DNA from: Pseudocercospora fijiensis CIRAD86
Taxonomy: Eukaryota > Ascomycota > Dothideomycetes > Mycosphaerellales > Mycosphaerellaceae
Length of the DNA: 64,000 nt
Reading direction: 5' to 3'
NCBI RefSeq assembly: GCF_000340215.1
Contig: NW_006921541.1
Coordinates: 3,882,074 to 3,946,073, forward strand
Shown: positions 1 to 64,000 of the stretch, in pieces
Layout of the letters: each line of letters begins with the position of its first letter
Numbering within the stretch: position 1 is the stretch's first letter
Position numbers and translations under genes: made by a program
The notes under the pieces: generated by a model
What the model was told of the DNA's origin: nothing
Databases searched by the model: none
The model's input: only the letters and a program-made list of their open reading frames with translations

Positions 1-2245
1 AAACTCGGTCGAACCGCCGTTACTAGATTGAGTTATCTTAGCGTAGTACGGGTAGGAGATTAGGTTAAGAGCGTAATTAGGGCGGGTAAGGCCGTAGAGG
101 AGCTAGTAGACAGGGTCTCCTCGGCAGATCTACTAGAACCTAGAATAGAAGGCGGTTCGAAGCCAACCCTTGTTCGAGACTCCGTTAACTAAACGCTAAT
201 ACTAAAGGTATATTGCAGCCTCTAGCTTAAACCAGTTAGAGAGGGATATCTTTCCGAAGGGTAGAGAGGCCGCGGCGACTTCGACTTTCTTATTATTACA
301 CTAACTAAAGACGGCCGCTCTATATAGTTTAGTAGAGCCTTTGTCGCTCGTAATGCTATCTAAGGTAACAGTACTATCTCTTGCCTAGGCATCCTAGCTA
401 GCCTTTATTATTACTCCTATACGGGAGAAGGCCTTGCGAATCTTAGTAGCAATCGCTAGGGTAACGCGTTTAACAGTTAAAGGGTTGTATGTCTTGCTCT
501 CGTAACTGTAGGCCTTAGGGAAAAAGCGATATAGTCTAAGGTAGTCGCTAGGGATAGGAGGACGGCGAGTCTTCCGAAACAGGTTAGGTCTCTTAGTTCG
601 AAGGCGGAGTAGGTCGTTCCGGTACTTATATCTAGGGCCACTTAAGGTTTCTATTATCTACTCTCGACCGACCTTTCCTCGAAACCTAACTACTATCCTA
701 AATAGGTAGCGGGTATAAGTATAACAAGGCGGGTAAGGGGCAGTTACAATAAGGGCAATTGCTCTTCCCTACGTAGCGTTATTAGATTTACTATCGTACT
801 GCATTAAAGCACTACGGTCGGCTTCCGAGAATCTATTATAGCTATAGTAGGCTAGGCTGTTTCTAATTTAAGTGTCCTTATCGGGGGTTAGTTCCTTATA
901 GTATACAGTGCCTCCCCGCTTAGGTCCTAAGGCATTAAGGTCGTCGGTTAGGTTCTCCTCGAGGGGTATAGTAAGATCTCTACTCGGCTTATTAAGTCTA
1001 TTCGATCTGCGGGTCCTTCCTAGAGGGGGGATAGGCGTAGTAGTTCGAATTCGACGAGCAGGCGGAGCCCCTAGAGCAAGGCTGTTATTACTACTCCTAC
1101 TACTAGTCCGATCGGGTAGCGAAGAAGAGTTTTCGACTAGGAGATTAGGGCGAGTCGTATTACGTTGTAGAGGCGTATTTTAGCGAGAGCCGATAGGCTA
1201 AGTAGGGCGAGCGGGCGATAGCTACTAGTTATCCTATCTAGCTAGAGGGTCGCTAGCTAGGTTATATACAACTAGTAATCTAATAGGTGTGCTAATTCGC
1301 TTATATATACCTATACGGGATCGAGGGACATTAAGCCCTAGGGTCCTAGAAGTAGTGCCTTTAATGTAGCTACCTAGCGGTCTCGAAAAAGGGCGCCCGT
1401 CGGGAGTAATAGCAATAATAGGAGGGCCTTCGTATTAGCTAATTCGAATACTAACAGCCTTAAGCTTCGCCTTGCTAGCCTCCGATCTCTAAGAGAAGAA
1501 TTTATTCTTACCCTCCTTACGAGTGTCGTCCTCCTTATCTACTACGTAGTCCTTAGTAGTAATAGTAACGGTATTAATATCTACCCGTCCCTGTCTTGCC
1601 CTAAGCGTTCGGCGGTATAGGTAATTGCTTAGGATGCGAAGAATAAGCTAAATTTCGGAAACCTAGCTAGCGTCCTTAAAGTTTGCGTAGTTATTAAGCT
1701 TTCTATCCTTCTATAGCCTAAAGACTCGAGCTATTTCCTTCGCGGTGTTACCTCGGACATTATAGAGGTCTAGGTAGTTCCTAAAGAATGTAGGACTATT
1801 AGTAATATCGTTCTTACGGCGATCTTCCGTAGCCTTCCTACGAGTAGCGGCGGCTTATAGGGTAGCAAATTCGTTACCTATATACTACTCGAGGGCCTAT
1901 ACTATAGTAGATCCTCGGGTACGAAGAATATCTCCTATTTCTTTCGGTAGTCCTTTAAAGAGCGCCTCCTTAAGCCGATAATAGGTTAGCTCGGTGCCTT
2001 TAATAAAGTTGTTAACGCTTCCTAGGTTGTCGTAGATTATATCTACTTTAGTTTAGCGGGATAGGTTAGCGGATTAAAGATATTGCACCTATTCGAGTAG
2101 GGTATTGTAATTGCTTAGTCGCTAGTCGGAAGGAAGGTAGGAAATGCCGCTATAGGCTACGCTCGTAATAAGGTCTCGACTAGAGGCTTCTATTATTGCG
2201 CGCTTACGAGGCGGTAGAGGGGGTTTTACGTATCGGGTCGCGTAG
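1..2245 (-). pseudogene. Third coding module of Gypsy A, unknown protein, RIP-degraded
   Basis: Downstream of pol on the minus strand, one frame can be followed from about 2,245 to about 890 with only TAG/TAA interruptions. Further coding-like sequence continues to the window edge. The N-terminal part contains a stretch around LKEALFKGLPKEIGDIL (about 1,990-1,940) that reminds me of Gag capsid helices, followed by a charged Lys/Arg/Asp segment. I do not recognise a defined domain. It occupies the same place as the extra ORF of Gypsy B (51,750-54,600), but I see no clear similarity between the two. It could be a displaced gag, an accessory ORF, or part of another inserted element; the (CTAG)n spacer at 2,712 argues for membership of A. 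Confidence 0.45.
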
Positions 2246-3229
2246 AGGAGGTAGGGGTTTGTCGGTCTTTAATAGTTAATTAAGGAGGGTAGTGTTTGCT
2301 ATAAGCGCCTATCGCTTTGTCGAGGGAAGGGCGGTGCAGGTATGTTTGTTTATAAAGAAGTTTAGGCGCGAGAAAGATCGCCTTTTTATCGTAGTAAGGG
2401 CGCGGGTACGCGGGAAGGGACGGGAGGCACCTACCTTACGCGTATACGCGCGTTTGTATATAAATCCGAAAGTAAGGCATATGTCCTAAAGGAAGTAAAG
2501 GGTTAGTAGCGGGTAGCGGCGACATTTCTAAAGGCCTAGGTAATTCGCGTAGTAGCGAGATTCGAGGGCGTAGGACTAGAGCACTTAGATCTAGGGAGTT
2601 AAGTATTATATAGTACACTAACCCCTCCGCTTCAACCCCTACCGCATTAAGGCATAGTAACAAGGGCTCCTCCGGGCAGTATAGGGGTAGTAGTAGTAGT
2701 CGCAATATATCCTAGCTAGCTAGCTACTATAGGCGGGAGCTCCCGGGATTCTTAGAAATCTCGATATGTCGGCCGGCGTAGGCTATAGAAATAATACAAA
2801 GGAAAGGGTTTTAAATAAAGGAAATTTTTAAGGTTAGGTAAGGTTTTCCTAGGCTTACTCCGTAGGGTAGGCTTCGGTTTTAGTAAGCTAGGCGCGACGT
2901 AGAGCTTCTAGTAGGTCCCTTTTTGCCGAGTTAAAATTATTCACTCGCTCTACGGGTAGGCAGGTACTTAGACTACCCCGGGGAGCAGGTCTAGGGATAT
3001 TATTAAGGATAGGGGCTCCTTACTAAAGCCCCTACCCTCGTCGGTAGTAGTATAAAGGAAAAGAGGCAACGATAGGGCTCTAGTAGTAGTACTCTATCCG
3101 GCTACTAATATACAAAGGGACAATCGATCCTAGTATACGTCGATAATCCGTTTAAATACGCGAATAAGGGTACTAGCGAGTAAAAAATTCGGTGTAAAGC
3201 GAGTAAATAGGAGCAAAAGGGGAGGCTAT
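2246..3229 (-). other. Spacer between Gypsy A pol and the third module
   Basis: There is no convincing reading frame here. The stretch holds the 2,712 (CTAG)n palindrome, a GC-rich part near 2,730-2,790 (CGGGAGCTCCCG self-complementary) and A-rich runs around 2,800-2,840. Short ATG-started open frames in it look accidental. Confidence 0.5.
2712..2726. repeat. (CTAG)n palindrome between pol and third module of Gypsy A
   Basis: CTAGCTAGCTAGCTA is fully self-complementary. The same motif occurs at 7,763 and 11,432, in each case at a joint between coding modules of element A. Confidence 0.8.
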
Positions 3230-6200
3230 ACGCGAGTAGTTATAGGTTTATCGGGCCTACTAAGGTAGTAGTAGTCTATTTTCGTTGTATTCTATAGCCT
3301 ACTCCGCTTCTAAGGGTTCGTTAAAAGCTCCGGGGTTTAAGCCTAGGCCCTTAGAGTTAGCGGTGCCGCGGAGCTCCTCTTGTTCAATCTAGGTAAGCCG
3401 AAGCCTGTCTCGTATTCTTATTAAGGACAGCCTATATTCGTTGTCTCCCTAGTTCGTAATGTTGTCTATAGCCTCCTAGGCGAGAAATCTAATGCCTCGC
3501 CGCCTATATAGGTTAGTATATACTAGGGCAGTAAGGCTAGTCTCTACTAGGGCCTTAAGGAGATATAGGTTGTGTTCGAACTTTAATATGTTTATCTCGT
3601 CGTAGACCTAGACTCTTTAGGTCGTCTACTAGCTAGGGTCTCGCTATAGTGCTAGTCGAAAGCTAGGGTCCTAGGTAAGCCTCGGAAGAGCGCTAACGTA
3701 GTAGGCTTATTCGTATAGATCCTGCCTTCTATATAGAATTACTATCTAGCCGAATCTATAGTATTAAGCTAAAGGCTAGGTTACCCCTCCCTAGGTAAAT
3801 AGGGCTAGGTAGTTGAAAGCTAGAAAACTATTAGGTTCGGTCGAGCTATTAAAGAAGAGATAGTCATTCGAGTAATCTTCTATAAGGGGTATACTAAGAA
3901 GGTCCCGTATTAGGTTGTTAATCTAAGAGATAGGATTAACTTTAGGGTCGACTCGGTATATAGCTATAGTATAGGCTTAAAAGGCTCGCCTTTGCTCCTC
4001 CCTAGGAAGGGATATAATCGTATAGACGTCTATATCCCTTTCTTTACCGGACTTAGTATTAGACTAGCTATCGTCCCTAGACTCGGAGGACTTAGACTAG
4101 CTATCTCTATCTACCTCGACTTCTTTATTAACAAGTTCGTTGTTCGTCGTAGTAGCGTTTTTACCCGAGATCCGGTTAGGTCGGAATAGAGGTACTTCCT
4201 TTAGTCGATCGCGTAGAAAGGTAATAGCTAGATTAGCCCTATCGAGTTCTATAAGGTAGTACGAGGTCCTAGAGGTAGTAATCCCTGTAATACGAAAAGG
4301 GCCCTTCTAGCGAAAGGCAAGCTTACTAGACCTCGAGTGCTCGATTTCGCTCCTAGTAATAAGTATAAGGGACCTAATCTTAAGGGGAGCGTTAGATACT
4401 ACTCCCTTTTCGTCGTACTAGCGAGTATTCTCCTCGCGAGTCCTCTTTAGCCGAAGGGCCGCCTCTTCGTTATCGTTAGGCATATATACTAGTTATTAAG
4501 TACGGTATATAAGTAGCGAGGTAGTGTCGCGTATAGTATCCTAATCAACTTTTTAGAAGGTTCGGTAGACATTCTCGATAGGAAGGATAACGTCGGCCCC
4601 TCTATATATAACTTTAGTAGGCGTTTTTCTAGTCGTTCGTCGGTATATCGTTCGGTCGGCCTATAAGACAGGTAGGACGTGTTTTCTCTAACTATTTATA
4701 GTACCGTTCGTTAGTTTAGAAAGGGTAGCTAGGATAGGTCGGTTTCTAACCTCGATTTAACTATTTGCCTTCGGGTAGTATAGGGAAATCCGTACCCGGT
4801 ATATAGCTATTCGCTTAAGCAATTCCTTAGTGTCCTTCCGATTCTTAGATCCGTTGTCTATAACGAATTTATCCGGACAGCTATGTCGGCAATAGACCTC
4901 TTCGTATAGGAACTTAGCTATTTGCTATATACTAACCGACTTACCTAAGCAATTGAATATCCTCCCCTCTACCTAGCCGCTAACAACCTTACGCGCTAAG
5001 GCAATAGACCCCTTATTGTCGATATAAAGCATATTAGCAACCTAGCGACGGCTAACAACTCGAATATAGGTAGGGTAAAGCGTCCTAGTAATCTTGTATC
5101 CTTCTCGCATCCGGTATATACGATAGGACCGAACCTATATAGCGATTTAGGACTACATTCTATACTAGAAGTATCTTTTCGAGGCTAGATAGTATACTGC
5201 CTCCCGGCCTTTATAGCTATAATCCTCGTAAAGTAATTAGATAATTTCCTCCCTAGCCTTTTCGCTATTAATTACTCGTTAAAGGGGACAATTCGGATAA
5301 CGCTAGTAGAAAAGGAGCCGATCCTTAACAATGTACTTCTAGGTAGTACGTCGAACCCTTCGGGCTTCGCTTCGAGAGATGCCTTACGGAAAGCGAAGGG
5401 TCGATTTAAAGTATCCGATAAGAAGCGATTCTCGAGACTAGTATTCGTCCTCGTTAAGGAAACTAGACTTAGCTAAGGGATCGACAGGCTTAGACTATAC
5501 TATACTATAAAAGAAGTCGTTGTCGATTATATTATCGTCGTCGACCTAGTTATCTCGTTCGACGATGTCCTCTTTAGTAGGGTTACGACGGGATAGACTA
5601 TTAGCCGTAGAGTGTTTTCGCCCGGGGACATACTTAACTTCGAAGTCGAATAGTCGGATCTAGGCTACCTAGCGAGCTATTATAGAGTTAGGGAGGTCCG
5701 AGGCGGATTTGTTAAGCTAGTAGATAAGGGTAGTAGCATCGATTTCGATCCGAAAGTACTACCTAACGAGATACTTCTTAAACTTCTTTAGCAGTTTAAG
5801 TACGGTAAGGCACTCTCGTTTGCTAGCATTATATTAGGCTTTACTTTCGGTCTAAAGGCCGCTTTCGTACCGAATAGGGTAACGCTTCTTTATATTGTCC
5901 CTTTCGCACTAGTTTAGGCTACTACTATATCCGGATCTACTCGCGTCTAATAGAAGGATAATTAACCTAGTACCCTTAGTATAATCGATCGAGATAAGAG
6001 TAGGGGTAGTAGTTAGCGCAGCCTTTAAGGTATCTATAGCGACTTGCTAATCCGGTCCCTATAAGAATTCGATATCGGCCTTTAGGAGGTAGAAGAGTAG
6101 TCTTACTATTATTACGAAGCCCTCGATCTAGATACGGTAGTAGATACAAACCCTAAGGAAGGCCCGTACGCTAGACTAGTTCTTAGGTATTAGCTATACG

Positions 6201-7660
6201 ACAATCTTTGCAACTTTCTCTATATTAGGGTATCTTCCGGAAATATTAACAACGTAGCCGACATATTTTAGCTTTTTATAGAGGAACTAAGATTTTAGAC
6301 CTAAAATAGTACACCTAGTACGCTTAATGTCTATAAGAACACTATCTATCTATTAAATATGCTTAGTAACGAATCTTCTTAGGCTAGGTTCGACCTCTTT
6401 ATTATTATATCGGGTCTTCGGGCCCTTAATACTAATGTCGTCGACAAACGGCCTCGTACGGTAGGAAATATAGTTAAAAAGGATTCTTGTTACTACTCGG
6501 ATAAACTAGGCAACGGAGTTTGTCGCTCCTTGCGGAAGGGTAGTTATTCGTATAAGGCTAAGCGGGGTATTAAAGGCAGTTATATCTCGATCGGCCTCGT
6601 AAAGCGGGACTTAGTCGTATCCGGAAAAGAAATCGATTAGGGACGAGACAGTATAGTTAGCAAAATCCTCGGTAAAGCTATTAGTATTAGGAGGAAGGTT
6701 TCCGTCCCGCATTATATAGCGGTTTAGCTCTATAGTAGCGTTAATTAGGCGATATTTCTTAGTTCCTTTCTTCTAGACTAAGAACTATAGGTTCTAGTAT
6801 ACTCCTTTACTAACTTTAAGCACCCTATTCGCAATTCGTTCTCGGATTATTTCTTCTATAATGTTTACTAGGCTAGGCTAGAGGCGGAAGGTTGGTTTTC
6901 TCTAGGGCTTATAAGGAATTGTTCGGATCCGTTAGGGAGGTACTATATCCGCGTCGACTCTTCTAATTTCGGTAAAGCTCTAGGTAAGGGCTTTTTCCCT
7001 ATTATAAAGCATTTTATAGAACAGATCTAGCTCCTTAGGAAGAAGTTCTATTCTAATAAGAAGCTTTGCTTTCCTTTCCTTAGTTAGGCGCGAGCTACGT
7101 AGTATATCTAAGAACTTCTTAATTAGGTACTTCTAGTTATATAGTCCGGTTCTAGGCGGAAGCAACGCTTCTCGAGCAAGCCGTTTCTTTTTCTAGTAAG
7201 GGTTACTACCGGTCGTTACACTCCCGGTTATCGCAGTACTAGCTTCTATAGGTCTTACTTTGTCTGCCTTTTTCTTATATATACTATAAACTCCGACTAT
7301 ACGGCTAGTATCCGAATCTTCCTTAAGCATCCTCTTAATAGATAGTAGCTAGGTAGGGAACCTTCGAAAGCTCTAAAACCTATAGTGCCGCTTATGCTAG
7401 TTATAAAATCTGTTCGCCTCCGACTGTTAAAGGATTGTCGCCTAGTCGTTACGAGTTGTAGGCTCGAGAATCGCCTCCGTACGCCCGAGCCGGGCAAGGC
7501 TGTTCGTCGGGTATAGCTAGGAAGAATCTTCGAGAAAGGACTAACGTTATATAGCTAGGACCGATACGTCGTCGTATACCCGCTCCTAGATATAGTGCCT
7601 AGCTAGGCGGCTTTTGTATAGAGTGCTACTAGAAGGCAATTACGGGGACGCGGGAATGCC
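3230..7660 (-). pseudogene. pol: Gypsy A pol: RT, RNase H, integrase and C-terminal extension
   Basis: Minus-strand reading gives a Gypsy reverse transcriptase: PWFLVxKKGTKKYRLINAT near 6,800-6,720, then the catalytic PFVDDISIKGP near 6,450-6,418, a VDD variant of the usual YxDD box. RNase H follows toward 5,600. Integrase is read near 5,000-4,570, with MLYIDNKGSIALA, then FVIDNGSKNRKDTKE and SLYYPKANS, matching the D,D,E core. A further 300 or so codons (about 4,150-3,230) form a C-terminal extension without a motif I recognise. Frames break several times and dozens of TAG/TAA stops are present, so it cannot be functional as it stands. The RT box is close to that of Gypsy B (PFLDDIGIKGP), so A and B are related families. 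Confidence 0.85.
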
Positions 7661-7762
7661 GGGGCCGCCGGGAATACCGAGACAAGCCGGGGCTAGTCTA
7701 AGCGAGGTCGGAAAAGGTAGTAGGAGCGGGGGCGGGCCGGCTACTAGACTAATTAATATACC

Positions 7763-7778
7763 CTAGCTAGCTAGCTAG
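7763..7778. repeat. (CTAG)4 palindrome between gag-protease and pol of Gypsy A
   Basis: CTAGCTAGCTAGCTAG is flanked by inverted TATACCCTAG / CTAGTATACCCTAGGG sequence, so the RNA could fold into a longer hairpin. It marks the gag/pol boundary. Confidence 0.8.
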
Positions 7779-7799
7779 TATACCCTAGGGTTACTATCC

Positions 7800-10700
7800 T
7801 TTTTACTATATAGCCTCGCAATAACATTTCTTATTAAACAATAGGTCGTAACGGTACGTATAATATCCCTACCTAGCAGTTTCGAAAAAGGGGCGGACTC
7901 GACGCTAGTTTCTCGTCTACTACCTAGTTTTTTAACTACTAGGTATTATTACGACTAAGGAGCTCCTTAAGTAGGATACAATTCTTAGAGCTAGTAAGGG
8001 TAGTAAAGGTAGTAGAGCGGCCCCCGCGCGTAGAAATAGTTCCTTCCTAGGAGCCGTCGTCTATATTTCGAGCGATAAGGCGGTTCTTACGAGCCTACGG
8101 GCGACTAAGAATAATAGGGAGGTCGTTATCCCCTAGGGGTATAATAAGGAAGTCGGTTTCATACTCGATATTAAAGGTAGAGATAGGAACGGAAGTGCTA
8201 ATACCGATAAATTTAGCTCTTCCTCTAGCTCCTCGTATATTTAGAATAAGACCCTTTAACAGAGCAAGGCTAGCTCGCTATAGGAACTTCGCGTTTAGTA
8301 TATTCCCCTCGGAGCCTTTATTAATAAGAGCGCGGATCTTAAGGCACCTGTTAATAGTAATAGTAATATACGGACTAGGAATAAGGGCGAAGTTATCGTC
8401 GACTAATAAGAGGCGAATCTAGCTAGGGTCGATATAGAGTATCTCGTTAGGCAGAGTATCTACTCCGGATAAAATAACCTATACTACGCAGCAGTTAAGT
8501 CTGTTCCTCCGGCTAATCGAATTAGGGTCCCGAATAACCTCTTCGTTAGCGGCCTCGTCTTCCTCGTAGCTTTCTTCCTCGTCGAGGCTAGTAAAGAATT
8601 CCCAGGCGGAGGTAAGGACTAGAATAGGGTAGTCTTTAGGCCGCCTAGGTCTACCTTTCCTAGCAGCTAAGGTAGCTACCCTACCTGCTATTTCTATAAT
8701 CTAGTAGGGGATCTTATCGGTTTTATCCTTTTCTAGCTCCCGAATCCTTATAGCAAGCGCGTTATCGTTTAGCTAGCGTATAACGAGCTTTTAATACTCC
8801 GGAATATAGGCGAGGGCCTTAGCATTGCTAAGCTATATACCGTTCCTACTAAGGAATTTCTTTACCTAAAAGTCGGGGTCCTTATAGTGTTTCTAAAGAT
8901 TCTTTATAATATTAGTTATCTTAGGCTCTTTTCGCGTAGCTCTCTACCGGCTCGGAGGGTTTACCCCCTTCGATAGTTCTTTAGCGGTAGGCTTCGGGGT
9001 AGGCGGTAGTACGTTATCTATTTCCTAATTACTATCCTTAGGTAGGCTAGCGTTACTATTTAAGGATTTAGTAGTAGGCTGCCTATAGGTACTAGAAGGG
9101 CTAGTAGTAGGGGTTTTACGACTAACCGTTTCCTTAGACTAGGCTCTTGCTCTTAGAGGTAGTAGGCTCGGGGACCTTTAAGTAGTTCTTCGAGGCTAGG
9201 TTTGTTTACGAATTGCTTCTTCTACCTCGCGAACGCTAAGCCCTTAAACTACGTTGCGAATGCCCTTAGTCTTCGTAGCACCTTTCTACTTAGTAGTAGC
9301 TTTCCGGATCCGATTTGTATCGGCAATAGCGGTAACGGGAAGACTATTCCTAAGCGGTACATCCTAGCTACGAGTATAGGCAAGGGTATCTACAACTATA
9401 GCCGCCTCGTAGTCGCTAAAATCTAGCTCTTTATCGGCCTCCTCGACTATACCTAGATCGTAGGGCCTTTAGTATAGCATAACCCGCCTAGTAGTAGTAG
9501 GGGCAGTAGTAGGGGTAGGAAGGCCGTTTCGAGTATCGTTTAAAGCGATCCCTTTATAGGGATTTCCCGGAGACCTTAAAGGTAGAGGGGGAAGAGTAGA
9601 AGGAATTATCGGAGCTAGGGCTCGAGGGGTCGGAACTCGAGGGCCTAGTTAAGCTATAGCACTAGGGGCTGCAGTTCGCCTTAGTTGCTAAGAAGGATAG
9701 TTAAATTGTTTTCGAAGGGCTTCTATTCTAAATTTAGGTAGGAAAACAATCTCCTACTAGTAATAGGCCTCGAGGAGAGGAAGTATAATAGCGAGCTTTA
9801 GGAAAGTAGGACTATTACGGAAGCGGAATAGGGTAGCGTATAGTATACCTAGGGGCCCGAAGTACTACGCACGGTCCCGAATATAGCAGAACCCTTAATC
9901 TTGTATATACCGGTAGGGCCTACAGTTTAGACGAAGGTAGCCTTTAGCTCCGTAATAGTAATAGCGACCCTCTATACTAGGGATAGATTGAAAGGCAAAG
10001 GCATCGAAGGTTAGCCCTTATATAAACTAGTTATTATATATCTAAGTTGTAGGGGTATTGTCGCTCTAAAGGGGGTAGAGGCGCTATAGGGTATACGAAT
10101 CGGTATTAGTATTAACCGGACCTATAGCAGGGCCCCTCTAATTGTCTCGGGAGAGGACGTAAAGTTTTAGTTCTTAGAACTACTTAATAAGGTCGTCGAT
10201 ACCGGGGTCCGTAACTAGCTTAAGGGCTACCCCCTATCGCTAGACATCTAAGGTAGGGCGTGTACTTAGTATTCTTTTCTTAACTATCTCTCGTAGCTCT
10301 TTCAAATAGCTACTGTCGTTACTAGTAAGGAGCGAGAAGCCCTATCGGCTACGAGCTAGGTCGTACCTAGTACGATAAATCTGTTCGAAGTCGGTATAGG
10401 ATTCCTTATCGTAAGGGTAGATACTACATTTTTCGTAGATCCGAGGTATAATAGTAGGCATAGAACCTCCTAAGCCCTTTAGAAACAGACGGCTCCTCGT
10501 AACATTGTTAAGAAGCCTCCTTAGTATCCCTTTAGCGATACTATAGAAGTCCTAGCAAAAGCAAAGGGCATCACTCTTAGCTGTTTGTCTAGTATATAGC
10601 TACTTAAGGTACTCGCGGGAGTTTAGCCGAACCGCGATATCCTAGTTAGCAAACTCGCGCTTAAACTTCTTTAAGAAGGCTTCCTACGTAAGAGGCTTAC

Positions 10701-11290
10701 TACCTAGGAGCCGAGTAACTCGGGGTCGGATGCTAGTTTTACAATTAGCTATAAGGAGCTTTACCGTAGTAGCCGTTTCGGCCCTTAGATAGTATCGCTT
10801 AAGGATAGTAGAAAACCTTTTAACAAAGTTAGTAGCGTTTTCTCTAGTAAAGAGGGGGTTTTTAACGGTCCCTAAGAGGGGCATCTGCGGCTTTAAGTCC
10901 GAGAAGGCCTAAAGAAGACCTTAGAGAAGTTAAGGGGATAGCCCTCCGGTTGCCTAGACAAGCTACTAGGGAACTTCTCGAGTACTACCCTCCTAGGTAG
11001 TGCCTCCTTAAGTCGCTTCTCTATTTTCTATACTAGTATCCTTATCGCTTCCCGAGGCCGTAGTCCTCTTAGCATCCGAGTTAGTATCGAGGTAGTTGCG
11101 AATAAAGTTTAGAGGTAGGTCTCGGTAGGTACCGGCATTAGAGGGGGCCTATAAAGGCGGCTCCGCCGGGGTAGGGTTGTTATTGTTTTCTTAGGAGCTT
11201 ATTTCGTCGATAGAACAAACAATTTATAGAAGACGATAAACGATTAGAATAAATAGAAAGGATATAGTATCGATAAAATTAGACAAGTTG
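7800..11290 (-). pseudogene. gag: Gypsy A gag with protease-like C-terminus
   Basis: The minus strand encodes a Gag-like protein. The clearest part is 10,884-10,400, with PLFTRENATNFVKRFSTILKRYY followed by helical sequence typical of Ty3/Gypsy capsid. A Cys-rich segment follows near 9,920-9,870 (CRPYRYIQD then GFCYIRD) that may be a decayed zinc knuckle. The downstream part (about 8,200-7,900) reads ETDFLIIPLGDNDLPIILS, resembling a retropepsin C-terminal half and the corresponding region of B and B'. In-frame stops are TAG/TAA at RIP-type positions. One 66-codon piece (10,684-10,884) remains open by chance. Confidence 0.75.
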
Positions 11291-11431
11291 CTAGGTATAC
11301 TTAAGGTAAGGAGGGAGCGTAGACGGGCTATAGCGTACTTTATAGTACGTATCGCGTCTGTATCCTCGAAGCAAGGGGAGGGTAGGCGGTAGTCCGTATA
11401 TATATAGAATAAAGGGGGCGGCGAATGTTAC

Positions 11432-11447
11432 CTAGCTAGCTAGCTAG
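11432..11447. repeat. (CTAG)4 palindrome upstream of Gypsy A gag
   Basis: CTAGCTAGCTAGCTAG lies between the leader and gag on the minus strand. It is the third copy of the spacer motif in this element. Confidence 0.8.
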
Positions 11448-11965
11448 CATACCTACTATACCCGTTCTAGGCCCCCTTTGTTCCTCTCTTATTAATTTCT
11501 ATTAACTCGCAGTATGCCGATTACGGCACCGCGGAAGGGTCGTAATAGCCCGGAAGGAGGTTTTAAGTTAGGCTCGCGCCGATTAGTAGAAGGGATAGGG
11601 GGCTGTCGACTTTTTAGGGTTCTTCGTATCCCTATCTCTAGTTTCTTATAGCGGGCTCTTAGGTTTCTTTCTATATAGGTCGTTTCTTATAAGGTCCCGC
11701 CTACTATAGACAGGTAGGGAGTCGTAACATTCGTAAACAGTGTTTCCTTTTGCTTTAAGTCGGTAACGGTATTCCTTTTGCTTTAAGTCGGTAACGGTTT
11801 ATTAGTAGTAGGACGTCTCGATACTACTAAGGTCTCTTTAGCGGTAGTATTATATTAGTAGTGTAGTCCTCGCTCTAGGCGAAGGCTATAAACGTTTCTT
11901 CTTAACTATATACATACCTGTACCTTTAAATAAATAAAGATAGCCCTACCTTCGGCTCTAGAAAA
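11448..11965 (-). other. Gypsy A leader with primer-binding site and 28-bp direct repeat
   Basis: This is the untranslated leader between the LTR and gag. CCTTCGGCTCTA at 11,949-11,960 reads TAGAGCCGAAGG on the minus strand. Restoring RIP (TAG from TGG) gives TGGAGCCGAAGG, a normal primer-binding site starting with TGG. The same site follows the LTR of B and B'. A perfect 27-base sequence is repeated at 11,744-11,770 and 11,772-11,798 (TTTTGCTTTAAGTCGGTAAC core). CA and TG survive better here than in the coding parts. Confidence 0.65.
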
Positions 11966-12315
11966 TGTAGGCGGGACGAGTAGGTCGTAGGTAGAGGTAT
12001 ATATATAGGGAACTGTATACTGTAGGCCTAGTACTTAGTAGACTGCGAGGGGTCGGCGTAGCATTATATACTTCGAAGGAAAGGGGTTATAAATATTAAA
12101 GAGAAGAGAACGGCCGCAGGAAAGGCTACATTGCAGCTAGATTAGGTACATTTCCTATAGCCTTCTTGCTGTGTGTTATCGTAGCTATGTCTCCTTATAT
12201 TGCGTGTATATATATGTTTCGATTATAAAGGTAGGTATGTGTGTTCTAAGGTATAAAAACAGAGGAAGAGGGTACAAGTAGGCATACCTATACTAAGCCG
12301 GGTTTCCCTACTACA
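11966..12315 (-). repeat. 5' LTR of Gypsy A, 350 bp
   Basis: On the minus strand it begins TGTAGTAGGG and ends CCCGCCTACA. It therefore has the TG...CA ends and a 5-bp terminal inverted repeat (TGTAG/CTACA). A TATA-like TTTTTATACC lies about 60 bases into the LTR. The primer-binding site follows after a 5-base gap. The second LTR is not in the window, so the boundaries rest on the ends and the primer site only. Confidence 0.7.
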
Positions 12316-13536
12316 CTAGTAGCTCTCTTATACTAGTAAGGCCCTAAATATAAACCTATTATCTTGTCTAGACCTCTTTTATAGCACTTAGCTAGGTTGC
12401 TTCTATACCTAGCTGCCCTAGCTTATTATGTATCTTTTTAGTATATTGATTCTAGCTTCCTTTGCCTTCCTAGCTGCCTATATTCTTACTAGGCATTCCT
12501 TCGCCTAAGAGGGGTGTCTTTTAGTACAGTATATATATCTTGCTTCTCCCTTATATACTTTGTATTCTTTAACCTAGTAATCCCCTATATAATAGGAGCA
12601 GGTATTAGTTGTCTTTATACACTTAGCTGCTAAGTGTCTATAGTGTTAACATTTGAAGCACTGTATTATCCTATAGTTACTTCTATATATCTCTGTTTCC
12701 AATCTTTTAAAGTCCTAGAATAGCCCCTAGTCTAGCACTATATTAGCTTGCTCTATACTCCCTACCTAGATAATTAGGGAAGACTGCTTCTTAGTCTCTT
12801 CGATTTTCCTTTTAATCTATACTACTTTTGTAATCTTTAGGCCTAGGCATATAGCTTAGTTTTGTCTCTATAGGCTCTTAATATCCTATTCTTCCTTAAA
12901 GCTTCTTATTATACTATAGGCTATAATTATGAATTGCTATTAGGAGACCTTTGCTGTTTTCCCTATCTTAGTTGTCTATTCTTTTTGTGTTTCTAGCTTC
13001 TTTTTGTCCTACTCTTATACTATAAATAGCTTAATTACCCCTTTACCTTCGTTCCTAGCCCTAATTACCTCTTTAATTGCAATTCTTTCTATAATCTCTT
13101 TCCCTATAAGTCCTTAGATTTCCTTTTGCTCCTATAGGTCCGTAATATAGACTCTAACTACTATCCTCGGGGGTTTTAGCGCCTCCTAACTAGCTACTGC
13201 TACCTAGGTGCGGTGGTTTAGGCTTGTCTCCTATTGTTTCTTCGTAATCTTTGCTGCGACTATATTAGCTACCTTTGTAATTACGTAGCTTGCCTAGCTA
13301 TAGATTGCTTTCAGTCCTCTAAGGAGTTCTAAGATCATTATCCTATATGCCCTCTTAGGGGTTCTTCTATCTTCCGCCTTTAGCACCTCCTCTGCCCTAG
13401 TATATAGTGCTTTCTATTCGTCCTCCCTTCCTTCTTAACTGTCTTCCCTTCGTCTCTAATTGTTCGCTACTATTTAGGTTAGGTTACTAAGGATATATAT
13501 ATATAGTACTAAGTAATTAGATATATCTATTATATT
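12316..13536 (-). mobile_element. Tad-like LINE fragment carrying ORF1, lightly RIP-mutated
   Basis: The stretch between Gypsy A and Gypsy B' still contains many CA and TG dinucleotides, so it was mutated less than its neighbours. It encodes the ORF1 (Gag-like) protein of a non-LTR retrotransposon. No reverse transcriptase is present. The right border at about 13,536 is where similarity of B' to B (46,935) stops. The other end was probably cut by the insertion of Gypsy A. Confidence 0.65.
12440..13450 (-). pseudogene. LINE ORF1 (Gag-like) with CCHC zinc knuckles
   Basis: Minus-strand translation gives a basic, helical N-terminal half rich in Lys, Glu and Gln (about 13,400-12,760). It is followed by clustered Cys/His: CFKCQHYRHLAAKC near 12,660-12,620, then TNTCSYYIGDYQVKEC-like and IYCTKRHPSQAKEC to about 12,500. 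This order of adjacent knuckles is typical of ORF1 of the Tad/I group of LINEs, where the protein binds element RNA. Several Cys and His codons are altered (TGC to TAC type) and TAG/TAA stops interrupt the frame. Assignment to the Tad clade is by resemblance only. Confidence 0.7.
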
Positions 13537-13594
13537 CGGTAGGTATATAGCTAGTAGTCCTAATTTATAATTCTAGCGAAAACGTTAGATTCCT

Positions 13595-13617
13595 AATAAT
13601 ACCCCCGGGGTAGCATT
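13595..13617. repeat. CCCCCGGGG palindrome at the gag/pol joint of B'
   Basis: AATAATACCCCCGGGG followed by TAGCATT is a near-perfect inverted repeat. It corresponds to the 46,866 site in the complete copy B. Confidence 0.75.
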
Positions 13618-13619
13618 CG

Positions 13620-16600
13620 ATCGGCGCTCTAATTAGTTAGTTCGGATTCGGGCTCGGGTAGATCCGCTTCCGGCGGCGATAATTGCGATAGTATTATTAC
13701 CGAGATTCGTATACTAGGTTATCGTTGCCGTATTGTTATACTCGCTATCGCCTCGAGTATTCGCCTCCTTAGTATAAAGCCTAGAAACTTGCCTTAACGT
13801 ATAAAGCGGCGCACCTCTAGATATAACCTATTTAAGCTATACTAACTTATAGCGCAGATTGCCGGTCTTATAACCGCGCTATAGCGTTTCCCGAAGAGCG
13901 TTTAGAAGTAGTAAGGATATCCTTATAGGACCTATAGCTAGCGTTTCCGATATAACTAGTAAATACGACTCGGTTACCCTTCTAGTTAGCGATAGTTCCT
14001 TCCTAGAAGCTATCGTCGTAGTTGCGCTAGACGCCCCGGGTTATACGAGACTATAGTCGACCTAGAATAATTAGCGTATTCGGGTTAGCGGCAATCTAGA
14101 AGGTAAAGGAAAAGCATATACCGAAAGCGTCTACTATAACATTATAGTAGGTACCTACTAGCGTAACCTCCCTATTTACTCCCTATATACTAAGGGAAAT
14201 ATCTCTATTTATTAGTAGTTAGAGCTGTTTAGCCTAGCGCTTACTTATAATAAGTAACTCTAAACTATTATTAAGCATTGCTAGTAACTACTAACTATAG
14301 CTTCCGATAGTAACTTAAATATAGATAGCGGGAACGACGGCGAAGGAACGGGTAACTACGGAAAGGTCTATATTATTAGGGATAGAGTAAAGCTCCTTAG
14401 GTCGAGGAGGTCCTACTCGACCGATTTATTAGCTAGTAAATCGGATAGCCTTAATAGAAACTAAAACTAAAGTAGGGTCGGTATTATTACTATCCCCTCG
14501 GCCTATCTCCTTAATCCTCTCTTCGTTAGTATTATCGATAGTCTCCTAGCTCTTATAGGTTACTAATTCGCCTTCTACTAACTCTTAGGTACCTAAAAAC
14601 TTAGGAAGGAACTATAGGGAAGAGACGTCGATATAGTCTTCTCGCGCCTATTGTCTTCGGAAAGTAGCGAGGTTTTTTATAAAGATAGCATCGTTAGGGA
14701 TTCGGCTCTAGAATAGGTTAGTAGGCAAACTATATACTAATAGCTCTCCTATAGATACGTTAGACTTAAGGTCTAGGAACTATAAAGCCTAGAAGAGAGC
14801 ATTTGCCTTTATATCGTAGGAGTTAGTAGGCCCGGCACTATACTTCTTTATATACCTATTAAAGCGAAAGCTCTTTAGGTCGGCTAACTTTCGTTTATAG
14901 GCCGGCGGGTTAGCTAGGCCTAGGGTACTACTAAGGTCGGTAGTATTATCCTCTATATCGATACCTAGAGTCTCTAGGACCTCCGGAGTAGCTATACTAG
15001 CTCGGGTTGTACGGTCTTTAGCTGTCTAGAGTGTCTTAGTCTTAGCGACTGATTCTCGCTATTTCTTAGCCTTATTAGCTGCCTACTTCTTAAGTATCCT
15101 AGTAGGGGCTGCCGTACTAGGGCGGGTAGGGTCCTACGGGCTCTTACTCTTACCCTAGGACTAGGTTTAGGACGACTAAGTTTAGGACCTTATAGTAGCG
15201 TAGATATCTATACTATTCTTAGTAACCGCGTAAACATTAGTAACTACGTCCGGGTCCTAAGACCCAAAGTTAACTTTAACGGGATTAGTAGTACCGTTAC
15301 TACTCCGCTCCTTAACCTGTTTTGCCCTAACCTTCTAAGTTTCTCGTTTAGTAATAGCGGCGAGGGTACTATTCCTAGTGTCCTTAAACTCGATCTTGCT
15401 ACTATACTTCTTCTCTAGAAGACTCCTAAGTTAAGGCAGTTTCGGGGCTCTACGATCCTACTCGAAGTTAATCTTATCGCCGGTATTAGTATAGTAGAAC
15501 CGACTATTTACTTATATAACGAGCTTCCTCTTAAGAAGCTCTTTCTAGATAGGGTAGTCTAATTAAATATATTTAAAACCGCCGCATATCTAGCACTTGC
15601 TATCTAAGTTAGAATAGATCTTCCGTATAGTATAGACGTTAACTAAAGGGGCCTTAGGGTAGTTAGGATCGGAGACCTAGTAGACTAGTAGTATATCCTT
15701 TAGTATACTAGTATTAATAACCTCCCTAACTCGCTATAGTGCTTTCGTATTAAGGTTAAGCTAGGCTAGGAATTTAGCTAAGTCCGCAACGTCCTAAGAG
15801 TGCTTAGTAATAGTAGGAGTTACGGTCTTAGGACCGCTCTACGACTTAGGAAGGAACTTAGGTCCTCTGCTTCCTAAGGCGTCGCTCTTTACCTAAGCTA
15901 GGTTATTCCGGTCCTCGCCGTAAATAAACTTCTTCGTATTAGCGGAGCTGTTAATATCGTCCTTAATAGCCTCTAGGACCTCTTTATACTTCCTAAAGGT
16001 CTTAGGATTAGCTTCGCTAAGCTTATAGCGACGGAAGATACGCTTAGCCGTAGACTACGGCAACCCTTTAAGGAGTAGCCTCGTTCTCTAAGAATTCTCG
16101 AGGTCCTACTAGTCGATACCGTCCGCTAACTTAACAAACTCGCGGACGTACTCCTTTAGGTCGTTATCTTCGGTACGCCTCTCTATATAGAGGTTCTTAA
16201 GCTACGTACGACTGCCTTTAATACGACGGCTATCGCGATCCCGATACTCCCTTATAAAGGCCTACTTAAAGACCTCCTAGTCGGTATTAGACTTGTCGTC
16301 CTTTTCTAGGTAGCTAACTAGGGTTCTAAGGGTTCGGTAAAGCTTAGTAATAGTAGTCCTTATAAGGGACCGGACCTTGTACTAGTCCGACTCCTCTTCG
16401 AGCCCGTACTTAGCTAAGTTGTCCTTAAAGCGTTCTACGTGCGCCGTAGCGTTCTACTCTTCGAATAAAGGGTTTCTACCGCTTCCTAGCTCTAGTAGGC
16501 GACGCCTGTTTTAACGGAGAAGCTTAGTTTGCCCTTAGATTATTTTTATAACGACGTTATAAAGAGCCTTAGGCGTAGAAGGCTCGATAGCCCCTAGGTC

Positions 16601-16745
16601 GATAGCGCTTATAATAACTAGTCGTCGCCTAATTTCTTCGTTAATAGGGTTAGGTAGGTTATTAGATTCCGAAGATTCCGCTAATTCGTAATACTCGCTT
16701 TCGCTAGAGCTTATTCGATTGTTATAAAGTAGTTAAAATAAAATA
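13620..16745 (-). pseudogene. gag: Gag-protease polyprotein of Gypsy B'
   Basis: The minus strand reads NPINEEIRRRLV at the start, then the capsid part ERFKDNLAKYGLEEESD, and RRTEDNDLKEYVREFVKLAD in which only a few stops interrupt. A single zinc-knuckle-like KCWICGGFKY lies near 14,830. The C-terminal part continues into sequence aligned with the retropepsin region of B (46,090-46,500). In-frame stops are TAG/TAA. This copy gives a better view of the Gag start than B does. Confidence 0.8.
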
Positions 16746-16835
16746 CTATAAGAAAGTGCTTTTAGTATATATTATAGGTTTAGTTTGTTTCGATATTGCT
16801 ATACGAGAAAGCGGTATACTAGGCTGTTTTCTTCT

Positions 16836-16858
16836 AATATTACCCCCGGGATAGTATT
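16836..16858. repeat. CCCCCGGG palindrome upstream of gag of B'
   Basis: AATATTACCCCCGGGATAGT plus ATT forms a near-palindrome. It is the counterpart of 43,625 in copy B and lies about 100 bases before the Gag start. Confidence 0.75.
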
Positions 16859-17539
16859 AGAATTTAGCCTTCTAGGGGTCGCCTAGACACTACTAGGAGC
16901 TTTAAATTAGTAACCTTTAGATAAAAGCCGCTCGGAGGAAGGAACTATAATCTCTATTTATACCTAGATCCTAGAAACTAGCCCCTTTACTAACCCTCGT
17001 TATCTCCTTTAGCTAGGCGGGGGGGGGTAGGAACCTTCTTTTTCTAGTAGAAGGCTAAGCACTATCCGAACGAGGCTACGAATTCCGAAACAATCTACTC
17101 TAATTAATAGGGAAACTGTCTAGGCATCCGACCTGTAATCTAGAAATTGCTATTGTATTAATAGTCTTAGCGGGGCCCGCTAAGGTCGATAGGTAATTAA
17201 TCTATCTCCCCTTTTAGGCTTAGCGGTGTCTTATCTCGAGTAAGCGGTACTAAATAGGTCTTCGACCTAAAGCCGAGTCCTTAGAAACTAGCTATAGTTA
17301 TAGACTAGGCCCTAAGCTATAACAGTCCTAAGGGTTTGTAGCTTTTTAGGGTTAAAGCGATACCCTCGTTAAGAGGTTTCTCTACTTGTCGTAATAGCCC
17401 CCTAAGATACTTCGGTATCGTCCGTATTATAGGCTCTTATCGTGCCCTCGCTTCGGTTATAGCTATTCGTATCTAGAGACTACCTTTAATATACCCGAAC
17501 CTATTAGATATAAAGAGATAGCCCTCCCTTCGGCTCTAA
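16859..17539 (-). other. Leader of Gypsy B' with primer-binding site
   Basis: This is untranslated sequence between LTR and palindrome. CCTTCGGCTCTA at 17,527-17,538 is the same primer-binding site as in Gypsy A and B. I see no convincing frame. Confidence 0.6.
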
Positions 17540-17818
17540 TAAAGGACGGGAACTAATACTACTACTACTACTAGTAGTAATAGTATAGGCTACCGAGGGT
17601 AATATAACCTATAGTAATATAGGTAGCTATGTTTAGCATAATAGGATAACAAGACGGTTACTTAGGCTTATAACTAGAGCCCTATAATATAGGCATTATA
17701 GAAGTGTAATATAAACAATGTACTATACGAGGTTAGTAATCTGTCTACTCTATAGAAGGAGGCCTATTATATAGGCTTATAACTAGCCTATAGGTATAGG
17801 GCCGGTTACTAGCTAATA
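17540..17818 (-). repeat. 5' LTR of Gypsy B', 279 bp
   Basis: It aligns along its whole length with both LTRs of copy B. On the minus strand it starts TATTAGCTAGTAACCGG (TG to TA by RIP) and ends CCGTCCTTTA, with a run of TAG/TAC triplets near its 3' end. Confidence 0.85.
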
Positions 17819-18712
17819 GTAGCCTACGTCTATATATCGATTATCGTAGACTTAACACTATTACTATTAAGGACCGCTATCTACTTCTGCTTATTAACGA
17901 GACCCTTAATCGCCTTTCTAGTATCTACTACTATACTATATTAGACATTAAAGACGCCTATTACCGTATCTGTATTTGTAAGGGCGATAAATAGAAACTA
18001 GCCTTCTATACTCGTTATAGCTATTTCGAGTACTTAGTTATACTATTTAGGCTAGCTAATACCCCTACTATATTCTAGTCTTATATTAATCGGGCCCTTT
18101 CGGGCCTATTAGACTATCTCTATATAGTTTACCTAGATAATATCCTAGTTTATATCTATTTACCTAATATTACGGAGTACTAGGCTATAGTCCGTAAGGT
18201 ACTCGATCGCCTAAGGGCCTATAGGCTATATTATAAGCCTTCTAAATATACCTTTACTACTAAAGAGGTATCCTTCCTTAGCTTCCTCGTATCGACTAAG
18301 GGTATTAAGGCTAATCCTAACCGGATTAAGACTATTACTAAGTAGCTAATACCTACTAGTATTAAGGAACTTTAGTTATTCCTCGGCTTCGCTAACTTCT
18401 ACCGTCGGTTTATTAAGAGCTATTCGAGGTATATAATACTACTAACTAAGCTTACTAAAACTAAGGCTAATCTATCTAGAGAGTTTAAATAGACTAATAG
18501 AGTATAAGCCGCTTTTAACGGTTTAAAGAAGCGCTTTACTAAAGTCCCCTTATTATACTACTTCGTACTAAGTAAACTAATCCGTATTAAGACTAATGCT
18601 TTATAGTTTGCTATATTAGCTATAATATTATAATAATGGGATAAGGACTATTATTAGTATCCGATTACCTTCTTTTCGAGGAAGATAATTAATACTAAAC
18701 GTACTATAGGAC
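17819..18712 (+). pseudogene. pol: Gypsy C: RT-RNase H fragment
   Basis: One frame reads as a canonical chromovirus-type reverse transcriptase: KDRYLLLLINETLNRLS, LDIKDAYYRICICKGDK, then VYLDNILVY at about 18,128-18,154 where the family has YLDDILVY. The second catalytic Asp has become Asn by a TG-to-TA change (GATGAT to GATAAT), which kills the active site. The connection and RNase H start follow (FLGFANFYRRFIKSY, then FSRKIINTKRTIGHF). Sequence stops abruptly at both ends: Gypsy B' at the left, the TTAGGG-type start of D1 at the right. It is a different family from A and B. Confidence 0.9.
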
Positions 18713-18714
18713 AC

Positions 18715-18732
18715 TTTAGGGTTAGGGTTAGG
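18715..18732 (+). repeat. Interstitial TTAGGG-type repeat at the start of D1
   Basis: TTTAGGGTTAGGGTTAGG matches the telomere repeat of filamentous fungi for about two and a half units. An equivalent sequence with one change (TTTAGAGTTAGGGTTAGG) opens D2 at 56,025. The upstream dozen bases also resemble each other (ACTATAGGACAC and ACTATAGGGTAC). Confidence 0.75.
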
Positions 18733-18759
18733 CGTATAGCGGGCGTATAGTAGGGCGCC

Positions 18760-19440
18760 GGCGTCGGGCTAATTAGCTATAACTAGCGATATAGTAAGGG
18801 CCGTAGGCTAATTAGCTATAACTAGCGATAGGAACGCTCGCCCTCGCGCGCGAGGTCGACGAGCCTTATTTACTATTTATCGCCTCCCTTATAGAACTAT
18901 TCTCTATTTATTTAATATTATAATATCGAAGGTATAAAAGAATATATTCTCGCGCCTACTCGTAGGCTACCTACGTATATTACGAGCTAAATAAGAAGGT
19001 AGTCGTATTCTAAGTCGTATCTCGACTATACCCGCGTCGGGCTAATTAGCTATAACTAGCGATATAGTAAGGGCCGTAGGCTAATTAGCTATAACTAGCG
19101 ATAGGAACGCTAGCTTTCGCGCGCGACGTCGACGAGCTCTATTTACTATTTATCGCCTCCCTTATAGAACTATTCTCTATTTATTCGATATTATAATATT
19201 AAAGATATAAAAGAATATATTCTCGCGCTTACTCGTAGGCCGCCTACGTATATTACGAGCTAAATAAGAAGGCGGTTATATTCTAAGTCGTATCTCGACT
19301 ACGCCTATATTAGGCTAATTAGCTATAACTAGCGATATAGTAAGAGCCGCGGGCTAATTAGCTATAACTAGCGATAGAAACGCTCGCTCTCGCGCGCGAC
19401 GTCGACGAGCTCTATTTACTATTTATCGCCTCTTTTATAG
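18760..19440 (+). repeat. About 2.5 tandem units of 274 bp at the head of D1
   Basis: Units start near 18,761, 19,034 and 19,308. Each opens with two copies of GCTAATTAGCTATAACTAGC separated by AGGGCCG-like sequence, then a CGCGCG-rich part, then AGGTATAAAAGAATATATT, which looks like a TATA box. The third unit is cut at 19,440 where helicase coding begins. The array could be a repeated promoter of that gene. I see no reading frame inside it. Confidence 0.75.
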
Positions 19441-20665
19441 AACTATTCTCTTAGAGCACTCTCTACGAGCTATATTACGAAGATATCCTCTATAGCCTTC
19501 GCGAAGTAGTCTTAATAACTCGCTATACTCTATATACCGCTAAGGACGTATTTAATAGCAAAGTCGGTATCTATACTAAGGTTAGTCTCGCCTTTATCCC
19601 TTTAACGCGCCGCCTATTATATACTAACCTAAGTAGGTTTATATCTATAGCGCGACTTTGTCTATATATAGCTTCGCTATCCGCGTTACTTTTAGTCTCC
19701 TCCGTACTAGTAAGAAAGTTCTATAGGAACCGCGAAGATACCCTTCGCGGCCTTCGTAAAGTAGTCTTAATAACTCGCTATACTCTATATACCGCTAAGG
19801 ACGTATTTAATAGCAAAGTCGGCATCTATACTAAGGTTAGTCTCGCCTTTATTCCTTTAACGCGCCGCCCGTTATATACTAATCTAAGTAGGTTTATATC
19901 TACGGCGCGACTTTGTCTATATATAGCTTCGCCGTCCGCGTTACTTTTAGTCTCCTTTATACTAGTAAGAAGGTTCTATAGGAACAGTTAAAGCGCCTTA
20001 TCGCCGGTAGCTTAGTCGTTCTTATACTAATAAATAATAAGTTCGTATCTCGCGCTATTATCGCTACTATTACCGCTCGACTACTAGAGGGACTTTAGTA
20101 GAATCTACCTAAGCTTAATCTCGCCTTTGCCCGTCCCGAGGAGTTAGAGCTAGATCCTACTATAGAATATCTTATAGTAGAGGACTGTAGCGGACTTTTC
20201 GAAGCTAATCGGTATACCTTACTTAGCCTTTAGCGTATAATACGCGAGGGTTTCCCCTTATTAGAGTACCTCGTTAGTATATAGCCTTATATTTCGGCGC
20301 CTAAGTATATTAAAGTATAGCCGAAGCGAGATCTAAGCTCTATCCTAGTTAATAACTCTAACGAGAGCTTCGAGAATATTAATATAGTTAAGTACTAGCC
20401 TTCTAAGCCTAATAGTACTCTAGACGCCTCCTAACTAGAAGCGCTCTATTATATTCTAATAGCGCGTCTTACTATTATTTAAGGCCTACCTAGTACTAGT
20501 AAGACCTATATCTCTATATAAGCTATTAAAGTAATACTCGAGAACTAGAATAAGGGAGATCTACTAATAATTATCGCTTATTAGACTAACTACGCTATCG
20601 ACTAGTTTTTACGTTATATCGCTATATTCGAGGAAGAATTTGTATATCTCGGTAGTTATAGTAAG
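19441..20665 (+). pseudogene. NFX1/ZNFX1-like SF1 helicase, N-terminal half only
   Basis: The frame reads YEDILYSLREVV, then PINNKFVSRAI, DPTIEYLIVEDCSGLFEANR with LLSLQRM, LVSIQPYISAPKY, DLSSILVNN, and finally a Walker A region: ARLTIIQGLPSTSKTYISIQ (IQGPPGTGKT before RIP) followed by IIIAYQTNYAIDQFLRYIA. The QTNHALDQLL-type motif Ia and the preceding domain are characteristic of the NFX1-type helicases, which include ZNFX1 and fission-yeast Hrr1 that acts with RNAi and heterochromatin. Motifs II to VI are absent: coding dissolves into hairpin repeats at 20,681. It is therefore a captured fragment, also present in D2 (56,761-57,970). A 255-bp segment is duplicated in frame inside it. Confidence 0.75.
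19479..19985 (+). repeat. In-frame 255-bp tandem duplication within the helicase fragment
   Basis: Copies at 19,479-19,733 and 19,734-19,985 both encode TRYTLYTAKDVFNSKVGIYT and ARLCLYIAS. The period is 85 codons, so the frame is kept. D2 has the same duplication (56,797-57,303), so it predates the D1/D2 split. Confidence 0.8.
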
Positions 20666-20680
20666 GACAAGGATATCGTT

Positions 20681-20794
20681 AAGCCGCTTCGTTAGGATAC
20701 GACGAAGCGCTTCTAGTTAGTAAGCCGCTTCGTTAGGATATAACGAAGCGCTTCTAGTTAGTAAGCCGCTTCGCTAGGATACGATAAAGCGCTT
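20681..20794 (+). repeat. Three tandem hairpin units AAGCCGCTTCG...CGAAGCGCTT
   Basis: Each roughly 40-bp unit reads AAGCCGCTTCGTTAGGATAC, then GACGAAGCGCTTCTAGTTAGT. The arms AAGCGCTTCG/CGAAGCGCTT can pair. A related inverted sequence follows at 20,888-20,918. D2 has the same three units at 57,992-58,105. The array sits where helicase coding stops. Confidence 0.75.
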
Positions 20795-21723
20795 AAGAAA
20801 TATTAAAGTAAGAAGGCGTTCGTATTCTAAGTCGTATCTCGACCGCGCCTATATCTAGCTAATTAGCTATAACTAGCGATACGGCCCTCGCTTCGTTAGA
20901 ACGCGACGGAGCGCTTCCGGTTAAGAAATATATAGGGTACTACGAAGTAGGCTTACCTACCCGCTATCTACCTCGGTATATCTCGAGTCCTAGCTATCTC
21001 TATCCCCCTAAGTATTTCCCTCCGGCTTTATATTAATACGTCTTCTAAAGAGACGTATTCCCCTATCCCTTACCCTTCGGTTCTATAAGTAGGGATTTAC
21101 CTATCTTCTTAGTTATACTTTTAGTTTTATATTAAGTATACGAGGTACCCTTTCCCGAAATCTAGCTAACCTATCTACCCGATATTAATTAAATATTATT
21201 AGAACCTAGCTAACTATCTAATTAAATAGCCTTCCTTCGCTATTACGGAAGGCTACTACGAACCTTACCCTATATCTTATATTACTCCGCCTATCGCCTA
21301 GTAAGGACTTTTACCTTTAATAATAGACCTACCTATAATACTCTTTAGGTTTACTTATCCTACGGTCCGATAGAGGAATAACTTAAAACTTTTAGTATAT
21401 ACCTAAAACGCCTAGTTTTAGGTACGTACCTAAAGTTTTAAGTTGTTTATAGTATCCTTTAATTGCTAGACTTTAGGTTTTATAACGTCTACGGGAAGGC
21501 CGTAGATAGTATACGAACCTGCTTATATATACTGCTTTATACGTAAAATATACTACGCTACTATTCCTTGCTCTCTTATATACAAAATGTATCGCTAGAA
21601 AGGGGTAGCCCTTTCTAGTATTAGTAGTTTCCGCGAGATAGAACTACTACCTCCTCGAATTCTATACTTATTAGCGCGGCTTATATATAAGCTTTGCCCT
21701 CCGCTATTAACGGAATTAATACG
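20795..21723 (+). other. Spacer of D1 between helicase fragment and the large ORF
   Basis: I see no gene here. It holds one more copy of CTAATTAGCTATAACTAGCG (20,858), an AACCTAGCTAACTATCTAAT stretch, the fold-back at 21,382-21,442 and a pyrimidine-poor leader before the ATG at 21,724. D2 lacks about 107 bases corresponding to roughly 20,930-21,040. Confidence 0.6.
21382..21442. repeat. Fold-back repeat, D family (copy 1)
   Basis: CTTAAAACTTTTAGTATATACC pairs with the downstream TAGGTACGTACCTAAAGTTTTAAG around a short loop. The homologous site in D2 is 58,579-58,641. Confidence 0.85.
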
Positions 21724-24700
21724 ATGCCGCCTAAAGGATAGCGTAAGCTACTCGGTACTAAAGAGGAAGAGCGGAAGAAGAAGGCCGAACGTACCGCGAG
21801 GAAGTTAGCGAGTACGGCTCTACGACGAGCCTAGAAGAAAGTATAGCAAGCCGAGTAAGACCTAGGCGTAGCATCTTCTTCGTCTACGCTACTACTATAT
21901 CTAGCCGCTATATCGTCTACTTTCTCGGCTACCTAACCTATTCCCTATATTAACCCTCTACTTCGTAGCTAAATAGCCGTAGTAGATAGTTAAATACTCT
22001 AGAGTTAGTACTATTCGGCTAGTTAGGGATAGCTACTTCTCCTAGTACTATAACTACTACTACTCTCTTTATAGATAGCGCTACTTATAAATACTAGAGA
22101 TAGGCTATAGCTCCTCGCTACCTATATTAACTAGCTCGAGATCGACGATATTATCGCGGTAGTCGATTAATTCGCTAGAGCTAACGCTACTAGCTCTACT
22201 CTAAGGGATAGTACTTCTATATCTATTATTTAATAATCGATCGTATAGGCTATCCCTACCTACGACTAGCCTTAGTTAGCTATTCGACGGGCTCCTCTAT
22301 ATCCCCTTCTCCCTAAAATAGATAGTACTTAACTAGTATACCTATCTAATACTCTCCCTTCGTATATAGGTCCTCTTACCCTATATAGAATAGTTTACTA
22401 TCCCGCTCCGATAGCTACTAGACCCCCTTCGTCCGCTATAGTATAATCCCTACTAGCGCTAGCTTCTATACTAGCGATACCTCCCGCGCTAGCTTCTATA
22501 CTAGCGATACCTCCTATACTAGCTTCTATACTAGCGATATCTCCCGTACTAGCTTCTATACTAGCGATACCTCCCTAGCTAGCTTCTATACTAGCGATAG
22601 CTCCTACGCTAGCTTCTATACTAGCGACGCCTTCCTAGCTAGCTTCTATACTAGCGACGCCTCTCGTACTAGCTTCTATACTAGCGACGCCTTTCTAGCT
22701 AGCTTCTATACTAGCGACGCCTTCCCCGCTAGCTTCTATACTAGCGACGCCGCCTAAGCCTAACTCCTAAGGAAGCGTAGCTTATTCTTCTCTATTACTA
22801 GCTTCGAAGTCTACTACTTAACCTACTTCGCTAACTTCTTAAAGAAGTCTCTCCTTCCCTCCTATTCTAGAGAGCCCCTTATTACCTATAACGCCGCCTA
22901 AGCTAGACTCCTAAGTAAGCGTAGCTTATTCTCCCCTATTACTAGCTTCGAAGTCTACTACTTAACCTACTTCGCCGACTCTTCGAAGAAGTCTCTCCTT
23001 CCCTCCTATTCTAGAGAGCCTCTCGTTACCTACTTTAAGAAATAGGACGAATTAAGTACTAGCCTTAGTACGGCGTAGTCGACCGATCGTAAGTACGAGT
23101 ATATCTAAGTCTAATTCTAGAGATAGTATTCCTAGCCCTAGCTTAAAGCGAAGCCCGTCTAGATTAAGAGATAGTATTACTAGGTCTAATTTAAGGGAGA
23201 GCTTATAAAGGCCTCGTCCTAGAGCTTAGCTATTATAGCTATAACGCGGGCTCCTACTATATATCCGGCTAAATCCTAAAGAGCGTAACCTATGCCCTAT
23301 CTTACTAGAACCCCTACTACTACTACGACCTATACTACTACGAGGTCGGTAGGGTCGAGATAATAATAGCGACGTTACGCTCGAAAGCTCTCGAGTACCT
23401 TCGGTAACTAGTAGGTCTATCTAATTAGATTTAAGTAGTCCTTCGAGTAGCGACGCTAGGGTTAATTCCGACGAGGAACTAGACAATCTACCTATTTTAT
23501 CGACCCCTTATAGTTAGATAGTACTTTACTAAGCGCTCGCTATAGATAGTTACTCTTATAAGTATTCCTAAGACTAGAATATAGAGGTAGAAGAAGAGGA
23601 GCCGACGCTACCTAAAGTTATACTTATAGAATTTATTACTAAGGGTACTACTACTACCTTCGCCTAAAGTTAACTTTACTAGCTTCTAGATATACTTACG
23701 TACGTCGTAGAGTATAGTAAGCTCCCGACGTATATATACGAGTAGCTCCGAGGCGTTAACTAGCGTCGACTCCTTACTAGGTAGATTAATAGAGTACCTT
23801 CTACGGTCCTATTACTTAAGAAGTCGTACCTTATATCTTCTAATTAGCTATTCTATATTACTCGATACTAGGATATTAACGTACTTCTCCTCCCTATAAC
23901 CTTACTTACGACCTATAGAGCCGGTATTCGGTTATTCTATATATCTTAGTTTACGAAGACTATTACTTACGAGTAGTATATACTAGTCGGCCGCTCTTCG
24001 ATACGACCCGAACGCTATAAGTATATACGGATCGTAACTAGATTCGATACTTCTAGATTCGATACGTATCTCTTCTTCCTTAACCTTCCTCTCTTTAAAG
24101 TAAATCGATATCGGAAGATCGACCGGTAACGTCGCTATTATATAAACAAGCGTAAATAGGCTTACTTTATTAATACTATCCTTATTCCTATACTTCGCGA
24201 TACTTATCTATCTAGAGTACTTGTATATTATCCCCTATCCTTCTAGTAAGTATATAATCGGATATACGCTCGATAGAAATAAGGCGGAGAAGGTAATAAT
24301 CGTAACGTTAGTAAAATCGGTTACGATATTATAGATCTACTACTAGCGAATTACGACCCTATAGTCGATATAGCTATACTATAACTATATCGCTTATAGT
24401 AGAGTATCGAACGTCGGTTACGTTAAGACTTAGATTAATATTAGCGGCGTATAGAACTAGTTATTATATAGTATAGGACTAAAATCCGTCTAGAGGTATA
24501 GACTCCCCTCGAGCTTAAAGAACTCCTCGATTAGTCCCTCGAGCGCTAGTTTAACCCTATATATCGTAATATAGACCGCGCTTAGTTCGACCTCGTATAG
24601 GAAGACCTCTCTATAAGACTAGTAGTCGAAGACGAAGTAGTATCTCCGCTTATCGCCCTTTACCGGATAGCCTATAGTATTACGAAGACTAGCGGCCTTA

Positions 24701-26733
24701 ATATCGAGTATCCTTAAGTATACTAGTAGTTCGGTATATAAGAGGCCTATAGTATCTAAGGCAAACTACTTTATAAGTCCGTAAAGCGGCTTAGTAGTAT
24801 CGGCTTCTTCTAAGGATATAATATATCGAAGGATTTCTTTACGTCTATTAACCGAACGGTAGAAGCTATTTTTAGTTAGTTAATCTACCGCTTCTTATAT
24901 TCTCCTAGTCTACTATTAACTAGGTAGCCGCTATTACTTCCCTTATTACCCGAGATACTATATTCCGCTAAGCTCGTATCTTAGACGCCTTTAAAGCGGA
25001 AATTGTATAAGCGTATAATACGCTAGATAGCTACGCTTCGAGTACTATTCCCTTTAGCGTACGAGGAGAGGTTCGTACTTACTAGGACCTACTCTATTAG
25101 CCTAATCTACCTGTAACTCGCCTAAGCCTAACCGAGGGAGTAGATAGGCGTCGTACTTACTAGCCTTTCTTTATACTCGAGAGTAAGTACGTCGTCGACT
25201 TTATATATTTATAGTTAAACCGCTAGCTCTTTATAATGTATATAGTACTTTCGTAAAGGTCCGTTAACGTAGGCGTAAATACCGCCTAACTCGATCGTAT
25301 AACCCGCGCCGTTAAGGAAGCCTCTATATTAGTAATACTTAATATACTATTCGACTTACTAACTATAACCTATAATAGTAGTTCCTTTAGTATAAAGTAT
25401 AGACTCTCCTATAATCGTTACGACTAGTTAGGCGTAGGCGATAGAGAGTAAAAAGGAAGTCGTCGGGGTTTAAATATTATAGTAAGCCTCTATACTACGT
25501 ACGCCGCCTAGCTCCTAGCCGATCTCTTTAACTAAGTTTAACTACGCTTCTATACTACCGCGCTCTAGTAGACCGCCTATACTACCGACTTCCTTCGTAG
25601 CTAGCTCTAAGCTACTAGTTCGGGAAGACTAGAGTAAGCTTTCTATAGCTATATAAAGGAGACGATCGACTAACTCGTTACTACCTACTAAATATATCGA
25701 GTAGCGTATAGGGAGCGTAAGGATAACGATTTAAAAGAGGATAATAACTCGGATTAGTACGTAGGTATCGTTAAATAGGCACTTTAGCGATTAAGCTAGG
25801 TATATAGATATCGCTATACTAGCTATATACTCTATATACTCTTAAAGCCCGATAAGCGCCTAGGGGATTAGATACAGTTACGCTACTTCTTCTTAGAGGA
25901 AGTTACTAATAAAGAGAGAGCCGGTCTCTATAGCTTTTCGTACGACCTTATATATTAGATAATAGGTAGGAGATCTAATATTGTCGTCGCCTAGGGTAGT
26001 AGTAGTAACGCTATAGAAGGTAGCTTTACTTTATTTACCGCTATCTAGCAAACCTACCTTTAGCTACTCTTTAACTAGGACGACGGTTTTCGCTATAATA
26101 GCTAGGAACGCCGACTATAGCGTAGGTAGGCGAGGTACTATTTCGACGTACTTGCCTTACTTAGTTAGAATTACCTAAATATTACGTAATAGTTTAAGCG
26201 TAGTATAAAGCGTTATATAATAAATTAGATACGTATCCTCCTAGTATATAATAAAAGCAAAATCTATTAAGCCGTTCGATAGAAGAAAATACCTAGTACT
26301 ACTAGTTAATACTAGGTAAAGTAGGTAGCCGCCGTCCTAGTTAGCGTAAGTAACCTTATTTAGAATAGTACTATCCTATAGCATTAGTCGCTCGTTAGTA
26401 CCGTAAACAAGAAGAACTAACTTTATATAATATACCGCTATACTCCTAATCTACTCTATAATTAAGGATAGTAGAGGATTAGCGAAGATCTTATTAACTA
26501 CTTTATAGCGATACGACAGATTTAGCGACTAAGAGGACTAGATAATAGTAAGTCTAGGTCTGCTAACGACGACGACGAAGACGAGTAGATTCCGTCGTAA
26601 GATAGTAAGGCAAGGCTAGCCGAGTACTAGGTATAGCTACCGCTTAATACGGCTACTAGATAGCGCCGATAATAGTAGAAACTTTACGCGTACGCCTACA
26701 ACCGTAGTTATATAATAAGTATATATAAATAAA
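21724..26733 (+). pseudogene. Large unknown protein with decapeptide repeat (D1 ORF2)
   Basis: An intact ATG opens MPPKGQRKLLGTKEEERKKK (TAG read as Gln), a strongly basic coiled-coil-like N-terminus. Then come a Ser/Leu-rich part, ten 30-bp repeats encoding LASILAxPxx (22,451-22,750), and a repeated segment SVAYSPLLLASKSTTQPTS. A long better-conserved region follows, for example TRFDTSRFDTYLFFLNLPLF and YDIIDLLLANYDPIVDIA. Around 24,860-24,960 the coding frame shifts, consistent with one intron (GTTAGT start, TTAAC branch). The second exon carries EVRTYQDLLYQPN, ESKYVVDFIYLQLNRQLFI and a Gln-rich acidic tail. Total near 1,600 residues. I find no RT, recombinase or other known catalytic motif. 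The copy in D2 (58,920-63,886) follows it closely, which suggests it is a normal part of the unit. Confidence 0.65.
22451..22750 (+). repeat. Ten-unit 30-bp coding minisatellite
   Basis: The core GCTTCTATACTAGCGA recurs every 30 bases ten times and encodes a Pro-Pro-x-Leu-Ala-Ser-Ile-Leu-Ala decapeptide. D2 has eleven units (59,652-59,980). Units differ mainly at the last codons (CCTCCCGCG, CCTTCCTAG and so on). Confidence 0.9.
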
Positions 26734-26796
26734 GAAACTTTAGGTACGTACCTATTTAATATATAGAATAGGTATATACCTAAAGTTTCTTTATTT
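26726..26796. repeat. Long near-perfect inverted repeat after D1 ORF2
   Basis: The arm AAATAAAGAAACTTTAGGTA continuing CGTACCTATT pairs with AATAGGTATATACCTAAAGT continuing TTCTTTATTT: about 31-base arms and a very short loop. It is the best-preserved copy of the D fold-back and could act as a terminator or processing hairpin at the gene end. Confidence 0.85.
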
Positions 26797-27490
26797 GCGT
26801 ATAGTCTCTATAATATTAAATTATATAGTTTAATAAGTAGATATAGGCCGGTTAACTAAGTAGATAGCGCTTAAATAAGATTAAATAGCGAGCGACTAGC
26901 GTACTACTAAATAAATAGATAGCCTATTATATATAATAGCGTATAATCTAGATTAATTGCTTTATTAGCTTTACTAGACTAGCGTCGAGAATAATAGAAT
27001 TCTATTACACTATTATTATTCTATATACTTAGAATAACAAGATTGCTATATAGTACTAACCTCTCTTTATCCGGAAGCTATACTATACTATTAGAGGTAG
27101 AGCCTCGTAGTATAGGTAGAAATCTCGACCTACAAAGTCGGAAATTAGCTTCTTAGAAGAGGCGTTCTCTACTACTATATATAGCGATCTATACTTACTC
27201 GGAGCTGTAGAATACCGCTAGATATTCTATTACACTATCTACTTAATATATAGATTACTATAGCTCTTAACCCTTAATATATACTATAGGGTTATTAAGG
27301 ACGATAACGAGGTAGACTAACTTTACCTAATAGGCCCTAAATTCTTTATATAGTTAACTACTTAAATAACGAAATTATTACGTAGTTATATAAGCTAGAA
27401 GGACTATAATTAATTGAATAAAGACGTTGTTACTTATTTATATGCTTATGTAATTATTTATATAATTTAATGTTATAGAGACTGTTTCTA
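26797..27490 (+). other. AT-rich spacer in D1
   Basis: No convincing frame on either strand. It contains short repeats such as AGAATTCTATTACACTATTA at 26,997 and a TA-rich part around 27,400-27,480 where TG survives. Confidence 0.4.
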
Positions 27491-27499
27491 TAATCGTAG

Positions 27500-28738
27500 T
27501 ATTATATACCTAATCTAAGAATATTACCTTTAAGTAGCGTCGGGTTCTCTTCCTCTATCGATACTTTATATAGAGTAGCCGTACCCTCTTCTATTACTAG
27601 TAGCTCGCGTTCCTTCGCTATACTTAGTCGCTATAGTACGACGAGCGTAATATCGTTATTATACGCCTCCTCCCCTTCTAGAAGTTCGATTAGAGTTATA
27701 TCTACTATATCGTTCGCTAGGTTAGCGATACTATAGCGCTACTAATATATAATCGTTCTTAAGACTTTAACGTTACCTTCGAGGTTAAATGCCCTAATTC
27801 CGATCTCGTACTCTATCTCGCTATATAGTAGTTTAAGGTTATAGCGAAGCGCCTTAATATCCGCTATCGTAACGTTAAAGTCCGGTAGATAGTAATAAAC
27901 TAAAAAGCGATACTATATCGATAGCTAAGTTTTCTTATTAAGTCTATACCGAGTATAACGCTTAAGGCTAAATATACCTTTAGTCTTATTACCTAGATCG
28001 GTAACAATCTAATATAAATACTAGTACTTCCTATAATCCGGCGACTATAGCTACGCCGCGCGAGAAACTAGAATATTATATATAAAACCGCTATATACGA
28101 GTGCGACCGATATTAAGTAAAATCTAGCATATACCGCTAATCTATCTATACTTTGCTATACGTCTTTTAACTATCGCCGATCCTTACCTCGTATATACTA
28201 GAGCCTAGAACGTAAGGTTTATACAAACTAGAAATATACGAGGGCGACGTCGTAGAGTCGTAGAGGTACTAACGCCGAGCTACGATATCCGAAGAATATA
28301 TTACAACAACTTAGGCAGAGGTTGTCTACGATATACTTAACGAACAGCAATTAGCCGTATATAGATCGCGACCACTACCCTAGCATACTCTCCGAGCTTA
28401 AGCTAACACACCCGTCGAGCCTTCTTTAACTACGTTCTCTATCGTATAGGTAAAGGTTATTCCCGAGACTATATAGCGGCCCAAATGCGGCTAACAATTG
28501 CACTATCGTACTAGGCCTACTATTATTATAGCTACTCGTATCGATTAATACCTTATAAGACGTCTCCTATAGCACATTCTCGGGCGTCGGCGCTAGCCGC
28601 TTAGGATAATAAGGTAGCAAGCAACTACCCTATATAATCGAGAGTATACGGATATATATCGTTAAACTCTATACCGGTAATAATAAGAAGTAGCGTTTAC
28701 GCTTCTCGATAGGTAAAGGAGGATCCGACTTCGTTTTA
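27500..28738 (-). pseudogene. Possible minus-strand coding segment in D1, unknown
   Basis: On the minus strand 27,810-27,500 reads ANDIVDITLIELLEGEEAYN followed by DITLVVLQRLSIAKERELLV and EEGTATLYKVSIEEENP, an acidic sequence with few stops. Sequence from 28,738 down can also be read in long RIP-stop-only frames, but both strands give such frames and I cannot settle the structure. The segment is interrupted at its 5' side by the hAT insertion. Function unknown. Confidence 0.35.
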
Positions 28739-28746
28739 ATTACGAC
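28739..28746. repeat. hAT target site duplication, left copy
   Basis: ATTACGAC directly precedes the hAT end and is repeated exactly at 38,284-38,291. Eight bases is the length made by hAT transposases. Confidence 0.9.
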
Positions 28747-28775
28747 TAGACCCCGTAGTAGTTCGGTTTCCGAAC
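28747..28775 (+). repeat. Left termin inverted repeat of hAT
   Basis: TAGACCCCGTAGTAGTTCGG is perfectly complementary to the right end. Beyond it, TTTCCGAACTACC and GTTTGGTTT-type subterminal motifs occur, mirrored at the right end as AACCAAACC repeats. Confidence 0.95.
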
Positions 28776-28888
28776 TACCAAACGTATATAGTTTGGTTTC
28801 TTAGCGGCGAACTAGCTCCCTAGTTCCGGTTTGGTTTTTTCGAACTATATAGATTCCTAGTTTGAACTAGAGACTGTATTAGTTTTAC

Positions 28889-29180
28889 TACAAGGACACT
28901 CTTATTCGACTGCCGGCTACGATTGCCGGCTATAATAGTAACTCTGTTACATTTACTACGCTCTTTTGCCGTTGCTAGGGCGTAGTTGCCGTTGCTAGGG
29001 CGTAGTTGCCGTTACTAGGGCGTGGTTTTGCTATAAGGACACTCTTATTCGACTGCCGGCTACGATTGCCGGCTATAATAGTTACTAGGTTGTATTTACT
29101 ACGCTTTATTACCGTTGCTAGGGCGTAGTTGCCGTTGCTAGGGCGTAGTTGCCGTTACTAGGGCGTAGTTGCTATTGCCG
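28889..29180 (+). repeat. Subterminal tandem duplication with GCCGTTGCTAGGGCGTAGTT units
   Basis: About 142 bp (28,889-29,030) is repeated at 29,031-29,180. Each copy opens with AAGGACACTCTTATTCGACT and two GCCGGCTA motifs, then has three units of TTGCCGTTGCTAGGGCGTAG. Subterminal repeats of this kind bind the transposase in other hAT elements. Confidence 0.8.
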
Positions 29181-29662
29181 GGGCGTAGTTGCCGTAGTTG
29201 CGAAAGCTTACCTATATAACGTTACGTAGGCGGCAACAATTAGGGCTTCGCGATATTCTTATACTTTCAACTTCTTCCTCTATACCTACACCGATAATAA
29301 CTACTATACGCTACGCCCCCGCCCCTTTCCCTTACAATAGTAAGAGAGAAGCGCGCCGCGCGCTAAACAGAAGATAGAACTAAAGACTGCGAGTTTGTTT
29401 TGCCTAAGCGTCTAACTAAAAAGCGTAAGACTAAAGAGGAGTACTCTACGAAGAAGAATTCCGTACGAGACCGCGAGAGAAAGGACAAGATAGATAAGGA
29501 TAAAAGAGCTAAGGATAAGAGAAGAAAGGCGCGGAATAAGGCATTCTATCGATAGCTAGCGCCTATAGAAAAAAGTAAAGGTTAGAATAAGAAGACAACC
29601 TAAGAGAAGGCTAAGAGGAGGAAAGAATTACGGCTAGTTTTCGAGCGTAAAGTTCTAGCAGC

Positions 29663-29769
29663 GTAAGTCAATCTAGCTAGCGGCCGTAGCTAGCAGCTAT
29701 AGCCGGCAGCCGTAGCCGGCAGCTATAGCCGGTATATTTTTCTTTAATACGTTAACTAATAGTATTTAG
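29663..29769 (+). other. hAT transposase intron 1 with GCCGGC modules
   Basis: GTAAGT at the start, TTAACTAATAG near the end and TTTAG at the 3' end. Removal joins VLFERKVLAA-type coding to PIAATSIDTTDSNGDV in frame. It contains three TAGCCGGCAGC-like modules. Confidence 0.75.
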
Positions 29770-30250
29770 ACCTATAGCCGCTACCTCTATCGATACGACC
29801 GATAGTAACGGAGATGTTTAGATAGCCGAGAACAATAATACTAGAGTTTAGGATACCGCGACAGAGCTTAATACTGCGAATAAAGGAACTAAAAAAAGCG
29901 AGGAGATACTATACGTCGATCTAGTAACAGGTACAGTCTTAGGGCCTAACGCTATAGACGATAAGTGCTAGGAGTAGATCGAGCATAGTTAAAGAGACGA
30001 GATACTAGTAAAGGGCTAAGGTATAAGTCCTATCAATCTAGAAAATTATAGTTAAAGCTACTACGAAAAGCTAGCAAGGATTAGAATCGAGACTAGTCGT
30101 CTTTATATCCTCGATATAGAGTAGAAGTTTCTTTATTAGTATTAGAGCGAAGCCTTTACGTCTATAAAGGCAAAGTAGCTTGCGATTAATACGATCGGGG
30201 CTAGGTATCTAGGGACGGCAGAAGTGTTACTATAGGAGGAAGGGGTACAG

Positions 30251-30316
30251 GTAATTATTCTATACTCGGTATATATAGCCGGCGTTCGTAGCCGGCAGAT
30301 ACTAATAGTTAAATAG
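30251..30316 (+). other. hAT transposase intron 2 with GCCGGC modules
   Basis: GTAATT start, TACTAATAG branch, AAATAG end, 66 bp. Removal gives EEGVQ/KAFLEGRVL in frame. It holds TAGCCGGCG and TAGCCGGCAG. Confidence 0.7.
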
Positions 30317-31646
30317 AAAGCGTTTCTCGAAGGCAGAGTGCTACTGCTATATAAAATCTTTACTAAGGCAGAGAGGGCTTGTATCCGGAATCTAAGCTGC
30401 TAGTAGGATAGGTTAGCGTTAGAATTCTCTAAATCTCTATATAAGCCTCCGAAGGATTACCTATTTCAGCGATACGGCTTTATCTCGACTACTCCGTAGG
30501 CACCCGAAGAAGCTCGAGCCCTCTTTAAGGTCTTTACTAAGAAGCGGAAGGAGTTCGAGGATTAGGATTAGTTAATAGAGCTATTAGTTAGTCTTAGGTT
30601 TCGTAGTTAGACTCGGCCTAAGCATTTGCTTATCGAGTATCTTATACCGAAAGAGGATAGATTGAGACTAAAAACGAGCTTAGATTCGTTAGGTATAGTA
30701 GCTCGGTTCCGTTAGTAGGAGAGAGCCGCCGTATAGAAGGCAAAATTTAGGTAGTTAGGGTAGCTAGGAAAGAAATTCTAGTAGTTAGGCTAGCTAGGGT
30801 AGCTAGGAAAAAAAATCTAGTAGTTAGGTAGCTAGGAAACAAAAAAAAAAGGTAGCTAGCTATTTACTGCCTAGCTGTTCCTAACGATACGATACTATAA
30901 AAGAAAGGGTGTTTCTCTATAGCTACTAGTACACATCTACTACTCCTAAGTCCTTACCTTACCGTACGAAACCTTAAAACATACCGACCGACATTGTATA
31001 TATACTAGGCGCTATACTAGGAAGGGTAATAACGAGACGATAGTCGAAACAGTCTAGTATACGAGCGAGATTGCGATAACGTCGAGAGGAGGTCGTATAC
31101 TTACCTTCGAGCCTATCGAGTCCTAGACTACGATTAGGGCTAGATTCATCCTCTCCGAATCCTAGTAGTAGGAATTTATTATAGGGTACTACTACCTAGT
31201 CCTTACCTTTACGGAGTCTAAGCAGAAGGTTGTTCGAAGATATAAGAATATCGAGTATTAACCCGGAAATCTTCGAAAAGGCTAGCTAGGCGTATCTTTA
31301 GAAACCCGAGTATATAGAGCAGTTTAATTAATAGGTCTATAAGATATAGTTCCCTTTATACTTACGTTCGAAGGAGTGTAAACTCCGGAAGTACTCGATG
31401 CGATAGGGGAGTAAGGAGCGAACGGACACATTCTAGAAGTTCTTTATAGAGGGGGCATTGTACCGTTATACGACTTCTCGACTTAAAGGTTAACTAGTAA
31501 TTGTCTATAACTTCTACGGTTTAATCTTAAAATACCCGAAACTAGGGGATAGGAACTTATCGCCTACGAACTATCTCTATTCTAAACAGTATCGGGAATC
31601 TTAAGGAGAGAGGAGAGTTAATATAGATACAGCGTTCTAGAAAGAG

Positions 31647-31725
31647 GTATATCTTCTAAAATGCCGGCTATAGCTGCCGGCTATAGCTGCCGGCTATAGA
31701 TTCCGGCTACCTAAATTAACCGTAG
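31647..31725 (+). other. hAT transposase intron 3 with GCCGGC modules
   Basis: GTATAT start and CCGTAG end, with a weak branch (AAATTAACC). Removal joins DTAFQKE to RSSQLLQATLKEALGLK in frame, linking the middle region to the catalytic core. It contains three GCCGGCTATAG modules plus a variant. Confidence 0.65.
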
Positions 31726-32680
31726 AGATCTAGCTAATTATTATAGGCTACGCTTAAGGAAGCTCTAGGATTAAAGGCTACCGATTTCTCCCCCGAAGAC
31801 TTTAAGCAACTAGTAAACGAAATGCTAGCTACAAACGGTCTTCCGGAAGACTTCTACGAAAGGGAGTCTATATAGAAGATATACCTATATCTTACAAACT
31901 ACCCTCCCCTATTTCTCGGCGCGACAACCTAGCGTATTATATTCGAAAAGAACAAAGAGGCTACGTTAGACGACATTCGGGAGATCCTCCGTAATACTCG
32001 CCGAGTAGCTATTGCTATCGATAGCTAGTTAAGCCGGACTATAAGAGCCTCCTTCCTCTCGATTATGCTATACTTTATTAATTCGGATTAGAAACTCTAG
32101 GAACTTATAATCGGATTCCCTGAAATTCTAGGTTCCTATACTAGTAAGGATATAGCGAAGCTTGTCTATACGGTAATAGATAGGGTTAGCGTAACAACGA
32201 AACTAATCTCGATTACTACGGATAACGCTAGTAATAATCGAACATTGTATAAGGCATTGTATATACAATTTACTCGTATATATCTTTAAAATCACTAATT
32301 GTATCGATAGGGTCGAGTACGTAGAGGAGATTACAAGGTCTACAATCTAGCTTAATCTTCCGAATATTAAGCTCGCTACGATTCCGGATACGTACGACAA
32401 TACGTACGATAATAACGATAAAGAGGAGCCTATTAATAGCCCTAGCCCTATTAAATCGGAGCCGACGTCGTTACTAGTTGCATCCCTATAGAAGTTTCCC
32501 TACCTCGCTTATATAGTTCAAATCGCGATCCGAGCCCTCTTTAAGACGCTTAAAATTGCACTATTAAACGACGACTAATAGAAGATCCTAGATAAGGATA
32601 AAGTAAAGTCGAAAGTCGAGAAACTTATTATAGCAATAAGACGGGATAAGGTAGAGAGCCTCGCTCTCGTTTTGTATAAG

Positions 32681-32749
32681 GTATAACTTTTGTCCGTAGC
32701 CGGCACCTATAGCCGGCAACCTAGTATAGTTCTAACTCTTTTTCTCTAG
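32681..32749 (+). other. hAT transposase intron 4 with GCCGGC modules
   Basis: GTATAA start, TTCTAACTC branch, CTCTAG end, 69 bp. Removal joins SLALVLYK to LRRLAIYTNSS in frame. It holds GTAGCCGGCACC and TAGCCGGCAACC. Confidence 0.75.
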
Positions 32750-34093
32750 CTTCGTCGTCTAGCAATATATACGAACTCGAGCTTATAGAGATATAACCGA
32801 TTCGAGGCTATTTAAAAGAACCTAATCGAGCGCCCTAAAACCGATGCCTAGAATATCGTATAGAATAAGCGATAGCAAAAGCGGCCTCCTTAGCGCCTAC
32901 TCCGTTTTACCTAAGACGTTAAGATCCGGTTCGATTCGACTTTCTATATAGTTACGAGGGGATATACTTTACGTACCGCTCTCGAGATCTATTAGAGTTC
33001 CGAAGGTATTAAGTAGCTCGGCCTTACCGCCGCCGAATAGCGCTAAGCAGAGTATCTCGTCGATATTAGTAAGCATTACGCGAAGGTTACTACTACGATT
33101 AGAAGAACCCGAGGACCGACGATCTACCTTATCTTTACGTACTATAACTAGCTCTTTAACGAGCTCGAGGAAACCGTAGCTAAGCTAGCTAAGAAGAGCG
33201 TTCCCTAGAAAGTAGCTATAACGAAAGCTATAGACACCTCCTATACTAAGTTGCATAAATATTATAGTGCGACCTTTAACTCGTTCGAGGATATCTATAG
33301 CGTTGCGTACTTGCTTAACCCGGTAGAAAAGGATATATACTAGTAGAGGCCGGAATAGAAGGCGGACGAGGTATAGCCGAAGCATTACTAGACTATTCTA
33401 GAAAAGATGTTCTACGAGCGTCGGAAAGAAACTAGTCTAAATGCAGCTCCTATAAAGAAAAAGAAGGTTTAGAAGGCTCCGACATTATACCTGTTTCGTA
33501 GGTAGGAAGTAGAGGCAGAAGAGGAAGTAACTACTAAAGTAAATAAAGAAGAGTTCGATCTCTATCGGCGCGCGAGTAAGTATAAACCCGTAGGCTCGGA
33601 AAGAGGGCTAATAATCTCTAGATCTTACCGGTCTTCTAGACGAATTCGGAGACAATATTCTCGCTATATAGCAGCGGTTAGAGCCTAAGTTTCTAACGAT
33701 AGCGTCGGTCGCTCGGGACGTCCTCGCTATCCCGAGCGCAGGTATAGGCTATAAGAGGTCTTTTAGTATCGCTCGTTACTAGGGCCGCTTTAATCGAACA
33801 TACTCGCCTACTACCTTCGAATCTATTATAGTATTCCGATACTATCTCCTCTACTAGAATCGCTAAGGTAGGTTACTAAAGATTATACTAAAGGAGTTAA
33901 TCGAGGAATTAGAAAACCTTAAGATCGAAGAAACCTAGGAGCGCGAAGAGAATGCGAAATTTAGTCTAAGCGAAACCCTAATTAGCGATAACGAAGAGGA
34001 GGAGGGCGGAGGCAGAAGGCGATACCGGGTCGAGAAGCGGAAACGTATATAGGCTTAGAGTAGCTTTAAGGAGACGAAGCGTTTACGTATAAG

Positions 34094-34455
34094 GTAATAT
34101 AGCCGGCGTATATAGCCGGTATATATCCGAAATGTATTTCGAATTCCTAGGACCTAAACAGACTAGTTACTATAGCAACCGACCCCGCTTACCTACGGAC
34201 TATTTCTAATTCTCTGTTCGCTCTTCCTCTCCTTCTTCCCTTTCCCTATATTCTTAAAGATAAACATACTTTAAGGATTCGGCTCTTCGGGCCTTCCTAA
34301 GCCGGCTACCTCCCCTTCCTTAAGCTACTATCCTTTATTCGAATCTAACGATAACCTAATAAGGCGGTTTAATAGAAGACTATTTGTTCTAGAAGGTAAG
34401 AAGCATTAATGTCTCCTTACGATTATATGCTTATTAATTTCTAGGTCCTACCGAT
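34094..34455 (+). other. Spacer between hAT transposase and first H3-like gene
   Basis: No frame. It holds two more GCCGG modules at 34,103-34,126, a pyrimidine-rich tract at 34,215-34,250 (CTCTTCCTCTCCTTCTTCCC) that could belong to a promoter, and a CCGGCTACCTCCCC stretch at 34,302. Confidence 0.5.
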
Positions 34456-35073
34456 ATGCCCTCGTCGCCTAAACGCGTAGATAAATATCTTTAGAGGCTA
34501 AAGGGCAAGGGTAAAGTAAGCTAAGTATAGGGAGACCGTAGCGAGAACGAGATATCGGAAGAGTAAGGCTCTCCGTAGTATATACGAAGGAAGGGGGTTC
34601 CTCGGAAAACAGTACCGAAAAACAAGAAGGCTATAGGTAGATAGGAGAAGGCTAAAAAGAGTAGGCGGACAAAGACTATCGCGAAGAAAAGTTATCTTTC
34701 TATTAAAAGAAAGGGAACAAGGTAGGACTCGACGACAAAGAAGCGGCGCTTCAAACTAGGTACTATTGCCCTTCGCTAGATCCGGCTTTTCTAAAACAAA
34801 AGAGGGACCGAGCTTTTAATCCCTAAGACTCCCTTCTAGCGACTCGTCCGAGAAATTACATTAGATTTTCGGTCTAGTATACGATTTACGGCTAAGGCGA
34901 TTAGTGCTCTTTAGGAAGCTACGGAGGCATTTCTCGTAACCGAGCTTAAGCTTTTAAACCTCCTTACTATCTATACGAAGCGGGTTACTCTTTAAAATAA
35001 AGATATGCAGCTTCTAGCTAAAATTCGGCGTCGGTTTATAGCGGATTAGTTAGAAATTGTATTTAGTCGTTAG
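34456..35073 (+). pseudogene. Histone H3-fold protein with long basic N-terminal tail (hAT cargo 1)
   Basis: From the ATG at 34,456 a single frame of 205 codons runs with TAG/TAA as the only stops. Codons 1-105 form a Lys/Arg-rich tail. The rest follows histone H3: GTIALR then IRLF, TELLIPKTPF then RLVREITLDF, SSIRFTAKAISAL then EATEAFLV, and IYTKRVTL then NKDMQLLAKIRRR. That covers the N-helix and the three helices of the fold. The stops at 34,837, 34,912 and 34,993 sit exactly where H3 has Gln (FQRLV, LQEA, the Gln of the RVTIQ-type strand), so they are RIP products of CAG/CAA. Between N-helix and helix 1 there are two extra residues. The tail lacks the ARTKQTARKS start, so it is a variant and not a replication H3. 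It might instead be a CENP-A-type variant; loop 1 length equals that of canonical H3. Confidence 0.85.
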
Positions 35074-35138
35074 ATTAACCTAGGAGGAGGCCTATTTTCG
35101 CATCGTTTTACCGGCTATAGGTACCGGCTATATTTCTG

Positions 35139-35529
35139 ATTTTATCTCCGCGCCGTCCCTAAATCTAAGGTACGAAGTAGAAACCTAGCGCTCTATATTT
35201 ACCCGGCTATTATAGAGACGAGCTATATTTAGATTAGTTTCTTCGTATATCGCGACCTAGCGGGTAGTAAGCGAAAGGGCGATAGAACGTTTATAATACG
35301 TCTCTATTTAGACCTAAAATACAAAGGTCCTAAGGAGCCCTAGCATCCTAACTATAAGGAGATTCTTTAGTATTAGCACTTTAATCCTCTATACTACGAG
35401 GCAGATAGCAAGCCTGCGAGAGAGAAACTTTAACGAGAAATTCTCTATAATGCGTAGCGCTATTATATAGCTATAGATGCGTACTAAGTCCGGTAACTCG
35501 AAGAAGAATTAAGATAGCGTATTAGCGAC
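35139..35529 (+). pseudogene. Unknown ORF between the two H3-like genes of the hAT
   Basis: One frame reads VPKSKVRSRNLALYIYPAII, then ISFFVYRDLAGSKRKGDRTF, IIRLYLDLKYKGPKEP, and a charged C-terminal part EADSKPAREKL and LEEELR. Stops are TAG/TAA only and spaced like those of the H3 gene. I do not recognise it. It could be a separate gene or a downstream exon of the first H3-like gene; two CCGGCTAT modules at 35,111 lie between them as in the introns of this element. Confidence 0.45.
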
Positions 35530-36328
35530 CGAGGAGGAGATCGATAGTATACTAGTAGAGTCGAGGTCTTATAAGCGAAGTACAAGATAATATAGGCTCT
35601 TAGTCGTATAGAGTAACGTACTATATAAATAACTAGGCGTGCTACTCTTATTTACTTACGACCTATATCCTAGGATACTCTTCTCGTACTTTTTATACTC
35701 TTTTCTAATACCTTACCTGTAAGCGCTCCGCGATAACCGAGTGAATATAAGCTGTAGGGTTTCCGCTCGGTACCTTAGCCTCCGAGATAGGGCGGAGTTG
35801 AATTTAGAGCGATAGTCGGCACCCGTAGCCGGCATATAGAGACGGTAGTAGGCCTTTTTCTACTAAATAACTAGCTTGTTTAGTATAGCCTACCTGATAT
35901 TTCTTATATTTACTAGCAATAGGCCTAGGTTACTTATAAGATTACTATAGCTAGTAAAGGTATTACTAAAGAATATCTATACTATAGTAGGATACTATTA
36001 TTACGCCGGCTATTTATTAAAAGGAGGCTTTCGCCTATTACTATGCCGGCTATATATACCGGCTATATTTCAAAGTCTACCGTACCTGCCTTTTTTAGCC
36101 GTACCTACCTTCTTTCCTTGCTCTAACGTTACTATAATATAGGCTTGCGCGAAGCTTACTCTATTGCCTAGCGATACCGCGACACTACCTCTCTCGCTAT
36201 ATTCAACCTTCGTATCGATACCTATACCTCTACGCTCTATATCTACTACCTCCGTAATACCCTCGCTCCGCGCGCGCCTTCGTATACCTTCGCAACGCAC
36301 TTTTTTCCTTAATTCGACGACTTTTACA
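35530..36328 (+). other. Spacer and probable promoter upstream of the second H3-like gene
   Basis: No confident gene. GCCGGC modules lie at 35,818-35,845, 36,004 and 36,043-36,066. From about 36,070 to 36,320 the strand is strongly C/T-rich with CGCTCCGCGCGCGCC, ending in TTTTTTCC and ACTTTTACAATAGCG just before the inferred start; this resembles a fungal promoter and leader. Short open frames on both strands here are shadows. Confidence 0.5.
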
Positions 36329-36989
36329 ATAGCGAATCTACTTAACTAAGTTACGACGCCTCGTAAGAAGGGACCTGCTACTTCTACGGGTCGTAATAAG
36401 ATCGGAAATAAAGGAACGAGTATAGTACATTAACGCAAGATAGCTACTACTGCTGCCGCTAGCTCCGGTACTAGAAAGGGCGTCGCGAGCAAGGCTCCGC
36501 GTAAGACAACGGCGGGCAAGGCTCTACGTAAGACGACAACTAGCGCTTCTACTACTAGTAGCAATCGTGCGAAGCGTCGATAGCGCCTAGGAAGTAAGTC
36601 CTATTTATAGCCGGCAGCGTAGCCGGCAGCGTAGCCGGCATTCTTACTGTCTTTTTACTAATCCTTCTTTAGCCGTAGCCCTCCGTAAGATTCGGTAGTA
36701 TTAGAAGAGTTCTAAGCTCCTAATCCGTAAAACTCCTTTCTAACGACTTGTTCGCGAAATTGCCTAGGATTATAGAATAGACCTTCGCTTCTAAGCCTCC
36801 GCGATAGGCGCCCTTTAAGAGGCTATAGAAGCCTACCTAGTTCGTATCTTCGAATATATATTTCTCTTCTACCTCTTTTCGGACTATACTAATACTATTT
36901 TAGCGGTTAACCTTATAGCTATCTACGCGGAGCGTATAACGATTATAGATAAGGATTTTAAAGCACTCGATTAGATCCTAAAAGGCTAG
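36329..36989 (+). pseudogene. Histone H3-like protein with one confirmed intron (hAT cargo 2)
   Basis: Inferred start at 36,329 (ATA from ATG in ACAATAGCG). The tail reads VTTPRKKGPATSTGRNKIG, then SGTRKGVASKAPRKTTAGKA and LRKTTTSAST, echoing the APRK and GGKAPRK motifs of the H3 tail. Removing the intron 36,594-36,672 joins GGA-A to CC, creating RLGTVALRKIR, the exact H3 GTVALREIR context. Exon 2 gives SSKLLIRKTPF, RLVREIA, DYRIDLRF, ASAIGAL and EAIEAYLVRIFE; the stops between these blocks fall on Gln of YQKS, FQRLV, IAQDF, RFQSS and LQEA. The C-terminal part NLIAIYAERITIIDKDFKAL matches NLCAIHAKRVTI...KDIQLA. Between FE and NL about 18 extra codons (36,852-36,903, ACTAATAC and TTTTAG at the end) are probably a second intron. 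The sequence is much closer to canonical H3 than cargo 1. Confidence 0.88.
36594..36672 (+). other. Intron of second H3-like gene with GCCGGC modules
   Basis: GTAAGT start, TTACTAATCC branch and CTTTAG end, 79 bp. Three TAGCCGGCAGCG modules fill the middle. Frame restoration inside the conserved PGTVALREIR block makes this the most secure intron of the window. Confidence 0.9.
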
Positions 36990-37212
36990 AATGTCTACAT
37001 TCGAGATAGTACTAGATAGGATAGATATACTAGTAGGAAGGATGTTCGTAGTGTCGTCTACAAGCTTTTCTATATACGAAATAAGCCGCTATTATACGGC
37101 GCTACATACCGCGCTCTAAATACTCTCTAAGCATATGTATATAGTACAGTATGCTTTATTAGCCGTACGGAATAGAAGTCTCCTAAAATCCCGTTAGTAC
37201 TAAGGAGTAAAA

Positions 37213-37270
37213 AGGCCGGCTACGCTGCCGGCTACGCTGCCGGCTACGCTGCTAGCTACGCTGCTAGGTT
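37213..37270. repeat. GCCGGCTACGCT tandem array in hAT
   Basis: Four to five units of GCCGGCTACGCT, the last ones changed to GCTAGCTACGCT. Orientation is opposite to the intron copies upstream. A further pair lies at 38,080-38,105 near the right end. Confidence 0.8.
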
Positions 37271-37399
37271 TTTTAAAGAACTAAAAGAAGATAGACATTC
37301 CGGTTGATTTGTATTAGTTTAGATTTTTATAAAAAGAAAACAGGGAAAAATAAGGAAGGTTGAAGAGCCTAATAGTTATAGTTATAGGCACTATCCCTG
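37271..37399. other. Spacer within the less mutated right end of the hAT
   Basis: A-rich sequence with a fold-back: AAACAGGGA near 37,336 pairs with TCCCTGTTTTC at 37,393. It could be a terminator for the minus-strand ORF. CA and TG are common from here to 38,280. Confidence 0.4.
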
Positions 37400-37870
37400 T
37401 TTTCTAGAGCATATTATACACCTGCCTTCGCAACTCTACCTAATACTCCCTCTAAATATCCTTATACTCTACCTACTAGAAATTCAACTAGGTACCTAGA
37501 CCTATAGCTGCCTCTATATCTTTTACTATCTTCTATAGGTTGAAGGCCTCTTCTATAGTAGCCTCTACCTCCTTATACAACACGAAGTTACTACCTGCCC
37601 TACCCTTTATATCTCCTAAATAACTAAGAGTTCTAAGGAACGAACTAGCATTCGGCCTTAGTATAGCGAGTAACTAGTAGAACGTTCTACAGAGCTGCCT
37701 TATAGCTCTTTTATATACTATGCCGATACCGAGGGAGGAGCTATCCTAGTACTTAATGTTATCGAATAGTTCGGTAGGAAAGTATATAAACTTCTTAAGG
37801 AGGAGGACTTCTAGGGAAATCGATGAGTTCTACCTAGATCTAGATAAAGATATTCTGCTAAGCAGTTAGG
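37400..37870 (-). pseudogene. Unknown minus-strand ORF in right end of hAT
   Basis: Minus-strand frame: LEVLLLKKFIYFPTELFDNI, then SSLGIGIVYKRAIRQLCRTF, LLAILRPNASSFLRTLSYLG and YKEVEATIEEAFNL. It has seven or so stops in about 155 codons, again TAG. The sequence looks coding (helical, balanced composition) but I cannot assign a family. It faces away from the histone genes, and its 5' end may involve the GCCGGC pair at 38,080. It could be captured host sequence, because it escaped most RIP and is therefore likely low-copy. Confidence 0.45.
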
Positions 37871-38180
37871 GAATTGAACCGTAAACGAAAGGATGAAATT
37901 TATACCTAAGGAGTGCAGTTTCCGAACTAAACTATAATGCCTTGTGTGTATATGTGTACTTTTGATTAGTTAGTGCCCTTAGCTAATTGTCTATAGATTT
38001 AAGGTTATATAAGTACCTTTATACAACTACGTAGCCTAAGTAGGATTCGAAAATTCTATAAGTACTAAGGACTAAAAATGCCGGCCACGCTGCCGGCTAC
38101 ACTGCTAAGTCTTACAAAGGGCTTGCTTAAAGCTACGTATACATTCGTACACTTCTTAAAAACCGATAAATTATATGGTT
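37871..38180 (-). other. Right subterminal region of the hAT without a confident gene
   Basis: It contains the inverted GCCGGC pair at 38,080-38,105 and TG/CA-rich sequence (TTGTGTGTATATGTGTAC at 37,943). I see no long frame. Confidence 0.4.
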
Positions 38181-38189
38181 CGAACCAGC

Positions 38190-38283
38190 TACTTATATAG
38201 TTGCTTAGCAAACCAACCCAAACCAAACTAGAGTTTCGGCTTAGCAAACCAAACCAAACCAACCCGAACTACTACGGGGTCTA
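38190..38283 (-). repeat. Right terminal inverted repeat and AACCAAACC subterminal repeats of hAT
   Basis: CCGAACTACTACGGGGTCTA closes the element. Before it are several AAACCAACC/AAACCAAAC units, with CA dinucleotides intact. The left end has the complementary GTTTGGTTT units. Confidence 0.92.
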
Positions 38284-38291
38284 ATTACGAC
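38284..38291. repeat. hAT target site duplication, right copy
   Basis: ATTACGAC, identical to 28,739-28,746. Confidence 0.9.
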
Positions 38292-38693
38292 CTCGCTAAA
38301 CTATAGACTAGGCCGTATACTCGCTATTACTATCCGAACCGCTTCGTCGCCGTAGTTAGTAAGTATAGGTATATATAATAAGAGTCGCAATTCGGGACTA
38401 CCGTTAATATAGAGAGCGACTAGGACCGCTATATATATCTAATCCTATACGATAGTTTAAGTCTAACTATCGATACCGAACCCCGCCGGCTAGCGCTTAT
38501 ATTATATCTACTACTCCCTATTTATACTATAGTTATAAGCAACCTAGACTTTATAGTCTCTATACCTAACGTTTACTAGGTAGCGTAGGATTTAATCCTT
38601 TAGCTCGATCGATAGTTCGGAGAATAATATCCTCGCCTTAGTTAGATAGTAGTATAAGGTTATTATAGTAAGTAGTAATAATAAGCGTTTAAT

Positions 38694-38978
38694 AGAACTT
38701 TAGGTACGTACCTAAAATTTCCTTACGTTATACCTTATATAAGCTTATATAACCTTATAGGCTATTACCTAATACTAGTACGGGTAAGCGTTTAAAGCAA
38801 ATAACGCTATTAGACGCGGAGTATACCGCTAGCGGGGAATACGTAGTCCGTACGTAATGTAACTTTTCTTCTTCTATAAACCTACTCCCTCTTCTTAATC
38901 TAAATATTAACCTCGACCTTCTGTAGTACTTACTATTACTAGTACTAGAATAGGTATATACCTAAAGTTTCTTTAAAA
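38694..38978. repeat. Two halves of the D fold-back flanking 230 bp
   Basis: GAACTTTAGGTACGTACCTA at 38,696 and AATAGGTATATACCTAAAGT at 38,949. GTAAGT at 38,668 suggests that they too lie in an intron, but I could not fix its 3' end. Confidence 0.6.
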
Positions 38979-39534
38979 ACACTAATAGTTAAACTGTTTT
39001 CGAAAGAAATATATTACTATAATCGCGAAAAAACTATAGCTATAAGTTCCCTACTTATCCCTAGCGCGCGTAAGCGTAAATTAGGTACTAGTCCGCTAAG
39101 CGACCTACCGCAAACCCCGACGTCTACTACTAAGAAGCAGTATACTATACTACTTAGCCTCGGCGATCCTTCCCCGAAAGAATTACTAGTAAAGAAGCCT
39201 AAGACCGCTAATATACCTAAGAAGTTAACTAAAGCTAAGTAGGATAAGACTATCGGTATAGAGATAGACTAAGATAAGCTTAACCTAGCCGAGTAGAGGT
39301 TTAAGGAAGGTCGCGTTAATAGCTTTAAGGCTATTATAGATAAGACCCGCGGCGTAGTAACGGCCCTATCCTATAGTTAAGGTATCTATATAGCCGCCTA
39401 CTCCTCTAGATCTATTAAGAACGAGACTACCGTAGGAGCTATAGAGATCCTAGTTAGCGACTAGTTCGTACGTATAATAACGAAGCTTAAGCTAGCGTTT
39501 AAGTATTACTACTTATATCGCGTCGTAAGTATAA

Positions 39535-39826
39535 TAGGCCTAAGTATACCCCCTTTTTTTATTCTTTTTTTCCTTTACCGTTATATCGATTCTACTTAAA
39601 AGATAAAACTTTAGGTATATATCTATTCTACGCGTTAAATAGGTACGTACCTAAAGTTTCCTTAAAATACTACGATTTAGGTATATGCCTTAAGTTAACT
39701 CTAAAGATAAAACTTTAGGTATATACCTATTCTACGTATTAAATAGGTACGTACCTAAAGTTTCTTTAAAGGTTTATAATTTAGGTATATGCCTAAAGTT
39801 TCTATATTCTTAATTCTCCTCTCTAG
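39535..39826 (+). other. Intron of SNF2 gene containing three D fold-back copies
   Basis: GTAAGT start, T-rich tract, fold-backs at 39,604-39,660, 39,711-39,765 and 39,779-39,803, TCTTAATTC branch and CTCTAG end. Removal joins KYYYLYRV to NSTKLLQRIFSKYES in phase 0. Confidence 0.7.
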
Positions 39827-41348
39827 AATAGTACTAAGTTATTATAGCGAATATTTAGTAAATACGAGAGCGCGTCGGCTAAGTACGCTAGACCCCTAGC
39901 GGGCACTCGCCGTAAAGCTAGACCGACTAAGCGTAAGGGTAAACAGCCCGTTTTATTAGAATACGTTAGCGATAGCGAAGACTCCGAATATTTAGACGAT
40001 ATAGTAGAGTAAGACTCTAATAACGACGTCGATAAAATAGATATCGACGAGAAAGATAATAGTAACTAGTAGAGCTACTAACTCTAGCTTACGCCTAATA
40101 AGATCCTTAAGACTATTTCTAGCTTTACTAAAGGCTAGATTAAGGTTAAGAGTATAATAGCGGAGGACGACGACGTCGTAGATCGCGCTCTTTTAGGCCC
40201 GCGCTATCTCGATATCGTTAAGAGTAACCTAAAGCGTATAGCCTTTATCTATATCCGCGCCGTATAGAAGATAAAGGTTATTCTAGACTCCCTCGATCCT
40301 ATAATCGATCGGCTAGATCTAGTATATATTCCTACGTTCTTCGTAGGTACTCCTACTATACTTTATAGACCTACTCTCTAGCTAGTCTATCTAGTCCTAG
40401 GCCTAGATATATACGGAGAAGACCTCTATCGAGGACTACTACTCTTATACCTATATAATAAGATAAAGAATAAGAATATTAATGCCTCGGTTAACCTATT
40501 ACTCGAGCCGATAAGGATCTCCCGCGTCGCTACTACTACTACCCCGGTCTATATCGACCTAAAGGCTAGCCGAGTAAATGCTAAAGAGTAGAAAGAGCGT
40601 ATAGGCAATATTATAGAGATATTGCTAAACCTCGTTAAGAAGGGTCTATACGATAGATCTACTACTACGGAGATATAGCGTATATAAGATAATACCGATC
40701 TAGATACTATACTTAAGATATTTAATATTTTATCTAAGTGCGGTAATATAAATCTAGAGACTAGCCTACGCCTAGACAACTTTACTAATAATAAGGCGCG
40801 TATCGCCTATATTAATAATATTATCCTTACTACTAGTAGCGCGCGTCTATATCTATAGCTTTTTAGCGATCCTACTAAGATCGAGCGCCTAGGGTTCGAT
40901 ATCGTAATACCTAAGGTTAATATAGGCGAAGTATAAGCCTTCTAATAGCGTTACGCCGAAGATACTAATAATAAGCGTACTAGCGCCTATAATACCGATA
41001 GTACCCTAGTTATCGATAGCAAGATATTTACGCTTATTAACTCCGCTATAAACTAGAAGAGCGCTAAGGTACTTACGTTCGAGGATGCCTATACTTCGCT
41101 CGATATTATATCTAAAACATTAAGTATACTAGACGGCTTTACTAAGTTAGGGTTTAAGGCTATATACTACGGGCTAAGCTTATAGCCTTAGTAAGTAACT
41201 AGTATAGCGTACTTTAAGCGTATAATACTCTCTTCTACTCGGTTCGCTATTATAGGCGACGACGTTAGCCTTAGTAAGACTATTTAGGTCCTTGTTACGA
41301 TCTACGAGATAGCGAAAGAGACTACCCGCTAGATTAAGGTCTATAATA

Positions 41349-41518
41349 GTAAGCTTTCCCTACGATTTATTATAAAACTTTAGGTATATACCTATTCTTA
41401 CGAGATTTAGGTACGCGCCTAAAGTTTTATTATTTCTAATAGTTATAATTTTTAGGTATATATCTAAAGTTCCTTCCTACTAACGAAACCTTTACTAACT
41501 TTTCTTATTTAAATAAAG
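41349..41518 (+). other. Intron of SNF2 gene containing D fold-backs
   Basis: GTAAGC start, TTTACTAAC branch and AATAAAG end, 170 bp. Fold-backs at 41,372-41,429 and 41,450-41,472. Removal joins IKVYN to RSRVSVVITKAI in frame just after the Walker A region. Confidence 0.65.
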
Positions 41519-42697
41519 TCCGTTCCCGCGTAAGCGTCGTAATAACTAAGGCTATTACGAAGTACCTAGTAGACTATCCTAACTAGTTCCCTCTCGACTA
41601 AATACTTAAGAATCGTAATATTATCGAGAAGATATAAGCTAGCGATAAGGCATTTAATCGTAAAGCCTTTATAAATAAGGCTAGAGTAGAGCTTAGTCTA
41701 TACTCTAAGTACCGCCTACCGATTATCGTCTACCTACTAAATAGTTTTATAGTTTAGCTTACTAATACCGGTATATAGTTCTATAATCTAGAGAGTAACT
41801 ATTCTAAGTATATCTATATATATATATATTCTATTTACTCGGTATTAAGAAGAATTAGCGAGATAATTAGTTTACTAAGTCTACGCCTATTTCTACAAAC
41901 CTCGAGGCTCTAAAGAGTTAGTTAGCCTCCTAGGACGGCGATAATAAACAAATATTGCGTAATCTAGTACTTACTACCTACTAAGTACTATTTAGATAGA
42001 TCCTCGAGGTCGGATAGACTATTAGGGTCTCTAATAAGCGAACTATAGCTTATAACGAAGATAACGAGGACGTCGACGGCTAAGTAGGCGATATCTTAGA
42101 TAATAAGGATAGAGGTACTACGCTTACTAACCTCTAGTAGGCGGACCTTATAATATTAAATATCCTACTTATCCTCGAGGACTCGTTCTCTCTTATCGCG
42201 GCTAACGAGGGTTATACGGTAGGTAATCCTAAGGCTAATTAGACCGACGTACTATATAAGTTACGACTATAGAATAGTATAGCTATTATTACTACTATAG
42301 TTATTCGTAACTATATATATAATATAGCGTCGATTATCCGCTTTAGTTAGCGCTAAGTTAAGAACCTAGAATATTTAGGTTCTAATATTAAGAAGAATAG
42401 CCTAGACGTTAATAAATATAGACGTCTATTTTATAAGTTCGAGATACTCTACGACCGTAACTAGAGTAGTATTCTAGATACCCCGTATAGGCTTATAGGC
42501 TACTCGGATCTCCTACTTAACTAGTACTACCTAGCCGCGCTCTATCTTAAAGCGATCTATAAGGCGATAGATAGTACGATAAATATCGGCTTTATAATAC
42601 TACTACTTCTAGATCTAGTCTAAATGCGCTATATTAAGGGCTAAATAATTATAGCGAATAGCGTCGACTATCGTATCGGTACCGATATCCTACCTAT

Positions 42698-42977
42698 TAT
42701 TAGCTAGTAACCGGCCCTATATACCTAGGCTAAGTTTTGAGCCTATATAAGAGGCCTCCTTCTATATTATAGATAGAGCACTAACCTCGTATAGTACATT
42801 GTTTATATTACACTTCTATAATACCTATATTGTAGGGCTCTAGTTATTAGCCTAAGTAACCGTCTTGTTATCCTATTATACTAAACATAGCTGCCTATAT
42901 TACTATAGGTTATATTACCCTCGGTAGCCTATACTATTACTGCTAGTAGTAGTAGTAGTATTAGTTTCCGTCCTTTA
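42698..42977 (+). repeat. 5' LTR of Gypsy B
   Basis: Starts TATTAGCTAGTAACCGG (TG to TA) and ends CCGTCCTTTA. It contains a GCCTATATAAGAGG TATA-like box about 50 bases in, and triplet-rich TAGTAGTAGTAG near the end. Confidence 0.9.
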
Positions 42978-42978
42978 T

Positions 42979-42990
42979 TAGAGCCGAAGG
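42979..42990 (+). promoter_or_regulatory. Primer-binding site of Gypsy B
   Basis: TAGAGCCGAAGG follows the LTR. With TAG restored to TGG it is a standard minus-strand primer site, identical in A (11,949-11,960) and B' (17,527-17,538). I did not identify the tRNA. Confidence 0.65.
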
Positions 42991-43740
42991 TAGGGCTATC
43001 TCTTTATATCTAATAGGTTCGGGTATATTAAAGGTAGTCTCTAGGCACGAATAGCTATAACCGAAGCGAGGGTACGATAAGAGCCTACGATACGGACGAT
43101 ACCGAAGTATCTTAAGGGGCTATTACGACAAGCAGAGAAACCTCTTAACGAGGGCATCGCTTTAACCCCGAAAAGCTACAAACCCTTAGGACTGTTATAG
43201 CTTAGGGCCTAGTCTACGACTATAGCTAGCTTCTAAGAACTCGGCTCCGGGTCGAAGACCTATTTAGTACCGCTTACTCGAGATAAGCCCCGCCTAAGGA
43301 GGAGATAGACTAATTACCTATCGGCCTTGCTTAGTTTGCTAAGACTATTAATTAATAGTAAATACAGCTTATAGGTTAGATAGCCGGGGAGTCCCCTATT
43401 AATCGAGTAGGGCGTTCCTAGATTCGTAGCCTCGCTTAGATAGTGCTTAGCCTTCTACTAGAAAAAGAAGGCTACCGCCCCCCTACCTAGCTAAAGGAGA
43501 TATAAGCTAGTTTCTAGGATCTAGGTATAAATAGAGATTGTAGTCTCTCCCTCCGAGCGGCTTTCGTCTAATACTAAACTAAGCTCCTAGAGGTAGTTAG
43601 GCGACCCCTAGGAGGCTAAATCCTAATACTACCCCGAGGGTAATACTAGGAGAAACAGCCTAATATACTATTCTCTCGCGTAGTAATATTATAACAAACT
43701 AAACAAACTAAAGATACTAAAAACACTTTCCTATAGTATT
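42991..43740 (+). other. Leader of Gypsy B
   Basis: Untranslated sequence before gag, matching 16,860-17,526 of B' on the other strand. No gene. It ends with the 43,625 palindrome. Confidence 0.6.
43625..43646. repeat. CCCCGAGGG palindrome before gag of Gypsy B
   Basis: AATACTACCCCGAGGGTAAT plus ACT. Counterpart of 16,836 in B'. Confidence 0.75.
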
Positions 43741-43744
43741 TTAT

Positions 43745-46700
43745 TTTAACTATTTTATAATAATCGAATAAGCTCTAACGGAAGCGAATATTACGAATTA
43801 GTAGAATCTTCGGAATCCGAAAACGTCCCTAATTCTATTAACGAAGAAATTAGGCGGCGACTAGTTAATAATAAATATAAGTAAGCCTCCTACGCCCTCT
43901 ACGCTAGAGGCGCTCTATACTGTTTTTATAAAGATAATAGAGAAGCAAACTAAGCTTCTCTATTAAAACAAACGTCGCCCGCTAGAACTAGGGAGTAGTA
44001 TAAATCCCTTATTCGAAGGGTAGAACGCTATAGCATATATAGAGCGTTTTAAGGAAGGCTTAATTAAGTACAAGCTCGATAGAGAGTCCGACTAGTATAA
44101 GATCTGGTCCCTTACGAGGACTACTAGTACTAAGCTTTACCGAACCCTTAGAACCCTAGTTAGCTACCTAGAAAAGGACGACAAGTCTAATACTAACTAG
44201 GAGACCTTTAAGTTAGCCTTTCTAAGGGAGTATCGGGAGCGCGATAGCCGTCGTATTAAAGGCAGTCGCGCGTAGCTCGAAGCCCTCTGCTTAGTAAGGC
44301 GCACTAAAGATAACGACCTAAAGGGGTACGTCCGCGAATTTGTCGAGTTAGCGGACGGTATCGAGTAGAGTAACCTCGAAAACTCTTAGAGAACGAGGCT
44401 ACTCCTCTAGGGATTGCCGTAGCCTATAGCTTAGCGTATCTTCCGTCGCTATAAGCTTAGCGAGGCCGATCCTAAGAGCTTTAGGAAGTATAAAGAGGTC
44501 CTAGTATATATTAAGGCCGATATTAATAGTATAGCCGATACGAGGAAGTTTATCTACGGCGAAGACTAGAATAACCTAGCGTAGGTTAGGAAAGAAGCCT
44601 TAGGAAGCAAGGGACCTAAGTTTCTTCCTAAATCGCAAAGTAGTCCTAAGACCGTAACTCCTACGGTTACTAAGTACTCTTAGGATGTCGCGGACTTAGC
44701 TAAATCCCTAGCCTAGCTAAACCTGAATGCGAAAGTATTATAGCGAGTTAGGGAGGTTATTAATACTACTATACTAGGCGATATACTACTAGTCTACTAG
44801 GTTTTAGATCCTAACTACCCTAAAGCCCCTTTAGTAGATATCTACGCTATATAGAAGATCTATTCTAACTTGAATAGCAAGTGCTAGATATATAGCGGGT
44901 TTAAATATATCTAATCGTCCTACCCTATCTAGAAAGAGCTTCTTAAAAGGAAGCTTATTATATAGGTAAATAGCCGATTCTACTATATAGACACCGGCGA
45001 CAAGATTGATTTCGAATAGGATCGGAGAGCCCCGAAGCTACCTTAGCTAAAGACCCTTCTAGAAAAGAAGTATAGCGGTAAGATCGAGTTTAAGGATACT
45101 AGGAATAGTACCCTCGCCGCTGTTACTAAACGAGAAACTTAGAAGGTTAGGGCAAAACAGATTAAGGAGCAGAGTAGTAATAGTACTACTAAGCCTATTA
45201 AGGTCAACTTTGTTTCTTAGGATCCGGACGCAGTTACTAATATTTACGCGGTTACTAAGAATAGTATAGATATCTACGCTGCTATACGGTCTTAGACCTA
45301 GTTCTAAAATAAGGGCAAGAGCCCTTAGAACCCTACTCGCCCTAGTATAGTAGCCCCTACTAGGGTACTAAAGAACAAGGCGGCCGATAAGGCTAAGCAA
45401 TAGCGAGAGTTAACCGCTAAAACTAAGACTCTCTAGACAGCTACAGACCGTACTGCCCGATCTAGTACCGCACTTAGTACCGTACCTAGCACCCTACTTA
45501 TAGAAAGCCTAGTCGTTTTAGAGACTCTAGAGGTCGATATAGAGGATATTACTACCGATATTAGTAGTACCCTAGGTCTAGCTAACCTACCGGCCTATAA
45601 GCGAAAGTTATCTAATCTAAAGAGCTTTCGCTTTAATAGATATATAAAAAAGTATAGTACTAGCCTAGCTAACTCCTTAGATATAAAGGCAAACGCTCTC
45701 TTCTAGGCTTTATAGTTCCTAGACCTTAAGTCTAATATGTCTATAGGAGAGCTACTAGTATACGGTTTGCCTACTAACCTATTCTAGAGCCGAATCCCTA
45801 ACGATGCTACCTTTATAAAAGACCTCGCTACCCTCCGAAGGAAATAGGGACGAGAAGACTATATCGACGTCTCTTCCCTATAGTTCCTTTCTAAATTTTT
45901 AGGTACCTAAGAGTTAGTAGAAGGCGGATTAGTAACCTACGAAAGCTAGGAGACTATCGATAATACTAACGAAGAGGGGGTTAAAGAGATAGGCCGAGGG
46001 GATAGTAATAATACCGACCCTACTCTAGTTTTAGTTTCTATTAAGGCTATCCGATTTACTAGCTAATAAATCGGTCGAGTAGGACCTCCTCGACCTAAAG
46101 AACTTTACTCTATCCCTAATAATATAGACCTTTCCGCAGTTACTCGTTCCTTCGCCGTCGTCTACGCTATCTATATTTAGGTTACTATCGGGAGCTATAG
46201 TTAATAGATACTAGTAATGCTTAATCATAGTTCGGAGTTACTTATTATAAGTAAGCGTTAGGCTAAACAACTTAGGCTACTAATAAATAGAGACATTTCC
46301 CTCGGTATATAGGGAGTAAATAGGGAGGTTACGCTAGTAGGTGCCTACTATAATATTATAGTAGACGCCTTCGGTATATGCTTTTCGTTTACCTTCTAGA
46401 TTACCGCCGACCTAAATACGCTAATTATTCTAAGTCGGCTATAGTCTCGTATAACTCGTAGTATCTAGCGCAACTACGACGATAGCTCCTAGGAGGGAAC
46501 TATCGCTAACTAGAAGGGTAACCGAGTTGTATTTACTAGTTATATCGGCAATACTAGCTACAAGTCCTACGAGGATATCCTTACTGCTTCTAAACGGTCT
46601 TTAGGAAACGCTACGGCGCGGTTATAAGACCGGCAATCTGCGCTATAAGTTAGTATAGCTTAAACAGGTTATTTCTAGAAGTGCGCCGCTCTATACGTTA

Positions 46701-46865
46701 AGGCAAGTTTCTAGGTTCTATACTAAGAAGACGAGTGCTCGAAGCGATAGCGAGTATAATATAACGACTACCTATACCTACTACGTAAGTTAAGGTAATA
46801 ATACTATCGTAAGTATTATTACTAGAGGCAGGTCTACCCGAACTAACTAATTAGAACGCGAGTCT
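43745..46865 (+). pseudogene. gag: Gag-protease of Gypsy B
   Basis: The capsid region reads IERFKEGLIKYKLDRESD, LTRTTSTKLYRTLRTLVSYL, RRTKDNDLKGYVREFVELAD and RIFRRYKLSEADPKSF with few stops. A zinc-knuckle remnant lies near 44,880 (SKCxIYSGFKY). The C-terminal third (46,090-46,500) is retropepsin-like: LSAVTRSFAVVYAIYI, VTIGSYS then LVMLNHSSELLIISKR, where the Asp of the DS/TG triad appears as Asn. LGIQGVNREVTLVGAYYNII and the hydrophobic FGICFSFTF follow. A frame change occurs near the start, so the exact initiation site is best judged from B'. Stops are TAG/TAA. Confidence 0.8.
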
Positions 46866-46887
46866 AATACTACTCTAGGGGTGTTAT
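46866..46887. repeat. Degenerate palindrome at gag/pol joint of Gypsy B
   Basis: AATACTACTCTAGGGGTGTT plus AT. The B' counterpart at 13,595 is better preserved (CCCCCGGGG). Confidence 0.65.
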
Positions 46888-46889
46888 TA

Positions 46890-49800
46890 CGAATCTAACG
46901 TTTTCGCCGGCGTTATAAATTAGGACTACTAGCTATATACCTATCGACTTAAGGAGACTTCTAAAGAAGTTTACGCGCTATTTTATTACGCTAATCTCTA
47001 GGCCTAGCGATAAAGAGAGAGAGCTCGGGTTCGACAATCGATTAGTATATATACCCTATATAAAAGGGTAGCCGATAAGATTAAGCCCGTAAAGGGTAGC
47101 GTATATATTACCGATAGGTCTAATCCTAGCGGAAATCCTAACTAGCGATAAAAGTGCCTTAATTAGGAGGCGACACTACTACCTAGGGATAGTCCGTACG
47201 ATTAGAAATATATTACTAAAAAGTTCTCTACTATCTCTAGGGGGTTAAGGCTAATAGAGGAGAGGCTTGCGAAAATTAAACCTAGTATCGAGCTTTTGGA
47301 TCGTAAACTAGATTTGCTATACGAGCTTCTATACAATCGCGAGGCCGTATTAGTATATAACTTTACTTACCTAGGTAGAATAAATCCGGAGGTTGCCCCT
47401 CTATAGAGGATCCGAACGATCGAATACGAGCCTTAGGCCTACCTAGGTTTTAAGCTAAACCTAAGCCTACGAGGTATAGTTAAGGACATAATACGACAGC
47501 GTATAAAGGCTAGCACCTTAGAACCTTCCTATACCTCGTATCGTAATCTGTACTTCCTAGTTTAGAAGAAGATAGCTCCTAGTAAACTAAAGAAGTACCG
47601 CCTAATTAACGCTATATAAAAGTTTAATACGGTTACGATTAGAGATACTAACCTTCCTCCGGAAACTAATAGCTTCTCGGAAGCCTTTACTAACTATATT
47701 ATAGCCTTACTAGTTAACGTTTTCTCGGGCTACGACTAAATTCCTCTCTACCCTAATAGCCGAGACCTTACTAGTTTCGAGATACCTCTTAGGCTATATA
47801 GATAAACTACCCTTCCCTAAGGGGTAACTAACTCCGTAGCCTAGTTCGTTCGCATTATAAACTGAGTCCTCGCGGCCTATATCTCCTATATAGCGATGCC
47901 TTTCCTCGACGACATCGGCATTAAGGGCCCTAAAACTAGGTACGATAATAAAGAAGTAGAGCCTAGTATCCGTAGGTTCTTTCTCGAATATATCTAGAAC
48001 CTCGATAGCGTCCTCTACGATCTAGAGCGAGCTAATCTAATAGTATATAGGGAGAAGCTTTAGCTCCTATATAAATAGATAAACATTGTCGGGTTTGTAA
48101 CCGATAAAGACGGCCGCTATCCTAATAATATACGGGTCCTAAAGATAGTGTCCTAGCCGGATCCTACCTATTAAAAGGATATCCGAACCTAGCTTAGAGT
48201 AGTCTCCTACTTCCGTATCTAGGTCGAGAACTTTATATTAGTATATAAGCCTTTATACGCCTTACTAAAGAAGGATACTAAGTTCGAATAGACCCCTATA
48301 TACTAAGCGGCTAAGGATACGGTAACTAAGGCACTCGTTAGCGTACCTATACTAATATCTATTAACTACTTAGAGGGTATAGGTTTAATAATTGTTGCTA
48401 TTAACTCGAGCGGGGAAGGCTATAGCGAGATACTAATGCAGTATAATCGTAAAGAACTATCTTTGCGATACCCTATCCGGTACGACTTAGGGCTATAGAA
48501 ACCGATCGAGGCTCGGTACGATACTAGTAAGCGAGAATGCCTTAGAGTCTATAAGGCTCTAAAGAAGTTCCGACTATAGCTCTTTAGTATATTCTTTCGC
48601 TTAGAAATCGATACTTAGACGCTAGTCTATTAGCTTAACTGTATAGCCTCTAACCTACTAAACTCTACGATAGCTCGGTAGGTTGCCTAGATCTATTTAT
48701 TTAACTTCGACGTCTTCTACGTTCCTAGTAAGAAGTATACTAGACCGGATAGCCTTTCTAGAAAGCCCGCTATAGAAGTAGATATCGCCGAGATAATAGA
48801 AGAAGAAGATATCGATACGGTAATTAACTGTACTTTCTTCGCTACCTTCTATATTAATACTATACTAGCGATTACTAGGCCTACTACCGACGACTAACCT
48901 AGCGACTAACCTAGTAACTAGCCCGGCGAGAACCCTACTACTAACGATAAGGACTAGGCTAAAGCTAAGGCGGATAAACTAGAGAGGGATAATATCCTTA
49001 ATAGGGTCTACTCCGACGACTCCTATTATATCGCCTACTTCCTAATCTATACGAAGAAAGTACCTAGTCTATTAAAGAGTTAATACCGTCGGGTTATTCG
49101 CTATTCTCGGCGGTTCCTAGTTAAAGATCGAATCCTTTAGCGATAAGCGATAGTTAATATACCTCTCTAGCGTATTATTAACGACCTAGTAGCCCGATAA
49201 GAAATCCTTCGTTCCGTTTACAATAAGCTCGGCTACCGGGCGGCGGAGGGCACCTTCGATATCCTTCGTCGGTGCTACTAGTAGGACGGCGTATAGGCTA
49301 ATGTCTCCCGCTACTATAAGAGCTGTCCTAAGTGTAATTTTAGGAATAGCTACCGACGTCTAGGAGAGCTACGTATTCCTACTACCTAATTAGTCGGAGA
49401 TCGATAGTATAGCGATAGAGTCTATCTTAGTCGTAATAATAGCTTATATATTATTCGAGAAGGTCTTTCTCGATAGCTAGAGGCCTATTATTTCTATAAG
49501 GGCTACGGCGCTATTAATGCTCGTAATATAGCTACCTTCCTATTTAAAGATCTGTTTTGCCGCTAGGGAACACCTTACGAGATTATCTTAGATAACGCTA
49601 CGAATAATATAGCTAAAGAGGTTTAAGTACTACTTATTTTATATAGCGCGAAAAACGTTCGTATCTCCCCGTACTATCCCTAGTCGAATGCTATTATTAA
49701 ACGTAGCTATCGGTCTTTAATTAATGCCCTATCTAAGATAACTAATAGAGGGGACAGGTCGGTTTCTATCTCTACCCGGGTCCTAGCCCTTCTCTAGGCG

Positions 49801-50611
49801 GATCGAACTACTATTATCGATACGACTAGACTTACGCTAGTAGAGCTTATAATTAGGAGGGACGCCGTTCTTCCTATTAAGTTGTCCTATCGTACGTATA
49901 GCGTTTACGATTAGGGATCTATTCGTACTAGGGTAGATCTTCTTGCCCTATAGGCTAAGGCTCTTAAGGATATAACTGCGACTTCTTAAGAGGGTCTTAC
50001 TCGATAACGGCGCCTTCGTAAAGAGGCTAAGCAGTATTTTAATAACTATAATACTGTTAATTAGGAGCCTCTAAAGGTTAGCGATATAGTCCTCCTATAC
50101 CGGTCGGAGCTAGAATATAGTTACTCCTATAAGCTAGCCTTTAAATAGAAAGGGCCTTATAGAGTATAGGAGGTCCTTTACGATAGTTCTATATACCGTC
50201 TTTAGGAACTTAATAGTGCTACCTTAAAGCACTCGTACCCCCGGGCTAACCTAAAGAAGGTCGTCGAATTAAGAGAGCCTACCTACCCTCCCCCGACCGA
50301 GGAGGAAGTTAATGCCTCTATAGACCCTCTACCTACCTTAGATACCTATCGAGAGGAGGATCCTACCGCGATTATAGATCCTATTCTACCCGACAACTAT
50401 ACGTATCCCTAGATACGTCTTAGTAAGCTATTAGGAATAACTTATAAATAAAGGGAGGGTTATATACGTATTAATTGCGCGTAGAGCATTTCCGATATTA
50501 ATTCCGATAGTAAACTAGACTTCTAGCTATCTAACTCTAACTCCGAGAAGGAGCTCGACTAGTCTAGCGACGAAGACTGCCTAGAATTATAGCTAGATCC
50601 CGAGACTAAAT
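46890..50611 (+). pseudogene. pol: Gypsy B pol: RT, RNase H, integrase
   Basis: RT: KKYRLINAI at 47,596, VTIRDTNLPPETNSFSEAFT, then the active-site block AMPFLDDIGIKGP near 47,893-47,930. RNase H follows (48,240-48,800, with DSSGEGYGEILMQY-like sequence before RIP). Integrase: a zinc-binding remnant YKSCPKCNFRNSYRRLGELR at 49,310-49,380, first Asp region around LEAYYFYKGYGAINARNI, then TPYEIILDNATNNIAKEV and NVRISPYYPQSNAIIKRSYR for the D,D,E core. The C-terminal part is Pro/Glu-rich and ends in an acidic stretch ending ELQLDPETK near 50,611. Many TAG/TAA stops. Confidence 0.88.
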
Positions 50612-50854
50612 AATTGCTTGTCTTTCCCTACCTCTACTACGTTGTTTTCCTTACCTTCTCCGCGCTATTAATATAGTACTACCCTATAGCTTTAGTCCTT
50701 ACTACTTATTCCTACGGTATTAATACTTATAGTTATTGCCCTCTTTTGCTTTTACTTTGTCTATTGTTTTGCTCTTTAGCCTTCGAGATATTGCTATAAC
50801 TTTATTCCTTTGCTCTTGTTTCCTTAGATAGAACTATACGAGGCGTGTTTTCCT

Positions 50855-50877
50855 AATAATACCCCGGAGGTAGTATT
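50855..50877. repeat. CCCCGGAGG palindrome after pol of Gypsy B
   Basis: AATAATACCCCGGAGGTAGT plus ATT, about 240 bases after the end of pol. Confidence 0.75.
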
Positions 50878-51750
50878 AGGAAAATAGCCGAACCTAACCC
50901 TCTACCCTTCTAGGACTACTTCCCTCTAGATTTCTAGACTCTAGCGACTACCCTTAAGTAACAACGATAATAAGATACTCTACTAGAGGATATTCCTACC
51001 CTAATTAGTACTAGTTACGTAGGATACTAAGAAAGGGAGGACCCCTCTCCCTTCCTAGCTCTTAGATAGATATAGTAAGCTAGGCCGATAGCCTCTAAGA
51101 ATAGGGACCTTAGGCTATTAAGCTTAGCGTTTAGAAGAAGGAAGAAGGAAGAAGGTAAATATATAGACTACCTTTACGTACTTGCTAATATAAAAGGTAA
51201 TACTATATCTATAACGGTAGTACTATAGGCTAACGCACTAACGAGTTAGCCGCGCTAGGCCTAGGCGACTTACTCCTCGTTACCGAGTATCTCTAGGAAA
51301 AGCTAATACTATCCCGGGGGTATTATTAGTCCCGCTAGCTTTACTACTATAGATTTCTGCTAAGGACTCGAACTAACTAGTTACATTTCGAGTACGTAAG
51401 AATCTACGATAGCTAAAGGTTAATAAAGGCGCGTAGTTGCTACTAGTAATTAGCTAGATCGATTGTTAAACTTTAGCCTACCCTAATAATAAAGAAGTCT
51501 CGTATATAGCTTTACTTTTATATATAGCCGTTATCCGTTTGCTATACTAGCGCGGAATATACGGACTACGTTATCTTCGTACTATATTTAAAGCGAGCTT
51601 CCTAAGCTCCTTCTTCTACTTAATTACTAACTAACTCGCCGCCGCCTAACTACCCTCCCCCTTCTATCTAAACCCTTCGATTATTATTATTAAGTAACGA
51701 ATACACTTGCAAACTCGTTTATAACCTACTTCCGCTTTGGTCGACTATGT
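50878..51750 (+). other. Spacer between pol and third ORF of Gypsy B
   Basis: No gene found. It holds a GAAGAAGGAAGAAGGAAGAA purine run at 51,133, a possible stem GGCTAAC/GTTAGCC at 51,228-51,251, and the palindrome at 51,305. The part after 51,330, ending at an ATG in GACTATGTCTTC (51,748), could be the leader of a separate transcript. Confidence 0.5.
51305..51327. repeat. CCCGGGGG palindrome before third ORF of Gypsy B
   Basis: AATACTATCCCGGGGGTATT plus ATT. Confidence 0.75.
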
Positions 51751-51769
51751 CTTCTAAGCGCCCTAAATC

Positions 51770-54562
51770 CGCTAGGCGCTAGTAGTAGTAACGACCTACC
51801 TGCCTCTATTAACCTAAGCCTAGCCGCCCTAGTTCCGATCGAAGCCTTATCCGATAGCGCCTTAGCTACTATAACTAGCCTCGAGCACTACTTCTAGATC
51901 GTTACCGCCCTTAAAGACTCTTAAGAGAAGATTAAGAACGCTCGTACCCTACTACGCGTTATTAATAGGAATATTAAGAAGGCTACTATCTTAGTTACGT
52001 ACGGTATAAACAACTTGCGTTAGTCTATCGGTAAGCGTATCTTTAAGCGCGAGGTTCTTAACGATATAGATATCGAATAAGCCTTTCCTATCGTCTATAG
52101 CCTCGAGATAGCCGGTACCTAGATTCGTTTACGCTTTAAGACCCTCGACTAGGCCTTCGAATATTAGGGAGGACTAAGTAGTCTTTCTAAGAGCCTTATT
52201 AACTTCGCCTATAGTAGATAAGAGCGTACTAAGTAGGTCTCTTCGTTCGTTAACAAGTATAAGGTCCGTCGTTAAGGCGCCGAGTACCTTTCCTATACTA
52301 TAATCTATCGCGTATCTACCGCTAGTAAGAAGGTAGGTAAGTAGTTACTTAACTTGTCCTTTGTACTTAACGACTTTACGATAGCCTACTAGAAGAAGCA
52401 CTACGATGTAATCGTCTAGATAGATCTTAGTATATAGATAACTAAGAATCTACTAAAAAAGAAGGGCTATCGTATTAATAGTATAGGCTTTATTATTAAA
52501 GGTTAAGAGGCTCCTATCGTTAATGTCCTTAAACGTAAGGCTCTTCGCCTAGAAGCCGAGGCCGATACGGCTACTAGTCTTACGCTCGCTATAGAAATAT
52601 AGGCTAAAGATCGTCGCTCGACTTGTAACTATAAGGTCCCTTAAGAAGTTTAAGACGAGCGCGCTAAGGCCGAAGTAGCGCGTAAGAAGGCATTGCATGC
52701 TCGCTAGGCCCTCCGTAAGGCTACTAAGAAGTATAGCACTCCTTCTAGTACCGACTATAGTACTAACTATAGTGCTAACTATAGTAACTCGGATATTAAT
52801 ATACTAGATATACTACTAGAAGATATCTCCTCCGAGGGCTCCTTTAGCGAGCGTAGAGATAGAGGCCTCTCGCCGATCCTATTAACTAAGAATATCTATA
52901 GTTCCTATAAGGGCGACTCTATTACGTATCTTATTACCGAAATCGATATAGTTCCTAAGGCCTCTATAGGTAAAGCTCCTACTACTCTATCTATCTATTA
53001 ATAGCTCGACGACCTTAGTAAGCTAGGTAAAGAGCGGTTTACTATATATACTAACTATATTAAGAAGGCTACTAAGGTCTATAGTCTCTATACTAGTACT
53101 AAGGCGAGTGTCCTCGTCGGTCGCTTATTAAAAATTAGTCGCGAGGTTACTAATTAGGATGCCTTTACTACCCTTAAGACTAGTTATACTAACTAGTTTC
53201 CTAGACGTCCTACTACCGCCCCGACCTCCCTAGGACTCTACGTATTTAACCCTACTAGTACTATTACTCGCGATCTTACGCTAACTAAGCGTCGGTATAA
53301 GTTAATTACTAGTTTTCTCGGCTAAGGTACCTCCTTCGACCGCTTTCGTTAGACTAGTAATACTATCTTCCCTTAAGTCTTCGGTTAGATATAGTCGCCT
53401 CGTAGAGCGTACCTTCCTCTTATCGTCGACCTAATATAGGAGGAGTTTCGTATATTCTTTTAGTATATACGTAAACTACCTAAGTCTAAGTAGGAAGGCT
53501 ATAATACACTTTAAACCTATAGAGTAAGCAACTAAATCGTCCGTTAGTATCCCGCCTTATAGCTCTTAGCCGTTACCCTTCGACCTAATTACGTATACGA
53601 GCTTATCTCCGTCCCTAAGCCTACTAAGTACTTTAAAGTAGGTAATAGCGGTTATAAGAACTGCCCTACTAAGGAGACTTCTCGTCTCGGATAAGATATA
53701 GTTAAGCTCGTAGCTAGTAAGGGTACTAGCTATCTACGTATTAAGGTTTCTCTTATATCTAAAGATAAGACCGCCTATTTAACTATTATCGAGGGTATAT
53801 ACGAACTAGAGGTCTTCGAGAACTAGGTTAAGAAGCTTAATGCCCGTAGCCTAGTTCTACTAAATAAGATTAGCAAGCTTACTAACAAGTACCTTACTAA
53901 CGACAACCTCGGCTATATATTCGATAGTTAGCCTAACGAAGGCGAGGTAGCTTAGTAGATCCTTAACCCTTTAAAGGAATACGAAGTCTCTATTTAGATA
54001 CTATACCTTCTATATAGTAATCTAAAGCCCGAGAGCGACCGTATATTAATCGACCTAGGCTACTCCTATATTATCGATAGTACTAAGATTAAGGGCTACG
54101 ATAACTTAACCGTCGCTAAGGTTGCTAAGGCGTACCGCAATCTAACCGCCTTTCTAGGTTCTAATACCTTCGTACCGTTCGCCTTCCCTACCGCTATCTT
54201 AGTCGAAGGCCTTAGTTACATTTCCGATACCCTAGTCGGTAGAATTCCTTAGTTAAGTTACGTTGTTTAGAACGAAGTTAAACAAATCCTCTAGTTTAGT
54301 AAGGAGGAGCTTAAGGACTATCTACGCGAGTAGGAGAAGTCTATATAGGATAAGGCTACTAACCTCCTCGTTAATTAAGCTTACTTCGAGGTAGAGTACT
54401 TTAGTGCTAATAGCTTTAATACCTATAGAGGAGTTTAGGAGAATCGACTAGCTAATAAGGTTATTACTAGTAAGGATTACGGTGCATTAAAGTAGCAGTA
54501 AGATAGCGTAGTAGATTAGTTACTTAGGAAGTTGTTTTTATATATTAATAGAATCTAGGAAC
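51770..54562 (+). pseudogene. Third ORF of Gypsy B, about 930 residues, unknown
   Basis: A single frame can be followed from about 51,770 to the palindrome at 54,563 with only TAG/TAA stops, as long as pol but of unknown type. It begins SNDLPASINLSLAALVPIEA, has a helical region with ALKDSQEKIKNARTLLRVIN and KRIFKREVLNDIDIEQAF, a charged middle with repeated TDYSTNYSANYSNSD (52,750-52,800), and a C-terminal part with FDSQPNEGEVAQQILNPLKE and LTAFLGSNTFVPFAFPTAIL. I see no zinc finger, membrane helix pair or enzyme motif, so an Env-like role is not supported. An ATG at 51,748 lies one frame off, so the start is uncertain. Confidence 0.6.
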
Positions 54563-54585
54563 AATGCTACCCCGGGGGTATTATT
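54563..54585. repeat. Best-preserved CCCCGGGGG palindrome after third ORF of Gypsy B
   Basis: AATGCTACCCCGGGGGTATT plus ATT: here a TG survives, so this copy may be nearest to the ancestral motif. Confidence 0.8.
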
Positions 54586-54702
54586 GCGGAGTTTCTAAAA
54601 AATAGCCTTAGCTAAGATGCCTAAGGTGCCCTATATAACTGTTTGTTTGTTTTAAGCGCGCAATATAAAGCGTATCTAGTTAGATACGAAGAAAGGGAGG
54701 GA

Positions 54703-54982
54703 TATTAGCTAGTAACCGGCCCTATATATCTAGGCTAAGTTTTAAGCCTATATAAGAGGCCTCCTTCTATATTGTAGATAGAGTACTAACCTCGTATAGT
54801 ATATTATTTATATTACACTTCTATAATGCCTATATTGTAGGGCTCTAGTTATTAGCCTAAGCAACTGTCTTATTATCCTATTATACTAAATATAGCTACC
54901 TATATTGCTATAGGTTATATTACCCTCGGTAGCCTATACTATTACTACTAGTAGTAGTAGTAGTATTAGTTTCCGTCCTTTA
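54703..54982 (+). repeat. 3' LTR of Gypsy B
   Basis: Equal in length to the 5' LTR (280 bp). Differences are C/T or G/A. It is preceded by the polypurine tract GAAGAAAGGGAGGGA (54,688-54,702). Confidence 0.92.
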
Positions 54983-56010
54983 CTATATACTTCTATAATA
55001 TCGAGTTTCGCATAAACGATACTAGCTATACGATCTATAATAGAGCTTAGAGGTAGTTTACTAATATAGTAGATAGTAAGCGTCTATATACTATAAATAA
55101 AGACGATATAACCAGTTATAGTACTAGCCTACGCCGTTAGCTTATACTAACCTCTAATAACCCTATTAGCTCGGTTATACTAAGGCGCCGCTTAGATACG
55201 AGTACTAAGCTTATTAACTTATTATAAGTTTTCTAAAACTTTAGGTATATACCTTTTTTAGCTACGATTTAGTTATATACCTAAAGTTTCTATATTTTAG
55301 ATATTACTAATCTTTTATTATAGGACTAATAGGTCTATCGACCCTTTTATATACTTTTATATATCCCTTAGAAGCGACTTCTAGATACTACCGCCCTCGG
55401 ATCGATTTAGCTACCTTAACTTCCTCTACTACGTATTTTCGAAGTATTATACTTTCCTAGAGATCCTCCGAAATATCGTACTTATCGAGTTACTAAAAAT
55501 CGTAGTCTAGGCCTACGAACCTATCTCGCTTTTAATTATCGAGGCTATTTGCGGCCTACTCTAGATCCTATATATTATAATCTACGCTAGTATTAGTAAT
55601 CGTAGCCGCGTCCTAGCTAAGCGCGCCTTCCTAAACGATCCTAGCGTTTATATTATAATTATCTCTTCGTATATAGGAGCCGAGTCCGCTAACTACTAGA
55701 AGGCGGCTTACTTTATAGTTATACTCGACGCCGTTTCGTTCTATATTAAGTACTAAGCTAGCGGTCGACTTTACTATATAGGCTAAGAATACCTAGTAAT
55801 AGTCTATATCTTAAATATCGACGAGAGTATCGATTAGGCCTTATAGTATAAGTATAAAGTATAGTTCCTTAAGTAGATTCGCTCTACCTATACTTTTAGC
55901 TCGGAAGATATAGAGATTATTATACGAGACTACTCTTTCTAAAATAATAATACTAAGCGACGCGAAAACAACGCTACGAAGGAGCTAACTAGCTTTATTT
56001 AAGAGTCTAT
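54983..56010 (+). pseudogene. SNF2-family ATPase gene of unit D1, 3' part (helicase C lobe)
   Basis: Continues the gene broken at 42,697. After the intron 55,224-55,323 the frame reads DPFIYFYISLRSDF, SDRFSYLNFLYYVFSKYYTF, then the C-lobe core RVLAKRAFLNDPSVYIIIIS (family: FN.P....VL..S), AYFIVILDAVSFYIKYQASG and RLYYIGQEYLVIVYIL. The last is SNF2 motif VI, QAxGRxHRIGQ, with His and Arg altered. It closes SSEDIEIIIRDYSFQN near 55,945. Directly behind it the TTAGGG-type start of D2 begins, leaving almost no 3' spacer. Confidence 0.8.
55224..55323 (+). other. SNF2 intron with mutated donor and D fold-back
   Basis: Starts ATAAGT after T, which is GTAAGT after a TG-to-TA change. Fold-back at 55,234-55,290, ATTACTAATC branch, TTATAG end. 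Removal joins TKLINL to LTNRSIDPFIYFY in frame. Confidence 0.7.
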
Positions 56011-56024
56011 CGACTATAGGGTAC

Positions 56025-56042
56025 TTTAGAGTTAGGGTTAGG
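56025..56042 (+). repeat. TTAGGG-type repeat at the start of D2
   Basis: TTTAGAGTTAGGGTTAGG, one change from the D1 start. Confidence 0.7.
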
Positions 56043-56069
56043 CGTATAGCGGGCGTATAGTAGGGCGCC

Positions 56070-56760
56070 GGCGTCGGGCTAATTAGCTATAACTAGCGAT
56101 ACGGTAAGGGCCGTAGGCTAATTAGCTATAACTAGCGATAGGAACGCTCGCTTTCGCGCGCGACGTCGACGAGCTCTATTTACTATTTATCGCCTCTCTT
56201 ATAGAACTATTCTCTATTTATTTAATATTATAATATCGAAGGTATAAAAGAATATATTCTCGCGCCTACTCGTAGGCCGCCTACGTATATTACGAGCTAA
56301 ATAAGAAGGCGGTCGTATTCTAAGTCGTATTTCGACTACGCCTACGTTAGGCTAGTTAGCTATAGCTAGTAATATAGTAAGGGCCGTAGGCTAATTAGTT
56401 ATAACTAGCGATAGGAACGCTCGCTCTTACGCGCGATATCGACGAGCCCTATTTACTATTTATCGCCTCCTTTATAGAACTATTCTCTATTTATTCGATA
56501 TTATAATATCGAAGGTATAAAAGAATATATTCTCGCGCCTACTTATAGGCTACCTATATATATTACGAGCTAAATAAGAAGGTAGTCGCATTCTAAGTCG
56601 TATCTCGACTACGTCCGCGTTAGGCTAATTAGCTAGAACTAGTAATACGGTAAGAGCCGCGGGCTAATTAGCTATAACTAGCGATAGGAACGCTCGCCCT
56701 CGCGCGCGACGTCGACGAGCCCTATTTACTATTTATCGCCTCCCTTATAGAACTATTCTC
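56070..56760 (+). repeat. 274-bp tandem units of D2
   Basis: Two full units and a partial third, matching 18,760-19,440, with the same AGGTATAAAAGAATATATT TATA-like sequence in each full unit. Confidence 0.75.
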
Positions 56761-57970
56761 TTAGAGTACTCTCTATAAGCTATATCGCGAAGATACTCTC
56801 CGCGGCCTTCGCGAAGTAGTCTTAATAACTCGCTATACTCTATATACCGCTAAGGACGTATTTAATAGCAAAGTCGGTATCTATACTAAGGTTAGTCTCG
56901 CCTTTATCCCTTTAACGCGCCGCCTGTTATATACTAACCTAAGTAGGTTTATATCTATAGCGCGACTTTATCTATATATAGCTTCGCCGTTCGCGTTACT
57001 TTTAGTCTCCTCCGTACTAGTAAGAAAGTTCTATAGAAACCGCGAAAATACCCTCTACGGCCTTTGCGAAGTAGTTTTAATAACTCGCTATACTCTATAT
57101 ACCGCTAAGGACGCATTTAATAGCAAAGTCGGTATCTATACTAAGGTTAGTCTCGCCTTTATCCCTTTAACGCGCCGCCTATTATATACTAACCTAAGTA
57201 GGTTTATATCTATAGTACGACTTTATCTATATATAGCTTCGCCGTCTATATTACTTTTAGTCTCCTCCGTACTAGTAAGAAAGTTCTATAGGAATAGTTA
57301 AAGCGCCTTATCGCCGGTAGCTTAGTCGTTCTTATACTAATAAATAATAAGTTCGTATCTCGCGCTATTATCGCTACTATTACCGCTCGACTACTAGAGG
57401 GACTTTAGTAGAATCTACCTAAGCTTAATCTCGCCTTTACCCGTCCCGAGGAGTTAGAGCTAGATCCTACTATAGAATATCTTATAGTAGAGGACCGTAG
57501 CGGACTTTTCGAAGCTAATCGGCATACCTTACTTAGCCTTTAGCGTATAATACGCGAGGGTTTCCCCTTATTAGAGTACCTCGTTAGTATATAGCCTTAT
57601 ATTTCGGCGCCTAAGTGTATTAAAGTATAGCCGAAGCGAGATCTAAGCTCTATCCTAGTTAATAACTCTAACGAGAGCTTCGAGAATATTAATATAGTTA
57701 AGTACTAGCCTTCTAAGCCTAACAGTACTCTAGACGCCTCCTAACTAGAAGCGCTCCGTCGTATTCTAACGGCGCGTCTTACTATTATTTAAGGCCTACC
57801 CGGTACTAGTAAGACCTATATCTCTATATAAGCTATTAAAGTAATACTCGAGAACTAGAATAAGGGAGATCTACTAATAATTATCGCTTATTAGACTAAC
57901 TACGCTATTAACTAGTTTTTACGTTATATCGCTATATTCGAGGAAGAATTTATACGTCTCGGTAGTTATA
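56761..57970 (+). pseudogene. NFX1/ZNFX1-like helicase fragment of D2
   Basis: Same content and break point as 19,441-20,665, including the in-frame 255-bp duplication (56,797-57,303). The Walker region reads LTIIQGLPGTSKTYISIQ here: the first Gly of the GTGKT loop survives as Gly while D1 has Ser, showing independent RIP of the two copies. Motifs II to VI are missing as in D1. Confidence 0.75.
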
Positions 57971-57991
57971 GTAAGGATAAGGATATCGTTA

Positions 57992-58105
57992 AGCCGCTTC
58001 GTTAGGATACGACGAAGCGCTTCTAGTTAGTAAGCCGCTTCCTTAGGATACGACGAAGCGCTTCTAGTTAGTAAGCCGCTTCGCTAGGATATAATAAAGC
58101 GCTTA
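57992..58105 (+). repeat. Hairpin units AAGCCGCTTCG...CGAAGCGCTT in D2
   Basis: Three tandem units, matching 20,681-20,794. Confidence 0.75.
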
Positions 58106-58919
58106 AGAAATATTAAAGTAAGAAGGCGTTCGTATTCTAAGTCGTATCTCGACCGCGCCCGCGTCTAGCTAATTAGCTATAACTAGCGATATAGCCCTCG
58201 CTTCGTTAGAACGCGACGGAGCGCTTCTAGTTAAGAAATATACGGGATACGTATTCCCCTATCCCTTACCCTCTAGTTCCGTAAGTAGGGATTTACCTAT
58301 CTTCTTAGCTATACTTTTAGTCTTATATTAAGTATACGAGGTACCCTTTCCCGAAATCTAGCTAACCTATCTATCCGATATTAATTAAACATTATTAGAA
58401 CCTAGCTAACTATCTAATTAAATAGCCTTCCTTCGCTATTACGGAAGGCTACTACGAACCTTACCCTATATCTCGTATTACTCCGCCTATCGCCTAGTAA
58501 GGACTTTTACCTTTAATAATAGACCTACCTATAATACTCTTTAGGTTTACTTATTCTATAGTCCGATAGAGGAACAACTTAAAACTTTTAGTACGTACCT
58601 AAAACGCCTAGTTTTAGGTATATACCTAAAGTTTTAAGTTATTTACGGTATCCTTTAATTACTAGACTTTAGGTTTTATAACGTCTATAGGAAGGCCGTA
58701 GGTAGTATACGAACCTACTTATATATACTACTTTATATATAAAATATACTACGCTACTATTCCTTACTCTCTTATATATAAAATATATCGCTAGAAAGGG
58801 GTAGCCCTTTCTAGTATTAGTAGTTTCCGCGAGATAGAACTACTACCTCCTCGAATTCTATACTTATTAGCGCGGCTTATATGCAAGCTTTGCCCTCCGC
58901 TATTAATAGAATTAATACG
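58106..58919 (+). other. Spacer of D2 with fold-back at 58,579-58,641
   Basis: No gene. The fold-back reads AAAACTTTTAGTACGTACCT then AGGTATATACCTAAAGTTTT. A 107-bp part of the D1 spacer is absent. Confidence 0.65.
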
Positions 58920-61900
58920 ATGCTGCCTAAAGGATAGCGTAAGCTATTCGGTACTAAAGAGGAAGAGTAGAAGAAGAAGGCCGAACGTACTACGAGGAAG
59001 TTAGCGAGTATAGCTCTACGACGAGCCTAGAAGAAAGTATAGTAAGCCGAGTAAGACCTAGGTATAGTATCTTCTTCGTCTACGCTACTACTATATCTAG
59101 CTGCTATATCGTCTACCTCCTCGGCTACCTAACCTATCCTCTATATTAACCCTCTACTTTGTAGCTAAATAGCTATAGTAGGTAGTTAAATACTCTAGAG
59201 TTAGTACTATTTAGCTAGTTAGGGACGGCTACTTCTCCTAGTACTACGACTACTACCGCTCTCTTTATAGATAGCGCTGCGTATAAATACTAGAAATAGG
59301 CTATAGCTCCTCGCTATCTATATTAACTAGCTCGAGATCGATAATATTATCGTAGTAGTCGATTAATTCGCTAGAGCTAACGCCGCTAGCTCTACTCTAA
59401 GGGATAGTACTTCTACGTCTATTATTTAATAATCGATCGTATAGGCTATCCCTACTTACGACTAGTCTCGGTTAGCTATTCGGTAGGCTCCTCTACGTCC
59501 CTTTCTCCCTAAAATAGATAGTACTTAACTAGTATACCTATCTAATACTCTCCCTTCGTATATAGGTCCTCTTACCCTATATAGAATAGTTTACCGCCCC
59601 GCTTTAATAGCTACTAAACCCCCTTCGTCCGCTATAGTATAATCCCTACTAGCGCTAGCTTCTATACTAGCGATATCTCTTACGCTAGCTTCTATACTAG
59701 CGATATCTCCCGCGCTAGCTTCTATACTAGCGATACCTCCCGTACTAGCTTCTATACTAGCGATACCTTCCGCGCTAGCTTCTATACTAGCGATACCTCC
59801 CGCGCTAGCTTCTATACTAGCGATACCTCCCTAGCTAGCTTCTATACTAGCGATACCTCCCGCGCTAGCTTCTATACTAGCGACGCCTTCCCTACTAGCT
59901 TCTATACTAGCGACGCCTTCCTAGCTAGCTTCTATACTAGCGACGCCTTCTCTACTAGCTTCTATACTAGCGACGCCGCCTAAGCCTAACTCCTAAGGAA
60001 GCGTAGCTTATTCTTCCCTATTACTAGCTTCGAAGTCTACTACTTAATCTACTTCGCCGACTTCTTGAAGAAGTTTCTCCTTTTCTTCTATTTTAGAGAG
60101 CCCCTTATTACCTACGACGCCGCCTAAGCTAGACTTCTAAGTAAGCGTAGCTTATTCTCCCCTATTACTAGCTTCGAAGTCTGCTACTTAACCTACTTCG
60201 CCGACTTCTCGAAGAAGTCTCTCCTTTTCTCCTATTCTAGAGAGCCTCTTATTACCTACTTTAAGAGATAGGACGAGTTAACTACTAGCCTTAGTATAGC
60301 GTAGTCGACCGATCGTAAGCGTAAATATATCTAAGTCTAATTCTAGAGATAGTATTCCTAGCTCTAGCTTAAGGTAAAGCCCGTCTAGATTAAGAAATAG
60401 TATTACTAGGTCTAATTTAAAAGAGAGCTTATAAAGGCCTCGTCCTAGAGCTTAGCTATCGTAGCTATAACGCGGGCTTCTACTACGTATTTAGCTAAAT
60501 CCTAGAGGGCGTAACCTACGCCCTATCTTGCTAAAACCCCTACTACTACTATAACCTACGCTACCGCGAGGTTAGTAGAGTCGAGACGATAATAGCGACG
60601 TTATACTCGAAAGCTCTCGAGTACCTTTAGTAACTAGTAGGTCTATCTAATCGGATTTAAGTAGTTCTTTAAGTAGCGACGCTAGGGTTAATTCCGACGA
60701 GGAACTAGATAACCTACCTGTTTTATTAACCCCTTATAGTTAGATAGTACTTTACTAAGTGCTCGCTATAGATAGTTGCTTTTATAAGTATTTCTAAGAC
60801 TAGGATATAGAGGCGAAAGGAGAGGAGCCGACGCTACCTAAAGTTATATTTATAGAATTTATTACTAAGGGTACTACTACTACCTTTACTTAAAGCTAAC
60901 TTTACTAGCTCTTAGATATACTTACGTACGTCGTAGAGTATAGTAAGCTCCTAACGTATATATATAAGTAGCTTCGAGGTATCGACTAGCGTCGACTCCT
61001 TACTAGGTAGATTAATAGAGTACCTTCTATAGTCCTATTACTTAAGAAGTCGTGCCTTATATCTACTAATTAGCTATTCTATATTACTCGATACTAGGAT
61101 ATTAACGCACTTCTCCTCCTTATAACCTTACTTACGACCTATAGAGCTAGTATTCGGTTATTCTATATGCCTTAGTTTATAAAAACTATTACTTACGAGT
61201 AGTATATACTAGTCGGCTACTCTTCGATACGACCCGAACGCTATAAGTATATACGGATCGTAACTAGATTCGATACTTCTAGATTCGATACGTACCTCTT
61301 CTTCTCTAACCTTTCTCTCTCTAAAGTAAATCGAGATTAGAAGATCGACTAGTAACGTCGCTATTATATAAATAAGCGTAAATAGGCTTACTTTATTAAT
61401 ACTATTCTTATTCCTACGCTTCGCGATACTTATCTATCTAGAGTACTCGTATATTATCCCCTATCCTTCTAGTAAGTATATAATCGGATATACGCTTAAT
61501 AGAAATAAGGCGGAGAAGGTAATAATTATAACGCTAGTAAAATCGGTTACGATATTATAGATCTACTACTAGCGAATTACGACCCTATAGTCGACGTAGC
61601 TATACTACGACTATATCGCTTATAGTAGAGTATCGAACGTCGGTTACGTCGAGACTTAGATTAATATTAGCGGCGTATAGAACTAGTTATTATATAGTAT
61701 AGGACTAAAATCCGTCTAGAGGTATAGACTCCCCTCGAGCTTAAAGAACTCCTCGATTAGTCCCTCGAGCGCTAGTTTAACCCTATATATCGTAATATAG
61801 ACCGCGCTTAGTTCGACCTCGTATAGGAAGACCTCTTTATAAAACTAGTAGTCGAAGACGAAGTAGTATCTCCGCTTATCGCCTTTTACCGGATAGCCTA

Positions 61901-63886
61901 TAGTATTACGAAGACTAGTAGCCTTAATATCGAGTATCCTTAAGTATACTAGTAGTTCGGTATATAAGAGGCTTATAGTATCCGAGGTAAACTACTTCGT
62001 AAGTCTATAGAGCGGCTTAGTAGTATCGGCTTCTTCTAAGGATATAATATATTAAAGGATCTCTTCGCGTCTATTAACCGAATAGTAGAAGCTATTTTTA
62101 GTTAGTTAATACTACTACTTCTTATATTCTCCTAGTCTACTATCGACTAGGTAGCCGCCGTTACTTCCCTTATTGCCCGAGATACTATATTCCGCTAAGC
62201 TCGTATCTTAGACGCCTTTAAAGCGGAAATTATATAGGCGTATAATACGCTAGATAGCTACGCTTCGAGTACCGTTCCCTTTAGCGTACGAGGAGAGGTT
62301 CGTACTTACTAGGACCTACTCTATTAGCCTAATCTACCTATAACTCGCCTAAGCCTAACTAAGGGAGTAGACAAACGTCGTACTTACTAGCCTTTCTTCG
62401 TATTTAAGAGTAAGTACGTCGTCGACTTTATATATTTATAGTTAAACCGCTAGCTCTTTATAATATATATAGTGCTTTCGTAAAGGTCTATTAATATAGG
62501 CGTAAATACCGCCTAACTCGATCGTATAACCCGCGCTATTAAGGAAGCCTCTACGTTAGTAATACTTAATATACTATTCGACTTACTAACTGCGACCTAT
62601 AATAGTAGTTCCTTTAGTATAAAGTATAGACTCTCCTATAATCGTTATAACTAGTTAGGTATAGGCGATAGAGAGTAGGAAGGAAGTTATTAGGGTTTAA
62701 ATATTATAGTAAGCCTCCGTACTACGTACGCCGCCTAGCTTCTAGCCGATCTTTTTAACTAGGTTTAACTACGCTTCGATACTACCGCACTCTAGTAGAC
62801 CGCCTATACTACTAACTTTCTCTATAGCTAGCTCTAAGCTACTAGTTCGGAAAGGCTAGAGTAAGCTTTCTATAGCTATATAAAAGAGACGATCGACTAA
62901 CTCGTTACTATCTACTAAATATATCGAGTAGCGTATAGGGAGCGTAAGGATAACAATTCGGAAGAGGATAATAACTCGGATTAGTACGTAGGCATTATTA
63001 AATAGGCGCTTTAGCGATTAAGCTAGGTATATAAATACTACTATACTAGCTATATACTCTATATACTCTTAAAGCCCGATAAGCGCCTAGGGGATTAGAT
63101 ATAGTTACGCTACTTCTTCTTAGAGGAAGTTACCGATAAAGAGAGAGCCGGTCTCTATAGCTTTTCGTACGACTTCGTATATTTAATAATAGGTAGAAGA
63201 TCTAATATTATCGTCGCCCGGGGCGGTAGTAGTAACGCTATAGAAGGTAGCTTTACTTTATTTACTACTATTTAGCAAACCCGCCTTTAGCTACTCTTTA
63301 ACTAGGACGACGGTTTTCGCTATAATAGCTAGAAACGCCGACTATAGTATAGGTAGGCGAGGTACTATTTCGATATACTCGCCTTACTTAGTTAGGATTA
63401 CCTAAATATTACGTAATAGTTTAAGCGTAGTATAGGGCGTTATATAATAAATTAGATACGTATCCTCCTAGTATATAATAAAAGCAAAATCTATTAAGCC
63501 GTTCGATAGAAGAAAATACTTAGTACTACTAGTTAATACTAGGTAAAGTAGGTAGCCGCTATCCTAGTTAGCGCAAGTAACCTTATCTAGAATAGTACTA
63601 TTCTATAGCATTAGTCGCTCGTTAGTACCGTAAATAAGAAGAACTAACTTTATATAATATACCGCTATACTCCTAATCTATTCTATAATTAAGAATAGTA
63701 GAGGATTAGCGAAGATCTTATTAACTACTTTATAGCGATACGATAGATTTAGCGACTAAAAGGGCTAGATAATAGTAACTCTACGTCTGCCGACGACGAC
63801 GATAACGAGAAGTAGATTCCGTCGCGAAATAGTAAGGCAAGGCTAGCCGAATACTAGGTATAGCTACCGCTTAATACGGCTACTAG
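58920..63886 (+). pseudogene. Large unknown protein with decapeptide repeat (D2 ORF2), truncated
   Basis: Starts at an intact ATG (MLPKGQRKL) and follows D1 ORF2 throughout: basic coiled-coil-like start, eleven decapeptide units at 59,652-59,980, duplicated SVAYSPLLLASKSTTQPTS-type segment, the FDTYLF block at about 61,300 and the Gln-rich acidic tail. The hAT insertion at 63,887 removes the last codons. Stops are TAG/TAA. Function unknown. Confidence 0.6.
59652..59980 (+). repeat. Eleven-unit 30-bp coding minisatellite of D2
   Basis: Same core GCTTCTATACTAGCGA as D1, which has ten units. Confidence 0.9.
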
Positions 63887-64000
63887 TAGACCCCGTAGTA
63901 GTTCGGTTTACGAACTATAGAACGTATATAGTTTGGTTTCTTAGCGGTATCCCTCTAGTTTAGTTCTAGTTTGGTTTTTTACCCCGCTAGTCTAAGCCGG
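63887..64000 (+). mobile_element. Left end of a second hAT copy, cut by window edge
   Basis: TAGACCCCGTAGTAGTTCGG and following TTTGGTTTCTTAGCGG match the hAT at 28,747, with divergence after the first 60 bases. The expected target site is GCTACTAG (63,879-63,886), present once at the empty site 26,652-26,659 in D1. Confidence 0.85.

Follow-up and report, generated by a model that had tools for sequence, protein, structure and literature searches.

The window, the whole stretch of 64,000 nucleotides analysed here, contains a full-length hAT transposon of 9.5 kb that is mutated by RIP (the repeat-mutation defence of fungi) and carries two different histone H3 genes, H3-A and H3-B; it is considered likely that the second of these is not an intron-less retrocopy but a once selected working gene of the element. 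H3-carrying hAT elements are already known from publications of 2013 and 2019, and the element in the window is mainly a confirmation of them; the statement in the preliminary description that no DNA transposon family had been described with its own H3 variants is contradicted by the accessible parts of Manning et al. 2013 (PMC3538342) and Dhillon et al. 2019 (PMC6710886). The additions made here are two further subfamilies in which the H3 reading frames are kept, and predicted introns in H3-B, by which a published "insertion" is most likely to be reread as an intron.

Structure of the Element

The element spans 9,537 bp (28,747–38,283) and is present in the window as one copy with RIP stop codons throughout. 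The hallmarks of the hAT superfamily, namely an 8-bp target site duplication and short terminal inverted repeats, are present (Table 1), and the signature of RIP extends over the whole window, with TpA/ApT ratios of 1.67–2.47 and a CpA+TpG index of 0.01–0.49 per 2 kb. The ends, the duplication, and the Pfam Histone matches bear out the preliminary description of a single hAT element enclosing two differing H3-fold genes between inverted repeats and an exact 8-bp duplication; its placement of both genes on the transposase strand likewise holds, as H3-A, H3-B, and the transposase region (31.7–34.1 kb) all lie on the forward strand.

Table 1. Features of the H3-carrying hAT element, in positions of the window
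Feature	Position	Strand	Remarks
Left target site duplication, 8 bp, ATTACGAC	28739..28746	.	Exact match to 38284–38291
Left terminal inverted repeat	28747..28769	+	23-nt arm, 96% complementary to right arm
Upstream coding-like region, RIP-interrupted	29963..31640	+	Read by eye
hAT transposase region, RIP-interrupted, in pieces	31741..34096	+	Weak Pfam matches and 98–100% identical copies
H3-A, long-tailed divergent histone H3 gene, RIP stops	34456..35046	+	Pfam Histone PF00125
H3-B predicted exon 1, H3-like tail	36329..36593	+	Start inferred; ATA in window copy
H3-B predicted intron 1	36594..36672	+	GTAAGT ... TACTAAT ... TTTAG; 12-bp GCCGGC modules, number variable
H3-B predicted exon 2, histone fold	36673..36855	+	Pfam Histone E = 7.8e-21
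H3-B predicted intron 2, 48 nt	36856..36903	+	GT donor in part of copies, TACTAAT, TTTTAG, H3 spacing
H3-B predicted exon 3	36904..~37010	+	End approximate
Right terminal inverted repeat	38261..38283	-	23 nt, 96% complementary to left arm
Right target site duplication, 8 bp, ATTACGAC	38284..38291	.	Exact match to left one

In Pfam, the transposase region scores against DUF659 at E = 0.088 and against Dimer_Tnp_hAT at E = 0.003, both below the curated cut-off and at a level that unrelated families reach as well (SelB-wing_3, E = 0.0035; AAA_9, E = 0.032); DUF659 is also the domain given for the transposase of the P. fijiensis H3-hAT in the accessible text of Dhillon et al. (PMC6710886). A possible intron lies near 32681–32749 in this region. 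In the upstream coding-like region, no Pfam family was matched by the pieces searched, and a possible intron with GCCGGC modules is found near 30250–30316.

Such modules had been described as surrounding both H3 genes and filling the intron of the second. This stands insofar as 26 of the 33 modules in the window lie inside the element and three of them in the first intron of H3-B; the gene has two predicted introns, however, and not one. Within the element the modules form 13 clusters (28912–38097), as pairs or triplets mostly 12–13 bp apart, and several sit in introns, predicted or possible, of H3-B, the transposase, and the upstream gene. Genome-wide, there are 218 exact matches to the module dimer TAGCCGGCAGCGTAGCCGGCAGCG, compared with 0 to the reversed control. 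The modules could be transposase binding sites or simple minisatellites.

Copies and Subfamilies

In the 73.9 Mb of genome searched, the two-H3 region is covered end to end at 94–100% identity in 37 of the 40 places scored, window included (507 candidates), and a transposase probe is matched at 98–100% identity in all 40 places scored (421 candidates). Among 150 histone matches scored, H3-A stands at the expected distance from the transposase in at least 35 of 40 copies. Both element ends were found in all ten further copies tested, with up to three errors allowed; these ten, whose left ends were read, come from a set of 19 loci that have the two-H3 region besides the window. The right end is present at 20 of 20 loci. 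The 8-bp target duplication is exact in nine of the ten further copies (imperfect at L007) and different at every site. Because ends and site-specific duplications surround the H3-bearing copies, the two H3 genes belong to the mobile unit, which exists as many copies with transposase and H3 at sites with duplications of their own; those copies that were read bear stops of the RIP type. Shared transposition history of H3 genes and transposase, a check proposed in the preliminary description, is thus confirmed, and of the two outcomes named there as speaking against the reading, neither was found: other copies hold the H3 genes, and both genes match a histone profile.

A search for the histone family, with 150 of 772 candidates scored, gave 148 matches with internal stops and two that are stop-free, namely the host H3 on contig C6 and the CenH3 on contig C5, the latter judged by its sequence.

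A second subfamily consists of three copies (on C12, C17, and C20), in which transposase, H3-A, and H3-B follow in the same order as in the window; the one copy with both ends read has an exact target duplication. Its H3-A is 72% identical to that of the window, and a third H3-A type, present in two copies (C6 and C13), is 83% identical to the window gene in the one copy aligned. The indels in H3-A between subfamilies measure 3, 6, and 21 nt, and the H3-A frame is kept in 28 of 28 loci of one set and in three of four of another, the tail being frame-shifted at L070.

Exons 2 and 3 of H3-B (36673–36977) are 73–80% identical to subfamily 2, whereas the 48-nt intron between them is 94–96% identical. 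This greater divergence of the exons looks like the result of segments having been exchanged between element lineages, in which case the sites would not be independent. Inside the 3' part of locus L062 (C17), at about 502–884 of the reversed stretch, there is a piece of about 380 bp with both ends of this hAT family; it probably represents a short, non-autonomous derivative that sits within its parent element.

Two Different H3 Genes

For the profile searches, translation of both genes was continued through TAG and TAA codons. The H3-A frame from 34456 matches Pfam Histone PF00125 at E = 1.3e-23 (residues 67–191), although the end of the reading frame is uncertain because of the RIP stops; H3-B, searched as the region 36351–37020, matches at E = 7.8e-21. 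Compared with solved structures, H3-A finds 176 distinct sequences at E ≤ 1e-5, the best being H3.3C (1.8e-27), and the best 60 of these 176 are all named as H3 types. The predicted structure of H3-A contains helices at 101–117, 124–136, 142–175, and 181–196, in the αN-α1-α2-α3 order of a core histone, at a mean pLDDT of only 61 (low confidence). No intron was seen in the H3-A fold.

H3-A and H3-B are two different proteins with long, diverged tails. The motif RKGV occurs in the tails of both, and in H3-B it aligns with RKST of canonical H3 at the K9 position. Among the matches listed in profile searches and in searches with the H3-B protein, most are long proteins of H3 type from animals or plants, and none is named as close kin.

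Directly after H3-A, the block 35081–35188 carries GCCGGC-like modules and is conserved in subfamily 2 at 81–85%; it is perhaps a terminal exon or the 3' end of H3-A. The reading frame at 35155–35700 was not counted as a gene, since a Pfam search with it gave nothing and the stretch 35189–35950 has no same-strand counterpart at any of the three loci of subfamily 2.

The two introns of H3-B are predictions based on splice signals together with the reading frame and the spacing of the residues. The first would interrupt GTVALRKIR between G and T, a position one codon after the second intron of the host H3 (KPG, TVALREIR), and the number of its 12-bp GCCGGC modules differs among element copies. 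The second, at its predicted donor, reads GT in 11 of 20 subfamily-1 copies and in none of the three copies of subfamily 2; elsewhere it reads AT, as expected from RIP of TpG. TACTAAT is present in most copies, followed by TTTTAG at the end, and a length of 48 nt was measured in the window, in one further copy of subfamily 1, and in two copies of subfamily 2. Removal of these 48 nt restores the exact spacing of H3, with FESVNL in the element compared with FEDTNL in the host. The insertion of 16 residues reported in the second H3 by Dhillon et al. 2019 is very likely the predicted intron at 36856–36903.

Tests of Selection

Ratios of pN/pS for H3-B were obtained between subfamilies 1 and 2 on a gap-free alignment with RIP-type changes masked. 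For the fold, the ratio is 0.15 (p = 1.8e-4, 44 codons) when agreement of all three subfamily-2 copies is required and 0.25 (p = 5e-5, 66 codons) for the subfamily-2 majority; it amounts to 0.24–0.28 against each of the three copies singly and to 0.22 (p = 7e-4) once the patch of greatest divergence is left out. Read in the wrong frames, the same fold gives 1.06 and 0.93, and nine of its 15 transversions fall at third positions. The tail encoded by exon 1 lacks such constraint (1.13, and 0.85 in another comparison), which together suggests that the fold of H3-B, and not its tail, was constrained.

The corresponding tests of the other genes are weaker. Of the three subfamily pairs, two yield non-significant ratios for H3-A (0.70 and 0.71) and the third yields 0.35 (uncorrected p = 0.007), and the third-position excess of its transversions is not significant (12 of 29, p = 0.23). 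Similarly, the transposase has a ratio of 0.57 (p = 0.06), with a third-position excess short of significance (19 of 41 transversions, p = 0.057). A noncoding control, read as codons in three frames, gave 0.67, no silent change at all, and 0.35, so that noise can produce low ratios at counts of this size. H3-B probably functioned as a gene while it was carried by the element; the evidence that H3-A did so is weaker.

Origin and Possible Function

According to the accessible text of Dhillon et al. (PMC6710886), exon-exon junctions without introns indicate that the H3 sequences stem from a retrocopy of the housekeeping H3. In this published explanation, passive transduplication, a transcript-derived copy that was useless to the element was multiplied with it and then destroyed by RIP, and as an account of the present element it retains some credence, short of an even chance. 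Besides the reported junctions, the lack of a visible intron in the H3-A fold and the weak or null selection tests on H3-A, on the tail of H3-B, and on the transposase agree with it. An intron-less retrocopy does not fit H3-B, however, given its two predicted introns, one of them a single codon away from the second intron of the host H3; moreover, the two element proteins differ from each other and have long diverged tails, and the differences between subfamilies in the H3-B fold are mainly silent. From its predicted gene structure and pattern of substitution, we infer that H3-B was neither an intron-less retrocopy nor idle, but worked as a gene, subject to purifying selection during its time on the element. 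A broader and more tentative proposal, doubtful in its full extent, is that this hAT lineage carried two H3 variants as working genes of its own, one of them intron-bearing and selected, to remodel or de-silence chromatin to its own advantage, and that hATs with H3 genes have originated repeatedly in Dothideomycetes because such a gene is of benefit to a transposon. As a mechanism, an H3 variant made by the element would enter nucleosomes with host H4 and would weaken H3-based silencing, thereby favouring the element's own expression or transposition; such loosening of the silencing of the element is put forward as the most likely function, as a hypothesis.

A role at centromeres, where the element H3s would replace or compete with CenH3, is very improbable, and the hijacking of centromeric chromatin raised in the preliminary description finds no support. 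The long non-canonical tail of H3-A and its weak match, below the cut-off, to the CENP-T histone fold (Pfam E = 0.004) would accord with it. Identity as centromeric H3 is nevertheless disfavoured by loop 1, which in H3-A and H3-B is short as in canonical H3 and lacks the greater length seen in the host CenH3; by the solved structures, none of the best 60 of 176 matches to H3-A being named CENP-A; and by the H3-fold tree, in which the host CenH3 pairs with another fungal protein (99/97), away from both element H3s. That the H3 genes form a separate element nested in the hAT at the window site alone has next to no probability; the whole window is indeed RIPped and repeat-like, but the same gene order recurs in copies elsewhere with their own target duplications, subfamily 2 included, which rules out chance or a single-site nested insertion. 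Should H3-B prove to be a truly selected, spliced transposon gene, the story would change from an accidental housekeeping copy to a mobile element making its own nucleosome part.

Histone-encoding DNA viruses are viral and not transposons, unlike the hAT element of the window. As far as the accessible part of a review on their histones goes (PMC9145170), they are likewise mobile genomes that encode histones of their own.

Relation to Described Elements

Very probably, the element of the window is a member of the family of H3-bearing hAT transposons reported by Dhillon et al. 2019 (Mob DNA 10:37, PMC6710886) from the banana pathogen Pseudocercospora fijiensis and relatives, and the genome of that report is very likely the one analysed here. 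Cercospora zeae-maydis, P. eumusae, P. musae, and Sphaerulina also have H3-hATs. In the accessible text, that family is about 9.5 kb long, with a 20-bp terminal inverted repeat and an 8-bp target site duplication, and 784 H3-like sequences are counted across 471 elements, each of which holds one or two; its copies are RIPped, its second H3 bears the insertion discussed above, and the original H3 lies on scaffold 6. The window element agrees with this in its length of 9,537 bp, its short inverted repeats (23-nt arms), its 8-bp duplication, and its two H3s, the second longer by 48 nt (16 residues). The hundreds of RIPped copies there have a counterpart in the present genome, where at least 148 histone matches are RIPped, and the host H3 lies on contig C6, if the contig number is taken as the scaffold number. 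In contrast to the derivation of both H3s from an intron-less retrocopy in that account, two different H3 genes are found here, the second with predicted introns, and two further subfamilies are added to what is described in the accessible text. The Dhillon result is cited in a 2026 paper (PMC13041039), as seen in its accessible part; no paper was found on the wording "transposon-encoded histone" in the open literature, a coverage outside which many subscription journals fall.

The hAT of Pyrenophora tritici-repentis reported by Manning et al. 2013 (G3 3:41, PMC3538342) carries an H3-like gene, H3L, for which ESTs are given. In the parts of that paper available, it resembles the window element in having a transposase, an extra open reading frame, and an H3-like gene between terminal inverted repeats, with tens of copies; it differs in its 5.6-kb and 2.3-kb forms, its single H3, little RIP, and a naturally intact H3L. 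According to the accessible text of Dhillon et al. (PMC6710886), the hAT consensus sequences of the Pyrenophora and P. fijiensis elements are without similarity.

The H3-fold tree was built from 74 rows and 92 columns; its bootstrap had not settled, and two of three constrained trees outscored the free tree. H3-A and H3-B each form one group (100/99). Constraints that unite H3-A with H3-B (p = 0.22), H3-B with the host H3 (p = 0.82), or H3-A with the protein P0003 (p = 0.76) are not rejected, and the fold tree, compatible both with a single origin of H3-A and H3-B and with derivation of H3-B from the host H3, does not settle between them. H3-A groups weakly, on long branches, with P0003 and P0040 (89/51), and P0003 resembles H3-A in a shared insertion of two residues and in its KxRRRF ending.

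The proteins P0003, P0016, and P0040 have other sources, in the case of P0040 Cudoniella acicularis; they are H3-like, long-tailed, and intact, and they may be element H3s of other genomes. In P0016, an acidic stretch is followed by RKGVP, as in H3-A.
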